From Thermoguttaceae bacterium (GTDB lineage Bacteria > Planctomycetota > Planctomycetia > Pirellulales > Thermoguttaceae), in NCBI GenBank assembly GCA_025060325.1, contig JANXBW010000001.1, positions 1-64,000 on the forward strand: DNA of 64,000 bases, read 5' to 3'. The notes under the pieces were generated by a model that saw only the letters and a list, made by a program, of their open reading frames with translations, was not told the origin of the DNA and did no database searches. This document shows positions 1-64,000 of this stretch, piece after piece. Every line of letters begins with the position of its first letter. Position 1 is the first letter of the stretch. A program made the translations under genes and the position numbers.

Positions 1-2108
1 CCGCCTTCTCCGAAGGTAGGCCGGCCTGTTGCCGCGGACCACTCCACACTGTGAAGCCAGACCTTGGTGCCCTTCGAAACCGGGTTCTTCTTTCCTAAAA
101 CCACAATCTTCAGGGTATGCCGGGTGTTGGGCAGGCCATTGCGGTAATACAGTGTGCCCTTGCGCGGACTGGGATTCCAACAATCGATGTGGACCAATTG
201 CTTGACGCCGTCGAGATAGACCTCGGCCAGACCCCCATCCGGGCCGGTATTGCCCAAGACGCGCACCTGGTTGCCGACGAACTCCACGGTGGCCGAAGCC
301 CCCGCTTGGTCGCTCACGCGGAAAGGCCCGTCCTCGCTCCACTCGCCGCTTAGCGCCAGGAGCGGCACTTGCGGCTGGTCCGGGATCGGTCCGGCGCTTG
401 CTTGGGAATCCTCTGGCAATTTCGGCATCAACACAGCAAGCCGGCGAATACCGTCGTGACGGATCTTCACTACGGCGTCACCGTTTTCCACTGGCTTGAC
501 GGTGTAACCGTTCTGATCGAGACTTTCGCGCTTGGGAAGGCGTTGACCAGTATCCGGAACGAACACAGCTTCCGGCTCGCATTTCACTCTCAGCGTGGCG
601 ATGGTTCCCGGCGGGGCGTCAAATGTGGTGTACTCGATAAGGCGGTCCGAATACCAAACGTCCGTCACCACGGACGTACTATTGACGAGGTGGTTTTCGC
701 GGGCCGGACCGAATTCCTCGGGCATCCAGGCGATCGTGGCCAAGAGATGCTTAAGCGCCATCGGATGAGCAATCTTGAACCAGCCACTGTTGACGATGAA
801 CCCGCCGTCGATGTTGTCTTCTGAAACGCCCGTTTCGTGTCCATCGTAGGTGGCCAAGATTTGCATCCGCCGCGCAAGTTCGCGGGCCCAAGAACTTTGG
901 GCCTCCACGCCGTATTGAGCAAAAGCAGGTGCCACTTCCATTGGCGCATACCAGAGGGAGCGACCGCAGCAGCCGGGGGATTCAGGAAAGGCCCACGCCC
1001 CACTGTAGACTTCGCCGCCGGCGCCCGGGTCCACACTCGTGCGGTTTAAGAAAAGTGAGAGGATGTTGCGAACATCGTTCCGCCAATTGGGGAAAGCCTC
1101 CTTGTTATCCATCATGTACCGGGCGGCAAACTCGGTAACATTCGTCACTTGCACCGGGCAATTCCAGTCCCAGTAGTTGCGGCCCCAGGTGTCGTGCACG
1201 GTCCAGGCCGGAAGGAGCACATCGCGTAAGTATGCCCGGGCTGCGTCTCGGGCGTTGACAATCTCACCATCTTTGCCGGTGTAACCCAGCCGGATCAACT
1301 CGTCGAAGAAATACGCCAGAAACACCACGCCGCCAGTCTGTTGCACGTCTCTCCAGGGGGCGGCCTCGGGATTGGCGTAGCGGCCCCACGGGGCAGCACT
1401 CGGCGTGCGATCCCTCTTGGCAGCCAGGAGGTCGCCCCAGTGTTTGGCCGCCTCGAACCATCGCTTGTTCCCGGTAATTTGGTACGCGCGCAAGAGCGGC
1501 ACCCCCACCTCGGCAACGATATCCAGCTGGATCATTCCCGCCGGATCGCACTTGCCGTAGGGTTTGCCCTTGACCGGCACGCTAATCAGGAACTTTGGCC
1601 AGGGATGATCGGCCGGCGTGCAGCAGTGGTCGATGAGGGCGTCGGCTTGAAGGGTCATAATCGCGATCGCCGCCGGATCGCCAGTGTAGCGGTAGTAATC
1701 GACCATGGCCGACAGGATGTAGGCGGCCCGTTGGCCCAGATCGCCATTGTCCCAATCCCCGATGGGCACTGGCGTGATCGTCCCGTCCGGATCGATCTTC
1801 CAATGCCCGTTAAACACGTAGTGCGGCGCTGCGCACACGGCGGCTGGCGGTTCTACCCAGGGATAGCGCTTGAGCGTCTCGGCCGCAATCCGCACGCGAA
1901 AATCAAGCTGCCCATTTTGGCCCTGGTACCACGGGGCGATCACTCCGTACTTGTCGTGTACGGCCGCGTGGGCGTAGTAGCGCTCCTGAACAGTTGCTGC
2001 GATCCCAGGGGATAGAAGCCACGGGTTGCTAACGACAAGTGCCCACGCACCAGAGATCGAAATCCCTGCCCAAACCGTTAGTCTACGGGCGTAAAAAGCG
2101 CGACCCAT
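1..2108 (-). CDS. Secreted alpha/alpha-toroid protein with C-terminal beta-sandwich, 3' end cut by window
   Basis: The reading frame runs open from the ATG at 2108 to the window edge (about 702 codons). A GGAGG lies 6 nt upstream of the ATG (2115-2119). The first 35 residues look like a signal peptide (MGRAFYARRLTVWAG, then a hydrophobic run). Residues about 40-470 are rich in Trp, Tyr and helical repeats with phrases such as GDWDNGDLGQRAAYIL and CCGRSLWYAPME, typical of (alpha/alpha)6 toroids in glycosidases and polysaccharide lyases. The last ~130 visible residues (ATVEFVGNQVRVLGNTGP, AEVYLDGVKQ) resemble a galactose-binding-like beta-sandwich. I infer a periplasmic or exported carbohydrate-active protein, family not identified. 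It is unrelated by strand or spacing to the MoxR gene downstream of its start. Confidence 0.75.
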   Translation of the reverse strand, partial: MGRAFYARRLTVWAGISISGAWALVVSNPWLLSPGIAATVQERYYAHAAVHDKYGVIAPWYQGQNGQLDFRVRIAAETLKRYPWVEPPAAVCAAPHYVFNGHWKIDPDGTITPVPIGDWDNGDLGQRAAYILSAMVDYYRYTGDPAAIAIMTLQADALIDHCCTPADHPWPKFLISVPVKGKPYGKCDPAGMIQLDIVAEVGVPLLRAYQITGNKRWFEAAKHWGDLLAAKRDRTPSAAPWGRYANPEAAPWRDVQQTGGVVFLAYFFDELIRLGYTGKDGEIVNARDAARAYLRDVLLPAWTVHDTWGRNYWDWNCPVQVTNVTEFAARYMMDNKEAFPNWRNDVRNILSLFLNRTSVDPGAGGEVYSGAWAFPESPGCCGRSLWYAPMEVAPAFAQYGVEAQSSWARELARRMQILATYDGHETGVSEDNIDGGFIVNSGWFKIAHPMALKHLLATIAWMPEEFGPARENHLVNSTSVVTDVWYSDRLIEYTTFDAPPGTIATLRVKCEPEAVFVPDTGQRLPKRESLDQNGYTVKPVENGDAVVKIRHDGIRRLAVLMPKLPEDSQASAGPIPDQPQVPLLALSGEWSEDGPFRVSDQAGASATVEFVGNQVRVLGNTGPDGGLAEVYLDGVKQLVHIDCWNPSPRKGTLYYRNGLPNTRHTLKIVVLGKKNPVSKGTKVWLHSVEWSAATGRPTFGEG

Positions 2109-3527
2109 AACAAACCTCCATCAGTCATTGGTTTGTACACCATGCATGACGGGCCCCGGCCGAATTGGAATTATTATACAACCTGGAGCCGCAAGGTTTT
2201 GGGGAGCTCGCGCCGGGGCCGTGTTACCGCTTATCCTTTCGCGGAATCTTGTTGACGAAAAGCCCCGATTCCTTGGGCGGGAAGGCTACGGGCAATTGTC
2301 AAGATGGTTTCAGGAATCAGGCACAACGGCCATCGATGCAAAATCGGGCCCACACCTTATAAAAACCACAAGCAAGTCAGGCAAAGAGGTTTATGCGGTC
2401 CCCCAGCGGTCCCGACCGGTGGAAAAGCTTCACAGAGTTCAAGCGTTTGACGATCGAACTGTTAGATTCGTTTACATGAGCACTGATCGCTAAGGATATG
2501 CAGGCACAGGATTTGTGGAAATGGTCGAGTTTCTTCTCAGGGGCAGCTACCGAGCGGTCAGGCGGAGCCGAGCACAGGGAGGTCCGGGGAGTTTGTACAG
2601 GAGCCCGGAACATGAACGAACCGAGAGAAAGCATCGATTGAAATCTTGGTAAGGGGCTTTGTCTCGCCGAGCGCAAATGTTCGAGATTGAGTTTGACTGG
2701 ATAGTAACTCTGCGATTGGGAGAAGACCTACACAGACGAAGAGAGGCGTAGATCCCGGATCAAGCGGAACGGCACATCGGGAGAATCTTGGGGCCCATCT
2801 GGCCTAGCATCGGGACATACGGCGCCCTCACATGTTTGGGAACCGCAGTAATCTCCTGCGGCGTAGGTGGCTGACAGGCTCGAAGACTTAGCGCACTACC
2901 GCTCGCCGGTCACACATGTTGAAAAAGCCCAGCAAGCGCTGCCGATTAGCCCTTGGAACGGTGAACTTGAGGGTGCGGAGGCGTGGGCCAACCAATCGAA
3001 GGAACGGTGGATGGAACCGGCGCGTAAGTGTGGGTTGCAGCCAGAGGGTGAAGGCTACCCCAACTTTGGGCAGAAAATATCCAACTCCTTGGACGCTAAT
3101 TTTCCCGTTTGGAGGGGCTGCAAGGCGGCGACGATAGCACGTCGAGGCCAACGGCACATCCCATCACAGGCGGCGCAAAAGGGGCTTTCCATCCCTACCT
3201 CAAACTCACAATAAATCAGCCATCTTGGCTAAAAAGACGCGTCGGGACTGTTCCCCCAAAGACAGTCGCCTACCTCCTCAGAGAGCCTCGGGCGCCGGTT
3301 CCGGCCCCGAAAGGGCCTGTAGCCTCCTGCCGCGGGCCTGTGGTAAAAATTCGGTAGGAAAAGCACCGTCAGGTCGCCAGCCCCCAAGTCGTGGGGAAGG
3401 ACGAAGGATCTTCGTAAAGATTACGCAGTTTTTGTCGGGCTAAGCGTTTTCCCGTTTGACGACCTAACAGCCACAAAGATTAGAGATCAACAACCGGCCA
3501 CTCTTAGCAGCGAGTGAGGGCATCCCA
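2109..3527. other. Gene-free stretch
   Basis: About 1.4 kb between a minus-strand and a plus-strand gene. Short open frames on both strands (for example 2128-2493 and 2888-3157) show no recognisable motif and no convincing ribosome binding site. Besides the -10-like box at 2173-2178 I see no structured element. Confidence 0.5.
2173..2178 (-). promoter_or_regulatory. Possible -10 box for the toroid gene
   Basis: A perfect TATAAT on the minus strand lies 65 nt upstream of the ATG at 2108, giving a leader of roughly 55-60 nt. I see no good -35 hexamer at 16-18 nt, so this rests on the -10 match and position alone. Confidence 0.35.
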
Positions 3528-4547
3528 TTGAGTACCAAGCCAAAAAGCCTCGGCGATCTTCTGCAGGAGTTTAGCCACTATCGCCGGCTGATGCAGGAAG
3601 AACTGCAAAAGGTCATCGTGGGTCAAACGGAGGTCATTGAACAGATCTTTGCCGCTATCTTTACGCGGGGACATTGCCTGCTGGTCGGTGTACCCGGGCT
3701 TGCTAAGACTCTGATGGTCAGCACTTTGGCCAAGATCTTGGATGTGGAGTTTAAGCGGATTCAATTCACGCCCGACCTAATGCCCTCGGATATCATCGGA
3801 ACTAATGTGCTTGAAGAAACCCCTGAAGGCCGGCGAGAATTCCGTTTCGTGCCCGGACCGATCTTCACGAATATTCTCCTGGCCGACGAAATCAACCGTA
3901 CTCCGCCGAAGACCCAGGCAGCCTTGCTCCAGGCCATGCAGGAGCGGGAGGTCACCGTTGGCCATCAAACATATCCGCTACCTGAACCTTTCTTCACTAT
4001 TGCCACGCAGAATCCCATTGAACAAGAAGGAACGTATCCGCTCCCGGAGGCACAACTAGATCGCTTCATGTTTAACATCAAGGTGGATTATCCCACGGCC
4101 GAGGAAGAGGAACGGATTCTTGCCCTCACCACTCGCTCGGAAAAGGTAGAGATCCACAAGGTCTTGTCGGCCAAGGCCATTGTCAACCTGCAGCGACTCG
4201 TGCATTCGATTGCAGTGAGCCAGTACATTGTCCAGTATGTGGCGCGACTTGTTCGGGCGACGCGACCGAAGGACCCCTCTGCCCCCGATTTTGTAAAGGA
4301 ATTTGTCGACTGGGGAGCTGGTCCCCGGGCGGGACAGTTTCTCATCCAAGGAGGAAAGGCCTTGGCAGCCATGGATGGTCGGTTTGCCGTGGCGATCGAG
4401 GATATTCAAAAGATCGCCGTTCCCGTGCTTCGCCACCGCGTTAGCGTCAACTTTCACGCCCAGGCGGAGGGCCTTTCAAGCGATGACATTATCATGCGGC
4501 TCCTTCGGGTCATTCCCCCGCCGACAATTCCTAAATACGAACGCTAA
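3528..4547 (+). CDS. MoxR-family AAA+ ATPase
   Basis: 339 aa, the usual MoxR length. Walker A GVPGLAKT is at about residues 54-61. Walker B and its extension read [19 protein letters not shown], and the sensor region reads [20 protein letters not shown] with the Arg finger in LDRF. MoxR ATPases act as cytoplasmic chaperones for von Willebrand-type partners, and the partner here is the DUF58 gene starting 45 bp after the stop. The chosen start is TTG at 3528, preceded by GAGGG (3516-3520) at 7 nt. The protein reads naturally from [12 protein letters not shown], and no in-frame ATG occurs before the conserved region except internal ones. Confidence in family is very high; the precise client is unknown. 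Confidence 0.95.
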
Positions 4548-4592
4548 CCTTGTAGCTCAGCTCCTCCAGTTTGCGGAGAGAAAGCAGGGGCC

Positions 4593-5489
4593 ATGCCCAC
4601 TCCGGAACAGTTCCTGAAGCCGGAAGTTATTCGCCAAATTAAACGGCTCGATTTGAAAGCGCAGTTCATCGTCCGGGGGTTCCTCCACGGACTTCACGCA
4701 AGCCCGCTGCAGGGATTTTCGGTCGAATTTAGCGAGCATCGCAAATATACGCCCGGCGATGATCCCAAAGACATCGACTGGCTTGTCTACGCAAAGACTG
4801 ACAAGTTCTATGTTAAGAAGTTCGAGGCGGAGCGAAATGTCACCGGCTATCTCGTCGTCGATGCCAGTGGTTCGATGGGCTATACCTACCGGCAGGAGAT
4901 GACCAAGTTTGAATACGCAATCTGTCTTGCGGCGGCGCTTAGCTACCTGATGATCTCTCAGCAAGATCCGGTGGGGCTATTTGTCTTCGACGAAAAACTA
5001 CGGCAAAGCTTGCCACCTAAGTCCAAACGCAGCCACTGGGGCGATATCTTGGCGGTCCTTGCGCGATGCCGGCCTCAGGGGACAACTGGCCTGCCGGCGG
5101 TGCTGGCCCAACTGGCAGCCTTTCTACGGCGGGCAAGTTTAGTAATCATTTTGTCTGATCTGCTTTGCCCCATTGAGCCAGTGGTGGAGGGCCTTCACCG
5201 CTTAAAACACCGTGGCCATGACATCATCGTGTTTCATATTCTGGATGAAGCAGAGGTGCGATTTCCGTTTGAGGGAATGCTTGAATTTGTGGATCCTGAA
5301 AGCGGTCAACAGCTTAGTGTCGACGCGCTTGGTTTCCGCGAACACTATCTTCGCCAATTGAGAGATTTCTGTGAAACGCTCCGAAAGGAATGCGCACAAG
5401 CCCGAATCGACCTTGTGTCGCTGGATACGAGCGTTCAGTTTGACAAGCCTCTCATCGAATATCTCGTGAATCGCGCGGCACGGTTTTAG
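4593..5489 (+). CDS. DUF58 domain protein (vWA-like), MoxR partner
   Basis: 298 aa. It carries the DUF58 hallmark YTPGDDPKDIDWLVYAKTDK at about residues 52-71, followed by a MIDAS-like DASGSMGY at about 92-99 in a von Willebrand A-type fold. It forms an operon with the MoxR ATPase just upstream (45-bp gap). In many bacteria the pair is followed by BatA/BatB-type vWA membrane proteins and a transglutaminase; here the next gene is on the other strand, so the module is minimal. There is no signal peptide or membrane segment, so the protein should be cytoplasmic. The ATG at 4593 follows GAGAGAAAGCAGGGG. Confidence 0.92.
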   Translation: MPTPEQFLKPEVIRQIKRLDLKAQFIVRGFLHGLHASPLQGFSVEFSEHRKYTPGDDPKDIDWLVYAKTDKFYVKKFEAERNVTGYLVVDASGSMGYTYRQEMTKFEYAICLAAALSYLMISQQDPVGLFVFDEKLRQSLPPKSKRSHWGDILAVLARCRPQGTTGLPAVLAQLAAFLRRASLVIILSDLLCPIEPVVEGLHRLKHRGHDIIVFHILDEAEVRFPFEGMLEFVDPESGQQLSVDALGFREHYLRQLRDFCETLRKECAQARIDLVSLDTSVQFDKPLIEYLVNRAARF

Positions 5490-5763
5490 AACCGTCCCTG
5501 GCAAAGCTTAGCACTCCCAAGGGCCGGTTATTTGCCCTCTTACAAGCTTAGCGCCCGGCCGGCCACCCACGCGACGGTTCAAGTGGCCGTAAGTCCGAGT
5601 CTTACAACTCTCTAGGGGACAACCTGGAGTAACAAGGCGACCCAGCGTGCCACCCAGGAATCGCACGCCGGATATACACACACAGAAATTACTAGTGCGC
5701 TACCCGCCCAGCCAGTTAGTGCTCACCAGTGTATCAAGCGGCAGCCCCGAGGAGGTGAGGACC

Positions 5764-7095
5764 TCAGCTTAATCTGCAAAGGCGGACAATCACCTCGAAC
5801 ATGTCGACATCGGCAAGTGGCTTTTCCGGCAGATGAGCCGGCTCCGAGATCAACACAACCGTTCGCTGGGAGGGATCCTCAGCCGGTGCGCCGTGGGAAC
5901 CGCGGATTAGTTCCGGTTGGAGTGGGACACCTCCGGCGGCTCGGTCCCAAAATAGTTCCAACGGGTCATAACCCGGCTTGTTGTGGATGTCAACCTTCCG
6001 GGCGAAAGAGGGGGCAAGCTCGTCGTCTTCCCACCAGTAGTAAGCAAACCAACAAGTGGGCTGGGCCACCAGGATAAGCTCGCCACTTCTCGGATGGTCC
6101 AAACCCCAAGCGGGAAGATCGGCTCTGGTCAGCACACGTTCTATTTCAGGCTGATGTCGAAAAATTTCCGCTAGCCGACTAACCGTTTCCGCCTGCCCAT
6201 CAAGCACAAAAAGATGAGCAACTTGATGGTCAACAAGAGTAAACGCCCGCGACCTTTCCCAGTCAACATATTCGCCGTCATCCCGCTTGATCACGGAGAG
6301 ATAACCTTCTTCGCGGAGGATTCTGTTCGGAAAGCATGCACTGGCAACCGGGGTAATCACATATTCGCCGGCTATGAGCCAGATAATCTGGTCACCATAA
6401 ACGGAGCGCATCCCCTCAGCAAGCCGACCAATAAGTTTGTCGGCTTCGGCCAACGCCGAGTAAGCTTCGGGGCTATCTGGCCCGGACCGTTGAGCAGCAT
6501 AGTCTAGAAGCGGGAAATAGATGTAGAAGAAATCCGGTCGGAATTGCCCCGCGGCTAATATCGCCGAGTCAACGATCCACTGCGAGGCTGGCACCCCGGC
6601 CAGCGGTCCCCAGTAGTGATGAAGGGGAAAATCCCCCAGCCGCTCGCGCAACTGCCCATAAAGCTCGGCCGGCCGAGTGTAACACCAAGGCGTTTCCGAA
6701 CCGTCTGGATGATGGACCGGTGCCGGCGTGCAAACAAGATCGGCATCGGCACCTTTGATATGCTGGGCGAACCATATTGCCGAGCGCCGCGGCGATGAGC
6801 ACTCCCGAAGCCGCTGCCAAATCAACGGCTGGTCGAAACAGTCGACAGGAGACGTCCACATCTCCACCTGCCTTTTCTCCCGCCAGAAAAATCCGTTGGC
6901 GATAACTCCATGCTTCCGGGGCAATGTGCCGGTCAGCATGTTGGCCTGCACCGGACATGTCACACATGGGAAAGTCGGCGTCAGCTCGGCGATCTCCCCG
7001 CCGGCTACAAGTTCCCGCAAATGCTCCATTTGGGCAACATCTCGCTCCCGCAGGTGCGGAACTGAAAGAAAAATCAATGCTTTATCCAAGACCAT
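5764..7095 (-). CDS. AlkP-superfamily nucleotide pyrophosphatase/phosphodiesterase, EboF-like
   Basis: 443 aa, cytoplasmic (no signal peptide). The nucleophile region TFPCVTCPVQANMLTGTLPR matches type I phosphodiesterase/NPP enzymes with Thr as nucleophile (around residue 43). Further family marks are LLDYAAQRSGPDS, AGEYVITPV, VDHQVAHLF, GLDHPRSGEL and the terminal GSHGAP. The usual first metal-binding Asp near the N-terminus is not present (FLSVPHLRER), which I recall as normal for this subfamily. The ATG has GGGAGG 6 nt upstream. It is the third of three minus-strand genes (UbiA-type, TIM-barrel isomerase, this gene), the same classes as EboC, EboE and EboF of the ebo operon. Substrate unknown. 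Confidence 0.85.
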   Translation of the reverse strand: MVLDKALIFLSVPHLRERDVAQMEHLRELVAGGEIAELTPTFPCVTCPVQANMLTGTLPRKHGVIANGFFWREKRQVEMWTSPVDCFDQPLIWQRLRECSSPRRSAIWFAQHIKGADADLVCTPAPVHHPDGSETPWCYTRPAELYGQLRERLGDFPLHHYWGPLAGVPASQWIVDSAILAAGQFRPDFFYIYFPLLDYAAQRSGPDSPEAYSALAEADKLIGRLAEGMRSVYGDQIIWLIAGEYVITPVASACFPNRILREEGYLSVIKRDDGEYVDWERSRAFTLVDHQVAHLFVLDGQAETVSRLAEIFRHQPEIERVLTRADLPAWGLDHPRSGELILVAQPTCWFAYYWWEDDELAPSFARKVDIHNKPGYDPLELFWDRAAGGVPLQPELIRGSHGAPAEDPSQRTVVLISEPAHLPEKPLADVDMFEVIVRLCRLS

Positions 7096-7304
7096 TTTGC
7101 CTCCCTTGCGGTACTGTCACGGACCTTAGGAAGACCTGCCGCCAAACACGCGTTAACTTACGCAGTTTACTTGATAGGCATCGGGCGGTGTTGACTTCCA
7201 CCACTGCTTAGCTGCCCAGATCGCTGGGGGAAAACCTTCGGCAAATCGCCGGCTCTACATCACACCTATGATTCTTACTTTTTTCCGTTTTACGAAGGCC
7301 GGGC

Positions 7305-8144
7305 TTATTGGCCAGCTTTGCAAAGTTGACAAAGGAAGCGATAAGCCTCCTGGGCTACGCTCGGTGCTTCGTCACTATTTCGGCTAAGCTCCACATGGAC
7401 GGGACCAGTATAACCGAATTGTTCCAACGTGGCTATTGCTTCCCGGACATCAAGATCGCCCTGGCCGAACGGAAGATGGACGTGGGCCCCGCGACGCATG
7501 TCCTCAATGTGGACATTGACTATTCGATCTTTCACCGGCATCAACACCCGGGCAAAAGGCACTTCCCCCTGACAGTGAAGATGCCCAAAATCGACCGTTA
7601 GCCAAAGGTCATCTCGACCCAGCTTATCGACTACGAGAAGATAGTCATCTATCGTGCTTACGAGCATCCCCGGCTCAGGTTCCAAAGCGATTTTGACCCC
7701 TTGCCGCTGGGCAAAATCAAGAAGCCGGTGGAGTCCCTCCACAAGCCATGTCCAAGCGAGATTCCCCGAGACTGCAGGATCCCGCCTGCCGGACCAAATC
7801 GACACACACTTACTTCCAAGTGCTTGAGCGCACCTAACCGCGTGAAAATAAAACTGCAAGCGTCGCTCCCGTCCTGCCGGATCCGAGGAAACCAAAGTCG
7901 GCTCATGCTTGATCCACAGATTAAGAAGGTACCGAGCGCCTGTTTCTATCACCGAGCAAAGCTGGTGCCGGGAAAGCAGTTCCCCCACTGCCGCTAGTTG
8001 CCGTTCCCAATCAGCCGAGAACGGATTTAGCGCGTGATGGTCGATCGTGATGGCCACACTGCGGTAACCGATCGCCACCAAAACTTCGATGGCGTCAACA
8101 AGCGCGTGATGCGCAAATCCGTTTGTATTGTAGCCAAGGAGCAT
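7305..8144 (-). CDS. Sugar phosphate isomerase/epimerase (xylose-isomerase-like TIM barrel), EboE-like
   Basis: 279 aa from the ATG at 8144 (MLLGYNTNGFAHH), the natural beginning for this fold. A longer TTG start at 8180 with GAGGGG close upstream is possible and would add 12 residues. AP-endonuclease-2/xylose-isomerase-like barrel strands carry the metal ligands: ALEPEPG (Glu), VDFGHLHCQGE (Asp/His), VHIEDMRRG (His/Asp) and VHVELSR (Glu). It lies 209 bp upstream of the phosphodiesterase and 478 bp downstream of the UbiA-type gene. Real EboE proteins are, as I recall, about 100 residues longer, so this may be a related isomerase that occupies the same place rather than EboE itself. Confidence 0.85.
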   Translation of the reverse strand: MLLGYNTNGFAHHALVDAIEVLVAIGYRSVAITIDHHALNPFSADWERQLAAVGELLSRHQLCSVIETGARYLLNLWIKHEPTLVSSDPAGRERRLQFYFHAVRCAQALGSKCVSIWSGRRDPAVSGNLAWTWLVEGLHRLLDFAQRQGVKIALEPEPGMLVSTIDDYLLVVDKLGRDDLWLTVDFGHLHCQGEVPFARVLMPVKDRIVNVHIEDMRRGAHVHLPFGQGDLDVREAIATLEQFGYTGPVHVELSRNSDEAPSVAQEAYRFLCQLCKAGQ

Positions 8145-8622
8145 AACGCATGCGAATCCTGCCGAACCCGGCGCGGGCAAGAACCCCTCGCTTCGCCTCA
8201 GCCTTTAAATGAGTCTCGGGTTACGCCCCTTCAGGCGATTTACGGCAATTGGTCCACCCGCGGACCTTCAACTTGGGTTGTTCAAAAATGATTGTCGACA
8301 ACACCTGTGCAGGACCAGTCAGCTACCCCCGTTCGAACCTCAGCCTCCCAGACACCGTCGTTCTTAGCCCCTGCTCGCCTTTGAATTAAACCGTAAACGG
8401 CCGGGGATTGACGAAATCAATTCCCGCAAAGAGTTCCTCATCAGAGGCTAAAAAGCTTTCTTGAACGGCCGCCTCAAATTGGACCGGCGACCGAATTTCC
8501 TTCGCAGCAAAATCCTAGGATCAAAATTAGCATGCCCAGTTCAATCCCCGTAGCTTTTCCGAAAGACCGCTTCTAGGGATGTAGATCACACCAACTTTAT
8601 CTCTGCTTTCAAGTTTGCCCTC
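8145..8622. other. Gene-free gap inside the ebo-like cluster
   Basis: About 480 bp between the UbiA-type stop and the isomerase start. It is too short to hold the 3-dehydroquinate-synthase-like EboD expected at this place, and I see no remnant of its motifs in either strand. Confidence 0.5.
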
Positions 8623-9639
8623 TCACGTCAATCGAATCCGCAGCCCCAAAAGGACAGCCGGCACCAAGAGGGATAGGACCAGAATTGCTGCTTGTCCCCC
8701 GGCAAAGGCGAAGCAGATTGTGGCATCCCAAATGATTATCCACAAGATGGCCTGCTTGACAAATTGCTGGACCAGCGCGGCACTCGGCCGGCGCAAGGCT
8801 TGAAATCCGCGGACGCCAAGTATCCACCCAAGAACCACCACCAGCGCCACCCACTGAGGCCAGCGTGTAGCCACCGGTTCGATCGAACTCTCGAACACGG
8901 GGAGAATAGCCAACATCCCTAAAGCGCCGGCTATGAGGACAAGACCCCGCACCAGTTCTCGCCGCGTGGGATTGTGCTCTTCACGACTAGCAAACAAAGT
9001 AATGCCTGCCACGTAAACGCCAAGGGCAAGCGCTGCCCATGACGCACCGGCTTCGAAAGGGTGCCCGTGGGCGGCGTGACCTACGCTCACGCCCAAAAAA
9101 AGGTTGAGACTCCGGCATGCGCCCATCAGCAAAAAGCCCACTCCTGTGGACTTAAGTGCAAAATCGTAAGAAAGAATAACTGCAGCAAGAACGGTTCCCA
9201 GCGCCATCGGCCAGCCGGTTGCCCCGAGGACCGAAAGAATTGCACTCAGCCCCCACCCCACGCCCAAAAGGACCAAGCCAAGCCGCCAAGCCAATCGCAC
9301 TGAGATTCGCCCTGAGGGCAACGGCCTTTCCGGGCGGTAGAGCCGGTCCCGAGGCAGGTCGTTGACGTCATTAAGCACGACCCCTGCTGCATAAAAACAA
9401 GCCGACGAGGCAAGAAGGCCGACTAATTCACCCGGTCGAATAGTCCACCCCGGCCCTTGGGCCAAAAGGTACCCCGCTAAAGGGTCACTGATGGCCGTAA
9501 AAAGATTCGGAAGACGCACAAGTTCAAGAATGGCCCAAAGCTGGCTGGATCGCTGAGAAGCTTTGTTCCCAATAGAGCTCGGATACTCAGCGCTGTGGCG
9601 ACTGGACGTTGGATCCGCGGGCCTATCAACCTGCGACAT
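8623..9639 (-). CDS. UbiA-family prenyltransferase, EboC-like
   Basis: 338 aa integral membrane protein with about eight or nine hydrophobic segments. The first prenyl-diphosphate/Mg site is NDVNDLPRDRLYRPERPLPS (about residues 90-109), the NDxxDxxxD signature of UbiA enzymes in the form ending RPxRPxPSG that EboC proteins share. A second site is suggested at ILSYDFALKSTG. The N-terminal 30 residues are polar and poorly conserved in character. No Shine-Dalgarno is visible before the ATG at 9639, so the start is uncertain. It heads the three-gene minus-strand group with the isomerase and phosphodiesterase; the M50 gene ends 92 bp upstream and may be co-transcribed. The acceptor is unknown, and a role in menaquinone or haem prenylation is less likely because of the context. 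Confidence 0.85.
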   Translation of the reverse strand: MSQVDRPADPTSSRHSAEYPSSIGNKASQRSSQLWAILELVRLPNLFTAISDPLAGYLLAQGPGWTIRPGELVGLLASSACFYAAGVVLNDVNDLPRDRLYRPERPLPSGRISVRLAWRLGLVLLGVGWGLSAILSVLGATGWPMALGTVLAAVILSYDFALKSTGVGFLLMGACRSLNLFLGVSVGHAAHGHPFEAGASWAALALGVYVAGITLFASREEHNPTRRELVRGLVLIAGALGMLAILPVFESSIEPVATRWPQWVALVVVLGWILGVRGFQALRRPSAALVQQFVKQAILWIIIWDATICFAFAGGQAAILVLSLLVPAVLLGLRIRLT

Positions 9640-9731
9640 AGCGCAATTTTGTCAATTCAGACTCATTTGGCGGGCAATATTAGGGGGCAACAACCCTGGG
9701 GGCCAGCCGAAGAAGAACGGCCAATTCTAAC

Positions 9732-11969
9732 CTACAGGGCGAAATTAAACGTCCGGGCAATCCACCGCCACACTCGGTAACCAATACTCTGCGGGGCGAC
9801 GTGGATTTTAGCCCGCCCGCGAAGCCCCACCTGCCACACCCCCTCTTGGTCTTCTAAGTAAACAGCTCCTTGAAAGGAGGGTGCCACGGGGCGCTCTACC
9901 CCCGTGCGATCGACCCGAGTGGGCACATCACCGCCGGCACGCGTGCCAAGACGTGCTCGGCCAAATTCCATCGCATGGGCCGAAATCTCTGCCAAAGTGC
10001 CTGTGTACGTGCGATCGGGCAGCACATCAAGCTTGATTTCCACCTTTTGCCCAACCGCCACGTACTCGATATCCCCCTGGTCGATGATAAGCACCGCCTT
10101 AAAACGTCGGGGATCGCCGATAAGGCACAGTTTTGTTCCTGCCTCGAGGTAACATCCGATGTTTTTCTTGTCCAGGGGAATGCCGGACCAACTGGGCAGC
10201 TGACCCGTGGGAGATGGAGGCTCGCTTCGCCAAGGCGGCGGGAGGACCGTGCCGGCCCGCGTTGCCCGAAGCTCAAGTCGGGGCAATTCGCTCCGTTTTG
10301 TCTCGAGCTGGTCGTTAAGCGCCTCCAGGGTCTTGGCCAGCTGTTCCACCTGGACATTAGCGCTTGGATCGGCATATCGCACGAATTGGGTAAGATATTC
10401 CAAGTTGATTTCCGTCCGTCGACGCTGAGCCTCAAGCCGGATAATCTCTAGCTCCAAATCAACATTCCGCAGTTTGGCCAAGAGCTGGCCGGCAGCAACC
10501 TTGTCCCCAGGACGAACGTAAACCTCCTCCAAGATTCCAGGGACAGACACATACACTGTGTCGGCTCCATCCGGTTCAAGCTCAAGCGAGGCCATCACTC
10601 GGTATGGCAGGGGTAAGAAAAATACGAGGGCCAAAATAACAACAACACCCGCCGCACTAATGGCAGCTCGAACCTTTTTCACTTGATACCACCTCCCCGG
10701 AACATAAAAAAACCGCCAGATCGCGTAAACAGGCTGGAAAATAAGCCCATAAATTGCCCCAAGCGCAATGGCTTGACCGATGATTTTCAAACCAAAAGGC
10801 TCAAAAACACGATACAAAAACATTAAGATGGAAAACAGGATGATCCACCGATAAATGACAGCCAGGATCGCGTAAGTAACAAAAAATACTTGTCTTCGCT
10901 TGGGCATAAACGGGTCCTCAGGTGGCTCCAAACCAAGGAACCACTGGCCCATTTTTCGGCTGAGATATTGTCCGGCTTTTTGGCGGAGATTGGGGATTTC
11001 CACAAGATCGGCCAGCACATAATAGCCGTCGTACCGCAGCAGGGGATTGCCGTTGAATAGCACCGTGGACACCGAGCCAATAAACATCGTATTTAGCGCT
11101 AGATAGTGAAGCAGCCCCGGCTCCGTGTACCACCAGATAAAAGTAGCAATAGCTGCCAATGTGACTTCGACGAAGATTCCCGCTGCCCCAATGGCAGCGC
11201 GATGGTATTTGTTGGGCAACATCCATGAATCGGACACGTTGCAATACAGGCACGGGGTGAGCACAAGAAACATAATTCCGATGTCATGGCATTCGCCACC
11301 AAAATGTTTGGCGGTCAGACCGTGCCCCAACTCATGGAGGATCTTCATAAAGGCCAGAGTGGCTGCCAGCCACAGCCAATTCCCCGGGCCAAAGAACTGA
11401 TAAAACCCCGGGAGGCGTGCGGCAAAGACCTCAAATTCGACAAGAATGAGCGAGAGAGCACTTATCCACAAAAGAACGCACGCCGCCAAGAACCATGGGG
11501 AGAAGATCCACCGCACCTTCGGATACAGCCAGTTGAGGAACGGCTCGGGATCAACTCCCTTTAAACGAAGAGCAAGGATGTTTCCTAGGCTAGCAAGGAG
11601 TTGTCTTTTGATTCGTTCCCGCCGCCGTTTTTGAAGTTGAAAGGCTTGCCCCGGTGCGTCGCTTACGACAAGACCGCTACGGTGAAGCTGGCCAAGAAAA
11701 TGCTGCAACTCATCCAGGGTAATCTTCTGCGGGGGAAAGGCGGCCTCAAAGCGCCGTTTGACCTCGGCCAAGCTCACCGTGCCATCCAGCATTTGCAGAA
11801 TGGCAAATTCTTCCTCCTCGAAGCGAAAATAATTCAGGGCCACCGGGTCCTTGACGATCCAGTAAGTCTTTCCCAAATAGCGATGGCGGCGAGCCTCCAA
11901 ATCGGCCCGCTTGCGGATGGGTAAGCGTCTTTCCGCGCTGGCAAGTAAGCTTTCCGCAAGAGTCGCCAT
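9732..11969 (-). CDS. PqqD-like / peptidase M50 / HlyD-like fusion membrane protein
   Basis: 745 aa. Residues about 30-105 form a PqqD-like winged-helix (RFEEEEFAILQMLDGTVSLA), the fold used as a peptide-recognition element in RiPP systems. Transmembrane segments begin at about 156. The zinc motif HELGH lies at 212-216 and the third ligand region is NPLLRYDGYYVLADL, as in site-2 proteases. After the membrane region (about residue 455) comes a barrel-sandwich (lipoyl/HlyD) domain with PGDKVAAGQLLAKLRN, a coiled coil, then a second half with IDQGDIEYVAVGQKVEI. The ATG has AAGGG 6 nt upstream. It is the last gene of a three-gene operon with two other HlyD-type proteins. I infer a membrane complex for peptide processing, export or envelope quality control; no ABC transporter or precursor peptide is seen nearby. 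Confidence 0.88.
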   Translation of the reverse strand: MATLAESLLASAERRLPIRKRADLEARRHRYLGKTYWIVKDPVALNYFRFEEEEFAILQMLDGTVSLAEVKRRFEAAFPPQKITLDELQHFLGQLHRSGLVVSDAPGQAFQLQKRRRERIKRQLLASLGNILALRLKGVDPEPFLNWLYPKVRWIFSPWFLAACVLLWISALSLILVEFEVFAARLPGFYQFFGPGNWLWLAATLAFMKILHELGHGLTAKHFGGECHDIGIMFLVLTPCLYCNVSDSWMLPNKYHRAAIGAAGIFVEVTLAAIATFIWWYTEPGLLHYLALNTMFIGSVSTVLFNGNPLLRYDGYYVLADLVEIPNLRQKAGQYLSRKMGQWFLGLEPPEDPFMPKRRQVFFVTYAILAVIYRWIILFSILMFLYRVFEPFGLKIIGQAIALGAIYGLIFQPVYAIWRFFYVPGRWYQVKKVRAAISAAGVVVILALVFFLPLPYRVMASLELEPDGADTVYVSVPGILEEVYVRPGDKVAAGQLLAKLRNVDLELEIIRLEAQRRRTEINLEYLTQFVRYADPSANVQVEQLAKTLEALNDQLETKRSELPRLELRATRAGTVLPPPWRSEPPSPTGQLPSWSGIPLDKKNIGCYLEAGTKLCLIGDPRRFKAVLIIDQGDIEYVAVGQKVEIKLDVLPDRTYTGTLAEISAHAMEFGRARLGTRAGGDVPTRVDRTGVERPVAPSFQGAVYLEDQEGVWQVGLRGRAKIHVAPQSIGYRVWRWIARTFNFAL

Positions 11970-12153
11970 CGCTGGCCCTTAATTAATGATCAAACGAGAC
12001 CCCTGCGACCGTTGACGACCACTTGTTCAAACGCCCGTTCTTAGCTTGCCCCTTCACACATCAGTCCTTCCCGCCTCAAAATGCCCCGAAAACCCGTGGA
12101 CTGGAGCCGGCTCTTGTCGGCCGAGGAAAGAATCCCTCGCCCGGCCCGACAAT

Positions 12154-13266
12154 TCATTTTGGCAATCGACTCGGCAGGGAAGTGAGTCGACCTATTCGTT
12201 TGCGAGTGATGATCAAGTCAGCGCTTAGACCAGGCCGAAGGATCCATTGCCCCTCAACTTGCCGGTTTTCCACCTCGGCCCAGATTAAATAGCGTCCCCC
12301 TGCCTCTACAAGCGGGTTAACAAAAACAATCCGTCCTGTAAACGTGTACTGACCCTGGGCAACCGCCTCGCCCGAGCTGCCGAGGGGGGAAGCTATTCGG
12401 ACCTCCACGGGCTGGCCCGCAACCTCAGCCGGGTGCACCTCGCTGACTGCCAGGTACCCTTCCACCCGCACTCGGTCCAGACGAACAATTCTCAACACTG
12501 AATCACCCGGTTTGACCCATTCACCGATATCTCGATGCACCTCCACAATAATTCCGTCCACAGGTGAGCGAATGACGTGCCGCTGGAGAGCAAGCCAAGC
12601 GCTATCCGCCTCTGCTTCGCGGATTTTCACCGCCACTTGCGCCAGATTAAGATCATGCTCCGCTTTCTGTTTTTGAAGTTCTAGCTGGTCACGCTGGAGA
12701 TAAAGCCGATTCATTTCCAAGTAAGGGACGGATCCAGGCGCCCGACGGTTTGCCTCCTCGGCTTGCCGCACCTCTACACAAGAGACCTCCCAAGCTTTCT
12801 GTGCCGCCCGAACGCTGATGTCATTGCCGGCTTCCATCCGCGCACCTTCCAACCGCGCTCTGGCGGCCTGGTAGCTCTTCCACGCTTCGCGGTCTTCAAT
12901 CAGAGCCAGCGGTTGGCCGGCCTTAACTTCCATTCCCTCCTGAGCACGAAATGGCTGATACTGCGGCAGGCCGTCCTTAAGCAAGTACTCTCCGTTTTGA
13001 TCAAGCAACGGCACCGAGCCAACAAGGATACCCTCTGCCCGGGCCGGAACATCCACATCATCAATAAGCGACACGATGCACCGGGGAACTTGGAGCTTTT
13101 CCCCGACCCCTTCCGAGGGACCCGTCCCGGAAGTCTGTCCTACCAACGCCACGACGACAAGCAAGCTCCCAACCAGTTCCATAAAGGTTCCCCGCCTCAG
13201 CCTGGTGATTCTTCCGACGGAAAGACGGCTCTCAACTACTTCGGCCCGGTCAACTCCTGAAAACAC
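12154..13266 (-). CDS. HlyD-family periplasmic adaptor protein
   Basis: 370 aa from a GTG at 13266, only 5 bp after the upstream stop. I prefer this start because RITRLRRGTF supplies the positive n-region before the single membrane segment MELVGSLLVVVALVG; the ATG at 13182 (GGGGA 8 nt upstream) would remove it. The order is the first barrel-sandwich half (VDVPARAEGILVG), an alpha-hairpin/coiled coil (about 130-215), the second half (HVIRSPVDGIIVEVHRDIGE) and a beta-barrel domain (VRVEGYLAVSEVHPAEVAGQ). It should sit in the inner membrane facing the periplasm as the adaptor between the GAF-HlyD and M50 partners. There is no RND pump or outer-membrane channel in the window. Confidence 0.88.
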   Translation of the reverse strand: MFSGVDRAEVVESRLSVGRITRLRRGTFMELVGSLLVVVALVGQTSGTGPSEGVGEKLQVPRCIVSLIDDVDVPARAEGILVGSVPLLDQNGEYLLKDGLPQYQPFRAQEGMEVKAGQPLALIEDREAWKSYQAARARLEGARMEAGNDISVRAAQKAWEVSCVEVRQAEEANRRAPGSVPYLEMNRLYLQRDQLELQKQKAEHDLNLAQVAVKIREAEADSAWLALQRHVIRSPVDGIIVEVHRDIGEWVKPGDSVLRIVRLDRVRVEGYLAVSEVHPAEVAGQPVEVRIASPLGSSGEAVAQGQYTFTGRIVFVNPLVEAGGRYLIWAEVENRQVEGQWILRPGLSADLIITRKRIGRLTSLPSRLPK

Positions 13267-13271
13267 CGCGG

Positions 13272-15338
13272 TCAGAACAAGCGGAACAGCACACGAGTCC
13301 GCACAAAATCAATCACATCATGCAGGAGCCAGTAAACAAGCGAGACCTTGCCACAATAAACTTTGGCACTCACTGCAGCCCCAGGACGGACGCCAATAGG
13401 GAGGTCCGACTTGTTGATCGCCACTTTGATCACGACGACATTCCCGTGCTCTTCACGCACCTCCGCGGCCTGATGAATTTCCTTAACCTTTCCCCGAAGA
13501 GTCCGGTCCGGTTGACTGGCAAGCACGTATTCCACATCCAAATCATCCTGTGGATTGGCGGCTTTGATCGCCGACCGCATTCGGGCGATATGACCCATGC
13601 GGCGCTCAGGCATGAGAATCTCGAGCTGCCAATCCCCCTGGGGATTGGCGATCTCCATCAGGACATCCCCGCGCCGGACAGGTCGCTCTTTCAACAAGTT
13701 CTTCACATCCCAGGTGATCACCTCCCCGTCGGCCGGACTGAAGATAGTAAGTTCCTTTCGCTTGGCCAGCAAAAGTTCCCGCTGCTGCTCCAAACTACGC
13801 AGAGTGGCTTCCAACTCCGCCAGGCGGCCTTGAAGTTGCGCTCGTTCCGCCTCGGACAGTCGTCCCTTGCCCCGTAGCAAAACTTGGTGGGTCTTGTTGA
13901 TGTCTTCCAGCGTGGCCACTAACTCGCCCGTCACCCGGCGAATTTCCACCTCCAGGTCTGTGTTCCGAAGCCGCGCAAGCTCGCTCCCCCGGGAAACTTT
14001 GGCCCCATGGTCCACAAATACTTCTTCAACAACACCGTCAATTCCTGTAAACACGCGGTAGCGCTCGGAAGGCTCTAACGTCCCTTTGGCCTGAAGCTTG
14101 AAAGGCATCGGCACAACAAAAAGCGCAACTGCCGCAGCCAGCGCCACTGACAAGATGACGATGGTCCGGGGAAGATTCCGGGCAGCCACCACAACGCGCC
14201 ACTTACCGATGGCCCGCCACAGCGGCAGCAAGAAAAGACTGTGGTACTCCAGGGCATTGGCCAGCGCGGCGCCGGCGTGTTCGGCCACCACTTTGATGCG
14301 GTTAACCATCGTCTCCGGCAGCCGGGCATCCTCAATTCGCTCCACAATGAGCGCTCCCACAACGGGTGGTGGCTCAGGACGCTTGTCCGGCTCTTCCTCG
14401 GCCACCGGCTCAAGTTGGGGGCGCCGCAGCGGAATCACCGCCACTGTTTTGGAATGCGATTGGTCAACATAGTCTTCGATCGCCTCTTCCACCTGAGGCG
14501 CAAGATGCCGGGTATCGCCAGTGAACCACACCGGCTCATCCGCCGCGGTTACCACCGTTGCCAATTTCGTCAGGAGTCGGACGGTGTTCGAGCGTCTGTC
14601 GATGACGTCTTGGCCGCTGATTGCCTCGATCCGGCACTTAGTGCCACGACGGATCGCTACTGTGACCCGGTCGCAACCGATCAGGCGCCGCCCCTCGTTT
14701 GCGATCACGTACGCAGTGGTCCGCGGGTTGAGATTGCCATGGACCAATCGGATAAACTCTTCCATCTGCCCCCAGAGCGCTTGGCGGTCGGCCAATTGGC
14801 GGAGTTGTCGGCCTTTTAAATACTCCGCCGCCAGGTCGCACATTTGGGATAAGAAGCGAAGGTACCCGCGCTGAGTCTCCACGCGAGGGTTCGGCCGCTG
14901 GAATATCTCCACCACCCCCACTCGCTCCACCTCAGTCCGCAGGGGAGCCAGGACAAGAAGAAAATCCGTCGGATTGGCCTCTCCGTCGGACTCGCCATAA
15001 CCCGAATGGGGGGCGACAAGGATGCCCTCATCGGACCCCAGCACCCGATGGAGCAACCGAGCATGCCGACCCTGATCTTCTTCGGAACACTCGTGCAGCT
15101 TTGCCTCTTGAAGGTTTACCTGGTAGCCAAGGATAAGTCGGCCGTTTTCCCCTGCCAGCCAGACCGCCCCTCCGATGGCCGCAAGCCCGCCCACCACCCG
15201 GGGGAGGAATTCGCGATAAAACTCGTCAGGTGGGATATCGGCGCGGGCAAGCTGTGCAATCTCATTGACGAGATTTCTAATTTGTTGCCTTGCCTGTTCG
15301 ATCAGTTGCGGGTCGATTTGCTGCTGTTCGAAGCTCAT
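13272..15338 (-). CDS. GAF-domain / HlyD fusion membrane protein
   Basis: 688 aa from the ATG at 15338 (MSFEQQQ; GGGAAG 5 nt upstream). An upstream GTG at 15374 would add 12 residues. Two GAF-like domains fill about 20-175 and 185-365 (phrases GAVWLAGENGRLILGYQV and RLIGCDRVTVAIRRG). One transmembrane helix follows at about 392-412, then a barrel-sandwich domain starting YRVFTGIDGVVEEVFVDHGA, a long coiled coil (about 465-545), and the closing half with FSPADGEVITW. The topology suggests a cytoplasmic sensor joined to a periplasmic adaptor, so it may gate the other two members of the operon in response to a ligand or redox state. It is the promoter-proximal gene of the operon. Confidence 0.87.
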   Translation of the reverse strand: MSFEQQQIDPQLIEQARQQIRNLVNEIAQLARADIPPDEFYREFLPRVVGGLAAIGGAVWLAGENGRLILGYQVNLQEAKLHECSEEDQGRHARLLHRVLGSDEGILVAPHSGYGESDGEANPTDFLLVLAPLRTEVERVGVVEIFQRPNPRVETQRGYLRFLSQMCDLAAEYLKGRQLRQLADRQALWGQMEEFIRLVHGNLNPRTTAYVIANEGRRLIGCDRVTVAIRRGTKCRIEAISGQDVIDRRSNTVRLLTKLATVVTAADEPVWFTGDTRHLAPQVEEAIEDYVDQSHSKTVAVIPLRRPQLEPVAEEEPDKRPEPPPVVGALIVERIEDARLPETMVNRIKVVAEHAGAALANALEYHSLFLLPLWRAIGKWRVVVAARNLPRTIVILSVALAAAVALFVVPMPFKLQAKGTLEPSERYRVFTGIDGVVEEVFVDHGAKVSRGSELARLRNTDLEVEIRRVTGELVATLEDINKTHQVLLRGKGRLSEAERAQLQGRLAELEATLRSLEQQRELLLAKRKELTIFSPADGEVITWDVKNLLKERPVRRGDVLMEIANPQGDWQLEILMPERRMGHIARMRSAIKAANPQDDLDVEYVLASQPDRTLRGKVKEIHQAAEVREEHGNVVVIKVAINKSDLPIGVRPGAAVSAKVYCGKVSLVYWLLHDVIDFVRTRVLFRLF

Positions 15339-16402
15339 ACGGCTTCCCAAAAGGAATGATCTGCAGGGACCCACCTCATCAGATCGCTACGAGGGAAAAG
15401 TTTCGGGCCTCCAGCCCTTAAAATCCATTTCTCCGCAATACCCCTTCGGGAAATTGACCGGCGGGCCGTGGCGCCTCGACAGCCTTCCGAAAACCGGCGA
15501 ACTAATTCCATTCCATCCGGCAAGCTGGAGGCCACGAAGCTTTGCCCGGTTCTCGGCTCGTGCCTCAACTGCCAACGCCCCGCGCAGGGACAACCCAAGC
15601 CCCTCGCGTCCAGCCAAACCCGAAGAAAAAGGCCAGATCTCTGAAAAAACCCCACAGGCCAAATGTGCTCCCCACAAGTGTAGTATACCGACTAAGACCC
15701 TTGCTGACGCCCGGCAAAAACCGGGTGACGGGCCGTCTGGGTTTTGTGGGTGGCAAAGGAGATCGACGCAAGGGTCACCAACTCGGTCGCATTCGCGCCG
15801 AAACCCCGCGCAAGGGATTGTCAAGTTGAGGAGAGCCAGTTCCTCTAGTTGGCTTATCAGTCAGGTGGACTAGCTAAGGTCCCGGCTTGAGGGCTGCAAA
15901 GTTGGGGGGAGAAGGCAATTTGGGAGGCACCCAAAGGGGCCGAAGCCTTACCAAGCGGTAATACTCGTCGCCCGTGGTCAACCCGCTTGCCATAGGACCG
16001 CGGCCGGCCATTGCTCCGTCGGAACAGTCGTCGTCGGGTCACGGGCATCTGCTATCGGAAAACCCCACAAGAGCCAGCCCGGCGTTTTTCTGCACTATAA
16101 ATCCGGATTAGCCGATTCCGCCAATAAAGGCCGAGCATATCACCCCGCCAAACTCCCCACCCTAAGGGGAATCAAATTTGGCTAACCCTGAAACGAAGCT
16201 GCCTCGGGAAGGCGCCTAATACCTCCTGGCCAGTGACCCCGTAGCAGGTCCAATTGGCGAAGGAGGACGGCCGGTTCAACCAAGAATTTTGCAAGATCTT
16301 AAGTCCAAACTTAAGCACCCCACCAACCAGGATTTGCAACTTCTTAACCTGACCAAAGTCCCGGACTGGCGAAACCGGCAAGATATTGCGAAAGGAATTC
16401 CA
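15339..16402. other. Gene-free stretch
   Basis: About 1.06 kb between divergent genes. It should hold promoters for the GAF-HlyD operon (leftward) and the PPSIGP protein (rightward), but I see no convincing -35/-10 pair. Open frames here show no recognisable motif. Confidence 0.45.
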
Positions 16403-16804
16403 ATGAGATCGCTTCGAGGACGGAACCTACGGTTAGCCTGGTTATTAGGTCTGGCGATCACCTGTATGGGCGTGGCAACTGCCGCTTTTGCTCAGTCCCC
16501 CGCATCGGGCGGAGACCAACCCATGCCATCTCCCGGGGGGACCTATCCGGCGGTTTATGTCGATCCCCGCTGCGGCGTAGCTTGGCACGGGGTCCTGTTT
16601 CCGACTCCGGTTGCCCAAAGAGGTGCCTGCCGCTCCGGTTGCCTGCTTTCACCGTTAATCGACCCCCGCTTGTTGGGGATCTATCGGCCAACTTACCAGC
16701 CTTATGTAGCAGGACCGCCAATCGGGACAGTGGTTTATCCGTATTACACGGTCCGAGGACCCAGGGATTTTCTGGCCGTGAATCCCCCCTCCATTGGGCC
16801 GTAA
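16403..16804 (+). CDS. Small secreted planctomycete protein ending PPSIGP
   Basis: 133 aa from the ATG at 16403, with AAAGGA about 7 nt upstream. A longer in-frame reading from 16289 would put the signal peptide in the middle, so it is rejected. Residues 1-32 are a classic signal peptide (MRSLRGRNLRLAWLLGLAI, ending ATAAFAQ). The mature part is rich in Pro, Gly and Tyr and has four Cys. The C-terminus YYTVRGPRDFLAVNPPSIGP is a pattern I recognise from many short exported planctomycete proteins of unknown role. Inferred location is the cell envelope; function unknown. Confidence 0.8.
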   Translation: MRSLRGRNLRLAWLLGLAITCMGVATAAFAQSPASGGDQPMPSPGGTYPAVYVDPRCGVAWHGVLFPTPVAQRGACRSGCLLSPLIDPRLLGIYRPTYQPYVAGPPIGTVVYPYYTVRGPRDFLAVNPPSIGP

Positions 16805-16921
16805 AAGGTCGGAACTGCTACCGACTTAACCGCAAGCTTGCGCGAAACGCGAAAGCAAAGCCCTCCAGAATTCCGGCTTGAGGGAAGATGGGAATTGGCT
16901 GAGCCGCTTGGCTCCTAAGTC

Positions 16922-16976
16922 CCAAAAAAGAAGCCGGACGGTTTGAGCCGGCCTCGCAGCTCAGACCGTTCCGGCT
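16922..16976 (-). terminator. Intrinsic terminator for the 83-aa gene
   Basis: On the minus strand a long GC-rich hairpin (arms 16932-16948 and about 16959-16976, stem AGCCGGA/TCCGGCT plus TGAGC/GCTCA) is followed by TTCTTTTTT. It lies 56 nt downstream of the stop of the 17032-17283 gene. Confidence 0.8.
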
Positions 16977-17031
16977 GAATTATCGTTTGGGACGCTGCAG
17001 GTAACCCGTCTTGCTCTTAGCACCAGACCGC

Positions 17032-17283
17032 CTACTCGGCTTCCTCCGCAAGACCTTGAATTTCGTTGAGGCTCCGGCCAAGGCGGCGTCGTTTAGGAGC
17101 ATAAGTAATCTGGGGGGCCTCGCTTGCCGCAACCGCGGTTGAGGGTTGCTGGCGCAAAAGATCCAGTAGCCGGCGGCTAATATCCTCGCTTTCCGGCGGT
17201 TTGCCAATATCGCCCACGGCATCGGCTACGCCCAGAAGGACTGCTCTCCGCACGCCCAGACGAATCCATTCAAAGAAATTCAT
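17032..17283 (-). CDS. Small conserved-looking protein, function unknown
   Basis: 83 aa from the ATG at 17283, which has AGGAG 8 nt upstream; an upstream in-frame start at 17412 adds an unlikely Arg-rich tail. The N-terminus MNFFEWIRLGVRRAVLLGVA is an amphipathic helix that could touch a membrane, followed by DAVGDIG and an acidic/basic mixed C-terminus. I recall similar short proteins in Planctomycetota but no function. It is divergent to recA and is followed by a strong terminator, which supports a real transcribed gene. Confidence 0.7.
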   Translation of the reverse strand: MNFFEWIRLGVRRAVLLGVADAVGDIGKPPESEDISRRLLDLLRQQPSTAVAASEAPQITYAPKRRRLGRSLNEIQGLAEEAE

Positions 17284-17695
17284 CGGTGAGGCTCCTTCCT
17301 CCGAACTTTCCCTCTCTGCTTCGCGACCGGTCATGCAAAGATAGTCAAACTTTCCCAAGAGCGCCAAGCGAGGTTGTCTGCCTCGGGCTCTGCCGGCAGG
17401 CTTAGTACCCACACGCTCCTGAACAATGAACCCCCTTTACCGCTCAGGGCGATTCCTTCCAATGGCTGGCTCCTCTCAAGAAGCCCGTACAGTCTGAGGC
17501 ACCCAGCAGGTCCCTCAGATGCCCCTCCGCCTTAAGCCAACCAAGGGCTACAATTTGAGGTTAGGTGATGCTTTCAGGATGCGATTTGGCGGCGTGCCTT
17601 GCCAATCTTGTCGATTCGGCAGCCTCCTTGACGGGCAATCAGCGCTTCGGGGCCAGACGACAACATTTGGTTTCTCAAGCTACGGGACGGACAAC
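17284..17695. other. Divergent intergenic region upstream of recA
   Basis: 412 bp. It should hold the recA promoter and that of the small minus-strand gene. I found no clear -35/-10 pair and no LexA-type inverted repeat by eye. The open frame runs upstream of recA to 17519 but lacks coding character. Confidence 0.4.
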
Positions 17696-18769
17696 ATGGC
17701 CAAGAAAGGATCGCAAAAGCCGGCAGAAGCCAACGGTGGTGCTGGCACCAAGGCTCAGCGCGACTCATCGGTGGAGTTTCCTCCCTCTTTGAAAACGGCC
17801 ATCGCGCAAATTGAAAAGGAGTTCGGCGAAGGGGCGATCATGCCGTTAGGTTCGGAGCGAATCGCCCGAATCGAGGGAATTTCCACCGGCTGTTTGTCGC
17901 TTGACATCGCCCTTGGGGGTTACGGTATTCCTCGCGGGAGGATTGTGGAGATCTTTGGCCCGGAGTCAAGCGGTAAAACAACAATCGCCCTCCATGTGGT
18001 GGCTCAGGCGCAGCGGAAGGGTGGTATCGCGGCTTTCATCGACGCAGAGCATGCTCTGGATCCATCTTGGGCAAAAAAGGTGGGCGTCGACCTGGAAAGC
18101 CTATTAGTCAGCCAGCCAAGTTGCGGTGAAGAAGCGATGCACATTGCGGAGATGCTCGTCCGCTCTAATGCCGTTGATGTGATTGTTGTCGATTCGGTGG
18201 CGGCCCTTGTTCCGCAGAAAGAATTGGAGGGCGAAATCGGCGACTCGCAGGTCGGCCTTCAGGCCCGCCTAATGAGCCAATCCCTGCGCAAGTTGACGGG
18301 GTCGATCGCCAAGAGCCGAACGGCGATGATATTTATCAACCAGATTCGCGAAAGAATTGGTGTTATGTTCGGGACTCCGGAAACCACGCCGGGTGGGCGG
18401 GCGCTAAAGTTCTACGCTTCCTGCCGGATTGATGTCCGCCGAGTTTCGCCGATTAAGGAGGGGGAAGAAGTCATCGGCCAACGCGTAAAAGCTAAAGTGG
18501 TCAAAAACAAGGTGGCACCGCCGTTCCGGAGTGCCGAGTTTGATATGCTCCACGATCGGGGCATATGCTACGAGTCCGATGTGCTTGATCTGGCGACGGC
18601 CCACCGGATTGTGGTTCGCTCCGGCACGTGGCTCCGCTACGGCGATCTCCAGTTGGGCCAGGGTCGCGAGAAAGCCAGAGATTTCCTCCGCGAGCACCCG
18701 GAGATTACAGAGGAGCTCCGTCGCGAGGTGCTCCGAGCGGTGGGGATCGGTATCGAGGACGGGCAATGA
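17696..18769 (+). CDS. recA: Recombinase RecA
   Basis: 357 aa, standard length. Walker [10 protein letters not shown] is at about residues 87-95, Walker [13 protein letters not shown] follows, and MAW-type and L2 regions are present ([15 protein letters not shown]-type run, [20 protein letters not shown]). RecA coats single-stranded DNA for homologous pairing and triggers SOS-type autoproteolysis. The ATG at 17696 gives the usual MAKKG-type N-terminus; a longer reading from 17519 is rejected. The stop TGA overlaps the ATG of the next gene (ATGA at 18766-18769), so translation of the HtrA-like protease is probably coupled to recA. The C-terminal acidic tail is short (IGIEDGQ). Confidence 0.98.
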
Positions 18770-20376
18770 AACAGTGTGCGAAGCGTAAGTTAATAGACCG
18801 GCAACAAGCCCTGCCATTAAGGAGTTTTCGGCACGCCTTTGCCGTCTTAACCCTTGACACCCGGGGGCAATCGGGCCGCACTCTGTTCGTTTGTCTGTTA
18901 ACGTTCTTGTGGACGACAACTGCGGGCCAAATACTGCTATTTGCCCAGCAATCTACCGACGCAAGTGCGCCGCCGGCACACGCGGCCAGCGTGCTGGCGG
19001 CCCTTGAGGAAGCGCTTAGCACGGCGATTGCCCGGGCAGAAAAGTCAATTGTGGCCCTTTATCGCGTCCCGCGCCGTCGACCGGGTGATCCCTGGGGGCC
19101 GGAACTCAGGCCAGATCCTTTTGGTCGGCAGCTAACCCCCTTCATGCTCCCCCAACCAGGAGAACCGGAATTTCTGCCCAGCGAATACGGAACGGGCGTA
19201 GTCATCGACGCGCGCGGACAAATCCTCACCGCCTACCACGTGATTGGCGAAGATGTGGAGAATTACGAGTTTTTTGTCACCACGTGCGATCGGCGAACAT
19301 TTCCGGCGGTCCCTTTCGCGGCCGACCCGCGAAGCGATTTGGCGGTGTTGAACGTGGCCGCCGACGGGCTGCAGCCGATCACGCTCGGTGATGCTACCCA
19401 GGTCCGTAAAGGGCAAATCGTAGTGGCCCTGGGGAATCCCTTCGCCATTGCCCGGGATGGTCAGCCCAGTGCCAGTTGGGGAATTGTTTCCAATATTCAG
19501 CGGAAGGCACCTCCGCGACCTACAAGCAGCGAAAGCACGGGCCGAACCACGCTCCATCATTTCGGGACTTTAATCCAAACCGATGCCCGACTGAATTGGG
19601 GAACAAGCGGCGGAGCGCTTATCAATTTGAAAGGAGAAATGATCGGTCTGTTGACGGCTTTGCCAGCGGTTGCAGGTTTCGAGTCGGCGGCCGGATATGC
19701 GTATCCAGTTGACGAAACATTCCGCCGCGTCATCGACACACTGAAGCAGGGCCGGGAAGTGGAGTATGGCTTCCTAGGAGTTTCGCCAGCCGATTTGACG
19801 AGCGAAGAAGTGCTGCGCGGTCTTCGGGGGGCGCGCGTTGACCGCATTATTCCCGGGACGCCGGCTGAAGTCTGCGGACTTCGGCCCGGGGATGTGGTCA
19901 CCGCGATCAATGGCACGCCGATTTATGATGCCGATGGACTTGTGCTAGAAGTCGGGCGAATGCCTGTGGAAGCACGCGTCCGTGTGGATTTTATCCGCAA
20001 TGGCCGGCCCAGCCAGGTAGAGGCCGTTTTGACTAAGTACCCTGTGCGGGGACGAAAGATTGTGTCCACACCACCGGCTAGCTGGCGTGGAGTCCGAGTG
20101 GATTATTTGTCGACCGCCATGGACTCGGCCTCGGGGCTGTTTGTGGCAAGCCTGGGCGATCGATCGGGTGTGGTGGTAACGGCGGTCGAAAAGGGAAGCC
20201 CGGCTTGGAAAGCGGGTTTGCGACCGGGAAGTTACATCCTTCAGGTCGAAGGCTCGCCAGTTGACTCCCCGGCCGAATTCCATCAGGCCGTGGGCAAGCT
20301 GGTCGGAACTGTGCGGCTTATCGTCCGCGACCAACCGGGTGGCCCGCCATCAGAAGTACGCGTCGACGCCGATTAG
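18766..20376 (+). CDS. HtrA/DegP-like trypsin-type protease with two PDZ domains
   Basis: 536 aa. The ATG at 18766 overlaps the recA stop. An N-terminal membrane anchor or long signal is at about 38-60. The trypsin-like domain holds the triad His158 (ILTAYHVIG), Asp191 (DPRSDLAVL) and Ser281 ([12 protein letters not shown], with Thr where HtrA usually has Asn). PDZ1 is at about 345-430 ([20 protein letters not shown]) and PDZ2 at about 455-530 ([20 protein letters not shown]). It should act in the periplasm as a protease/chaperone for misfolded proteins. Operon placement directly after recA is unusual and may link envelope proteolysis to DNA-damage expression, which is inference only. Confidence 0.93.
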
Positions 20377-20781
20377 AGCACCCCCGGACATGCCTCTCCA
20401 ACCTTCTAACATTGAGACTTAAAGAAGGCGGCGGACCCCCAAAATTCTTCCTAGCCGCACCCTCTAGCCGGCCCTGTCGATCTGCGAAGGCGTATCCACA
20501 AGGCGGCAAGTTTGTAATCGGGCCGCGACTTAAGGCGTGACCAGAAACGCGCTACAGCTCGGGGGGCGACGACTCCAGCGCTGGGGCATAGTCCTCAGCC
20601 TTAGGTAGCAACAAAGTGCCTGCGGATAAAATATGACCCACAGCTTGGCCTTTGAAGAGCCGGCATGATCTGAGCGACCAGTTGTGCTTGCGCGTTCAAA
20701 GTTAGTGACGCAAAGCTGGCAGAAAATTTTTGTCCAGAAAGGTTTGTTTAAGCGTAAACATGCGATGAAGAAGGAGCTTCC
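20377..20781. other. Intergenic region upstream of alaS
   Basis: 405 bp between the HtrA-like gene and alaS. No T-box or other leader structure, promoter or small gene could be supported by eye. Confidence 0.4.
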
Positions 20782-23424
20782 ATGAAGGCGGATGAACTTC
20801 GCGAGGCGTATTTGACTTTCTTCGAGGGCAAAGGATGTGTACGTAGACCTAGCGATGTCCTCGTCCCACGCAACGATCCCACTGTCCTTTTCACGCCGGC
20901 GGGAATGAACCAATTCAAGGATCACTTTCTCGGCCGAGTTAAGCTCGAGTTTACCCGAGCCACCACCTGTCAAAAATGCCTTCGCACAGCCGACATCGAC
21001 AATGTGGGGCGAACACCCCATCACCACACATTTTTCGAGATGTTAGGCAACTTTAGCTTCGGCGACTATTTCAAGCGCGAGGCTATTTTGTGGGCATGGG
21101 AGTTCCTGACCGATAAGAAGTGGCTCGGCATCGACCCGGAACGAATCTCGGCCAGCGTCTTTTACGAAGATCACGAAGCCGCCGAGATCTGGCTCAAAGA
21201 AGTCGGCTTGCCGCCGGAGAAATTAGCCTATTTGGGTGAGGACGAGAACTTTTGGCCCGCCAATGCCCCCACCGAAGGCCCTGACGGAGTGTGCGGTCCA
21301 TGTAGCGAAATCTTCATTCAAACGCCTTTCGGAAAAGTGGAGGTTTGGAATTTAGTGTTTACGCAGTTTAATCGCGTGGGACCGCCGCCCAACAATCTGC
21401 GGCCATTGCCAAGCAAGAATATTGACACCGGCATGGGCTTGGAACGTATGGCGGCCGTGCTCCAAGGGGTCGAGTCCAATTTCCACATTGACATCCTACG
21501 TCCTCTGGTGGAGGCAGCGGCCGAAGCGTGTCACCTCCGTTACAATCCGGCAGACGACAACGGACGGCGACTAAGGCGAATCGCTGACCACGTTCGCGCA
21601 TGTACCTTCGCCATCCACGAAAATGTGTACCCCGGTCCCAACAAAGAGCGGTATGTGATTCGTCGACTTATCCGCCGGGCTGTACTAGATGGTTATCAAA
21701 TGGGAGTGCGGGAACCTTTCCTTTATCAACTGCCCCCGGTGGTGGTCGAGCTGATGCGCCATCCGTATCCGGAGCTTGCGGAAACCGTCGACCGGGTCTG
21801 CCGGGTCATCAAAGAAGAGGAAGAAAACTTCCTGGGCACAATTGAGGCTGGCTTAGATCGGATTGAACGGCTGTTCAAACAAATGGAAAGCGAAGGTCGG
21901 CGGATGGTCTCCGGCGCCGAGGCCGCACACATCTTTCAGACCTATGGATTCCCGCCCGAGCTGCTTGAAAGCTTGGCGGCCGAACGCCGGCTTACCTTCG
22001 ATTGGGAGGGTTTCCGGCGGGAAATGGAACGCCACGGGGATCAATCAGGGGCAGGGCGAAAAGTCGAAGTGTTTAAATCCGGCCCGCTCGAGACGCTGAA
22101 AAAAGCCTTGTACGGCACTGCCTTCGTCGGCTACCAGCAGTTAGAAATACCCGCCACGGTGGTCGGCATCATCGTGGGAGAGACACTTAAGGAGACTTGG
22201 TCAACGGAAGACCAAAAAACTTCGGATTGGATCACCGTCGTTCTTGACCGTTCGCCATTCTACGGCGAAAAAGGCGGACAAGTCGGGGACACTGGTTGGA
22301 TCGAAGGAGACGGTGTCCGCTTCCAAGTGCTGGACACTCAGGTGGAGGACGAATTCATCCTCCATCGGGGTCGTTTAGTCCAAGGCAAGTTGACACTTGG
22401 TATGTCCGTAATGGCCCGCGTCGACAGTGAGCGTCGACAGGGTATCCGCCGAGCTCACACTGCTACTCATCTTCTTCATGCAACCTTGCGACGAATTTTG
22501 GGGCCCCATGCGCAACAGGAAGGTTCCAAAGTTGATTGCGACTGGTTGCGGTTTGACTTTGGCCATCCGGGAGCGCTCAGTGAGGCCGATCTCCAAAGAA
22601 TTGAGGACGAAGTTAATGATCGCATCCGGGCGTGTTTGCCCGTCACTGCCCAAGAAATGCCCTTGACCGAGGCCCGACAATTGGGCGCTACCATGCTTTT
22701 CGGCGAAAAGTATGGGGACATTGTTCGCGTGGTGCGCGTGGCCGACTATAGCATGGAACTATGCGGTGGGACTCATCTGGAGAATACCGGCCAGATCGGT
22801 CTTTTCCGGATCGTTGACGAAAGTAGTATCTCCGCGGGCACGCGGCGAATTACCGCCATTACGGGTAAACGGGCGCTAGAAGAATTCCGGCAGACGACAG
22901 CCCTTCTTAAGCGAACGGCGCAACTTCTCCGCATCGGCGCGGAGGAAGTGCCACAACGGGTTGAGTCCCTCCTAAAGGAGTTTCGTCAACTAAAGAAGCT
23001 GGCCGAGTCAGGAATCGCTTCCCCAGCTGTGACCGCGGAGGGACTCCTGGCCCGTGCACGAAAAATGGGACCAACCACCGTGGTAGTGGCAGAACTCCCG
23101 GAACCCAACACCTCACTGATGCGGCAGCTTATCGACCAAATCCGGCGCAAAGCGGCCCCTTGTGCCGTCTTCTTAGTTGCCATCGACCCGGAAGAAAACA
23201 AAGTAAGTATGGTTGCCGGTTTAAGCCGGGACCTGGTTGAGCGCGGACTTGATGCGCGGGAATGGGTTCGCGAGGTAGCGGCCACGGTCGGGGGCGGAGG
23301 TGGTGGTCGGGCCGACTTGGCCGAGGCCGGTGGCAAGTTACCTGAGAAACTTCCGCAAGCTATCGAGAAAGCCACCTCCTGGCTTGATGCCCGGTTGGGT
23401 TCGACGTCGCCCTCGGGTAACTAA
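20782..23424 (+). CDS. alaS: Alanyl-tRNA synthetase
   Basis: 880 aa, full length. The class II catalytic core begins MKADELREAYLTFFEGKG, motif GMNQFKDHFLG is at about 44-54, and the motif 2/3 region follows. The editing domain has HxxxH at about 559-563 (AHTATHLLHA) and CGGTH at about 660-664, together the zinc site that clears mischarged Ser/Gly-tRNA. The C-terminal DHHA1-type domain ends with the Gly-rich TVGGGGGGRADLAEAGG. The ATG has GAAGGAG 7 nt upstream. It is expressed alone, with no partner gene close by. Cytoplasmic, essential. Confidence 0.98.
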   Translation: MKADELREAYLTFFEGKGCVRRPSDVLVPRNDPTVLFTPAGMNQFKDHFLGRVKLEFTRATTCQKCLRTADIDNVGRTPHHHTFFEMLGNFSFGDYFKREAILWAWEFLTDKKWLGIDPERISASVFYEDHEAAEIWLKEVGLPPEKLAYLGEDENFWPANAPTEGPDGVCGPCSEIFIQTPFGKVEVWNLVFTQFNRVGPPPNNLRPLPSKNIDTGMGLERMAAVLQGVESNFHIDILRPLVEAAAEACHLRYNPADDNGRRLRRIADHVRACTFAIHENVYPGPNKERYVIRRLIRRAVLDGYQMGVREPFLYQLPPVVVELMRHPYPELAETVDRVCRVIKEEEENFLGTIEAGLDRIERLFKQMESEGRRMVSGAEAAHIFQTYGFPPELLESLAAERRLTFDWEGFRREMERHGDQSGAGRKVEVFKSGPLETLKKALYGTAFVGYQQLEIPATVVGIIVGETLKETWSTEDQKTSDWITVVLDRSPFYGEKGGQVGDTGWIEGDGVRFQVLDTQVEDEFILHRGRLVQGKLTLGMSVMARVDSERRQGIRRAHTATHLLHATLRRILGPHAQQEGSKVDCDWLRFDFGHPGALSEADLQRIEDEVNDRIRACLPVTAQEMPLTEARQLGATMLFGEKYGDIVRVVRVADYSMELCGGTHLENTGQIGLFRIVDESSISAGTRRITAITGKRALEEFRQTTALLKRTAQLLRIGAEEVPQRVESLLKEFRQLKKLAESGIASPAVTAEGLLARARKMGPTTVVVAELPEPNTSLMRQLIDQIRRKAAPCAVFLVAIDPEENKVSMVAGLSRDLVERGLDAREWVREVAATVGGGGGGRADLAEAGGKLPEKLPQAIEKATSWLDARLGSTSPSGN

Positions 23425-24148
23425 TCTTGGCCCGCTGCTTGGGCAATCGAATGGAATCGCCCAAGCTGAAGCGTACCCCTTCTGGCTATCGACCTTTCGC
23501 AACGTTTGCGCGTTAGTTTGACCGAGGGCATACACGATCTCGGAAGTTGTTAACCCGCTGAGTGTGAGGCGCTGCAGAGCGCGAAAAAGCCTCTGCATCA
23601 CTCATACTTTTTCGTGGCACCGCTACTCCCTTCACGCCCGTCTCATGCCCGGAGGGGGAGGGCGCCACTTTAATGCGACAATCGACTTATAAACCACTGT
23701 GAATGAAACACCTTATTATCAAAGTTGCTTGCGGCGGGAAAACCCGTCACTCCTGCAACGACGCCCTTCCCCTCCGTCAAGGAAAAGCTAATCCATCAGT
23801 CGGCCCCACTATTTTTTAAGCTTGACTTGTGAAAATAAGCCAGCAAACTGGTAGTTCAAGCAAACCGCAAACGAGGAGACCAAGGTAAACCGCGCGATTT
23901 GGCAAGGAGCAATCCACCTTTTGGCTGGTCGCCCGGAAGCTTCTGGCTCTACTTGGGCAAAGGTTGCCAAAAGTTTGATCCCTAGGGCGCGGCAAGCGGG
24001 GTAATTCCTGGCTCAGATAACTAAGGGAACTGGTTGTCTTCTCGACCAGCCACGTAGTGAGGGTCTCATTTTCTTGCTTGGGGGCTGTTGGGGAAAAGGA
24101 CAACAAGCGCGGAAATTCGTTCACAAATCATTGGTTGAGAACTTTACC
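23425..24148. other. Gene-free stretch with a weak hairpin after alaS
   Basis: About 720 bp. An 8-bp inverted repeat (23437-23444 with 23459-23466, GCTTGGGC/GCCCAAGC) lies just after alaS but lacks a T-run, so it is at best a weak terminator. No gene supported. Confidence 0.4.
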
Positions 24149-27100
24149 ATGTACACAAAACCTCATGTTCAGTCGACAAGCCGCAGGGAGCCGATTGCCC
24201 AACAGCGCATGCACGGCAGAGGGGCAAAGAGCGACTCGTCACCAATTTTGCGCACTTCCGGAAAAGCTAAGTGCCCAATCCTGCCTCTGCCTGCCGTGGT
24301 CCTCGGTCTTGCAGCCGTAGCTTCCTGTTATAGTGCGGTTGCCAAAGCGGAGGGGCCTTCATCCGGTCGCCAGTCGGGACAATCGCCGGCCCTCCAGATA
24401 AAAGCCATTGAGTCGACTGTCTTTCACGTTCGCAAGAACGGACAGCTTTTCCAACTGGCTGAGCTAATTTTGGTAAACGGTGGCGATCCCACCGAGGCCG
24501 AGCTTGTATTCCGACTCGGGGAAAACTCCTGGAAAATGAACCTTGGGACGGTCCCATCCGGACAGTCGCGCTTCCCGGTCGAGCTTCCGCGGGTGGAAAA
24601 ACCGACCCAGCTTACCGCGGAAATCGCTACCGGCGGGAAAATCCAGGCCACGGTTGAACTCACTTGGCGACCAAGCCACCTTTGGCAAGTTTGCCTGGTT
24701 CCCATTTCCCATCATGATCTGGGTTACACTGACACCCTGGAAAACGTGCTTTCGTTTTACGAGCGTGTATACGATCAGGTTTTGCAGTTTTGTGAACAAA
24801 CCGATGATTATCCCGAGGAAGCCAAGTTTCGCTACACCATTGAGGGAGCTTGGTCGCTTGAGCATTACCTGCGGCAAAGGCCGCCCGAAGTTACCGAAAA
24901 ATTTGGTTACTACTTGCGGCAGGGTCGGATCGAGCTTCAGGCGTTATACGGGAATTTGATAACAAACCTGCTTTCGCATGAGGAGCAGATCAGAGCACTT
25001 TATCCCTCCTTTGCCATAAAGCGTCGGTTCGGGGCAGAAATCACCACGGCATCCACAACAGATATCCCTGGCCTAAGTTGGGGGTTGCCCACCGTTTTGG
25101 CCGGATCCGGGGTCCGCTACTTTTTCGCAGGACTGGCCACGTATTTCGAATGGGGACGAAGCGATATCCATACCTTTTGGGACGAGAAGGCGATTCTCCG
25201 CCGCGGCCGCCCGGATGCCTTCTGGTGGGAAGGCCCCGATGGAGGTCGAGTCCTCGTTTACTACCAAGGTGGTTATGGGTGTTGGTCTCCCGGAAGCTAC
25301 GAAGAAGCTGCTGAGCACCTCCCCCGAGTCCTCAAAGAACTGGAGCAGCAAGGGACGCCATTTTCGGTCATACGCTTTGGGGGCTACGGCTGCGGCGACA
25401 ATACGCCTCCGAATATTGTTCCCAGCATGATTGTGCGGGAGTGGAATAGCCGCTGGGCCTATCCCCGGCTTTACGTAGCGACAAACGCCATGTTTTTCGA
25501 GATGCTCGAGGCTCAGTGTCGGAATCAGCCTGACCTGCGGGCGTTCCGCGGAGAAATTCCGGAGACGGACTATGTCGTCGGAGCGACTTCGACCGCAAGG
25601 GAAACGACACTAAACCGACTCAGCCACGTTCGTCTTCCCGTGGCCGAACGCTGGGCGACTGTAGCCGCGCGGTTGCTCGGGGCAGATTACCCGGCACAAG
25701 CCCTTGCCGAGGCCTTTAACAACATGTTGCTTTATGACGAACATACTTGGGGCATGGCCCACCCGATTGGGCGAAGACAGGATTGGTCATGGGCCGACAA
25801 GGCTCGCTATGCCTACCGGGCAGCAGGGCTGGCAGAAACGGTCCTAAGTAGCCGTCTTCGCATGTTCGCCGAGGCCACCTCTAGGCCAGAGGAGGGTTAT
25901 TATGTTGTGGTCTTCAACCCGCTAAGCTTCCCGAGGAGTGATATTGTTAGGGTCACCGATCTCGGTCCTCTGGCCGACGGTCTGTCGTGGGAAAACTCCC
26001 TGATCCTTGTTGATCTTTCCACCGGGAAAAAGGTATCGGCGCAACTTGTGGAAGTGGATTCGCCTTTGGCAGCTCAACCGGACGCTGCCTTTCGGTATGG
26101 CAGGGGCCAATTTAGTCCGGCAGAGAAGGTGGATCTTGTCTTTTTTGCTGAGGATGTCCCGGCACTCGGCTGGAAGACATATCGTGTCCTGGGCAAAGCC
26201 GGTCTTTCCGAAGCCGGAGAGAAAGTGCCAGACGGCTGGCCGGGCCCGGCAACTTGCGAATTGGAAAACCGCTTCTATCGACTGGGCCTTGACCCCCAAA
26301 CAGGATCGATCCTCACTCTTGTTGACAAAGAATTGGACCGGGAGATTATCGATGGGCAAGCGGGCTTCGGTATCAACCAGCTTGTTGTCAAAGATATCCG
26401 CACTGGCAAGCTAACTTCCACCGAGCGGGTATCCATTGTGCCTGGCCAGCGCGGACCAGTGCTCCAGAGCTTACGGATTCTTGCTGAGGCGGGCGGTTGC
26501 CCCCGCATTATCCAGGAAGTTAGCCTCTACCGGGATATCAAACGCGTCGACTTAGCCACCCGATTACTGCGGGATGCTACCTCGATGCTTGAGCTATACT
26601 TTGCCTTCCCATTTAAGATTGACAACGCCCAGTTTGCTTTCGAAGCATCTAATTCGGTTATCGTACCGTTTCGCGATCAATTGCCGGGGACAAACACTAA
26701 CTACTACGCCGCTCAACATTGGGTAGCTGCGTGGGATGGCTCGTTGACGGCCGTGATCTGCCCCATAGAGTCGCACCTCATCGAGTTGGGAGGCTTGTGG
26801 CCCTGCTACGTGTCCCAGGCTCACCACGGTGTGACGGCACCCGACTTCGGCTTGCCTTTTGTTCAACCGGAGCAGATGAAGAAGGGCCACATTTTTTCGT
26901 TTGTCCACGCGAGCAATTTCCGAACGAATTTTCCCGTGATTCAGCAAGCGGATTTGCTTTATCGATTCTCGATGACTACTTTGAAAACCGCGGAGGGTCT
27001 CGATCGGCCGGCGCGGTTCGGCTGGGAGGTGGCCTATCCCCTAGAGGCGGTCGTTGTCCAGGGCAAATCGGAGGGTGAGCTCAAAGTTGAGCAAACACTT

Positions 27101-27358
27101 TGCCGCATCGAGCCTGACCATGTGGCACTACTTGCCTTAAAGCAAGCGGAGGACGGTAGAGGATTTATCCTTCGTGTGGGGGAAATTGTTGGGAAAGCTT
27201 GTCGGGCGCAGATTGACCTCACCGGCCTTGGGCTGGTGGCAACTAGCTTGACCAATCTTGTGGAAGAAGATCTTGAGGACATCCGTCCGGCCAGCAGCGT
27301 CTTGCAACTGTCCCTTCGGCCCTTCCAGCGGGTAACAATTCGCCTCGAACGTAAGTGA
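24149..27358 (+). CDS. Exported GH38-type alpha-mannosidase
   Basis: 1069 aa from the ATG at 24149; an in-frame TTG at 24074 or ATG at 24209 cannot be excluded because no strong ribosome site is visible. A signal sequence lies at about 45-70 and ends AAVASC, a possible lipobox, so the protein may be a lipoprotein. The catalytic N-terminal domain has the His/Asp zinc site PISHHDLGYTD (about residue 187) and the Asp of TTASTTDIPGLSWG (about 304) as probable nucleophile. The C-terminal half is the beta-sandwich region of GH38. Likely removes alpha-mannosyl residues from glycans outside the cytoplasm. The Gfo/Idh gene follows on the same strand after 346 bp. Confidence 0.85.
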   Translation: MYTKPHVQSTSRREPIAQQRMHGRGAKSDSSPILRTSGKAKCPILPLPAVVLGLAAVASCYSAVAKAEGPSSGRQSGQSPALQIKAIESTVFHVRKNGQLFQLAELILVNGGDPTEAELVFRLGENSWKMNLGTVPSGQSRFPVELPRVEKPTQLTAEIATGGKIQATVELTWRPSHLWQVCLVPISHHDLGYTDTLENVLSFYERVYDQVLQFCEQTDDYPEEAKFRYTIEGAWSLEHYLRQRPPEVTEKFGYYLRQGRIELQALYGNLITNLLSHEEQIRALYPSFAIKRRFGAEITTASTTDIPGLSWGLPTVLAGSGVRYFFAGLATYFEWGRSDIHTFWDEKAILRRGRPDAFWWEGPDGGRVLVYYQGGYGCWSPGSYEEAAEHLPRVLKELEQQGTPFSVIRFGGYGCGDNTPPNIVPSMIVREWNSRWAYPRLYVATNAMFFEMLEAQCRNQPDLRAFRGEIPETDYVVGATSTARETTLNRLSHVRLPVAERWATVAARLLGADYPAQALAEAFNNMLLYDEHTWGMAHPIGRRQDWSWADKARYAYRAAGLAETVLSSRLRMFAEATSRPEEGYYVVVFNPLSFPRSDIVRVTDLGPLADGLSWENSLILVDLSTGKKVSAQLVEVDSPLAAQPDAAFRYGRGQFSPAEKVDLVFFAEDVPALGWKTYRVLGKAGLSEAGEKVPDGWPGPATCELENRFYRLGLDPQTGSILTLVDKELDREIIDGQAGFGINQLVVKDIRTGKLTSTERVSIVPGQRGPVLQSLRILAEAGGCPRIIQEVSLYRDIKRVDLATRLLRDATSMLELYFAFPFKIDNAQFAFEASNSVIVPFRDQLPGTNTNYYAAQHWVAAWDGSLTAVICPIESHLIELGGLWPCYVSQAHHGVTAPDFGLPFVQPEQMKKGHIFSFVHASNFRTNFPVIQQADLLYRFSMTTLKTAEGLDRPARFGWEVAYPLEAVVVQGKSEGELKVEQTLCRIEPDHVALLALKQAEDGRGFILRVGEIVGKACRAQIDLTGLGLVATSLTNLVEEDLEDIRPASSVLQLSLRPFQRVTIRLERK

Positions 27359-27704
27359 GGAAAGTAAACCGCCTTTTTCCCACCGCGGTGCAACTCCACC
27401 CACAGCCGGGAGCGAACTTGTCTGTGCAAATTCCGGACTGGCCCAACCGGCCTACGCTTGAAAAGAGTTTCCGAGGCCTTCCCACCTGGCAACCTTTTCC
27501 GGGCAATACTTGCGTTCGGGTGATCGCGAGCATATCTTAGGCTCCCCAGTCGCGACAATCCGTCACACCAACTGCCCCTTTGCCACCGGGCGGTGGTGAT
27601 ATTCTGATTGGGGTTGTCGAGCAGGGCCTTTTAAGCGCGGGTAAGAACGTCCTTGGCAAAAACGAATTGCGGCGGTATTAACTTCTGGCAATAGGACAAA
27701 GGCC
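27359..27704. other. Intergenic region
   Basis: 346 bp between the mannosidase and the oxidoreductase. No feature supported. Confidence 0.4.
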
Positions 27705-29084
27705 ATGTATGAGAAGCAATCCCTGTTGACAAGAAGGCATTTCCTCGATCAAGCGGCCGCAGCCGCGGGTGTAGTTGCCGTTCCGCAGCTTATCCCCTCA
27801 GGTGTTTTAGCTCAGCCTGGCCGCAAAGGCGCTAATGAACGCCTTGGCATTGGTTTTATTGGCATGGGAGGTCGAGGTATAGGACTTTATCACGAAATGC
27901 AGCCGCTTTATGCCAAAGGTGAGTGCCAAACGGTGGCGGTCTGCGACGTGGACGAGCAACGGCTGGAACGCGCGGCAAAGGAACTGGGAACAAAAACCGC
28001 CTACCGCGATTACCGCTACATTTTGCTTCGCAAAGACGTTGACGCGGTTGTGATCGCCACGCCTGACCATTGGCACGCAGTGCAATTCGTCCACGCTGCA
28101 GAATGTGGCAAGCACATTTATTGCGAAAAGCCGGCTTGTTGTACGATCGAAGAAGGCAAGGCAATGGTGGCTGCGGCCCGTAAGGCCGGAATCGCTAGCC
28201 AAATCGGTTCGCAAGGACGATCGCAGCCGGAAGCTTATCTGATGCATCGGTTCCTGGCCAATGGCGTGATCGGTCGGGTACATCATGTGGAGTGTTTCCA
28301 CTATCCCAGCCCGGAAGACCGCTCGCATACACCAGATAGCGATCCGCCGCCAGGACTCGATTGGGACTTATGGCTTGGGCCATTACCTTGGCGGCCGTTT
28401 AACGCCCGATATCTGCATGGCGTCTTTCGCTGGGTGCTGGAGAGCGGCGGCGGACAAATCCGCGACCGCGGTGCCCACGTTATGAGCTGCGCCAAGTACT
28501 GGTTGGACGCCGATCACCAGGATCCCGTTTGGGTCGAAGCCAAGGGCACCCCGCCCCGGGAAGGTTTGTGGGACAGCGCGGTGGAAATGCATGTTGTTTA
28601 CAAGTTCGAAAATCCTGATTGGGTCATGACGTGGACGCAAATGCCCATGGAGGAAGTCAAGCGGCGTTTCCCCGCCGAAGAGCGCACTGCGGAAGAACTT
28701 GCCCAGCCGGGGATCACCAAGATTGTTCGGCCTGGTTACGGGGCGGTCTATCATGGCGAGAACGGCACGGCCATGCACTGGGGAGGCGACGGCGGCACCT
28801 GGGCGGAGCGAAAAGTGCGTCAATGGGTGCCACCCCCTGGAGCAAAGGATGTTTACAAAAGCCCGGGACATTTCGAGGATTGGTTCCTTGGCATTCGGAC
28901 TGGCAAGAAGTGCATCATGGACGTCGAGTATGGCGTCGGCGTTGCCCTCCTGTGTATCTTGGGCAACCTTTCGTATATGTTGGGACGGCGGCTCTACTGG
29001 GATGCGGCCAAGAAGGAGATCGTCGGCGACGAGCAGGCGCAGCGGCTAGCAAGCAGGCCCCAGCGCTGGCCGTATACGCTGTAA
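27705..29084 (+). CDS. Gfo/Idh/MocA-family oxidoreductase with Tat-like signal
   Basis: 459 aa. The N-terminus has the twin-Arg motif LTRRHFLDQAAAAAG (about residues 8-22), so export by the Tat pathway is likely. The Rossmann domain begins GIGFIGMGGRGIGL (about 48-61) and the family lysine motif is EKPACCTIEEGKAM (about 144). The C-terminal domain is the usual Gfo/Idh alpha/beta substrate region with RDRGAHVMSCAKYWL. Such enzymes oxidise or reduce sugars and sugar alcohols with tightly bound NAD(P). Planctomycetes carry dozens of Tat-exported copies. It lies between the mannosidase and a HEAT protein. Substrate unknown. Confidence 0.9.
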   Translation: MYEKQSLLTRRHFLDQAAAAAGVVAVPQLIPSGVLAQPGRKGANERLGIGFIGMGGRGIGLYHEMQPLYAKGECQTVAVCDVDEQRLERAAKELGTKTAYRDYRYILLRKDVDAVVIATPDHWHAVQFVHAAECGKHIYCEKPACCTIEEGKAMVAAARKAGIASQIGSQGRSQPEAYLMHRFLANGVIGRVHHVECFHYPSPEDRSHTPDSDPPPGLDWDLWLGPLPWRPFNARYLHGVFRWVLESGGGQIRDRGAHVMSCAKYWLDADHQDPVWVEAKGTPPREGLWDSAVEMHVVYKFENPDWVMTWTQMPMEEVKRRFPAEERTAEELAQPGITKIVRPGYGAVYHGENGTAMHWGGDGGTWAERKVRQWVPPPGAKDVYKSPGHFEDWFLGIRTGKKCIMDVEYGVGVALLCILGNLSYMLGRRLYWDAAKKEIVGDEQAQRLASRPQRWPYTL

Positions 29085-29228
29085 GCGGTTGTAGGAAGAA
29101 CCGGGCTGCCAAAGTTGACCGCGGTCCCAGCACATTGACACGATGCTGAGCGTTTATCAAGTAAGCATGCGAACGATCAGAAAACAATGCATTCCTTCAC
29201 AGGCACTTTAGCGGGAGGCAATTACATC

Positions 29229-29867
29229 ATGGCCGAGCTTACTGTTGAGCTTTTGCTTAAGCGACTCCAAAGCGAAAGTCCAGAAGAGCGAACCGCCGCC
29301 TGGCAAGAGGCCGGAAGCCTGGGAGCGGCGGCAATTGAGCCTTTGGTCCGGCTTGTTCTGGAGTGCGAGGCCCAGGTTGCTTCGCTGAAAGCCGAGGGAA
29401 AGACGAAAGAACTGGCTCAACCACTAGAAGTGGGACGGGCTGCCAAGAGAGCTTTGTGGAAAATTGTGCGGACAGTAGGTGCGCCCAATACAGCTGCGGA
29501 AGCAAAAGAAGCTGTGGAGGAAGCGCTACTTAACTACATCCGCCCCGGTCTGCCGGATCAGCTTCGCCGGGACGTGTTATGGATGCTTTCCGAAATTGGC
29601 ACCGATCAAACAGTGCGGGCTATTGTTGACTTACCCAACGTGCTCGAAGACAAGGGCATCCGAGACGACGCACGCGCCTGTGTTCAACGGATCGGCACGC
29701 CGTACGCAATTGAGGCACTTCAACTTGGATTGCGAGAGGCCAAGGATGATTTCCGGTTGGCGATTGCCGAATCGCTGCGGGTGCTAGGTGTGGCTGTTGA
29801 CCCGGAGGCCTATCCTTCTAGGAAACTTGTGCCAAAGCCGGAGCCGACTCGCGATCGGACCGGCTAA
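29229..29867 (+). CDS. HEAT-repeat protein
   Basis: 212 aa from the ATG at 29229, with GGGAGG 10 nt upstream; the in-frame ATG at 29187 has no ribosome site. Repeated helix pairs are visible: ESPEERTAAWQEAGSLGAAA, RRDVLWMLSEIGTDQTVRAI and DDARACVQRIGTPYAIEAL, and DFRLAIAESLRVLGV. This is an alpha-solenoid scaffold with no catalytic motif and no signal peptide. It follows the Gfo/Idh gene by 144 bp on the same strand, and co-transcription is possible. Partner unknown. Confidence 0.8.
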   Translation: MAELTVELLLKRLQSESPEERTAAWQEAGSLGAAAIEPLVRLVLECEAQVASLKAEGKTKELAQPLEVGRAAKRALWKIVRTVGAPNTAAEAKEAVEEALLNYIRPGLPDQLRRDVLWMLSEIGTDQTVRAIVDLPNVLEDKGIRDDARACVQRIGTPYAIEALQLGLREAKDDFRLAIAESLRVLGVAVDPEAYPSRKLVPKPEPTRDRTG

Positions 29868-30538
29868 CGAGGGGATAGCGTTAGGACTTCCCGGTAAATG
29901 GGAAGTTATCTGTGGACTTTGGCCTAGGTTGACAGGCGTTTGTAGGCTTTCCGGACAGGCGCTCGTCAACCTAATTGGAAGGGAAAAACCAATTTTTTCC
30001 CGGAATTGTGTCCTGGCCCTCCTCTTTTGACTCGACAGACAATCGAGTGCCGCTCCAAAAAGCCAGCAACGAGCTGGCGGGGTGTGTTTGACCGTTCTAA
30101 GCACCTTTTGGATAAGGATCTTATCTTGCCAGGCTCTTACCGATGGCAAGATCCATTCATCCGCTACAACCCGCATGAGCTGCCCTTCGCCTCCGCCTGA
30201 AACACCCCCTTACGTTCACAAGAAACCAAACTTGACACTTGTACCAGGCTGATCGCAACCGTCTAAGAACCCGTCACGGGGGATTCTTTTTGACGTGGTG
30301 ACTTCGTGGGCTAAACTTGACGGAGGGGTGTCCGCCTCGGGAAAGAATCCATCGTCAAACGAAAGGGGGTCACGCAGCTGTTGTAAAGCATGGGCATGGA
30401 GTGGAAATACCGTGGCGGACAACTGCCGGCGCATCAGATGCCGGTTACCACGAAGGGTAAGACAACAAGGCGGTTTGGCGGGAGGACGCTCATAGCAGAG
30501 AAATCCGTAGGGGCGCAGGCGGCCTAGATTTGCAAGCC
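29868..30538. other. Gene-free stretch
   Basis: About 670 bp. A small hairpin (ACTTCCC/GGGAAGT, about 29886-29906) follows the HEAT gene without a T-run. No gene or promoter supported. Confidence 0.4.
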
Positions 30539-32227
30539 ATGAGCACATCATCGCGCCGGTTGACTCTTTGGGTCGCTTTGCTTAGCTGCCTTTGGGCTAT
30601 TGGGCTGGGAAGAAGTGCGGCGCAGGTGCCCCTGCCGCTCGTTCCCGACGATAGCAAGCCGATCCCGTTGCCCGGAAATGTGGCCGCCTTCCCAGCACCC
30701 ACCCAGGACGCAGGAGATTATTTACGCCGTGGACAAGAGCTCGAACGGGAAGGCCGCTGGGCCGACGCCGTAGTCTTTTACGAAGAAGCCCTGCGGCGCT
30801 TTCCGACGGATGGAACTCTGCTCCATCGCTATCAGCACTCTCGTCTTCGCGTGGATGTGACACGGCGGTGGCGGGATGCGAGCTTCGTGGGGGTTGTTGA
30901 CTCCCTAACAATGCCTCAGGCAGTCGACGCCCTAAACGAGGCGTTGCTCAAAGTTCAGGTGCATTATGTGGAGCCTGTCGGTTGGACGCCGCTCGTCCAG
31001 CTGTCTCTTCGAGAGTTGACTTATACCCTTAGTGACGGGCAGCTGTGGGCTCGATATGGGCGAAAATTTTCTCCCGAAACTTGGCAGGCATTAGCGGCTC
31101 AATGGGACCAGTTAGTCTCCGTTCGCCCCCCCGCTGACCGTTATCAAGCAGCAATGTTACTTACCGAGGCCGCCCGACTAGCGGAAGCCCGGACGGGACT
31201 GCCTGCGACGGCCCTCATCATGGAGTGTCTGTGTACAGTAAGTAATCTGCTGGACATTTACTCCTGCTATTTGACACCCCAACAGCTGCGGGAAATCCTT
31301 TCGCAAATCGAGGGCAATTTCGTCGGCTTGGGGGTAGAGCTTAAAGGGGAGGATGGCGGGTTGACAATTGTCCGGGTCATTCAGGGAAGTCCTGCCGAGG
31401 CCGCTGGTCTGCGGCCGGGGGACCGAATCCTCAGTGTGGGCGATCAGCCCACCGCTAGCCTTCCCCCTGAAGCAGCCGCAGATCTGTTGCAAGGACCGGA
31501 AGGGTCGCTAGTTCGGGTAACGGTGGCCTCTCCGGGACAAGCGCCCCGCGAAGTATGGGTGCGGCGAGCCCATGTTGATGTCCCTAGTGTTGAAGGAGTA
31601 CGCCTCGTCGACCCGGCGGCAGGGGTGGCGTATCTGCGGATTATGGCTTTTCAGAAAACCACCCCCAAGGAAGTCGACAGCGCTTTATGGTCCCTGTATT
31701 ACCAGGGCATGCGAAGCTTGATCATCGACCTACGGGGCAATCCTGGTGGACTATTAGGAAGTGCGGTCGAGGTAGCGGACCGCTTCTTGGATCGGGGGGT
31801 AATTGTTTACACCCGCGGCCGTAATGTGATCGAAGACTGTACGTACATTGCTCATGAAGAAGGAACGTGGCGAGTACCGCTTGTAGTTATGATAGACGGA
31901 CAAAGCGCAAGCGCGGCAGAGATTTTTGCAGCCGCCATCCGCGACCATCGGCGTGGGAGCTTAGTCGGCACCCCGTCCTACGGAAAAGGCTCAGTACAGG
32001 GCATCTTCCCACTGGGATCGCACCCAGGGGGACTCCGGTTGACCACCTCCCGCTTTTATTCCCCTGCTGGCCGGCCTTTTACGCTCGAAGGTGTTGTCCC
32101 CGACGTACTGTTGCGTCAGGCTGCCCGACCAGTGAGCACGTCGGCCCAGCAACCCACCCCACAGGAAGACTATGCCCTTTCCGTTGCTATTCAGACAGCC
32201 CGGGAGCTTATCGCCAAACGTCCGTAG
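30539..32227 (+). CDS. S41A C-terminal processing peptidase (CtpA/Prc-like)
   Basis: 562 aa from the ATG at 30539; a TTG 9 nt earlier is possible. Signal peptide 1-30 (MSTSSRRLTLWVALL, ending GRSAAQ). A TPR-like helix pair is at about 55-85 (ELEREGRWADAVVFYEEAL). The PDZ domain is at about 258-345 (NFVGLGVELKGEDGG, SPAEAAGLRPGDRI). The S41 core follows with Ser in DGQSASAAE and Lys in YGKGSVQG, the Ser/Lys dyad at about 457 and 482, plus IIDLRGNPGGLL. Likely a periplasmic protease that trims or degrades exported proteins. Monocistronic. Confidence 0.93.
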   Translation: MSTSSRRLTLWVALLSCLWAIGLGRSAAQVPLPLVPDDSKPIPLPGNVAAFPAPTQDAGDYLRRGQELEREGRWADAVVFYEEALRRFPTDGTLLHRYQHSRLRVDVTRRWRDASFVGVVDSLTMPQAVDALNEALLKVQVHYVEPVGWTPLVQLSLRELTYTLSDGQLWARYGRKFSPETWQALAAQWDQLVSVRPPADRYQAAMLLTEAARLAEARTGLPATALIMECLCTVSNLLDIYSCYLTPQQLREILSQIEGNFVGLGVELKGEDGGLTIVRVIQGSPAEAAGLRPGDRILSVGDQPTASLPPEAAADLLQGPEGSLVRVTVASPGQAPREVWVRRAHVDVPSVEGVRLVDPAAGVAYLRIMAFQKTTPKEVDSALWSLYYQGMRSLIIDLRGNPGGLLGSAVEVADRFLDRGVIVYTRGRNVIEDCTYIAHEEGTWRVPLVVMIDGQSASAAEIFAAAIRDHRRGSLVGTPSYGKGSVQGIFPLGSHPGGLRLTTSRFYSPAGRPFTLEGVVPDVLLRQAARPVSTSAQQPTPQEDYALSVAIQTARELIAKRP

Positions 32228-32485
32228 GCTTGAAAAGCTAGTTTTCTGTGCGCGGGGAACGTGCGGTCCAATTGCGTCCCAAAAGTGGCGATCTGCTAAC
32301 CGCGCGATTTCGCCACGCTCCTTAGCCAATGCGGGCTGCCCCAACCTAACCATCACGATTCTTTCCGGGCGATCTTATCCACAAACAAAGGAGAGACCAC
32401 CCCGCCACTTTCGCCCACGGCGTTGACTCACCCGACGAGCAACCTTATTGCGAGCGCCTAACGACAAGCTCCGCCAAGCGGTCTT

Positions 32486-32515
32486 AGAAAAAGGGCCAAA
32501 GGGCTAAGCCCTGCG
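32486..32515 (-). terminator. Weak intrinsic terminator candidate after the Rid-like gene
   Basis: On the minus strand, about 15-40 nt after the stop at 32526, a short GGGC/GCCC hairpin is followed by CCCTTTTTC. The stem is only 4-5 bp. Confidence 0.35.
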
Positions 32516-32525
32516 CCCCATTCAT

Positions 32526-33770
32526 TCAAACGTTTTCAAGCCGAGAGAAAGCGATGCCTTCAATCTCCACCAGGAGTTCGGGCCGACAAACATCCGCCAC
32601 CGCATAAACCGTGGGGATGTCCCCCAACCGCTTTTCGCAAACTTCTCGAACCTTGGGGTAGTCCTCCTTGTTTTTCACGTACACCCGGGCGAAAGCAATG
32701 CCCTCCAAGGTTGTGCCCAGACCCGGCATTCCGTGGCGGGCTAAATTGTAATCGGATATTAAAGCTTCAATGTTGTCCAGCGTTTGGTGCGTCTGGCCTA
32801 CGACATCGCCGATGAACTGAGTCTCTTCGTTAGTGATGCTGGCGGTTCCGGAGATGAAAATCGTGGCGAAACGACCACAAGAAAGAGCCATCGCGCGACA
32901 AAACTTGGGACTTTTTAGTCCGTAACAGGGCGAGTAATCAAACGCTGATCGCTGCAGGGGATTTTCTAACGGCATGGCCAGGATGTCGTCTCGGGACGTA
33001 TCCAGAGCGATGCAACTCATCACAATATCCTGGCCTTGAGCGCCAATTCCGGTACTGGCGGGATAAACCGTCGGGTTAAAGCCTGCCGGGATCCGCGCCG
33101 GTCGAAAACGGATGTTTTGGTAATAGTCAGACCGTGCGCGGTTCATCTCCATATAGCGCTGAGTGTGGCCCTCCCGGCCGACAATGTCACCCAGATAAAG
33201 CCAGGTGCGAATCACCCGATCGTACGACACCCCAGCTCGCTGCAACGTGGCGGCCATCCGCTGAAAAGCGCTCAACGTCCGATCGTACACTAACGGCGAG
33301 TCCGTGGTCGGCGTCATGTGAGCGCAGTGCACCCACGACACCCCGGAGTGCTCGGCCACCACCAAGTTTTCGCAAATCCGCAGAATCCTTACGCCTTCGT
33401 GCTTGCGGCCGACCCCCAAAGCTTCGATTGAGAGGAGTTTCCCCTCGCAGGGTGGCTGAAAGATGTAAGTGGTGGCGGGCAATTCCGGACCGTAAAAATC
33501 GCAAATGAGACGACGAGCCTCGTCGAGGTATTCCGGTCCAGGCAAGAACACGGACTGGCTAACTATCGCCCCCCGTACCCCTTCATCTTCCACCAGTTGA
33601 CGTATTGTCTCAAGAGCGTCGGCTGCCTGTGCCGAGAGGGAATCGCCACACCGCGGAACCGCAGCCGCAAAAACGTGCCGAACATCATTTAGCTCGACGA
33701 CCGAGTAGCCTACGCCTTCATCCGAGACCTTGCGATACCAACTGACAGAACTCGACGTCGAGCGAGCCAT
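32526..33770 (-). CDS. Chorismatase/Rid-like protein (FkbO-type double RidA fold)
   Basis: 414 aa. Two RidA-like halves are visible. The N-terminal half (about 15-150) ends near ENLVVAEHSGVSW. The C-terminal half has IFISGTASITNEET, GDVVGQTHQTLDNIEALI, FARVYVKNKEDYP and the closing VCRPELLVEIEGIAFS, the last being the RidA Arg-x-x-x-Leu-Val-Glu-Ile-Glu motif. A tandem of this kind is found in chorismatases (FkbO/Hyg5 family) that split chorismate, and in uncharacterised planctomycete homologues. The core positions for chorismate cannot be confirmed by eye. Start GTG/ATG at 33770 (MARSTSSS), with AGGGGG upstream. It stands alone between two plus-strand genes. Cytoplasmic. Confidence 0.72.
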   Translation of the reverse strand: MARSTSSSVSWYRKVSDEGVGYSVVELNDVRHVFAAAVPRCGDSLSAQAADALETIRQLVEDEGVRGAIVSQSVFLPGPEYLDEARRLICDFYGPELPATTYIFQPPCEGKLLSIEALGVGRKHEGVRILRICENLVVAEHSGVSWVHCAHMTPTTDSPLVYDRTLSAFQRMAATLQRAGVSYDRVIRTWLYLGDIVGREGHTQRYMEMNRARSDYYQNIRFRPARIPAGFNPTVYPASTGIGAQGQDIVMSCIALDTSRDDILAMPLENPLQRSAFDYSPCYGLKSPKFCRAMALSCGRFATIFISGTASITNEETQFIGDVVGQTHQTLDNIEALISDYNLARHGMPGLGTTLEGIAFARVYVKNKEDYPKVREVCEKRLGDIPTVYAVADVCRPELLVEIEGIAFSRLENV

Positions 33771-34432
33771 AGGGGGTTCCTTCGTGGAATCTGAAGCTGC
33801 GGGGGCGAGTCTACCTACAACATCCGGAAGCGCAAACCGCCTTTCTTGCGGCCACTATCGGTTAACTAAAGACTCTGCGCAATCGAGGTGGCACTAACCA
33901 TCCAAAAACAACGCTAATGATTGCACCGCTCTCCAAGCTCCCATTATGATCTCTCGACACTGAGCGCCGCAAATAGTCGCCTACCCTTTGCAAGTTGCTC
34001 GCCAAAGATACTAACCAATATTGTTTGCCAACTCCGTACCTCGCAGAACCGGCCTCCCCATTTCCTTTCGGCTGCCCCATCTTGTGGCCTAACCCAGGCG
34101 GGAGCGAATCTGGTCCCGATGGCATGAATTCGCTTCCGAAAAGTCCCCTAGACGAATTCGAACACCCGTTCGCCCTCCGAGATGGATTGGCCTGCCTCGA
34201 TCACCGATTCTACTTAACCCCACCAGAGCGGGGTACCCTCCGGGAAAAAGCTGGATCTACACCACAGGGGCTGTAACTTGGTAGCGGAAAATTTGCTGCC
34301 TCAGGCACGAATTCTTGCACGGCGATCTGTTGATTCGGGACCGCCAGGGTCCAGTTTAGGGGATCAACTTTCTATGCGCCCTTCTGTCAGTGGCCGCCAA
34401 AGTGTAACTCAGTGACACCGGAGGACATGTCG
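33771..34432. other. Gene-free divergent region
   Basis: About 660 bp between divergent genes. No gene supported. Promoters for both flanking genes should be here but none is clear. Confidence 0.4.
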
Positions 34433-36625
34433 ATGAATTACGTCCACAAAAGGCGGGCAAAAGGATCCAAACGTATGGGGTGGGAAATCGCACCAGCTGT
34501 TGTTGCTATGACGCCGGTTTGGTTTGCCTGTGCACAAACTATTGCCTTTGGCCAGCTTCAAGCCACCGGGCTTTCGTCACAAGCAGACCAACCTGCGGCC
34601 ATTGTGGCAGAACGCATTTTCAAAGAGGGCCCCGAAACTTATCAGGGCGTACCCTATTTCTGGACGGCCAAATACACACTTAATTTAATCGTGCCTACCC
34701 GGCCAAAGTCAAGTCACCGACTAGAGTTTCTTTGGGGATCAAAGCAGGACGACCGCACGGCGGTCATCGAGGTTAACGGCAAGAAGCTGAACGTAGCTGC
34801 CGGTGGCTACGACGGTTTTCAATGGCTGGTGCTATCCGATTTCGCACCTCAGGGGGGCGAGCAATACGAGATCAAAGTCACGGCCGGACGGGGCAAGGCA
34901 GCTTTCCTTGCGGGTGTACGATTGGTGGAACTTCTAGACGATGCCGCCGCCCAATCACACCGCAAAGGGCTCCCGGCGCCGCTTGAAATAAGCCTTCGGG
35001 TCGGGCCGCCGGAGTTTCCCGCTGCGTTCGCTGAATGGCGGAATTTTTGGGATCGGCCAAGCGCGCGAAAGCCGCTAGCGAAGGCACCTGATCCGGGTGT
35101 TGAGCAACTTTTCAACCAGGCCGAGTTTAATGCCCGGCGGGCTCACGAACAGTTCTTCCGCTGTCGGAAGTATCTCCTCGGCTGGCTCAGCAAGGCAGAT
35201 CCGAAGACCGGCTTAATCCCGGAGAATCTTCGAGCGGAGGGTGCTGCGTGGACACCGGAAAACGCGGCCGCCGACAACTATCCGTTTATGGTTTTGACGG
35301 CTGCCTTGTTGGACCGCGGACTTTTTGAGGGCAAATGCCGCGAAATGTTAGAGACGGAGCGGGAGTTGACAAACCGCCTTGATCGGCTCCCCGATGCTTA
35401 TTCCCTCAAAGACCAACGATTCTTGCGAAAGGAGATTGACCTTGGGCGGGTAATTTTCGGGGCTTCCGAGTACGTCAAAGATGGGCTTTTGCCGCTTACA
35501 GAGTGGCTCGGAGTCAGCCCCTGGTCAGCCCGGCTTATCGAAATTGTGGACGACTTGTGGAAACACGCCCCAGTGGAAACCAAGTGGGGACGAATCCCCT
35601 CTGTCAACGAGGAGGTTAATGGGGAACAACTCCAGACACTGTGTCGCGTTTATTGGATGACCGGAGACCGGCGATATCTGGAGTGGGCGATCAGGCTCGG
35701 TGATTTTTACCTCTTAGGCGAGCGCCACCCCACACGGCACCTTACCCAGCTCCGGCTGCGTGACCACGGCTGCGAGATCGTTTCTGGGCTCTCCGAGCTT
35801 TACTTGACCGTCCACTTCGCTGCACCGGAGAAGAAGGTGGCCTACCGCGACGCTATTTACGCCATGTATCACCGCATCCTTGAGGTCGGACGAGACTCCA
35901 GGGGGATGCTCTATAACTGGATTAACCCGCAAACAGGCGAGCACGATCAGGGAATCTGCGATACATGGGGCTACAACTACAACGGGATTTACACGGTATG
36001 GATGATCGACAAGCACGAGCCGTTTCGCCAGGCTGTCCGCGATGTCCTTTCGCACCTGCCGGGGCTTGTTGACTACCACTGGGGCATCGCCGACGAGTAT
36101 GCGGATTCTTTGGAAGGGGCCTTGAACCTGTACAACAGGGAGCGAGTTCCCGAGGCCGCTACCTGGATTGAAAGCGAGATTCATGACATGTGGCGGCCGC
36201 AAGATGAGTCCGGGATCATCGAGGGGTGGCATGGGGACGGCAACGTTGCCCGAACAGCCTTGATGTATGCCCTTTGGAAAACCCAAGGCGTCACTATCCA
36301 TCCCTGGCGGGAAGATCTCCTCGTTGGTGCCGTGGAGGAGGCAGGAAGGCTTTACCTGGTCGTCAGCGCTGGTGAGCAACCGTGGACCGGCAAAATCGTA
36401 TTCGACCGGCCTCGGCACAAGGACTATCTGCGACTCCCCGTTGACTATCCGCGGATCAATCAATTTCCCGAATGGTTCACGGTTTGCGCGGACCGAAAAT
36501 ATTTTGTGCGGCACCTCGGTGGGAAGGAGGCAGAAACGGTTGGCGGCGGTACCCTGCAAACAGGGTTAGAAATAACGATCCCTGCGCACACGGAGCTGAG
36601 GCTTATCGTGGAGGAGGCGCAGTAA
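34433..36625 (+). CDS. Secreted sugar-active protein with beta-sandwich and alpha/alpha-toroid
   Basis: 730 aa from the ATG at 34433, with GGAGG (34420-34424) 8 nt upstream; nearer ATG at 34427 is too close. Signal region 1-40 (RRAKGSKRMGWEIAPAVVAM, ending TIAFGQ). Residues about 60-170 are a beta-sandwich (TAVIEVNGKKLNVAAGGYDG) like a carbohydrate-binding domain. Residues about 220-620 are helical repeats typical of an (alpha/alpha)6 toroid, with Trp/Tyr-rich phrases such as WGYNYNGIYTVWMIDKHE and GWHGDGNVARTALMYALW. A small C-terminal beta domain follows. I cannot assign a GH or PL family. It shares architecture (in different order) with the truncated gene at 1-2108. Confidence 0.75.
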   Translation: MNYVHKRRAKGSKRMGWEIAPAVVAMTPVWFACAQTIAFGQLQATGLSSQADQPAAIVAERIFKEGPETYQGVPYFWTAKYTLNLIVPTRPKSSHRLEFLWGSKQDDRTAVIEVNGKKLNVAAGGYDGFQWLVLSDFAPQGGEQYEIKVTAGRGKAAFLAGVRLVELLDDAAAQSHRKGLPAPLEISLRVGPPEFPAAFAEWRNFWDRPSARKPLAKAPDPGVEQLFNQAEFNARRAHEQFFRCRKYLLGWLSKADPKTGLIPENLRAEGAAWTPENAAADNYPFMVLTAALLDRGLFEGKCREMLETERELTNRLDRLPDAYSLKDQRFLRKEIDLGRVIFGASEYVKDGLLPLTEWLGVSPWSARLIEIVDDLWKHAPVETKWGRIPSVNEEVNGEQLQTLCRVYWMTGDRRYLEWAIRLGDFYLLGERHPTRHLTQLRLRDHGCEIVSGLSELYLTVHFAAPEKKVAYRDAIYAMYHRILEVGRDSRGMLYNWINPQTGEHDQGICDTWGYNYNGIYTVWMIDKHEPFRQAVRDVLSHLPGLVDYHWGIADEYADSLEGALNLYNRERVPEAATWIESEIHDMWRPQDESGIIEGWHGDGNVARTALMYALWKTQGVTIHPWREDLLVGAVEEAGRLYLVVSAGEQPWTGKIVFDRPRHKDYLRLPVDYPRINQFPEWFTVCADRKYFVRHLGGKEAETVGGGTLQTGLEITIPAHTELRLIVEEAQ

Positions 36626-37023
36626 CCCGCCCCGGAGGCTCATGGCGACCGCCGACACATCCGGGCCACTCACGGTGCCTGGACTACTGTCCAGGTGGTC
36701 AGGAAACGATCTTCCCGCACCTCCCCGGCCCCCGCCGTCGGGCGCTATCGCTCAACTAGCATTCAGCCGCGAGGGCCGGGGCGATTCCTAAGGCCCCCGC
36801 CACAGTGGGCAAGCAAGCTGGCCTAGGCCGCCCCCGCAGGCCGCTAACCTTAAGCGCGAACCCTCGAAGAAACCTAGGGCGCTACCTGTTACAGCCCGGT
36901 CCCTGCGCAGGCAGCTTGCAGGGGCCCAGTCGCAAGCTTAAACGGCCCGTTACGGGCTTTTGGCCTCGCGCCCTCCCAACCTTTGGATTATGGGCTGGCC
37001 CGAGGAGCTATTAATTGCCCTCC
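36626..37023. other. Intergenic region with two adjacent hairpins
   Basis: About 400 bp between convergent genes. Inverted repeats AGCTTGC/GCAAGCT (about 36913-36938) and GCCCG/CGGGC (36945-36957) sit side by side; the second is followed by TTTT on the plus strand, so it could end plus-strand transcription weakly. Confidence 0.35.
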
Positions 37024-38214
37024 TTACTTCTCCACCCAAAAGCGATGAACGGTCACCTCGTGATAAGTTTGACCCGGCCGGAGCACCGGGCTGGGATATT
37101 CCGGGCGATTTGGAGAATCGGGGAAGTGCTGGGTTTCCAGGCAGAAGCCGTAGTGGCGAAGGCAGGGCTTACCAGCCACCCGCAGCGAGCCATCCAGGAA
37201 GTTACCGCTATAGAACTGTACACCTGGCTGGGTCGTCAGGATCTCCATGGCCCGGCCCGTAGTTGGCTCTGTCACCCGAGCGCAGAGCGAAAGCTCCCCC
37301 GGCTGCTTCTTGTTCAGCACATAGCAATGGTCGTAACCCCGACCCGGGACCTGAGCAATCCGGGACCCAATCGGCTGGGGTGTGCGAAAGTCCATGGGTG
37401 TTCCTTCAACGGGGGCCAACGGACCAAGCGGGATAAGTTCATCATCCACAGGGAGGTAATGGTCCGCGTTGAGATACAGGATATGCCCCAAGACATCCCC
37501 TGAGCCAGCGCCCGCCAAATTCCAGTACGCGTGATTTGTCAAGTTGACGATTGTGGGGCGATCGGTTGTGGCCCGATATTCCATCCACAACTCGTTCTTC
37601 GCGGTAACCCGGTAGAGCACCTCCACGTTGAGCGTTCCCGGATAGCCCTCTTCCCCGTGCGGACTTACCCGTCGCAAACGGACACCGACCCAATCCTCAG
37701 CTTGGGCTGGCTCGGCATCCCACACATACTTATCAAACCCCTTTCGGCCTCCGTGCAGATGGTTGCGGCCATTGTTGGCCGCCAGATGGTATTCCACCCC
37801 ATCCAAAACGAATCTCGCCCGGGCAATTCGGTTGGCATACCGGCCGACCACAGATCCAAAATAAGGGTGCCCCTTAAGGTAGTCCTCTAAAGTGTCGAGA
37901 TACAGAGTGATAGGGGCCACCTTACCATCGCGATCGGGCATCTCGACCGTGATAAGGGTCGCACCATAGGTCCAGATTTTTGCCCGGATCCCCCCGGGAT
38001 TCTCAAGCAGGTATTGGTCAACTTGCGTTCCATCTGGCAACTTGCCCACGGCAGTCTTTTCTAGCTTCATCGTGTTTACTCCTCCGGAGGACTGTCCCCA
38101 GGCCGCCGTTTCCCCAAAGAAAACGGGGAGTCCCAGAACCACGAGCACTGCTAGCACACCCACTTGATAAACGGAAAGCATTTGACCCCGCGAAAGAATC
38201 CTCGTGTAAAACAT
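37024..38214 (-). CDS. galM: Aldose 1-epimerase (mutarotase), exported
   Basis: 396 aa from the ATG at 38214, with GGAGG 8 nt upstream; the longer frame to 38469 lacks support. A signal peptide lies at 1-45 (RILSRGQMLSVYQVG, hydrophobic VGVLAVLVVLGLPVFF, AWGQ). The mutarotase fold follows with NGRNHLHGGRKGFDK (catalytic His), LTNHAYWNLAG (second His), PGVQFYSGNFLDGS and the closing GFCLETQHFPDSPN with the catalytic Glu. It interconverts alpha and beta anomers of galactose or glucose. With the galactokinase at 54714 it suggests use of galactose, although export implies action outside the cytoplasm. Monocistronic. Confidence 0.93.
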   Translation of the reverse strand: MFYTRILSRGQMLSVYQVGVLAVLVVLGLPVFFGETAAWGQSSGGVNTMKLEKTAVGKLPDGTQVDQYLLENPGGIRAKIWTYGATLITVEMPDRDGKVAPITLYLDTLEDYLKGHPYFGSVVGRYANRIARARFVLDGVEYHLAANNGRNHLHGGRKGFDKYVWDAEPAQAEDWVGVRLRRVSPHGEEGYPGTLNVEVLYRVTAKNELWMEYRATTDRPTIVNLTNHAYWNLAGAGSGDVLGHILYLNADHYLPVDDELIPLGPLAPVEGTPMDFRTPQPIGSRIAQVPGRGYDHCYVLNKKQPGELSLCARVTEPTTGRAMEILTTQPGVQFYSGNFLDGSLRVAGKPCLRHYGFCLETQHFPDSPNRPEYPSPVLRPGQTYHEVTVHRFWVEK

Positions 38215-39030
38215 GACCTTGGCCTCCGACCTTAGGCAGTTGACTGGACAGGCAAACGGATCCAGCGTCAAGCGGGAGTGTAGACTATTTCCGGATCGCA
38301 GGAGCCTTGGGGAACCTAGCTTAACCCCCAGGACCTGAAAATCAAGGTGGCCGGGGTTGGAGCTGTCCGCCGAAATGCCCGAAACGCGAGAGCCTCCTAT
38401 CCCACGGAAAAAGCACCTCCGTTGGGCGCCGTTCGTTCCCCTAACTCGTGCGACAAGTAGTTGAAGCACCGCTGTATGCCCGCCGCAACCTGCGCTATCT
38501 CACCCAATCGAGAGACTTGTTTTAGGTGGCAGGAACAGCTTTAACCAGGGCATAAGATAGCGATTCGTTGTGCCGATGCTCTCCGCTCCTTCCGCCCATC
38601 TGGCCAGCCGGACCCGCAACGCGGTTAAGCCTGCCAAACCGGTCGCGCCAAAGGCAGAAATATCCAGGTGACTCCTGGCCGGCGTGAGCCTTTTCCTATC
38701 GCTCGAAGTTATCCGCGCTCCGAAGCAGGACTGAGCCGGAGGTCAACCTAGCGGGCGTTGCCAACAGGCCCGAATCCTGTTAACATTGCCAGACAGTAAA
38801 TCTTCGCCGCAAACGGCCGATTGTAACTTTGCTTGTAACAAAAGAGAGGATTGGCATCTCCAGATTGGTAGAGTCATTGGCATTTCGAGGTTGCTAGGCG
38901 CAACGTTGCGGTTTGAGTGCCGAATTCTTCGGTTAACACCCACGTCGGCACCCAATTTCAGAAAGGATCAATTCGCCGCGGCGCTTTTTCGACAAATCTG
39001 GAAAAGAATACCTTTCAGGAGATCGTTCCC
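38215..39030. other. Gene-free divergent region
   Basis: About 815 bp between the epimerase and the small basic protein. No gene or rRNA remnant seen; promoter elements not clear. Confidence 0.4.
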
Positions 39031-39261
39031 ATGACAATGGACAGGAGTCTCCGGGTTCGAAAGACGACGGTCCGCAACCGGAGTGTTCTGACCCGGGCCG
39101 AGCGAATTCAACGGTTGATGGCCCTTGACCGTTGGACAGACGACCAATCACCCCTCGGCTTGCCGAAGGTTCGCGTTCAAAAGATTACGGTCAAGAAAAA
39201 GAAGAAGCAAAAGCGGGCGGAGGCAGCTCAGCAACAGCAGCCGGCCAAGAAGGGGAAGTAA
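39031..39261 (+). CDS. PVC small basic protein (TIGR04137-type)
   Basis: 76 aa, very basic, starting MTMDRSLRVRKTTVRNRSVL, followed by LTRAERIQRLMALDRW, LGLPKVRVQKI and a Lys/Gln-rich tail. This matches the small basic protein family conserved across Chlamydiae, Verrucomicrobia and Planctomycetota; in some of those genomes it lies near rRNA genes, which suggests a ribosome-linked role. The ATG at 39031 has AGGAG 9 nt upstream; a longer in-frame reading from 38917 is rejected. No rRNA lies in this window. Function unproven. Confidence 0.85.
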   Translation: MTMDRSLRVRKTTVRNRSVLTRAERIQRLMALDRWTDDQSPLGLPKVRVQKITVKKKKKQKRAEAAQQQQPAKKGK

Positions 39262-39469
39262 AGGTCAGCGGGCACTCACTACGCGTTTGTGGGCCGGAGC
39301 GTCGGCCCCGGGGTGCCGTGCGGCTGATCCGGCCTCCCTCACTGGCTGGGGGTTCGGACCGATCCGCCGGTGTGATTTCGCTAAATCCCAGGCCCTCGAA
39401 ACGCTGAGTTTTAGAGCGAATCAGACGAAAAGCTTTCCCGAAAGTTTGGGTGGGCCCACCCTGAGCAGG

Positions 39470-40033
39470 CTATCGGAGCTTTAACCGGTAAACCTGGTCG
39501 CAGCGGCGGGAGAACGGCTTCCGGGGTATCGGCTCAAACCCATATTTGACATATAGCCGGATTGCGTCCTGCAGACAGGAATTGGTTTCTAGCTCAACTT
39601 CATGGATGCCCTGCTTCTCCGCGTGGGCAAGCATATGCTCCAACAAGGTCTTGCCTAGTCCCCGGCGGCGCAAATCTTTCCGGACATACATCTTCCGGAG
39701 TTCAGCCACCCCCGCGGGACGAATCATCAGGCCAGCCGTACCCACGATCTTCCCATCCGGGGTTTCGACTACCTCGAACAAGCCACCCCCCCGGAGGTAG
39801 TTCCCCTCGATATCATCCAAATCAGAATCGAGGCCGTTTGGTTCAGGACTAAGCCCGAACTCTCTCATTACCGAAAATACCAACTCCTTGATTTGCTCAG
39901 CATCTTTATTAGAAGCCACACGGATTTTGACCGGCAAAGGCGTGGATTCAGAACTCAGCTCAGCCTTTTCCATCGTGGCGCTACCTAGGGCCTTGTGCAT
40001 TTCGCTTATTGCTTCTCTCACGCCTCCGGGCAT
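39470..40033 (-). CDS. GNAT-family N-acetyltransferase
   Basis: 187 aa from 40033; the true start could be the internal ATG at residue 12 or 21, since no strong ribosome site is visible. The GNAT core starts around residue 33 (VKIRVASNKDAEQIKELVFS). The acetyl-CoA pyrophosphate loop is RKDLRRRGLGKTLLEHML (about 118-135), matching R/Q-x-x-G-x-G/A, followed by the C-terminal motif NSCLQDAIRLYVKYGFEPI. Substrate unknown; the short charged N-terminus carries no signal. Next to the PVC small basic protein but on the opposite strand. Confidence 0.88.
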   Translation of the reverse strand: MPGGVREAISEMHKALGSATMEKAELSSESTPLPVKIRVASNKDAEQIKELVFSVMREFGLSPEPNGLDSDLDDIEGNYLRGGGLFEVVETPDGKIVGTAGLMIRPAGVAELRKMYVRKDLRRRGLGKTLLEHMLAHAEKQGIHEVELETNSCLQDAIRLYVKYGFEPIPRKPFSRRCDQVYRLKLR

Positions 40034-41127
40034 CCCGATTACTTTGTTGACAATCTACTCCCACAATCACGCGGGCCCCATGCTTGAACATGCCCCCGGC
40101 ACATCAAGACGCTAAGTTGGCAACCCGGCCCCCTGGCTTTCAGAGTGGAAGATTTCCTGGCAAATCCCGGTGGGGTAAACGGCTCCTTATCCTTTCGTTT
40201 AGGTCGCACTTGCTCCCGCCACCAACCTTCGCATTTGGGTAACGAAGGGGCAAATGCCTCCAACCGAAATTTCCGACCTCGGCGTGTGCGGAAAGGCATG
40301 CCCTTCCGGCTGACTGAGCCCCTTCTGCGATCTTGGCAGGTGTGGCCGGCGATTTCGAGTCAACTAAGCTGGCGAAATTCTTCCCGGCAGTCCCAATCTC
40401 GGTGTCGCCAAAAGCAAAGCCCCCGGGCAGACCGCTACGCGGAAGCTTTCCCTTCAGAGCTAATGCGCGTCCTGGCCCGCGATTAAACAGCAGGTTCAAA
40501 ATGTCGCAAAGCCAAAATCGCAATATCAGAGCCACAACACCACCCTAAACCGGCGGGAATTGAAGTATCGTAGGCCCGATTTGGCCCGATTGCCAAGGCC
40601 TGCTTTCCCATGCCCCCGAAATCGGCTGGTGACCGATTACTCAGCGCCCAACGGAGTTACCGCCCGGCGTACTGGGGTCGTGGGTCATTAAACCGCTGAA
40701 CGGTTGGTTTAAGGTTGGCCTCGCACACGCAGCTTACCTCCATTGCCGGAGTGAAACCGCGGATTAGTCGGGAAAAGTTGCCTAAGACCAGTTAGGGCCG
40801 GCCTTTGCCCTCAAGCCAGCCCCTGAGAGCAAGCGGCAGGGAGTAAGGGCTGGGAGTTTTGAGTCTAGAATGCATGCTTCGATGTCCGCCCCGCTATAGG
40901 TCCCAAAAGGCGGTAGCCCTTGTACCGCCAATAGGCCATGGGTTGTTGAGAACGAAAAGGCGGGGCTTCCGCCCCGCCACTGCAAGCTTTGGAATCTGCG
41001 ACTTCACTTACGGGTCAAAACCGTCGTTCACAACTCGGGCCTCGGCTTTCCTGTCTGGTGAACCTCCGCAGCACCGCGCTGGGAACGGCTAGACCTCGTC
41101 GCTTTCTTGCTCAGCACAACCACCCGG
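40034..41127. other. Gene-free stretch containing the sigma-factor terminator
   Basis: About 1.1 kb. Apart from the terminator at 40951-40978 nothing is supported. Overlapping open frames at 40140-40535 are uncharacterised and lack ribosome sites. Confidence 0.4.
40951..40978 (-). terminator. Intrinsic terminator of the sigma-factor gene
   Basis: On the minus strand a perfect 8-bp GC stem (GGCGGGGC/GCCCCGCC, arms 40959-40966 and 40971-40978, loop GGAA) is followed by TTTTCGTT. It lies about 150 nt after the sigma stop at 41128. Confidence 0.75.
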
Positions 41128-42801
41128 TTAGTCCGGAAATTCAATTTGTTCTTCTTCGGCCGCTTTACGCAGCTTGCTTAGCGCCCGGGCTTCAATCTGG
41201 CGAACACGCTCCTTGGTCACGCCCAGCTCGGCTCCGACTTGTTTTAGCGTCAACGGTTCGCGACGGTCACCTAGGCCGAACCGGCTGACGATGATCTGCT
41301 GTTCGCGGGGATCCAATCGGGACAAGATCCGCTCGATTTGCCGCTCCCGGAGCAGCTGGGCTCCTTCCCGCTCGTACTGGTCGGAGCGGATGTCCTCGGT
41401 CATGTTGAACATCTCACTCTGACTTGTGCGGAACCGCTCCCGATGTCGTTGCTCGTCCGGGATGGTTCGCGCGAAGTTCTTCATAATCGCCCAGCTAGCG
41501 TAGGTGCTAAACTTATTGCCCCGCGTGTAGTCGAACTTTTCCACCGCGCGAATCAGCGACATGTTCCCGTCGCTTACCAGCTCGAAGAAATTGGTGCCAG
41601 GCCCAACGTGCCGCTTGGCAATCGACACAACAAGCCGCAGGTTGGCCGAGACAATTTCGTTCTTGGTGGCCACGGCTTGTTCATACAGCTTTTCAATCTC
41701 ATCCATCAGCTCAGTGCGTGGATGAGCCAGGTCGAGTTTTTCCCGCAGCTTGGAAGCCTTGTACTTGAGGTAATTCATTTTTCGGAAGAGATGGACCTCT
41801 TGCTCCCGCGTCAAAAGCGGGACCTCGTATAAGCTCGCCAAGTACGGTGGTAAGCCAGGTGGAACCTTGGCGGGTTTCTGCGGTTGTGGTGAAGGCGGTG
41901 GCGGCCCGAGTACCTGCCGCTCTTGCTCAGGTGTCTTTATCTGCTCAAACTCGGGGCTGTAGATGTAGTCGAGCGGCAACTCCAGAATCCGCTTGGCGCG
42001 CATTTCAGCCACGATTCGATAAATGGTGCTCTTTGCGCGCCCGTACTGCTTGGCCAACGCAGCAGCTGACTCACCGTGGCGGAACTGTTGATAAATGCGG
42101 CGCTTGTCTTCTTCGCTTAGATTCTGGAGCTTGTCCGGGAAGATCGCCAGGTCGGGATGAGCTTCGTCAAATTGTTTGATCGTGTAACGGACGGTCTCCG
42201 GGCTTCGGCCCGTCTCCTCGGAAATTTGGCGCGCTACCTCCGAGGGTCTTGCTCCTGTCAGGGCTAATTCCCGTGCTCGATCAATAATCATTCGCCGCTC
42301 CTCCACGGTCAGTTGACTAAAGTGCGCCCCCCTTTCCACCAAATCCGAATGGCGCTCCAGGAAGCGCCGCACAGTGCTTTCCGCGAAGACCACCCGCTGC
42401 CGACCCCCAATGATTACCCTCCGGGGCACAAGACCCCACCGCCGCCACCGGCTGAGCGTCTTTTCACAGACGTTGAAGGTCTTGGCTAACGTGGGAAGAG
42501 TGTAGATGGGCTCGGAGACCTCCTCGGCCGCCAACCGAGCCGACTCCCACAAGTCTTCCACTAGGAGGGCAAGATCGTGGCAGGCAACCGCTCCACTGAC
42601 CCTCAGATCCGGATAGCGGTCGGACCGGAATCGGGTAATACGGTAGCAGATGTACTCGTAAGAGTAGTCCCTGTCGGGACGAAGCTCTTGCAGTAGCTCC
42701 TCCGCCCGCTCGGCTTGCTCGATCTTCTTCTCGCGAGGTGCAAATCGCACCTGCTGATCGCGCAATTCTCGGAGAGCTGGGCAGAGATAACCGTTATTCA
42801 T
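41128..42801 (-). CDS. Sigma-70 factor with extended N-terminal multi-HTH region
   Basis: 557 aa from the ATG at 42801; a GTG at 42843 would add 14 residues. The N-terminal half is not found in ordinary RpoD. It has a MerR/excisionase-like HTH at about 98-150 (LPTLAKTFNVCEKTLSRWRR, with GGRQRVVF wing), then HTH units at about 165-215 (GARPSEVARQISEETGR) and 228-275 (ESAAALAKQYGRAKSTIYRI). A Pro-rich linker follows at about 298-318. Sigma region 1.2/2 is at about 320-455 (NLRLVVSIAKRHVG, DGNMSLIRAVEKFDYTRGNK) and region 4 at about 490-545 (LGVTKERVRQIEARALSKLR). It directs RNA polymerase to promoters and may bind extra DNA sites through the HTHs. Own promoter and terminator are visible. Confidence 0.93.
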   Translation of the reverse strand: MNNGYLCPALRELRDQQVRFAPREKKIEQAERAEELLQELRPDRDYSYEYICYRITRFRSDRYPDLRVSGAVACHDLALLVEDLWESARLAAEEVSEPIYTLPTLAKTFNVCEKTLSRWRRWGLVPRRVIIGGRQRVVFAESTVRRFLERHSDLVERGAHFSQLTVEERRMIIDRARELALTGARPSEVARQISEETGRSPETVRYTIKQFDEAHPDLAIFPDKLQNLSEEDKRRIYQQFRHGESAAALAKQYGRAKSTIYRIVAEMRAKRILELPLDYIYSPEFEQIKTPEQERQVLGPPPPSPQPQKPAKVPPGLPPYLASLYEVPLLTREQEVHLFRKMNYLKYKASKLREKLDLAHPRTELMDEIEKLYEQAVATKNEIVSANLRLVVSIAKRHVGPGTNFFELVSDGNMSLIRAVEKFDYTRGNKFSTYASWAIMKNFARTIPDEQRHRERFRTSQSEMFNMTEDIRSDQYEREGAQLLRERQIERILSRLDPREQQIIVSRFGLGDRREPLTLKQVGAELGVTKERVRQIEARALSKLRKAAEEEQIEFPD

Positions 42802-43826
42802 CTTGAGCTTGAGCTGCCTTTCGCCGCAAGCCCCTTCCGCCACCGGCCCAGCTAATCCCAGCCCGGATACGCGGAAGTTGGCCCCTCCCGAATGACACCC
42901 GAACCCCCAAAGGCGTGTACTGCCGGTCCGCGGCTCCCAGTATAATTCGGCCGATTATTTTTCACAACTAAAGTTTGCAAAATTGGATCCTTTGTCCTCA
43001 CCGCGCATGCTTCTCGCAAAGTATTTACGAGCGATGGGACCAATTGGTCTAAATTTTCACCAAAAGGCTGACCGATAAAGCCATCTTTAGGCACCAACCC
43101 CAACGAATTTCCTCGGTTTTGTGCACTAGCGAGCACACTCCAGCCTAATTGTGCAAATGCGTCGCTAATCTGCAGCCCCCTTTCTTCCCACCACAGATGT
43201 TTTTATCCCTGGTACCACGTGGGCTATGGCAGGAAGCACAGCGATTCGGGTTTTTTGCCCTGACCTCATCTGCTCTGAATCATTACTCACCTGCTAAGTT
43301 TATGTCGTTTCCGCTCTTTCCGTACCCTGCAGATTTCAATCTTTCTGACAGCGGGTCTTAGACTTCCAAGCCCTTCGGACCCCAACTGGCCCACATGGTT
43401 TCACAAGGAGGGAGCGTACGGCCTTCGGATGCGAACCGGTGCATAAAGCGTTCCGGCCGGGTATTTCTCTGGAAAAATCCCTTGGCCGACCACGCGCCTA
43501 TCTGCTCTGCTGCGTTCTCCGAAACCCAGAAGCAGTCCCCGACGAAGCCACAGGGCCCCCTCGAGAATTGCCTAACCGTCCGCGTCTCGCCCAGCGCCGG
43601 CTCACAGCCAATGGCTCGCGATTTTGCCCTCGCGGCAGACCTTATCCCTTTGCTAGTTTCCAACCCATTTGCGTTTAAGAGCGGGTGTGCCTGACGCTGC
43701 GTTCGGTGAAATCCACTTTTTGATCGGCAGAACCTGCGATTGGACGGACCACTCTCGACCTTCCGAGCCGGAAGTTAACGATTGACGAGCAAAATCTCCC
43801 GAGACCCTGATTGGAGGTCCATACCA
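42802..43826. other. Divergent intergenic region
   Basis: About 1.0 kb upstream of the sigma factor and of the secreted protein at 43827. Besides the promoter at 42939-42967 no feature is supported. Confidence 0.45.
42939..42967 (-). promoter_or_regulatory. Sigma-70-type promoter of the sigma-factor gene
   Basis: Minus strand: -35 TTGTGA (42967-42962), 17-bp spacer, -10 TATACT (42944-42939). The predicted start near 42932 gives a leader of about 130 nt to the ATG at 42801. This is the best promoter match in the window. Confidence 0.65.
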
Positions 43827-45233
43827 GTGAAAAACAACTTTGGCTCCTTGCGGCTAAATAACGCGAGCCATCGCGTCTCAAATTGGCTTGTGCCCATATT
43901 TGCCGGGTGCCTCGTTCTTTCTAACCCCGCATTCAGCAACCTGGGGCTTGGCCAACAGATTAGTTTGCGAGCAAGCCCCGCTAGTTCTCTGCCTGACCGG
44001 GTGGAAGTGACCTACGAAGCGGAAGGCAAGCTCGTCGTTCGCGAAACTGGCCGAGTGCAAACCCTCCCGATGAAGGTTCAGGCCAAATTCGTCTTTTTTG
44101 AACGCCGGCCGGAGATTCAGCAAGTTGGCGGCGTAAACGGCAACTCGTTGCGGGTGGCGATTCGGTGGTATGAGACGGCGGAGACTTCTGGAACAGTCGA
44201 CAATCAACCGGTAACGGCTAAGTTGCGAGCCGACCGCCGCCTAGTGGCTCTTCGGGCCGATCAAACCGAATTTGCCTTATGGAGCCTGGCCGGACCATTG
44301 ACTCGAGCAGAGCTTGACCTCCTTCGGCCGACTTGTGGCACCGTCGTTTTAGAGGATCTCCTCCCCGCACAGCCTGTTCAAAAAGGCAGCAAATGGGAAC
44401 TCCCCGGGCAAGCCTTGGCAAGTCTTGTCGGCTTCGACGGTCTGGTTTCCTCGGATGTGGAGGCCACCCTGCTTGAGATTGCGGGCGATATCGCCCGGGT
44501 GGAATTCGGCGGCAAAGTCGAAGGCGCTAGCGAGGCAATGAGTAGCGCGGTGTCGGTTAAAGGGCGGTACCAGTTTTCAGTTTCCCAAGGCCGAATGGTG
44601 TGGTTAGGACTGGCCTATCACGAGCGACGCGACCCCGGCCCAATCGCCCCTGGTGTTGACGTGGTGACGAAAGTCGCCATAACGATTCGGCCGGGAGTCG
44701 ACTGTCCACAAATCGCCGACCTTCGGCTCGTGGAGGCGGCGATTAATCCGCGCCCGGAGGATCTGTTCTTGGAAGAAGAACCGCCAGGGCAACTGTGGCG
44801 GCTCCATTATGACCGGCGCTGGCACGTGACAGCACTCACCGATCGCTTTTGCGTGCTTCGCTATGTGGACCGCGGCAGCTACCTAGCCCAGTGCAAGATC
44901 GCTCGGGCAAACCGGCCCCAACAGGGGATGAGTCTTGCGCAATTTCAGGCAGATATTCGTGAGGCACTTGGCAAGCAGTTCCATCGATTTGTCCACGCAA
45001 GTGAACTTCGCTCTGTAGCGGGGACACCCCTTTATCGCGTAGAAGCTCAAGGCCTAGTGGGGGACGTGCCAGTCCTGTGGATTTTCTATTGGATAGCCAA
45101 CCCCGGGGGTGAGGCACTCGTGCTGAGCTTTACGGTGGAACAATCACTTTACGAACGGTTTGCTCAAGCGGACAAGCAGCTCGTCGAAGGGCTCAAGTTC
45201 CGCGTAGAGGAAGTAGCAGCTCGACCACGTTAA
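43827..45233 (+). CDS. Secreted protein of unknown function
   Basis: 468 aa from the GTG at 43827, with GGAGG 9 nt upstream; an in-frame TTG at 43782 would put residues before the signal peptide and is rejected. Signal peptide about 1-45 (WLVPIFAGCLVLSNPAF). The mature protein is mainly beta-rich with phrases VEVTYEAEGKLVVRETGR and VQAKFVFFERR near the N-terminus and a C-terminal alpha/beta part (QFQADIREALGKQFHRFVHA). I recognise the style of planctomycete exported proteins but no named domain. Convergent with the structured RNA at 45430-45642. Confidence 0.7.
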   Translation: MKNNFGSLRLNNASHRVSNWLVPIFAGCLVLSNPAFSNLGLGQQISLRASPASSLPDRVEVTYEAEGKLVVRETGRVQTLPMKVQAKFVFFERRPEIQQVGGVNGNSLRVAIRWYETAETSGTVDNQPVTAKLRADRRLVALRADQTEFALWSLAGPLTRAELDLLRPTCGTVVLEDLLPAQPVQKGSKWELPGQALASLVGFDGLVSSDVEATLLEIAGDIARVEFGGKVEGASEAMSSAVSVKGRYQFSVSQGRMVWLGLAYHERRDPGPIAPGVDVVTKVAITIRPGVDCPQIADLRLVEAAINPRPEDLFLEEEPPGQLWRLHYDRRWHVTALTDRFCVLRYVDRGSYLAQCKIARANRPQQGMSLAQFQADIREALGKQFHRFVHASELRSVAGTPLYRVEAQGLVGDVPVLWIFYWIANPGGEALVLSFTVEQSLYERFAQADKQLVEGLKFRVEEVAARPR

Positions 45234-45429
45234 AATCGGTCCGTCGAGCCAACCTGACACCTCGAGGTGGGGAAGTAACGGACACTTTGAGGGTTCCGCG
45301 TGTCCCGCCCACTGCCTTGCGAGAAAGTACCCACCCCGTTCTTGGTCGCCAGCCCGGCTTCTAAAGTCGATTCTTGCCAAAGTGAAAGAGCAATCGCGGG
45401 TGAAACTTCCCCTCCCAAATTCGGGGAAG

Positions 45430-45469
45430 AAAAAAGCCATCGCGACCTTTTTGCAAAGATCGCGATGGC
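45430..45469 (-). terminator. Strong intrinsic terminator of the small RNA
   Basis: On the minus strand a 10-bp perfect stem (GCCATCGCGA/TCGCGATGGC, arms 45436-45445 and 45460-45469) is followed by TTTTTTC. On the plus strand there is no T-run, so it acts leftward. Confidence 0.85.
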
Positions 45470-45642
45470 CTAAATATTCCAAACCTCCCGGGATATTGCG
45501 ACTGGATGCGTCGCTGCGAGACGAGCGGGAACCAGGCGTGCTACTGCACTAGCCTTTGGCGGTTCCGGCTCACGCTAAAGGGTTGGCACCTCCGTCGGAT
45601 ATCACGCGGGAGGTTGGAGTTCACCCCGTAGGTTTACCTATC
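45430..45642 (-). ncRNA. Structured small RNA, 6S-like candidate
   Basis: A compact minus-strand transcription unit: a perfect -10 TATAAT (45654-45649) and an intrinsic terminator frame a stretch of about 210 nt with strong pairing. A closing helix joins 45607-45617 to 45479-45490 (CCAACCTCCCG with CGGGAGGTTTGG). A terminal arm joins 45561-45571 to 45523-45533 (GAGC and GGAACC pairs). Between them lies an unpaired region whose 3' side holds a small hairpin GCGAC/GTCGC (45498-45514). The long rod with a central bubble and a 3'-side hairpin is the shape of 6S RNA, which binds sigma-70 RNA polymerase. No minus-strand gene follows, so it is not a riboswitch leader. tmRNA, RNase P and SRP signature sequences are absent. 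Confidence 0.5.
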
Positions 45643-45648
45643 GCACCA

Positions 45649-45654
45649 ATTATA
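45649..45654 (-). promoter_or_regulatory. -10 box of the small RNA
   Basis: Perfect TATAAT on the minus strand, 7 nt before the proposed RNA start. The -35 region is weak (CAGCTG at 17 nt). Confidence 0.5.
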
Positions 45655-45659
45655 GCCTA

Positions 45660-46599
45660 ACCCTGCGAGGCCAGCTGGAGCACCAAGCCAGTTTTTTCGG
45701 TGACACCCGCCCCTGAGCCTAACCTCACCCGTTTTACCAATCGGTCGCAAAAACCCTGAACCTCAATTTTTCCGCGGCCGTCGAAGTTACTCCCCTCCCG
45801 CCGGGGGCGGCTTGGAATAAGGCGCGTCGGCTTGGCGCCACGACCGCTTAGCACTCAAGCGTAATTATAGGCTGCGGAGGCCGTCAAGCCGGGACTCCCC
45901 TTGCCCCCGCTGAAGTATCGCTGCCGCGACTCCCTCTCAGCCCGTAAACGCCCCGAGCGAACGAAGCCCCGCCCAAAAGTCGCGCCAAGAAACAAAACCT
46001 TTTGGCCTCAAAAAAACGCTTTATGCCTACCGAACCGGAGCCTGTCCCAGCTAACGGCCTGCCAGTTGGTGGCCCGGGCAGCGTGCCACGGGTGCGCTTC
46101 GGCAACTGTCGCGTGGGCAATCCGACGAAACCCGCATGCAAACCCCTCTTATTCCCAGCGGCAAACCATCGGCACCGGACACCACAGAGCCTTCCGGCCA
46201 AAAAAAGCCCCAGTTTCCCCTGCCTACCCAACCCCGCGGCATCGCACCCTCTACGGCGTCCGAGCCCGCGATCATTCCCTCAGTGGGCATCGGGAGGGGG
46301 GCCAAAACGGCGCAAATTAGAACTCCCCTGCCGGGCAAAGTTTGGTCCCTTAATTCGCCGCCACCCTTTAAGCCAACTCACCGGAGCAAACTAAGCCCCG
46401 CTCTCAAGCGCGGCTCCCTTAAGGGGACCGCTCCCACGCCGGCCCCGGGCTGAAAGCCACCCTCCGGAGCATTCCTTGGCGATACTGCACAAACGTCACC
46501 TAACTTAATACGTTATCGCCCACAGGCGCCGACAAACCCGCGGAGCAAGGAGCGAGTTTACCACCCCCTCAGACCACTCCGGCGTAAGAGGCGCGACGA
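45660..46599. other. Gene-free stretch
   Basis: About 940 bp of GC-rich sequence with many overlapping open frames on both strands, none with a recognised motif or ribosome site. Confidence 0.4.
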
Positions 46600-47595
46600 T
46601 TACTCCTTTGGCACGACCCAAATATTGCGATAATGAACATGACACCCATGTCCTTGGAGCTGAATTCCCCGCGGACCGGGGCCTTCCGGCTGGCCACCTG
46701 GGGTTGCCCTCGGCAGCTCGTAATCGTCGTGAATCACCACGCCGTTGTGCCGCACGGTTATCCGCCCGTTTGCAATTTTCTTTCCGGACTCGTCATACTT
46801 CGGGGCCGTAAAGTCGATGTCGTAAGTCTGCCAGGTCATTGGCGGCAGGCACATGTTGACATCTGGGGCTTTCAGCGAGTAAAGTCCGCCGCATTCATTG
46901 TCTTGGCCCTCTAAACCAAAAGAATCCAGCACCTGGAGCTCGTAACAGTTGTGGACGTAAACGCCGCTATTGGACCGGGCTTGACCCCGAGCCTCAGGCA
47001 TCCAGGTCAGACGAAACTCCAGGTGAATTCGGCAGCTATTGAAAGCCGGCTTCGAAAGCACGCCCGACATCAAACTCTTTTCCGGGCCAAAATGGGCACC
47101 GGGGAACCAATCCAGATTTGTGCCGTCAAAAAGGACGATCGCCCCTTCCGGTGGGGCCGCGCCGAGGGTTGGGCTTTTGCGCTCCACTTTGGTAAGTTCC
47201 CACGACTTTTCCCCCTTGGTGAGGCGAAGTCGGCCATCCTCAATTTGGCCGGACCAACCATCCTGCTCGATTATGACTTTTCCTTCGGAATTCCGCTCGG
47301 CCCGAATCCGCAGCCGCAGATCCCCCCGCTGCCATCCTTCCCCTGGCAAACCGCCATCAAGTAGGTAAACATCAAATCGGCCATTACCTAAGGCCACCAC
47401 CTGAGCACCCACTTGATCCTTCTTTCCCTCCGGGAGCGTACCCTTGCCAAGATACTCCCCTTGGACGTGGAAGTCCGGATCGGCTTTTGCTTCCTCAAGC
47501 TCGATAACTTCCCGCGGAGCCGCCAGAAGTTGACAACTGTGCCAGAACGCCACCGTCGCCAAAACCCCAATTCCTACCAAAATCGCGCGACTCAT
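46600..47595 (-). CDS. DUF1080 / 3-keto-disaccharide hydrolase-domain protein
   Basis: 331 aa from the ATG at 47595, with GGAGG 7 nt upstream; longer frame to 47679 rejected. Signal peptide 1-25 (MSRAILVGIGVLATVAF, ending LLAAP). A small beta domain (about 60-140, GQIEDGRLRLTKGEKSWEL) precedes the DUF1080 concanavalin-like domain (about 150-330) with IVLFDGTNLDWF, SNSGVYVHNCYELQVLDSFG, MTWQTYDIDFTAP and closing QGHGCHVHYRNIWVVP. Members of this family cleave 3-keto-glycosides after an oxidoreductase step, and many planctomycete copies are untested. Exported. Confidence 0.9.
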   Translation of the reverse strand: MSRAILVGIGVLATVAFWHSCQLLAAPREVIELEEAKADPDFHVQGEYLGKGTLPEGKKDQVGAQVVALGNGRFDVYLLDGGLPGEGWQRGDLRLRIRAERNSEGKVIIEQDGWSGQIEDGRLRLTKGEKSWELTKVERKSPTLGAAPPEGAIVLFDGTNLDWFPGAHFGPEKSLMSGVLSKPAFNSCRIHLEFRLTWMPEARGQARSNSGVYVHNCYELQVLDSFGLEGQDNECGGLYSLKAPDVNMCLPPMTWQTYDIDFTAPKYDESGKKIANGRITVRHNGVVIHDDYELPRATPGGQPEGPGPRGIQLQGHGCHVHYRNIWVVPKE

Positions 47596-48195
47596 AGCTT
47601 GTCCTCCAACCAAGTAAGCTGAAACAACGGTTCGGCAAACCCTGGTGCAACTCTCTCCGATAAAGCTTTCGAACCTCAATCCCCCTTAGACCCAGGTGCA
47701 AGCACCTTAACTAGTTCGGCAGCGCGGTCGCTTAGCCGACCACAGTTAGAAACCCTCATGGCTAAACAGCACCGGACCTCGGGGTCGCTTGGCCAGTTGG
47801 CAGCCAGCCGGGCCGCGTTTGAGCAAGCCAAATTTTGACTCGGCGTATCCCGGCATTCCCTAACGACTGGCCTAGCTATGCGAAGCCAGCAAACTCCCCC
47901 AGGCAACCGGCACCCAAAGCCAGACCGATCAAGACCCCAAAGTGGATCCAGGCTTCCATCCTTCCTACTTTGGGGAAAGCCGACTGGAAGCCCGGCTCTT
48001 GTGGCGAAAAAGACCCAGGTCATCACGGTGTTCTGCCATGGGGATTGGCTCTTTCCCGGCTGCTTAAAAGCCAGCAAAATTACGCGGTCGGGAAACAAGT
48101 TCCAAGGGGCTTCGAGGAAGCGTGCTTCGCATGGTGCACCGTGAGATCGCGGGGCGGGTTCCTATAGTAAGCTGGGTTTGCGGAAGGAGCAACAC
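47596..48195. other. Gene-free divergent region
   Basis: 600 bp between divergent genes. A TATAGT at about 48163 could be part of the GNAT promoter, but the -35 is weak. Nothing else supported. Confidence 0.35.
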
Positions 48196-48783
48196 TTGAC
48201 CGGAAAAGTGATCGCGCAGTCGGCTCGAATTACTCTTCGGGAATTCACTTGGGCTGATTTTCCAGAACTTCTGCCCATTCTTACAGACCCGCTTGTGATG
48301 AAGTTTTCAGTCACCGGCCCACTTACGCCGGAGCAGGTGCGCGGTTTTCTTGATCGCTGTCTGTGCAAATACAAAGAGCGGGGTTACTGGTTGTGGGCAG
48401 CAATTTATCGGCCTGAGAATCGGCTCATTGGTTATAGCGGTCTGTTGGATCAGTACATTGACAACAAGCCAGAGATTGAGGTGGCCTACCGGTTGGCACC
48501 AGCCTTTTGGGGACGAGGACTGGGCACGGAAGCGGCGGCACTGGCTCGCGATTACGCTTTTGCGCGACTCGGCACCGATCGGGTAATCTCTTTGATTGAG
48601 CCGGCCAACATGGCCTCGATTCGCGTAGCGGAAAAGAACGGCTTTACGTACGAAAAGGATACAACTTATTACCACTTATTTGTGCGCGTATACAGTCTTT
48701 GGCGAAGCCAGTGGCTTCGTTTGCCGCACATTCTCTCCCCTCAGAACCAAGTATGTCCCGAGCCTAAGCGCGGTTCCGACTAA
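48196..48783 (+). CDS. GNAT acetyltransferase, RimJ/RimL type
   Basis: 195 aa from the TTG at 48196, which has AAGGAG 6 nt upstream; an earlier in-frame TTG at 48178 would include the ribosome site itself. The fold matches RimJ/RimL acetyltransferases: ARITLREFTWADFPELLPIL at the N-terminus, then IEVAYRLAPAFWGRGLGTEA (acetyl-CoA loop with G-x-G) and EPANMASIRVAEKNGFTYEK near the C-terminus. Such enzymes acetylate alpha-amino groups of proteins or small molecules. No neighbour suggests the substrate. Cytoplasmic. Confidence 0.9.
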   Translation: MTGKVIAQSARITLREFTWADFPELLPILTDPLVMKFSVTGPLTPEQVRGFLDRCLCKYKERGYWLWAAIYRPENRLIGYSGLLDQYIDNKPEIEVAYRLAPAFWGRGLGTEAAALARDYAFARLGTDRVISLIEPANMASIRVAEKNGFTYEKDTTYYHLFVRVYSLWRSQWLRLPHILSPQNQVCPEPKRGSD

Positions 48784-48921
48784 CCTCGCCCGGTCTGAAA
48801 GTCCCATCCTTAAACGGGGCCTACCGACGTGGCCTTCGAGCGTCTCCACATTTTGGAGGAGACCCAAGATTGGCTCGCGAGTTTAGCCGCCGGCCCCTGG
48901 CTTTTTGGCAGGGAGAGGCCT

Positions 48922-50496
48922 CTACTCTGGGGCGAAAACCCCTTGGCCTAGCCTTTTTGCCCAGCGCATGACGGCCATAAATTTTGGCGCCAGTCGCTCG
49001 TCTTCATCGTAATACTCAAGAAGCCCCCAACTTCCCCACTTGCTCCAGCGCGAAACAGAGCTGAAATGACAAAGCAGATCGCCGCCGACTTCTTCCCAAG
49101 CTTCCAAATACCTGCGGTAGATCTCAGCCATCCGAGGATGTTTGTTTGCCGCCATCAAGAGTGCGGTTAGCTTCTCGTTGTTTTCGCCACCTGCCACTCC
49201 CACCAAATGTTGCCCCGCTTCGTAAGCCACAAGCTTCAAGCCATATCGGTCGGCCACCGCTTTCTGGTTCTTCATCCAACCGATTGCCTCCGGCAAGGCC
49301 CTTTTTTCTACATAGTCTAGGACTTCGTCAACAGTCCACTCAGCCACTTCGTCAGCGCGAAGCTCCCTCCCTTCCTTAGGTATATTCATCGAGATGTACG
49401 GAGCAATTGCCAGGACATCCGCATGGCGATACGCATCGTGGAAAGTCACAATTTGCTGCGAAACATAAGGATTGGCTGCTTGAGAAGGTAAGACACATAC
49501 CAACCGCTCGCGGCCGCCAAATTCCTCCTCCCAAATGCGGAATATTTGAACAGATCGGTAGGCGGTGTAGCGCCACGCGGCTTCCCACGGTTTCTCGCCG
49601 AAGCCAAGCTTTTGGCCTTCGCCAGCAGCAAAGCGATGCTGCGGGAAAATTCCGTTCCAAACCTCGTTGGAATACTCGATGTAAACCTTTAGTTTAGGGT
49701 CGAGACTGGCTTTCACCATCCGAGCAAATTGGCGAACAAAATCATCGTCCGCCTGATGGGGCATGCAAAACCAAGCATCTGCCTTCTGCCGATTGCACAG
49801 CTCGATCATCCACTCCAGGGCTACACCTCTGCCGGAAAACGTGGCATGCTGTAAAGTCGGCCTATCGCCCCACGTCTTGATGGCCGAACCATTGGTTTCC
49901 ATCCAGTCCATAAATCGAAAACAGGACACACCTTTCCACCGCCGGAGGAAAACCGGGTGGAACGGATCGTGAGCATAAGTATTCTCAAAACCGGGCATGA
50001 TTACCCGGATGTCGCGGATGTAGTCGGCCGGGTCTGTCTCCCGGATTTGAAGGAAAATAGCTCCTTTCGATGAGTCAACATCGATGATTATCCTCCCGGG
50101 TTCCTCGCGTGAGACCCGAGCCGCACCCCACAAGGTGATCTTCCCCTTTCCGCGATAAAGGACCACGTACTCGCCCGAGGGATAATGGCCGCCGTCGATC
50201 GTGCACATTAGAGTCTCGGCCCAACAGTCGGGCTCTAATCTTTTCACCCAGCCGAATTCGTCAAGCTCAAGCGTCGGGCCTTGACCCCAAGGCTTACCCT
50301 TCTGTTGACTAATCCAGGGTCGGGAAAGTCGGAAGACATCAACAAACGGAAGCTCCGTGTTCCAATCAGCCGGTCCGGCTAGATTAATTCCCAGCCGCGG
50401 AGTACCTTCCCCGCCGTATGCCATAACAACCCAAAAGAAGCTTATTAGCAAAGGAAGGACTGTTCGGCCTTGCGACCAACGCGTTTCCGTTGTCAT
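48922..50496 (-). CDS. Secreted glycosidase-like protein (GH-A-type TIM barrel)
   Basis: 524 aa from the ATG at 50496, with AAGGAG 7 nt upstream; longer frame to 50589 rejected. Signal peptide about 1-28 (RTVLPLLISFFWVVMAYGG). After a beta-rich N-terminal section comes a TIM-barrel-like region: FRFMDWMETNGS, WMIELCNRQKADAWFCMPH, VYIEYSNEVWNG (Asn-Glu typical of a clan GH-A acid/base, about residue 290) and KLVAYEAGQHLVG (second Glu, about 430, candidate nucleophile). I cannot assign a GH number. Likely acts on plant or algal polysaccharide outside the cytoplasm. Confidence 0.75.
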   Translation of the reverse strand: MTTETRWSQGRTVLPLLISFFWVVMAYGGEGTPRLGINLAGPADWNTELPFVDVFRLSRPWISQQKGKPWGQGPTLELDEFGWVKRLEPDCWAETLMCTIDGGHYPSGEYVVLYRGKGKITLWGAARVSREEPGRIIIDVDSSKGAIFLQIRETDPADYIRDIRVIMPGFENTYAHDPFHPVFLRRWKGVSCFRFMDWMETNGSAIKTWGDRPTLQHATFSGRGVALEWMIELCNRQKADAWFCMPHQADDDFVRQFARMVKASLDPKLKVYIEYSNEVWNGIFPQHRFAAGEGQKLGFGEKPWEAAWRYTAYRSVQIFRIWEEEFGGRERLVCVLPSQAANPYVSQQIVTFHDAYRHADVLAIAPYISMNIPKEGRELRADEVAEWTVDEVLDYVEKRALPEAIGWMKNQKAVADRYGLKLVAYEAGQHLVGVAGGENNEKLTALLMAANKHPRMAEIYRRYLEAWEEVGGDLLCHFSSVSRWSKWGSWGLLEYYDEDERLAPKFMAVMRWAKRLGQGVFAPE

Positions 50497-50834
50497 CTGT
50501 CGACTCCTTCCCCAAGCACCACGCGGCAAACTCCTTTGCTCACCAAGGTTCCCCGTCCATTGAGCCAAACGGATCGCAACTGGAGGCAAGCTAGCGCAAA
50601 TTGGCTTTTGTTGCGGAGGCGCATGCTAATCGCCACGGGAAAAAGCACAATTTTGCTCAAGACCGAGAAGGTCTACAATACCCTACGCTGCGCCGAGGGC
50701 AATTACCCTAGAACTCCCGGGGGAAACCCCTTTTGCCACGAAACGCTGAAGCAAGATCATCTTCCAAGAGCGCTCATACCACCTGTCCCTAACCAAAAGA
50801 ACTCCGCAGCTCGCCCGACTCAACCCTTGGGGCC
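50497..50834. other. Intergenic region
   Basis: 338 bp between two minus-strand genes. No feature supported. Confidence 0.4.
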
Positions 50835-52604
50835 TTACAGCTCGATGCTTTTGACCATTCCCCCGTGGATGCGAGATCCGAAAAGGCACCGCTCGGCCCG
50901 ATCGATAAGCAGTTCCGGCCGAAGGTTCTTACTCGGCAGGGCCGCGGTTGCAATACCCTGGGCCAAGCCGATCCGCAGGCGGAGGCCCGTCACCTCCGCG
51001 CCCCTGTTGCTATTCCACCACCGGGCAAATTGATTAGCTAGTTCAGTAGCCGCCGGTCGATCATGCTCCGGCAGGATCAACGCCAAGCCCCACTCGCCGT
51101 AGGCCCGGATCCACTCGCGCGGAATGTTGAAAATCTGAGGAAGCTCCTCCAATTGACCGCGCACCTCCGCCAATCGGCGAGGGCCAAGAAACGGAAGGAC
51201 ATCGTTTATTCCGATAAGCTCGATCAAAAGTAACGAAAGTGGACATTTTCGACCACGACAAGCAGCAATAGCTGCGCGGAGAAATCCGGTCAATCCCGGA
51301 TCTTGTTCCTCTTTGTGGACCACGTCAACGATCGGGTACGATCTAGAAGGAGGGCTATTAGCGGATGCCCGGGCCCTCCGCTCCGGTAAGAGGCCAGCCG
51401 CGAGAGAGGGCGGCTGCGGAGCGGATAGTAAGTCGCCCTTCACTGCCGGAGGATCATCACCCTTACGCACCTCGCAATAGGAGCGTTCAATTTGTTGTCC
51501 ACTATGCGCTTGGTCCAGCGGTTTCGGAAAGGCAAACTTCTCCCGGCAGTGAGCAGCCAGCTCGAGCTGAAGTAAGTTCTCTGCGGCTTCGGCGGCTACC
51601 TCCGCCAGGAGTTTGCGCGACTCCTCCTTCACTTCACCCAATTTTTCCGAGGGGAGGAGGTCGATGTTTAAAAGCTCGGCTAGCTCGCGCACCTTGTGGT
51701 CAACCGTGGCGCGAACGGCTTCGAGTTGGTTCTCAGTGATTCGAAGCGCAGACAAGAGCCCGAGTTTATACTGCTCCACGACCTGAGGGGACCTAGGGGT
51801 GGCCAAGATGTCCTGACTGGGGGCTGAGGCGCCAGAGGGATCGGAAACACTGCCCGATTCCTCGACCACAATTTCCGCCAAAGCGACTATCGCAGCCTGG
51901 AACTCCACTTTGTCGACTTGCCCCGCTCCCACCCCACTTTGCAAAAACGTGCTTGCTGCGCGATCTCGAGCGCGGATCGTGGCAAGTATCGTTTCCGGGA
52001 ATCCCCAGCGAGCAAGCAAAGAACTGGACACCTCCCGGTGCGAAAAGCCCAGGGCTCGGCGTTCCACTTCAATCAGAACTGCCCCAGTGTCCCAGGCCAA
52101 TTGAACCAGCCGGCAATAGGGCTTACCCAGCTGCGGCACTAAGCACAGGATGCCAATGTCCTCAAGGAGGCCCACCAGGAAGCATTCTTCCGCTAGTTTT
52201 CGATCTGCCAACACGGCTATCTCTCGAGCCGTTGTTGCCTTTGCCAGGGTGTGGCCCCAATATCGGCCAAGGAGTTGCCTTTCGACGTTGCTAAACAAGT
52301 TTTCTGGCAACGAAAAGCCAAGCACAATCAGGCGAAGCTTACTTCGGCCCAAGAGCGCCAAAGCCTGGCCTAAGTCGGATACCTTGCTCCCCAGCCCAAA
52401 GAAGGCACTATTTACCACGCGAAGAACCTTAGCGACTAGCGCGGGATCGGTCTCGAGAATCGAGCGAATCTCGCCGACCTCACAGGCGGGGTCCTCGAGA
52501 CAGCGAAGCAATTTAATAGCAGCACCAGGGAGACTATAAAGACTAGCGATCTTGTCAACAACGCGATCGACAACTTGCCGCCCTGTTGCGATCCCCGTCG
52601 TCAT
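50835..52604 (-). CDS. HDOD-domain protein with degenerate GGDEF domain
   Basis: 589 aa. The HDOD domain fills about 20-220 (SLPGAAIKLLRCLEDP, ETDPALVAKVLRVVNSAFFG, CFLVGLLEDIGILCLVPQLG). A Gln/Ala-rich linker and coiled coil follow to about 420. The C-terminal ~150 residues have the diguanylate cyclase fold (PLSLLLIELIGINDVLPFLG, IRAYGEWGLALILPE, LRLRIGLAQGIATA, LIDRAERCLFGSR), but AYGEWG replaces GGDEF. It should not make c-di-GMP and may bind it or GTP as a sensor. No signal peptide or membrane segment. The ATG at 52604 has a weak GGAAA ribosome site. A role in chemotaxis-like or second-messenger signalling is inferred. Confidence 0.88.
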   Translation of the reverse strand: MTTGIATGRQVVDRVVDKIASLYSLPGAAIKLLRCLEDPACEVGEIRSILETDPALVAKVLRVVNSAFFGLGSKVSDLGQALALLGRSKLRLIVLGFSLPENLFSNVERQLLGRYWGHTLAKATTAREIAVLADRKLAEECFLVGLLEDIGILCLVPQLGKPYCRLVQLAWDTGAVLIEVERRALGFSHREVSSSLLARWGFPETILATIRARDRAASTFLQSGVGAGQVDKVEFQAAIVALAEIVVEESGSVSDPSGASAPSQDILATPRSPQVVEQYKLGLLSALRITENQLEAVRATVDHKVRELAELLNIDLLPSEKLGEVKEESRKLLAEVAAEAAENLLQLELAAHCREKFAFPKPLDQAHSGQQIERSYCEVRKGDDPPAVKGDLLSAPQPPSLAAGLLPERRARASANSPPSRSYPIVDVVHKEEQDPGLTGFLRAAIAACRGRKCPLSLLLIELIGINDVLPFLGPRRLAEVRGQLEELPQIFNIPREWIRAYGEWGLALILPEHDRPAATELANQFARWWNSNRGAEVTGLRLRIGLAQGIATAALPSKNLRPELLIDRAERCLFGSRIHGGMVKSIEL

Positions 52605-52923
52605 TTTCCAAGCCCAGGTCCATAAAGGGAATCGACGTCGCTTGAAAATGATTTACAGTTGCTTAGCCCGTCGCAATCGCGCAAGCAAGAAGAGACGCCA
52701 CTTGAGAAGCCGGCTCGACCACCTCACTGTGCCACCGGCTCCCACTCCCCTAGACTGGCCGACGAAAAACTGTTTCCTACAAAGTTTAGAGCGCGAATAA
52801 AGGTAGGGAGAAGAACACTAAACCCGAGTATTGTCCCATAGGCTCAAGCAAAAGGCGTCCGCCCTTGTCTGCTCCCCTCGTGTTTAGGGTTACGAATCCA
52901 CGTGAAGATGTGCGAGGGGTGTG
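52605..52923. other. Intergenic region
   Basis: 319 bp between two minus-strand genes. No feature supported. Confidence 0.4.
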
Positions 52924-53850
52924 TCAATAGTTAACGGCCAGCGGGGTTTTGCTTGCGGTGATTAGTTGAAAGAATAGCTCTTCCAAGTCCGATTGCCCCG
53001 TCCGCTCGCGAAGCTCTTGAAGAGTTCCTTCAGCGAGGATTTTGCCCTCATGCAAGATGGCAATTCGATCACAGAGTTTTTCCGCCTCACGCATGATATG
53101 CGTTGAAAAAATGATACATTTGCCTTCCTTTCGCAGCTCACTGATGATTTCCAGCACCGCCCTGGCAGCTAGCACGTCTAAGCCGACCGTCGGCTCGTCG
53201 AAAATAAGGACCGGCGGATCGTGCACGAGAGCCCGGGCAATAGAAACCTTTTGTTTCATGCCCGATGACATTTTGGCGCCAAGTCGGTCTGGATCGGAAA
53301 GTCCTAGCCGTTCAAACAGAGCGTCGGCCCGCCGCTGGGCTTCCCGTCGCGTTAACCCATGCAGCTGACCGAAGTAAACGACTAATTCCCGGCCCGTCAT
53401 CCGGTCGTAGATGGCGGTGCTTGTGGAAACAAAGCCGATTGCTCGCCGGACCTCGGCCGGATGGGCCGTCACATCCTTGCCTAAGACTTGGGCGGAGCCG
53501 GCCGTTGGCCGCAAAATCGTGCTTAAAATCCGCAACGTTGTCGTCTTGCCTGCGCCGTTTGGACCCAACAGTCCAAAAATTTCCCCAGCGCGGACCCGAA
53601 AGGAAATGTGATCAACCGCGCGGATAATCTTCCGCCGCACATCCGGGAAGTCTTTCACCAGATCGTGCACTTCGACAAGTACCGGACCGCGCTCAGCTCC
53701 GGGCCATTGGGGCTGAGCCAACTCGGGGGCTGTGGCGGCCAGTTGAAAATTCATTCTTCCGGAAAAACTGGCAAATCCCGTGTTTTCCGCCTTTGACTTG
53801 TCATTTCCCAGCACAGCGACTTGCATCCATTGCCCGGGCAGGAACCGCAC
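52924..53850 (-). CDS. ABC transporter ATP-binding protein, NatA/CcmA-like
   Basis: 308 aa from a GTG at 53850 (GGGGCG about 5 nt upstream); an internal ATG at 53754 would give 276 aa, nearer the usual size, so the start is uncertain. Walker [11 protein letters not shown] is at about 96-105, the Q-loop region is [14 protein letters not shown], the signature is [12 protein letters not shown] (the SxGMxQ variant of the NatA-type exporters), Walker B is [12 protein letters not shown] and the H-loop [13 protein letters not shown]. It powers an exporter, but no permease gene lies nearby, so the partner is elsewhere or beyond 319 bp of non-coding sequence before the HDOD gene. Confidence 0.93.
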
Positions 53851-54713
53851 CTAAACGCCCCATTGGGTAACGCGATGGAAGGCCTAGTACTCCTCGCATC
53901 ATTCGGGGCGGCAACAAGCCACACTCATCCTAACGGCCTCTTTGCAATCGGAGTACCGCAGCCATCCGGCGGCACGGAACTCCTCCCCCCAACTCAGGCT
54001 GAATATACCTAACGCGGCCCAGGAACCGGCGGCTCAAGATTCCGCCAACTTTTACTGGGAGCCAAACGTAACCAGCCCCAATCACAGCCCCACTCCCACT
54101 TTGTCCCCGGACCGATTACGGCGAAATCTCAGCCTTAAATCGGACCCGTGCTATATCGCTCAGACTAAATCCCGCAAGCTCGTCCCGGTTAACCTGAAGC
54201 CTCAATTATTTCAAAACCCCGAGCTTGGCCAACAGCCACTAGCCAAGCAACTTAGCGGCGGAACAACACTTGCCGCTTCCACCAGGGACGCTGACCTAAC
54301 CATTCTGACGACCATTGCCGCTGCCGGCTAGGTGAAGCTCGAGGCTTTTCGGCACCCAGTGGGCGATCAACTAGCTTGAGAATGTGATAAACTGGCCCGA
54401 AAAGCACCGGTTCAGGTCCCCCCTTGTATTCGCAGGTGATGCGCAAGTGCTTTCCCCCAGTCAAAGGGGCATACCTTCTCAAAGTCCTCGCCGGCCGATA
54501 CATTGAACGGGTTTGCACAAGGTTTACCAAGATGCCCAGTAGCCGCAAAGTCCACGGGGTCTTTGCCGACGGTTCACTGTAAGGGAACGAAAACCGTTTG
54601 CCATCTGCTTGAAAAACCCAAAACTTGTGGACTAAGTCCGCCTTTAGTCGACCTAACTAAGTTATGCCATAGCCAGCTCGTTTCCACCATGGGGGTGGTC
54701 CGAGGGATCGACA
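53851..54713. other. Gene-free divergent region
   Basis: About 860 bp. A minus-strand frame at 54252-54548 contains a coherent-looking stretch (GGKHLRITCEYKGGPEPVLF) but I cannot place it in a family, and it may be chance or a relic. No promoter supported. Confidence 0.35.
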
Positions 54714-55931
54714 ATGATCAACGCCGGCGAACTTGTTAGGCTTTTCCGGGATCGCTTTGGTCAAGCTCCTCGCTGGGTAGTGCGTGCTCCCGGTCGGGTT
54801 AACCTCATCGGGGAACACACTGACTACAACGAGGGCTTTGTGATGCCCTTGGCCATCGAGCATGCTGTGTGGATTGCGCTCGCACCGAGAGATGACCGAC
54901 GGGTTGTTGTCGAATCGCTGGACTTCGGCGGCAGGGTGGAGTTTCCCATCGACGAAGTGGCAGCTGCCCAACCCGGTTCCGGGCACCCTCTGCAGCCGTC
55001 ACACCGCAGCGGACAAGTTTGGCCAGCATACATTGCCGGGGTGACCTGGAGCCTCGCCCAAGATGGTTGGCCGCTTCGCGGTTGGGAGGGTTTAATCCAC
55101 GGCGATGTCCCAATTGGGGCCGGGCTTTCCTCCTCCGCCGCGATTGAAGTCGCCACCGCTTATGCGTTTGCCGCTTCGGCCGGCTGGGAGCCGAAGGTGC
55201 CCTCTTTGGCTCGCGCCTGTCAACGGGCCGAAAACCAATGGGTGGGAGTCGGCTGCGGTATCATGGATCAACTTGTTTCCCTTGCCGGCAAAAAAGGCCA
55301 CGCTATCCTCATCGACTGTCGCTCACTTGAGTATCGCCCAGTGATTCTTCCTGCGGAGGTTGTTGTGGTCATCATGGACACAGGCACACGGCGGGGACTA
55401 GCCGATTCGGAATACAACTCCCGGCGGAGTCAGTGTGAGGAGGCAGCGCGGCTTCTTGGTGTGAGGGCCTTGCGCGACATCGGTTGGGACAATTGGCCAC
55501 AATGCGAGCTTGTGCTACCTGAGCCATGGCGGCGCCGTGCCCGCCATGTCGTAAGCGAAAACCACCGTACACTCCAGGCGGTGGAGGCCATGGAACAACG
55601 GGCGCTTGATCGGCTTGGCCGGCTCCTCGTGGAAAGTCATCAGAGTCTCCGCGACGACTTTGAAGTATCAAGCCCGGCCTTAGACACGATTGTGGCAATC
55701 GCCCAGGCGCAGCCGGGATGTTTCGGAGCACGCATGACCGGCGCCGGCTTCGGCGGTTGTGCCATCGCTCTTGTGGAGGCAGCCCGAGCAAGGGAATTTG
55801 CTCAGTCGGTCGAGGCAGAGTATCGCCGCCGAACTAACCTCGAACCAAAGCTTTACGTCTCCGCGCCCGCCTATGGAGCGCAGATCCTATCCGTAGACGA
55901 ACTTTCACCGCCGGGCAGCGAAAATCCCTAG
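54714..55931 (+). CDS. galK: Galactokinase
   Basis: 405 aa. GHMP-kinase motifs in order: the galactokinase signature APGRVNLIGEHTDYNEGFVM (about 25-44), the ATP loop PIGAGLSSSAAIEVA (about 135-149) and the C-terminal motif MTGAGFGGCAIAL (about 340-352). It phosphorylates alpha-galactose to galactose-1-phosphate, the first step of the Leloir pathway, in the cytoplasm. The ATG at 54714 has GAGGG 7 nt upstream. No galT or galE adjoins it; the aldose epimerase at 37024 is 17 kb away. Slightly longer than the usual ~390 aa, with a short tail. Confidence 0.97.
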   Translation: MINAGELVRLFRDRFGQAPRWVVRAPGRVNLIGEHTDYNEGFVMPLAIEHAVWIALAPRDDRRVVVESLDFGGRVEFPIDEVAAAQPGSGHPLQPSHRSGQVWPAYIAGVTWSLAQDGWPLRGWEGLIHGDVPIGAGLSSSAAIEVATAYAFAASAGWEPKVPSLARACQRAENQWVGVGCGIMDQLVSLAGKKGHAILIDCRSLEYRPVILPAEVVVVIMDTGTRRGLADSEYNSRRSQCEEAARLLGVRALRDIGWDNWPQCELVLPEPWRRRARHVVSENHRTLQAVEAMEQRALDRLGRLLVESHQSLRDDFEVSSPALDTIVAIAQAQPGCFGARMTGAGFGGCAIALVEAARAREFAQSVEAEYRRRTNLEPKLYVSAPAYGAQILSVDELSPPGSENP

Positions 55932-56339
55932 TCCCATATCCTCGTGCTTCCGGCCAAAACCCTACAAAGACACGTTAAGGCTCAAGAAGTCTCATCGCCT
56001 CACGAAGTGACAGCCTCTAGTTGATTGGGCGCGCGGAAGCCAGATGCGCACGCCTTGGCCTATTTGAGCAGTAACGCAGCCTGACCAAGCCACAATGCCT
56101 TTCGCAGCCCGTGCGGATTGACCACCTATCGGCGGCCGGAAGATTCATGGCCACCTCACGTCCCGCTTGGCGTTGGTCAGTTGCTTCGAAGATACCCCTT
56201 GCAAGAACCCCGGCAGAAACTCGCAAAGGGGCTAAAAACGCACGTCTTCATCCGATCGCCCGCTCCCATCACCCATAAGGATCTCTGGCTACCTGCGACT
56301 TTTAGGGGTGGCCACTCGTCACTGGTTCACCCCACTAAG
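55932..56339. other. Gene-free stretch
   Basis: About 400 bp after galactokinase up to the probable C-terminal end of the beta-helix pseudogene. No feature supported. Confidence 0.4.
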
Positions 56340-58200
56340 CACCACTACTGGCCGAACGGCTGCGCGCGTGGCCAACTGCGAAGCTTCAAGTGGTCAGCTG
56401 TCAACTCCCAAAATGGTCCGGGAACTGTTCGGCTCGCTCGCGAATCTGCAAAATACTCGCAATCAATCCCAGGCTCATTTCCGTCAAAATTCTTAAACGG
56501 CAACCGGGAAACAGCCGTCTCTCCCAAACTCTCCCCGTGAACCATATCAGTCCGGTTATTCACTCGATCGGGTGATCCCCGCAGACGCAAAGATACTCCT
56601 CCATTACCCCTTTCAAGTGGCCACGCTGGATCGTCCACACTTACTGTCGCACCATTTTCGTTCCGCGAAGGCGAAGCCCCAAATAACTAAACATCACCCC
56701 AAGCAAAATTCCTTGGACCTTGGGCTTCATAGGCGGAAAGGCCGTGACCGCACCTCCATACGCGCTGGCACGAACACGCCGCCTCCGGCGGGAGACTGTT
56801 CACCCGGTGACCCAAAAACGCATTACCAACAAAGCGGTTGCCGCTTCCAAAGGTCGCAGAAAGACCAGCAATCTCCGTGGTATGCGGTAGGTGCAAGGAA
56901 GTGAGCCGCGATGGCTCCGCACATCCGGTAATTGCCCCGGCAAACAAATTCTGGAGGCGGGCGCCACCTTGGGACATATCGCGAAGACCTAAGAAAGAAA
57001 CATATTTTTATCAACAACATATCGCCCATGATTGACCTCCACAGAAAGGTCCTCAACGCTGTTGTAGCAAAGGTTCCCATGGACGCGGCTCCCCTGGGTC
57101 ATTCAGTCAAGCCGGATAGCCCGGCATGTACGATAGGTGCGATTTCTAACTGGAAACGTGTCTATTTTGCCGTGGAACTTGATGCCGGCTATCTTCTGCC
57201 GTCAACAGCGAGTGACCGTGGACGTCGTCGATGACATTTCTAGTAATCAAAGAGAACGCCGCTCCCATGCTGCCCACAATGCCCGCTTGTTCGCCATGCG
57301 AAATAACGTTATTGCGAACCACCTGACGTACCACATTATCCCGGCGCATCCCTTTGCAAGCGCCCGGCAAATCGTGTCCACATACGCCTCCGCACTTTCC
57401 CGTGAGGTGTTGTCAAATTCGCCGCCGTATTCTCCGAGCGCGACTCGCGTGGAAACGGAATGGCTAATCACATTGTCTTCAATGATCCAACCTTAAGTCC
57501 AATGAGTCGCAACCAGGCCGATTTGCTCGGCTGTTGGCAATGCCCAGGGGTTGGCAGCCTGCCGCATGACCAATCCCCGGACTGTGAAATAGTTAAAACC
57601 TGGTTTTCGCGGATAAAGAACTGCTTGCCGAACGTTGATCTCCCCTGTCTCTTCGTTGGGACTGACACCGGGAAATTGTGCCCAAATGGTCATAAACTGA
57701 TCATCAACCGGAGCAAACCAAAGTGGGGTGGATCCCACCGCTTGGAATCGTTCCTCTTTGATTGCCGCTTTTGCTAGCCGACGCTCGTGAACGTAAACAG
57801 CCCCACTATGACGTTTCCCCCTTTGGAATTAAGCCAATCGCCAAGAATTTCGTCGCGATAAGGATTCAACCTGCCGAAAGAGCTATTGGGAATTCGCACT
57901 TGCCAGACATTCCCTCCATCCGCTGCCAGCCTTTAATGACTTCCTAACCGCGGATTTCCACGTGTTCACCGGGCGCTCCCTGGTAAGCAATCCGCAGCTG
58001 TGGCGAAAGTCCTGCCCGTGGCGGGTTGATTTCCTCTCGATCAACACCACCATGCACGATGACCCCATCTCCCGGCTGGGTAAGTTCTGCCGCCCAAGAA
58101 TCCGGAAGGGCCGCTCCGCCTTTCCCTCCGCTCAGTCTCTCCCGTGGTAGCACCATGAATTTCCCGACATAAGCCAGGGCCTTTTGTCCACGTCTCCAAA
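56340..58200 (-). pseudogene. Decayed secreted right-handed beta-helix protein
   Basis: Fragments of one protein family can be read in order in different minus-strand frames. From N to C: HGGVDREEINPPRAGLSPQ with VEIRG (stop TAG at 57946-57944); EVIKGWQRMEGNVWQVRIPN; INVRQAVLYPRKPGFNYFTV and RQAANPWALPTAEQIGLVAT (stop TAA at 57495-57493); GWIIEDNVISHS; a frameshift near 57362; RNNVISHGEQAGIVGSMGAA and ITRNVIDDVHG; a frameshift near 57195; AGIKFHGKIDTF (stop TGA at 57105-57103 where I would expect Trp of a LDWMTQG motif); MSQGGARLQNLFAGAITG; finally VSRLPFKNFDG and PGPFW. At least three in-frame stops and two or more shifts. The family is an exported beta-helix protein common in Planctomycetota. 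Confidence 0.85.
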
Positions 58201-58460
58201 GGACTTAGCAAAGATGCCGGAAAAGCACACGGAGCACCACTCTGCCTGACTATCCCCTATCGGGGTAGAACAATCGCATCATCCCAAGGAGTTTTTCTGG
58301 ATGGCTCCCAATCTTCAGACCAGCCTAAGGGGTGTGATAGCCGCGTAATTGTAACAGCAAGAGCCGACTTTATTTGAGGCCGTAGTCCTTTGCGAACTAT
58401 CTAGAAAAACCGCGATAAAACCGGGAGGATTGAACGAGGGAAGCTCAGCATAATCTCAGG

Positions 58461-58757
58461 CTAGTTCGTCAACGGCAAAAAGTGCGAAAAGCTATTTCTC
58501 CAGAACGCGCCCGACCGCGGCGAGCAGGCATCGCGTGAGCAACCCGCACTTTGACCTAAGGACAAATCGCGTGCCTTGGGCAGCCAGGTGGTCGATATGG
58601 GCTGTTTGGTTAAACTGGTTGCCTTAGCACCCAAGCTCTTCCAACCTAGATCATCGACAATGACAAGCACAATTTTCAATAGGGGCCGCTGCCCGTCACC
58701 GTCTGCAATTGTTGACCCGGCTGCCCTTCCCAGCCAAGCAAGTGGCAAAAGCCCCAC
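58461..58757 (-). pseudogene. N-terminal remnant of an arylsulfatase-like gene
   Basis: The minus-strand frame starting at 58757 reads MGLLPLAWLGRAAG as a possible signal, then LLKIVLVIVDDLGWKSLGA, a clear match to the sulfatase N-terminus (VLIxVDDLGWxDLG with the metal-binding Asp pair). The position where CSPTRA and its formylglycine Cys would fall reads CSRDACSPRSG, so the active-site motif is disrupted. The frame then stops, about 100 residues in, where a whole sulfatase has 450 or more. A truncated, inactive relic. It lies just upstream (on the minus strand) of the beta-helix pseudogene. Confidence 0.75.
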
Positions 58758-58828
58758 CTAAAGCCGCAATCCCAAACCGCCCATCCCGGTTGAGCGCAAC
58801 CGCCAAAAGTCAACAGAAAGTGTCCACT

Positions 58829-60373
58829 CTACTCTAACTCTGGCGGGACATTCCCGTAGGACCAGCCGCTTCCTTTAAAGGGCGGAGCCGGAGGACGAGT
58901 AGGGATCTTCCCAGGCGTGAGCATATTGGCTAGTTCTAAGCTTGCTTTGACAATCTGATTACCGGCGGTCGGCTCTAGATTGCTATAACTCGTCAACCGG
59001 GTTTCGTAGCCCCCTCCCCTTGGTCCGAGGGCTTCTTCAGTCGGTACATACCCCACGCACCCGTTAGCAAGCTCCACAGGAAAGGTAAGCGGAAAGGGAC
59101 TGCCCGCTTTCATATCAAGTCCCAGTTGACAAAAGAGCTCCGCCTGATTAGCAAGAAGCACCACCGGCCCAATCTGAATCGCTTGCACTTCCAGTTCTAC
59201 CGTGGGCGCCTTTTGGATGAGAGCATCCAGAAGGACAATCTCTTTAGCAAACACCCACTCCGTATGTCCCACTTCCTGGGGATCCCGGGCTGCCAGCTCG
59301 TAGGCTTTCTTCACCCGCTCAGGGTTAGGAATTCGTCGCCCCACAGTCCACCTCTTGAGTCGGTAGTCAACCGGCGCAAGTGTCCCCGGCTCCATTTTTA
59401 TGAGGACCTTGACTGCCTCAGCTCCCACAGCGCCTCCCACAAGCTCTGCCCACCGACGCCCCGAGGGATAGGCGTAAGGACTGAGATTGTCCACTTGCGT
59501 CACATCGCCACAGGCTCCCGGCAGGAAGACCACCACTGCTTCCGGGGCATACATCGCCCCACGAATCACCCGCTCCATGAAATAAATCCAATTCGCGGAA
59601 ATTCCCCCGGGGCTCGTAGTGGCATGGCAAGCAAAGTTGACAATGCACCCGAGGAATTTTCCCCCTTCATCCCAAGCCCCGATAACACCCACCTCTGGAT
59701 CGATCGGCCCAGCTACCTCCACAATATCGGGATTGCCTTGACCGGGATGCGTATGGGTAAGCCCATTTTTCATGCGGAAACGCCGATTAAACGAAACCTC
59801 TTTTTCAATCCCCACCCCAGCACCGCATCGAGCCGGCACTCGGGCTTCGTTTGCCGCGCAGACCGCATCCACAATAGCCGCCACGACGCGTTCCAAATAC
59901 TTAGCGTCCGCGCAGGAGGACATCTCGTAAGCAAGCTTCCGTACGAATTCCGAAGCGTGATCATACTGGCCCGGCAAAATCATCCCAGTCGGTCCAGACG
60001 AATGGGAATGGGAAGCCGCAATGAGCACCGCATCCCCCGGGATTCCTGTTTGCCGCTCGATCTGCTCCCGAGCTGCCCGCACCTGCGGCACGTGGATGAC
60101 CAGGGCATCGATACTAACAACCGCCACACGCCGGGAGCCATCGTCAAACACTACGGCCCGAACTTTGCACGGGTCATGGAACGTTTTATGAAAAGCCTTC
60201 ACATACCCTCCGGGCTGTTCCATGCCGATTTCCGGCGTAATATCACGTTCGGCAAACCCCACCTTCATCGTAGGCTTTTCCTGCCCGTACACCTGGGGTA
60301 GGCTCAAATCATCAACAACCATAACGAAGAGGCTCCCAGCACCGAGGATTAGGAGTGGCGCTACGCGCAGCAT
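58829..60373 (-). CDS. Neutral-ceramidase-like exported hydrolase
   Basis: 514 aa from the ATG at 60373, with GGGAG 8 nt upstream; a TTG at 60388 is possible. Signal peptide 1-33 (MLRVAPLLILGAGSLFVMVV). The neutral/alkaline non-lysosomal ceramidase N-terminal fold shows VGFAERDITPEIG (about 38-50), AVVSIDALV, the His motif AASHSHSSGPTG (zinc), SFNRRFRMKNG, NFACHATTSPGG and PGACGDVTQVD. The bacterial ceramidase nucleophile Ser lies in GDVSPN; here the position reads GDVTQ, so the Ser is Thr. I therefore prefer an uncharacterised exported hydrolase to a true ceramidase. Followed on the same strand by the two pseudogenes. Confidence 0.85.
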   Translation of the reverse strand: MLRVAPLLILGAGSLFVMVVDDLSLPQVYGQEKPTMKVGFAERDITPEIGMEQPGGYVKAFHKTFHDPCKVRAVVFDDGSRRVAVVSIDALVIHVPQVRAAREQIERQTGIPGDAVLIAASHSHSSGPTGMILPGQYDHASEFVRKLAYEMSSCADAKYLERVVAAIVDAVCAANEARVPARCGAGVGIEKEVSFNRRFRMKNGLTHTHPGQGNPDIVEVAGPIDPEVGVIGAWDEGGKFLGCIVNFACHATTSPGGISANWIYFMERVIRGAMYAPEAVVVFLPGACGDVTQVDNLSPYAYPSGRRWAELVGGAVGAEAVKVLIKMEPGTLAPVDYRLKRWTVGRRIPNPERVKKAYELAARDPQEVGHTEWVFAKEIVLLDALIQKAPTVELEVQAIQIGPVVLLANQAELFCQLGLDMKAGSPFPLTFPVELANGCVGYVPTEEALGPRGGGYETRLTSYSNLEPTAGNQIVKASLELANMLTPGKIPTRPPAPPFKGSGWSYGNVPPELE

Positions 60374-60449
60374 GGCCAATGCTCCCAAGTTTCGTGGAAT
60401 CTAGGGCACGTGCTTCCGAGCTATGCCAACCCAATGCCTCAACTTTACA

Positions 60450-60485
60450 AGCCCCAAAAGGAGTAGCCTACAAGCGATTGGGGCT
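60450..60485 (-). terminator. Hairpin after hypB, weak terminator candidate
   Basis: 8-bp inverted repeat AGCCCCAA/TTGGGGCT (60450-60457 and 60478-60485) directly after the hypB stop at 60494. On the minus strand it is followed by TTGTAAAG, not a clean T-run. Confidence 0.35.
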
Positions 60486-60493
60486 TTCCTGCG

Positions 60494-61183
60494 CTATACC
60501 ACGGCCTGAGCGTGCGGACGGTCGGTCTTTGCAAAGAATTCCGCCCGTTCACATTCGAGGAATTTGGCGACTTCCTCAACACCATCGCCTTTAAGCGCAC
60601 TTACCTCGAACAACCTAGCCGCCGGACAGAGCACCTGCAATTGCTGGTGAATTTTGCTAACTTCAAAGGGAAGATATGGCCGCAGGTCGATTTTTGACAC
60701 GATAACAGCGCCCAGGTCGCGGAAGATCACTGGATACTTGATGGGTTTATCATCGCCCTCCGGGACGCTAAGCAAAAGGAGCCGAAGATGCTCTCCGAGG
60801 CGAAAATTAGCCGGGCAAACTAGGTTCCCTACGTTTTCGATAAACAAAAAATCAAGATCGCTGAGGGGGAGTCTATCCGCCGCCGTGGCTATCATCGAGG
60901 CATCTAAGTGACAAGCCCCGGCTGTGTTGATCTGCACCACCGCCAGGCCTAAGCGCTCGATTCGCTCGGCATCCACAGTTCCGGCTAGATCGCCTTCAAT
61001 GACGCCCATGCGAACTCGTGTCTGCCACACTCGGGCCAAAGCCTCAAGAAGTGTGGTCTTGCCAGCCCCCGGAGATCCCAGCACGTTTACGACAAAAACT
61101 CGGGATTCCGTAAACCGTTGACGATTTAGCTCTGCCAACTGATCGTTAGCCCGCAAGATTTCCTGGGCCAAAACCACTTTCAT
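60494..61183 (-). CDS. hypB: HypB-like GTPase (hydrogenase/urease nickel chaperone)
   Basis: 229 aa. Walker A VLGSPGAGKTTLLEAL is at about 33-48, the switch region EGDLAGTVDAERIERLG follows, and the GTPase/metal motif INTAGACHLDA carries the Cys/His pair used for metal binding at the dimer interface. DFLFIENVGNLVCP and SKIDLRPY (NKxD-type, with Ser) complete the domain. It lacks the His-rich or CxxCGC N-terminal extension found in some HypB proteins. HypB inserts nickel into NiFe-hydrogenase with HypA. No hypA, hypC-F or hydrogenase gene lies in the window. The ATG at 61183 has no strong ribosome site. The MBL gene ends 135 bp upstream. Confidence 0.9.
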   Translation of the reverse strand: MKVVLAQEILRANDQLAELNRQRFTESRVFVVNVLGSPGAGKTTLLEALARVWQTRVRMGVIEGDLAGTVDAERIERLGLAVVQINTAGACHLDASMIATAADRLPLSDLDFLFIENVGNLVCPANFRLGEHLRLLLLSVPEGDDKPIKYPVIFRDLGAVIVSKIDLRPYLPFEVSKIHQQLQVLCPAARLFEVSALKGDGVEEVAKFLECERAEFFAKTDRPHAQAVV

Positions 61184-61318
61184 TTTCAGAGAGACCCACT
61201 ACTTTCGTTTACGAACAAGTCAACTGGTCTATTGCCACAGCAAGAGAACCACAATCCACTAAATCCCACCGCTATCGCGCGCCACCTAGTCGGCCCCCCG
61301 GGGAACTAGTTTATCGAT

Positions 61319-62017
61319 TTACCAACTCAGACCTGTTCCCACGTAGGGGTTTGTCAGTTTTTCCCGGCCCACCGAGGTTGGGGGCCCATGTCCCGGCAAA
61401 AGAATCGTTTCCTCCGGCAACACAAAAAGGACACGGCGGATACCTTCGATCAACTGTTTATAATCGCCATCCGGGAAATCTGTCCGACCGATGCTACCTG
61501 CGAAGATGACATCCCCCACGAAAACCACTGGCGGGAATGTATTTTCACAGATAAACACAACATGCCCCCGCGAATGTCCTGGTATTTGGCGCACTAAGAG
61601 GTTAATTCCGGCAACTTCCAAAAGCTCGCCATCTACCACCACGACATCGGCCGGCGGACCCACCAGGGGCACTCCGAAAAACGCTGATAAATTCGCCTGG
61701 GCGCTGACAAGCTTTTCGGCATCTTCAAGGCCCGTTATGATGTTCGCCTCTGGCCAGCGCTCCTTCACCCGCGACAGGCCCGCCATATGATCCACATGCC
61801 CGTGCGTTATCAAAATTGCCCGGGGGGTCAATCGCTTTTTGTGAACGTATGCAATGATGCTGTCAGGCTCGAAGCCGGGGTCCACGATGAAACACTCAGC
61901 GGCATCAGCCCGGCGAACGATGTAGCTATTCTCCTCAAACAGCGAGGACACCACCCTGTCCCAAACGATTTGGCGGTCGTCGGTGTGAGACGGACACAAG
62001 TCGGACTGACCTGGCAT
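61319..62017 (-). CDS. Metallo-beta-lactamase-fold hydrolase, glyoxalase-II-like
   Basis: 232 aa from the ATG at 62017, with AAGGA 8 nt upstream; a TTG at 62038 would add 7 residues. The HxHxDH zinc motif is THGHVDHMAGL (about 77-87). Further ligands are IPGHSRGHVVFI, FVGDVIFAGSIGRTDFPDGD and LLPGHGPPTSVGREK, the order of the glyoxalase II/ hydroxyacylglutathione hydrolase branch. It should be a cytoplasmic hydrolase of thioesters, perhaps S-lactoyl-type. It lies 135 bp upstream of hypB on the same strand. Confidence 0.92.
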   Translation of the reverse strand: MPGQSDLCPSHTDDRQIVWDRVVSSLFEENSYIVRRADAAECFIVDPGFEPDSIIAYVHKKRLTPRAILITHGHVDHMAGLSRVKERWPEANIITGLEDAEKLVSAQANLSAFFGVPLVGPPADVVVVDGELLEVAGINLLVRQIPGHSRGHVVFICENTFPPVVFVGDVIFAGSIGRTDFPDGDYKQLIEGIRRVLFVLPEETILLPGHGPPTSVGREKLTNPYVGTGLSW

Positions 62018-63407
62018 CGGGCAGATCCTTGGCAACAAGCGAGGAAGTCTCTCTCCGGTGCACTCTGGGGTAATTGTAAAGGACCAACTGCTACGCGGAG
62101 CCTTTTATTCGCAAGATCGTCGTCCGGAAGTCCGAGAAGACCGGCTTTCGTAAGTCTTACATCCCGCGAAGATGGCCCCTCCGCCAATTGCTTACGTTGC
62201 CAAACCGGCCCTTCAACGGACGCTGGCAAACGGAAATCCCCTTGATGATGACCACCCGACTAGCGATTAAACCTCAATCATCCATAAGCAAGTACCAGTG
62301 CACAAAGGGGCCGTTGACCTTCCACTGAGCCTGTCCCCCTAGAGGAGGGAACGGTTTTGGCTGGTGACATTGAGGGCAGGTCAAAGGCTCTCTCGCTACT
62401 CGGGCCAATGAGAGAGTTGGCCCTGTTTATGCGACCACTTGTAAAAAACTCCTGCCCGCGCTGGTAGCGGAAGCACGTCCTTGGGCCGACGGGTGCCCTT
62501 GGGACCGTCATATCCGCATACAGACCCGGGACTGAGGGAACCACCGGGGAATCCTTACCCCCCAACTGGCCGACCTGCTTGACCGCTGCGGTTAACGACA
62601 AGGACTTTCGCCAACTCAGGCGCCGCTGCTTCGGATAGGAAACGCCAATCAAAGGACGGTAACAACTGCGTGCGAGTGGCCTTTCCGATTACTCCAAGCA
62701 AAATCTCGGGATGTCCGAGAAAGATCATCAAACAACTAACCTTAATATCAACTTTGTTCGCATAAAAAAGGTTCGCAAGCTTTGGTGAGGCGGTAAACCA
62801 CGACGCGCGGGTTTCACCGCCAAGAACGCCACCCGCGGAAATCGCAATGGCGAGGGGTTCCCTGTCGGCCTATCCGGGACATAGATGAGCAGGTAAGCTT
62901 CACTGAAACCGCTCCAGCCATCGCCGCTCGCGAGAAACGTCTCGGATTGTCTTTGGCATCCGGAGGCAGCACCCTTGCTTAGCTTCGTGGCCCCGGCGCA
63001 GTTTAGCGCGGGCCAGGGATCGATCCGAGAATTCCAACTTTTTCGCGATAACAGCGCGGCAGCCCTCTCATCGGGCGGGCCTTTTCGATACAGGCGGGCT
63101 TGTTTTAGGGGGATTTGGAGTTTTCGGCTGAAAAAAGGAGCATAAAAGAGCCGATTTTTCCGGTTGCATGTAGCCGACTTTCTGCGAAGATTACCCGAAC
63201 TCGATTCGGCGGGTGGGCTGATCGGGATTATTAGCCGAAGAACAATTGTGAGACCCAGAAGCAACCTGAGGGGATCCAGCCACGGCGGACAGGACGATCC
63301 CCTCGGTGGGGACCACTAGTTTCGGGGAGTCGCAAGAGGGGGACGGGAACGGGCCGGCGAGGGAGCACCGGCTTAACCAGCAAGGAAGTTGGCTCCGGAG
63401 GCAAATA
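62018..63407. other. Gene-free stretch
   Basis: About 1.39 kb between the MBL gene and the DUF1571 gene. A 178-aa frame on the minus strand (62728-63264) and others show no recognisable motif. No promoter is clear. Confidence 0.4.
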
Positions 63408-64000
63408 ATGGGAATAAGCTTTCCTTATCTTGGCCGGCAGATGGCGATCGGTTCGAGCTTATTTGCTGTTTTCGCCGCGTGGGTCAATCTTATCGGTACG
63501 GTTTCAGGTCAAGAATCTCCTGCAATAGCACCTACGGGTAACCGCAACGCTGTCGCCCCAGGACAGGTAGCCAGCGAGCCGGCCAAATCGTCCGGCCCTG
63601 CATATCGTGTTGCCGAACATACGGTAATGTCGCCGATTTTGGCGGCCCTACTTGCCTCGGCCAAGCCGGACGAACATCCCCTTATGCCTTCCATCCGCTG
63701 GGCTAAACAAGAGCTAGAGCGCATCCGGCGTATTGAAGACTACTCAGCGATTATGGTCAAAAGGGAACGCATTGGGGGCGAGCTGGCCGAGGAAGAATAT
63801 GCCTTTGTGAAAATCCGCCACCGTCCGTTTAGTGTTTACATGCGATTCCTCCATCCCCCCAGCATCCGTGGACAAGAAGTGATTTGGATCGCTGGGGCAA
63901 ATGACGGCAAAATGTGGGCAAAAGGGACCGGTTTAAAGCGGATCTTTGGCACGGTCTCCTTGAGCCCCACAAGTCCCATCGTGATGCAGAACAATCGTTA
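63408..64000 (+). CDS. DUF1571 exported protein, 3' end cut by window
   Basis: The frame is open from the ATG at 63408 (GGAGG 6 nt upstream) to the window end, about 197 codons. Signal peptide about 1-37 (LGRQMAIGSSLFAVFAAWVN). A linker then leads into the DUF1571 domain: RIEDYSAIMVKRERIGGELA, YAFVKIRHRPFSVYMRFLHP and GQEVIWIAGANDGKMWAKG. The family is secreted, conserved in Planctomycetota and of unknown function. Confidence 0.88.
   Translation, partial: MGISFPYLGRQMAIGSSLFAVFAAWVNLIGTVSGQESPAIAPTGNRNAVAPGQVASEPAKSSGPAYRVAEHTVMSPILAALLASAKPDEHPLMPSIRWAKQELERIRRIEDYSAIMVKRERIGGELAEEEYAFVKIRHRPFSVYMRFLHPPSIRGQEVIWIAGANDGKMWAKGTGLKRIFGTVSLSPTSPIVMQNNR

Follow-up and report, generated by a model that had tools for sequence, protein, structure and literature searches.

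Some bacteria carry two 6S RNAs, and the CsrA-binding sRNAs of the CsrB/RsmZ type contain repeated GGA hairpins. For the planctomycetes, the available text of a 2017 paper reports that no 6S RNA was found in T. terrifontis, a species placed by the taxonomy in Pirellulales, Thermoguttaceae; for the absence of this RNA in P. staleyi and R. baltica, the paper refers to a screen of 2014. The Rhodopirellula-1 motif (Weinberg 2010, PMC2864571), is described in the accessible part of that article as present in Planctomycetes and also in Proteobacteria; it is listed there as probably cis-regulatory, with an ambiguous RNA status and without an Rfam entry. The portions of the open-licence PubMed Central literature that were searched contained no description of the RNA presented below.

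The locus and its predicted transcript

According to an earlier note, the window (i.e. the whole 64,000-nucleotide stretch of DNA that was analysed) contains an isolated structured RNA on its minus strand, with a -10 element, about 210 nt of strongly paired sequence, a terminator and no downstream gene. Analysis of the locus upheld this description. As shown in Table 1, a TATAAT hexamer and an intrinsic terminator enclose the region, and the position of these signals suggests that a transcript of the minus strand exists. The 216-nt stretch 45649-45434 was predicted to fold with an energy of -99.1 kcal/mol, compared with -72.07±4.77 kcal/mol for 200 dinucleotide shuffles (z = -5.67), none of which was equally good. 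A two-hexamer promoter scan of the locus gave no result (0 found), so the TATAAT is accompanied by no recognisable -35 element. Another TATAAT is located at window positions 45869-45864 (minus strand), approximately 215 nt upstream of that of the RNA.

The nearest long ORF in the direction of the predicted transcript (43782-45233) lies on the plus strand. In a mechanical ORF list, all minus-strand ORFs between the RNA and position 42843 are short (up to 112 aa), and one of them starts at TTG 45482, inside the RNA. The next long minus-strand ORF starts at 42843, about 2.6 kb downstream of the RNA. This ORF (41128-42843) encodes a sigma-70 type factor with regions 2 and 4, plus extra helix-turn-helix domains; homologous ORFs were found near the RNA in 4 of 41 surroundings (40 regions fetched from other genomes and the window, picked for spread among families).

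Table 1. Features of the RNA locus (window coordinates).
Feature	Position	Strand	Basis or remark
-10 element TATAAT	45649..45654	-	sequence; transcription expected to start near 45642, about 7 nt further downstream
Predicted transcript, about 212 nt	45430..45642	-	predicted from the -10 position and the terminator end
Conserved family core, 141 positions	45479..45619	-	covariance model R1, 151.2 bits (the window sequence is one of R1's own 20 sequences)
Closing helix, 5' strand AACCTCCCG	45607..45615	-	pairs with 45482-45490
Internal bubble, 5' strand with conserved GGA/GGAGG	45576..45606	-	two 3-pair mini-hairpins possible
Terminal arm with apical bulged hairpin	45516..45575	-	model-fitted and unfitted alignments
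Unpaired UCU inside terminal arm	45521-45519	-	conserved in 98 to 100 of 100
3'-side hairpin GCGAC-loop-GUCGC	45498..45514	-	97% of cells paired (model-fitted, 100 homologs)
Closing helix, 3' strand CGGGAGGTT	45482..45490	-	pairs with 45607-45615
Intrinsic terminator, 17 pairs, running into a T run	45434..45471	-	stem-loop in sequence

The RNA family and its conserved secondary structure

A DNA search with the region gave matches in 40 of 60 genomes, and the RNA strand from 20 of these was aligned to build covariance model R1; here and below, tallies over relatives, order, class and phylum count the window's own genome. R1 matched 155 of 196 genomes of the order, with a single match in each carrier except G077 (two matches). 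In a phylum sample, it matched 11 of 199 genomes, all of them inside the class. No R1 match was obtained in at least 10 genomes from the family to which the window belongs. A broader model, R3, built from 100 sequences, was matched by 146 of the 297 genomes of a class sample: 77 of the window's order and 69 of family f21, which belongs to another order, with no match among the 297 beyond these two groups. In a phylum sample of 294 genomes, 21 were matched, a single one of them outside the class; this match (G304, 30 bits) is weak, contains many broken pairs and is not claimed. When the pattern of the 3'-side hairpin was searched over the genomes of named species, 64 stretches were found, all 64 of them in records titled as planctomycete; the same pattern gave no matches in viral contigs, and a viral origin was rejected. 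To judge from these searches, the family is widespread in Pirellulales (the presumed order of the window) and in a single family belonging to a second order of the class.

Covariation across related genomes, proposed in the earlier note as a check, was found in several alignments, which show that the predicted secondary structure is conserved. In the unfitted alignment of 20 sequences, RNAalifold identified 44 pairs, 14 of them with double changes. In alignments fitted to the structure of the model, a procedure that favours that structure, double changes were present at 36 of 41 pairs (A4, 51 sequences) and at 38 of 41 pairs (A6, 100 homologs: the window, 39 of the 40 fetched regions and 60 further R1 hits), both results exceeding those of shuffled and slid controls. 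The covariation score of the fitted A6 was 0.526, compared with 0.195 for shuffled and at most 0.110 for slid controls. The closing helix, the bubble with its 3'-side hairpin and the terminal arm, all named in the earlier note, are present in the model-fitted alignment, and the bubble is asymmetric.

Because of this effect of fitting, 40 homologs were also aligned with MAFFT, with no fitting (A7). RNAalifold kept 18 pairs in A7: 13 in the terminal arm, 12 of which show double changes, and five between a CCUCC and a GGAGG. From these 40 unfitted homologs, RNAalifold retrieved neither the closing helix nor the 3' hairpin. Since the predicted terminal arm was found in both the fitted and the unfitted alignments, it is shown twice over.

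In the alternative helix of A7, CCUCC of the closing helix pairs with GGAGG of the bubble (window 45614-45588, minus strand). In the 100 sequences of A6, 78.4% of the cells of this helix are paired, compared with 78.3% after shuffling; its covariation score is 0.293 (0.285 in shuffles), and 129 of 500 shuffles reach it. For the closing helix, the same six 5' columns are 96.1% paired (70.9% shuffled) and the score is 0.813 (0.284 shuffled), reached by none of 500 shuffles, in an alignment that was itself fitted to the closing helix. All nine pairs of this helix show double changes in the 100 model-fitted homologs. In single-sequence folding, the closing helix was more probable than the alternative in 100 of 100 sequences, and the alternative occurred in none of the 100 minimum-energy folds. 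The CCUCC/GGAGG helix, with covariation no better than that of shuffles, was therefore rejected, and the putative closing helix is well supported on the fitted alignment. Less certain are the two mini-hairpins in the bubble strand, for which 92% and 76% of cells are paired in the 100 model-fitted homologs.

The best-conserved unpaired letters are U45521, C45520, U45519 and A45515 (98 to 100 of 100 homologs), followed by C45527 (98/100) and by G45596 and C45594 of the bubble strand (96/100).

Genomic context and relationship to 6S RNA

Terminators were detected 3' of the RNA at 84 of 100 loci, compared with 2.9 in simple shuffles, which keep single-base composition only, and, on visual inspection, a strong hairpin with few T's behind it is present at 13 of the 16 loci that were missed. 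A stricter terminator finder gave 22 of 41 loci, as against 59 of 820 such single-base shuffles. In the 90 nt upstream of the RNA, the hexamer GCCGAT was found at 38 of 99 loci (one of the 100 lacks the full upstream stretch), compared with 1.9 in single-base shuffles; the corresponding stretches of 11 6S genes did not contain it (0/11). GCCGAT is a possible promoter or factor site. In relatives it often takes the form TGCCGAT (e.g. L072 and L105), and the window has TATAAT in its place.

The commonest neighbour family, a 3-keto-disaccharide hydrolase gene (PF06439) located upstream on the same strand, was present in only 9 of the 41 surroundings, and the RNA is thus not tied to one gene. Since the 41 surroundings contain no constant neighbour gene, the RNA probably acts in trans. 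They also contain no downstream gene family common across families, nor do they have any one kind of same-strand downstream gene in common, a feature that a riboswitch or leader would be expected to show. These results bear on the possibility of a cis-acting leader (riboswitch or attenuator), in which the terminator would serve as the expression platform and ACCUCC could change partners, from GGGAGGU in the closing helix to GGAGG in the bubble or back. The terminator does lie directly 3' of the closing helix, the alternative pairing was picked by RNAalifold in A7, and at three loci of family f8 related same-strand ORFs have mechanical starts 49 to 378 nt beyond the beginning of the core, two of them inside it. 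Nevertheless, the lack of a common downstream gene, the absence of any long ORF close downstream on the RNA's strand in the window, and the failure of the alternative pairing to covary beyond shuffles or to appear in minimum-energy folds make such a leader extremely improbable.

The f8 loci (L086, L087 and L088), with their ORFs placed close behind or inside the core, also have terminators with few T's, and the RNA may be used differently in this family. A possible short peptide encoded behind GGAGGUG was set aside, because this stretch is helical with double changes.

The earlier note had recognised a 6S-like architecture and proposed that the RNA is 6S RNA. The helix-bubble-arm plan resembles that of 6S RNA and covaries, but the identity was not supported. 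In 6S RNA, or in a second, divergent 6S RNA, the bubble would mimic an open promoter and the RNA would bind RNA polymerase. Besides the similar plan (closing helix, bubble with a 3'-side hairpin, terminal arm), three observations are in line with this reading: (i) no confident 6S gene was found in the window's own genome, whose best match to R2, a model of the order's 6S RNA made from 11 sequences, is 20.2 bits (E 0.08); (ii) none was found in G001; and (iii) the 6S candidate of G002, a genome of the same genus, finds no DNA counterpart in the window's own genome (G000) or in G001.

The search with 6S covariance models recommended in the earlier note gave no match at this locus. Rfam model RF00013 did not match the window RNA at E up to 10. 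With filters off, the best R2 score was 8.3 bits, confined to the terminator hairpin (E 0.006 when 501 bases were searched). In the reverse test, 12 6S loci were searched with R3, and at E up to 10 none was matched. Moreover, many relatives have a 6S gene besides this RNA. With the 6S of a family member as blastn query, 28 of 60 genomes were matched, and 24 of these 28 (24/60) also carry this RNA at another locus, in a tally that relied on blastn alone for 6S and on blastn or R1 for this RNA; if R2 were counted too, G002, G038 and G043 would join the genomes that have both RNAs. The probable 6S of G002, located elsewhere in that genome, scored 46.4 bits with R2 and is not confirmed by RF00013. 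In a set of 40 genomes, the latter model detected above-threshold 6S in four and less strongly matching full-length copies in others; none of these lies at the locus of this RNA. Given the lack of a match to RF00013, R2 or R3 and the separate 6S loci in relatives, 6S identity was rejected, and we regard it as very unlikely. The RNA may, however, substitute for 6S in genomes where no 6S was found.

Of 39 genomes searched with R2, 27 gave a match at E up to 1, and for 25 of these E was below 1e-7; the two weak matches include the 20.2-bit one of the window's own genome. Examples of 6S RNA in Pirellulales are L022:1501-1709, L026:1501-1718 and, less surely, L114:1001-1216. 6S RNA is thus detected in many Pirellulales (28/60 genomes by blastn, 25/39 at E<1e-7), despite the absence reported or cited for three members in the available text of the 2017 paper.

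Possible function and comparison with known RNAs

A match to another RNA family, which the earlier note had named as an outcome that would speak against its reading, was not observed: with 4227 families of Rfam 15, the RNA remained below the gathering score of each family at all 30 distinct loci examined (the window and sets of 20 and 10, with one, G051, shared; the 20 were searched at E up to 1 and the 10 at the gathering score). Weaker matches were taken as chance, namely ar7 at the window RNA (18.4 bits, gathering score 60), MIR158 on the terminator hairpin (sub-threshold), a frameshift element on the opposite strand (sub-threshold), and STnc420 at the 3' edge of homolog L069 (25.8 bits, gathering score 70). 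SRP RNA (RF00169), tmRNA and RNase P RNA gave no match to the RNA either; the SRP RNA of the window's genome was found at C10:7258-7356 (67.9 bits). The novelty claimed is at the level of the RNA family, a putative conserved family absent from the Rfam listing. Approximately 4 kb from the RNA in another planctomycete, an Acido-Lenti-1 RNA (RF01687, 42.3 bits) was detected at L083:2698-2745 (plus strand), outside the taxa given for Acido-Lenti-1 in the consulted part of the 2010 article.

We consider it fairly probable that the locus is a non-coding RNA gene, usually single-copy, of a family unlisted in Rfam, whose product would be a folded, trans-acting RNA of about 210 nt with a conserved partner. 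The transcript would adopt a stable fold whose helices would expose three elements to this partner, by our guess most likely a protein: the bubble strand with its conserved GGA, the internal loop with the invariant UCU, and the 3' hairpin. The bubble would be the contact site. Access to the GG-rich bubble strand may be gated by the loop of the 3' hairpin, which could fold back on that strand; for such a pseudoknot, permutation counts of 90/2000 and, with one of the 100 loci left out, 9/5000 were obtained, kinship being uncorrected, and they are only weakly suggestive.

The sequence of the bubble strand permits two more specific proposals. GGA is present in this strand in 97 of 100 homologs (32 in single-base shuffles), GGAGG in 67 (1 in such shuffles) and ANGGA in 41 (8.7 in such shuffles). 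CsrA was found in all 20 genomes searched (G000-G012, G037-G043), with 2 to 11 matches each, and a GGA-binding CsrA paralog is therefore one concrete, testable candidate for the partner. That the RNA binds and titrates CsrA through the bubble GGA is nonetheless unlikely, since GGA is conserved at a single position and not in an array, and since its mean number per core (2.43) is only slightly above that of single-base shuffles (1.94), unlike in a CsrA sponge. In addition, CsrA is present in G005, G008, G009 and G010, four genomes in which neither DNA search nor R1 detected the RNA.

The same strand matches the Shine-Dalgarno consensus over at least 5 bases in 68 of 100 homologs, compared with 281 of 2000 single-base shuffles, and 3'-hairpin loops such as UCCACC and UCCUCC occur. 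Both features would suit a base-pairing sRNA in which either the hairpin loop would target Shine-Dalgarno regions in mRNAs or the GGAGG strand would pair with the 3' end of 16S rRNA. However, in 32 of 100 homologs the match does not exceed 4 bases, and the loop differs from family to family, with some rows of the alignment having a very short loop or none; we judge this proposal to be improbable to about the same degree as CsrA titration. With the likeness holding in 68 homologs only, ribosome binding is possible, but a universal function of this kind was rejected.

The trans-acting RNA with a conserved partner remains the preferred reading. A tentative extension, to which we assign a smaller though appreciable chance, is a housekeeping-like RNA of two planctomycete orders, forming a ribonucleoprotein with the conserved partner and having a fold with no known counterpart elsewhere in bacteria. 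If true, this cell type would have a stable RNA machine of its own, with a standing comparable to that of 6S or SRP RNA. RNAs that are widespread, usually single-copy and covarying often have important jobs, and the one described here is found in 155 of the 196 sampled genomes of the order.

Among known systems, the Rhodopirellula-1 motif (PMC2864571), compared by its description in the accessible part of the article only, has its occurrence in Planctomycetes in common with the RNA. The bacterial small SRP RNA (RF00169) resembles it in being housekeeping-like, with one match per genome, but lies at a separate locus of the window's genome. With the CsrA-binding sRNAs of the CsrB/RsmZ type, the RNA shares a conserved GGA in a possibly unpaired region and the presence of CsrA; it differs from them in having one conserved GGA position, with no repeated GGA hairpins seen. 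Its similarity to 6S RNA (RF00013) comprises the closing helix, the bubble with a 3'-side hairpin, the terminal arm and the organization as a standalone gene of about 200 nt. In contrast to 6S RNA, the bubble strand of this RNA is conserved in sequence, the models of the two RNAs match in neither direction, and many relatives that carry this RNA have a separate 6S gene.
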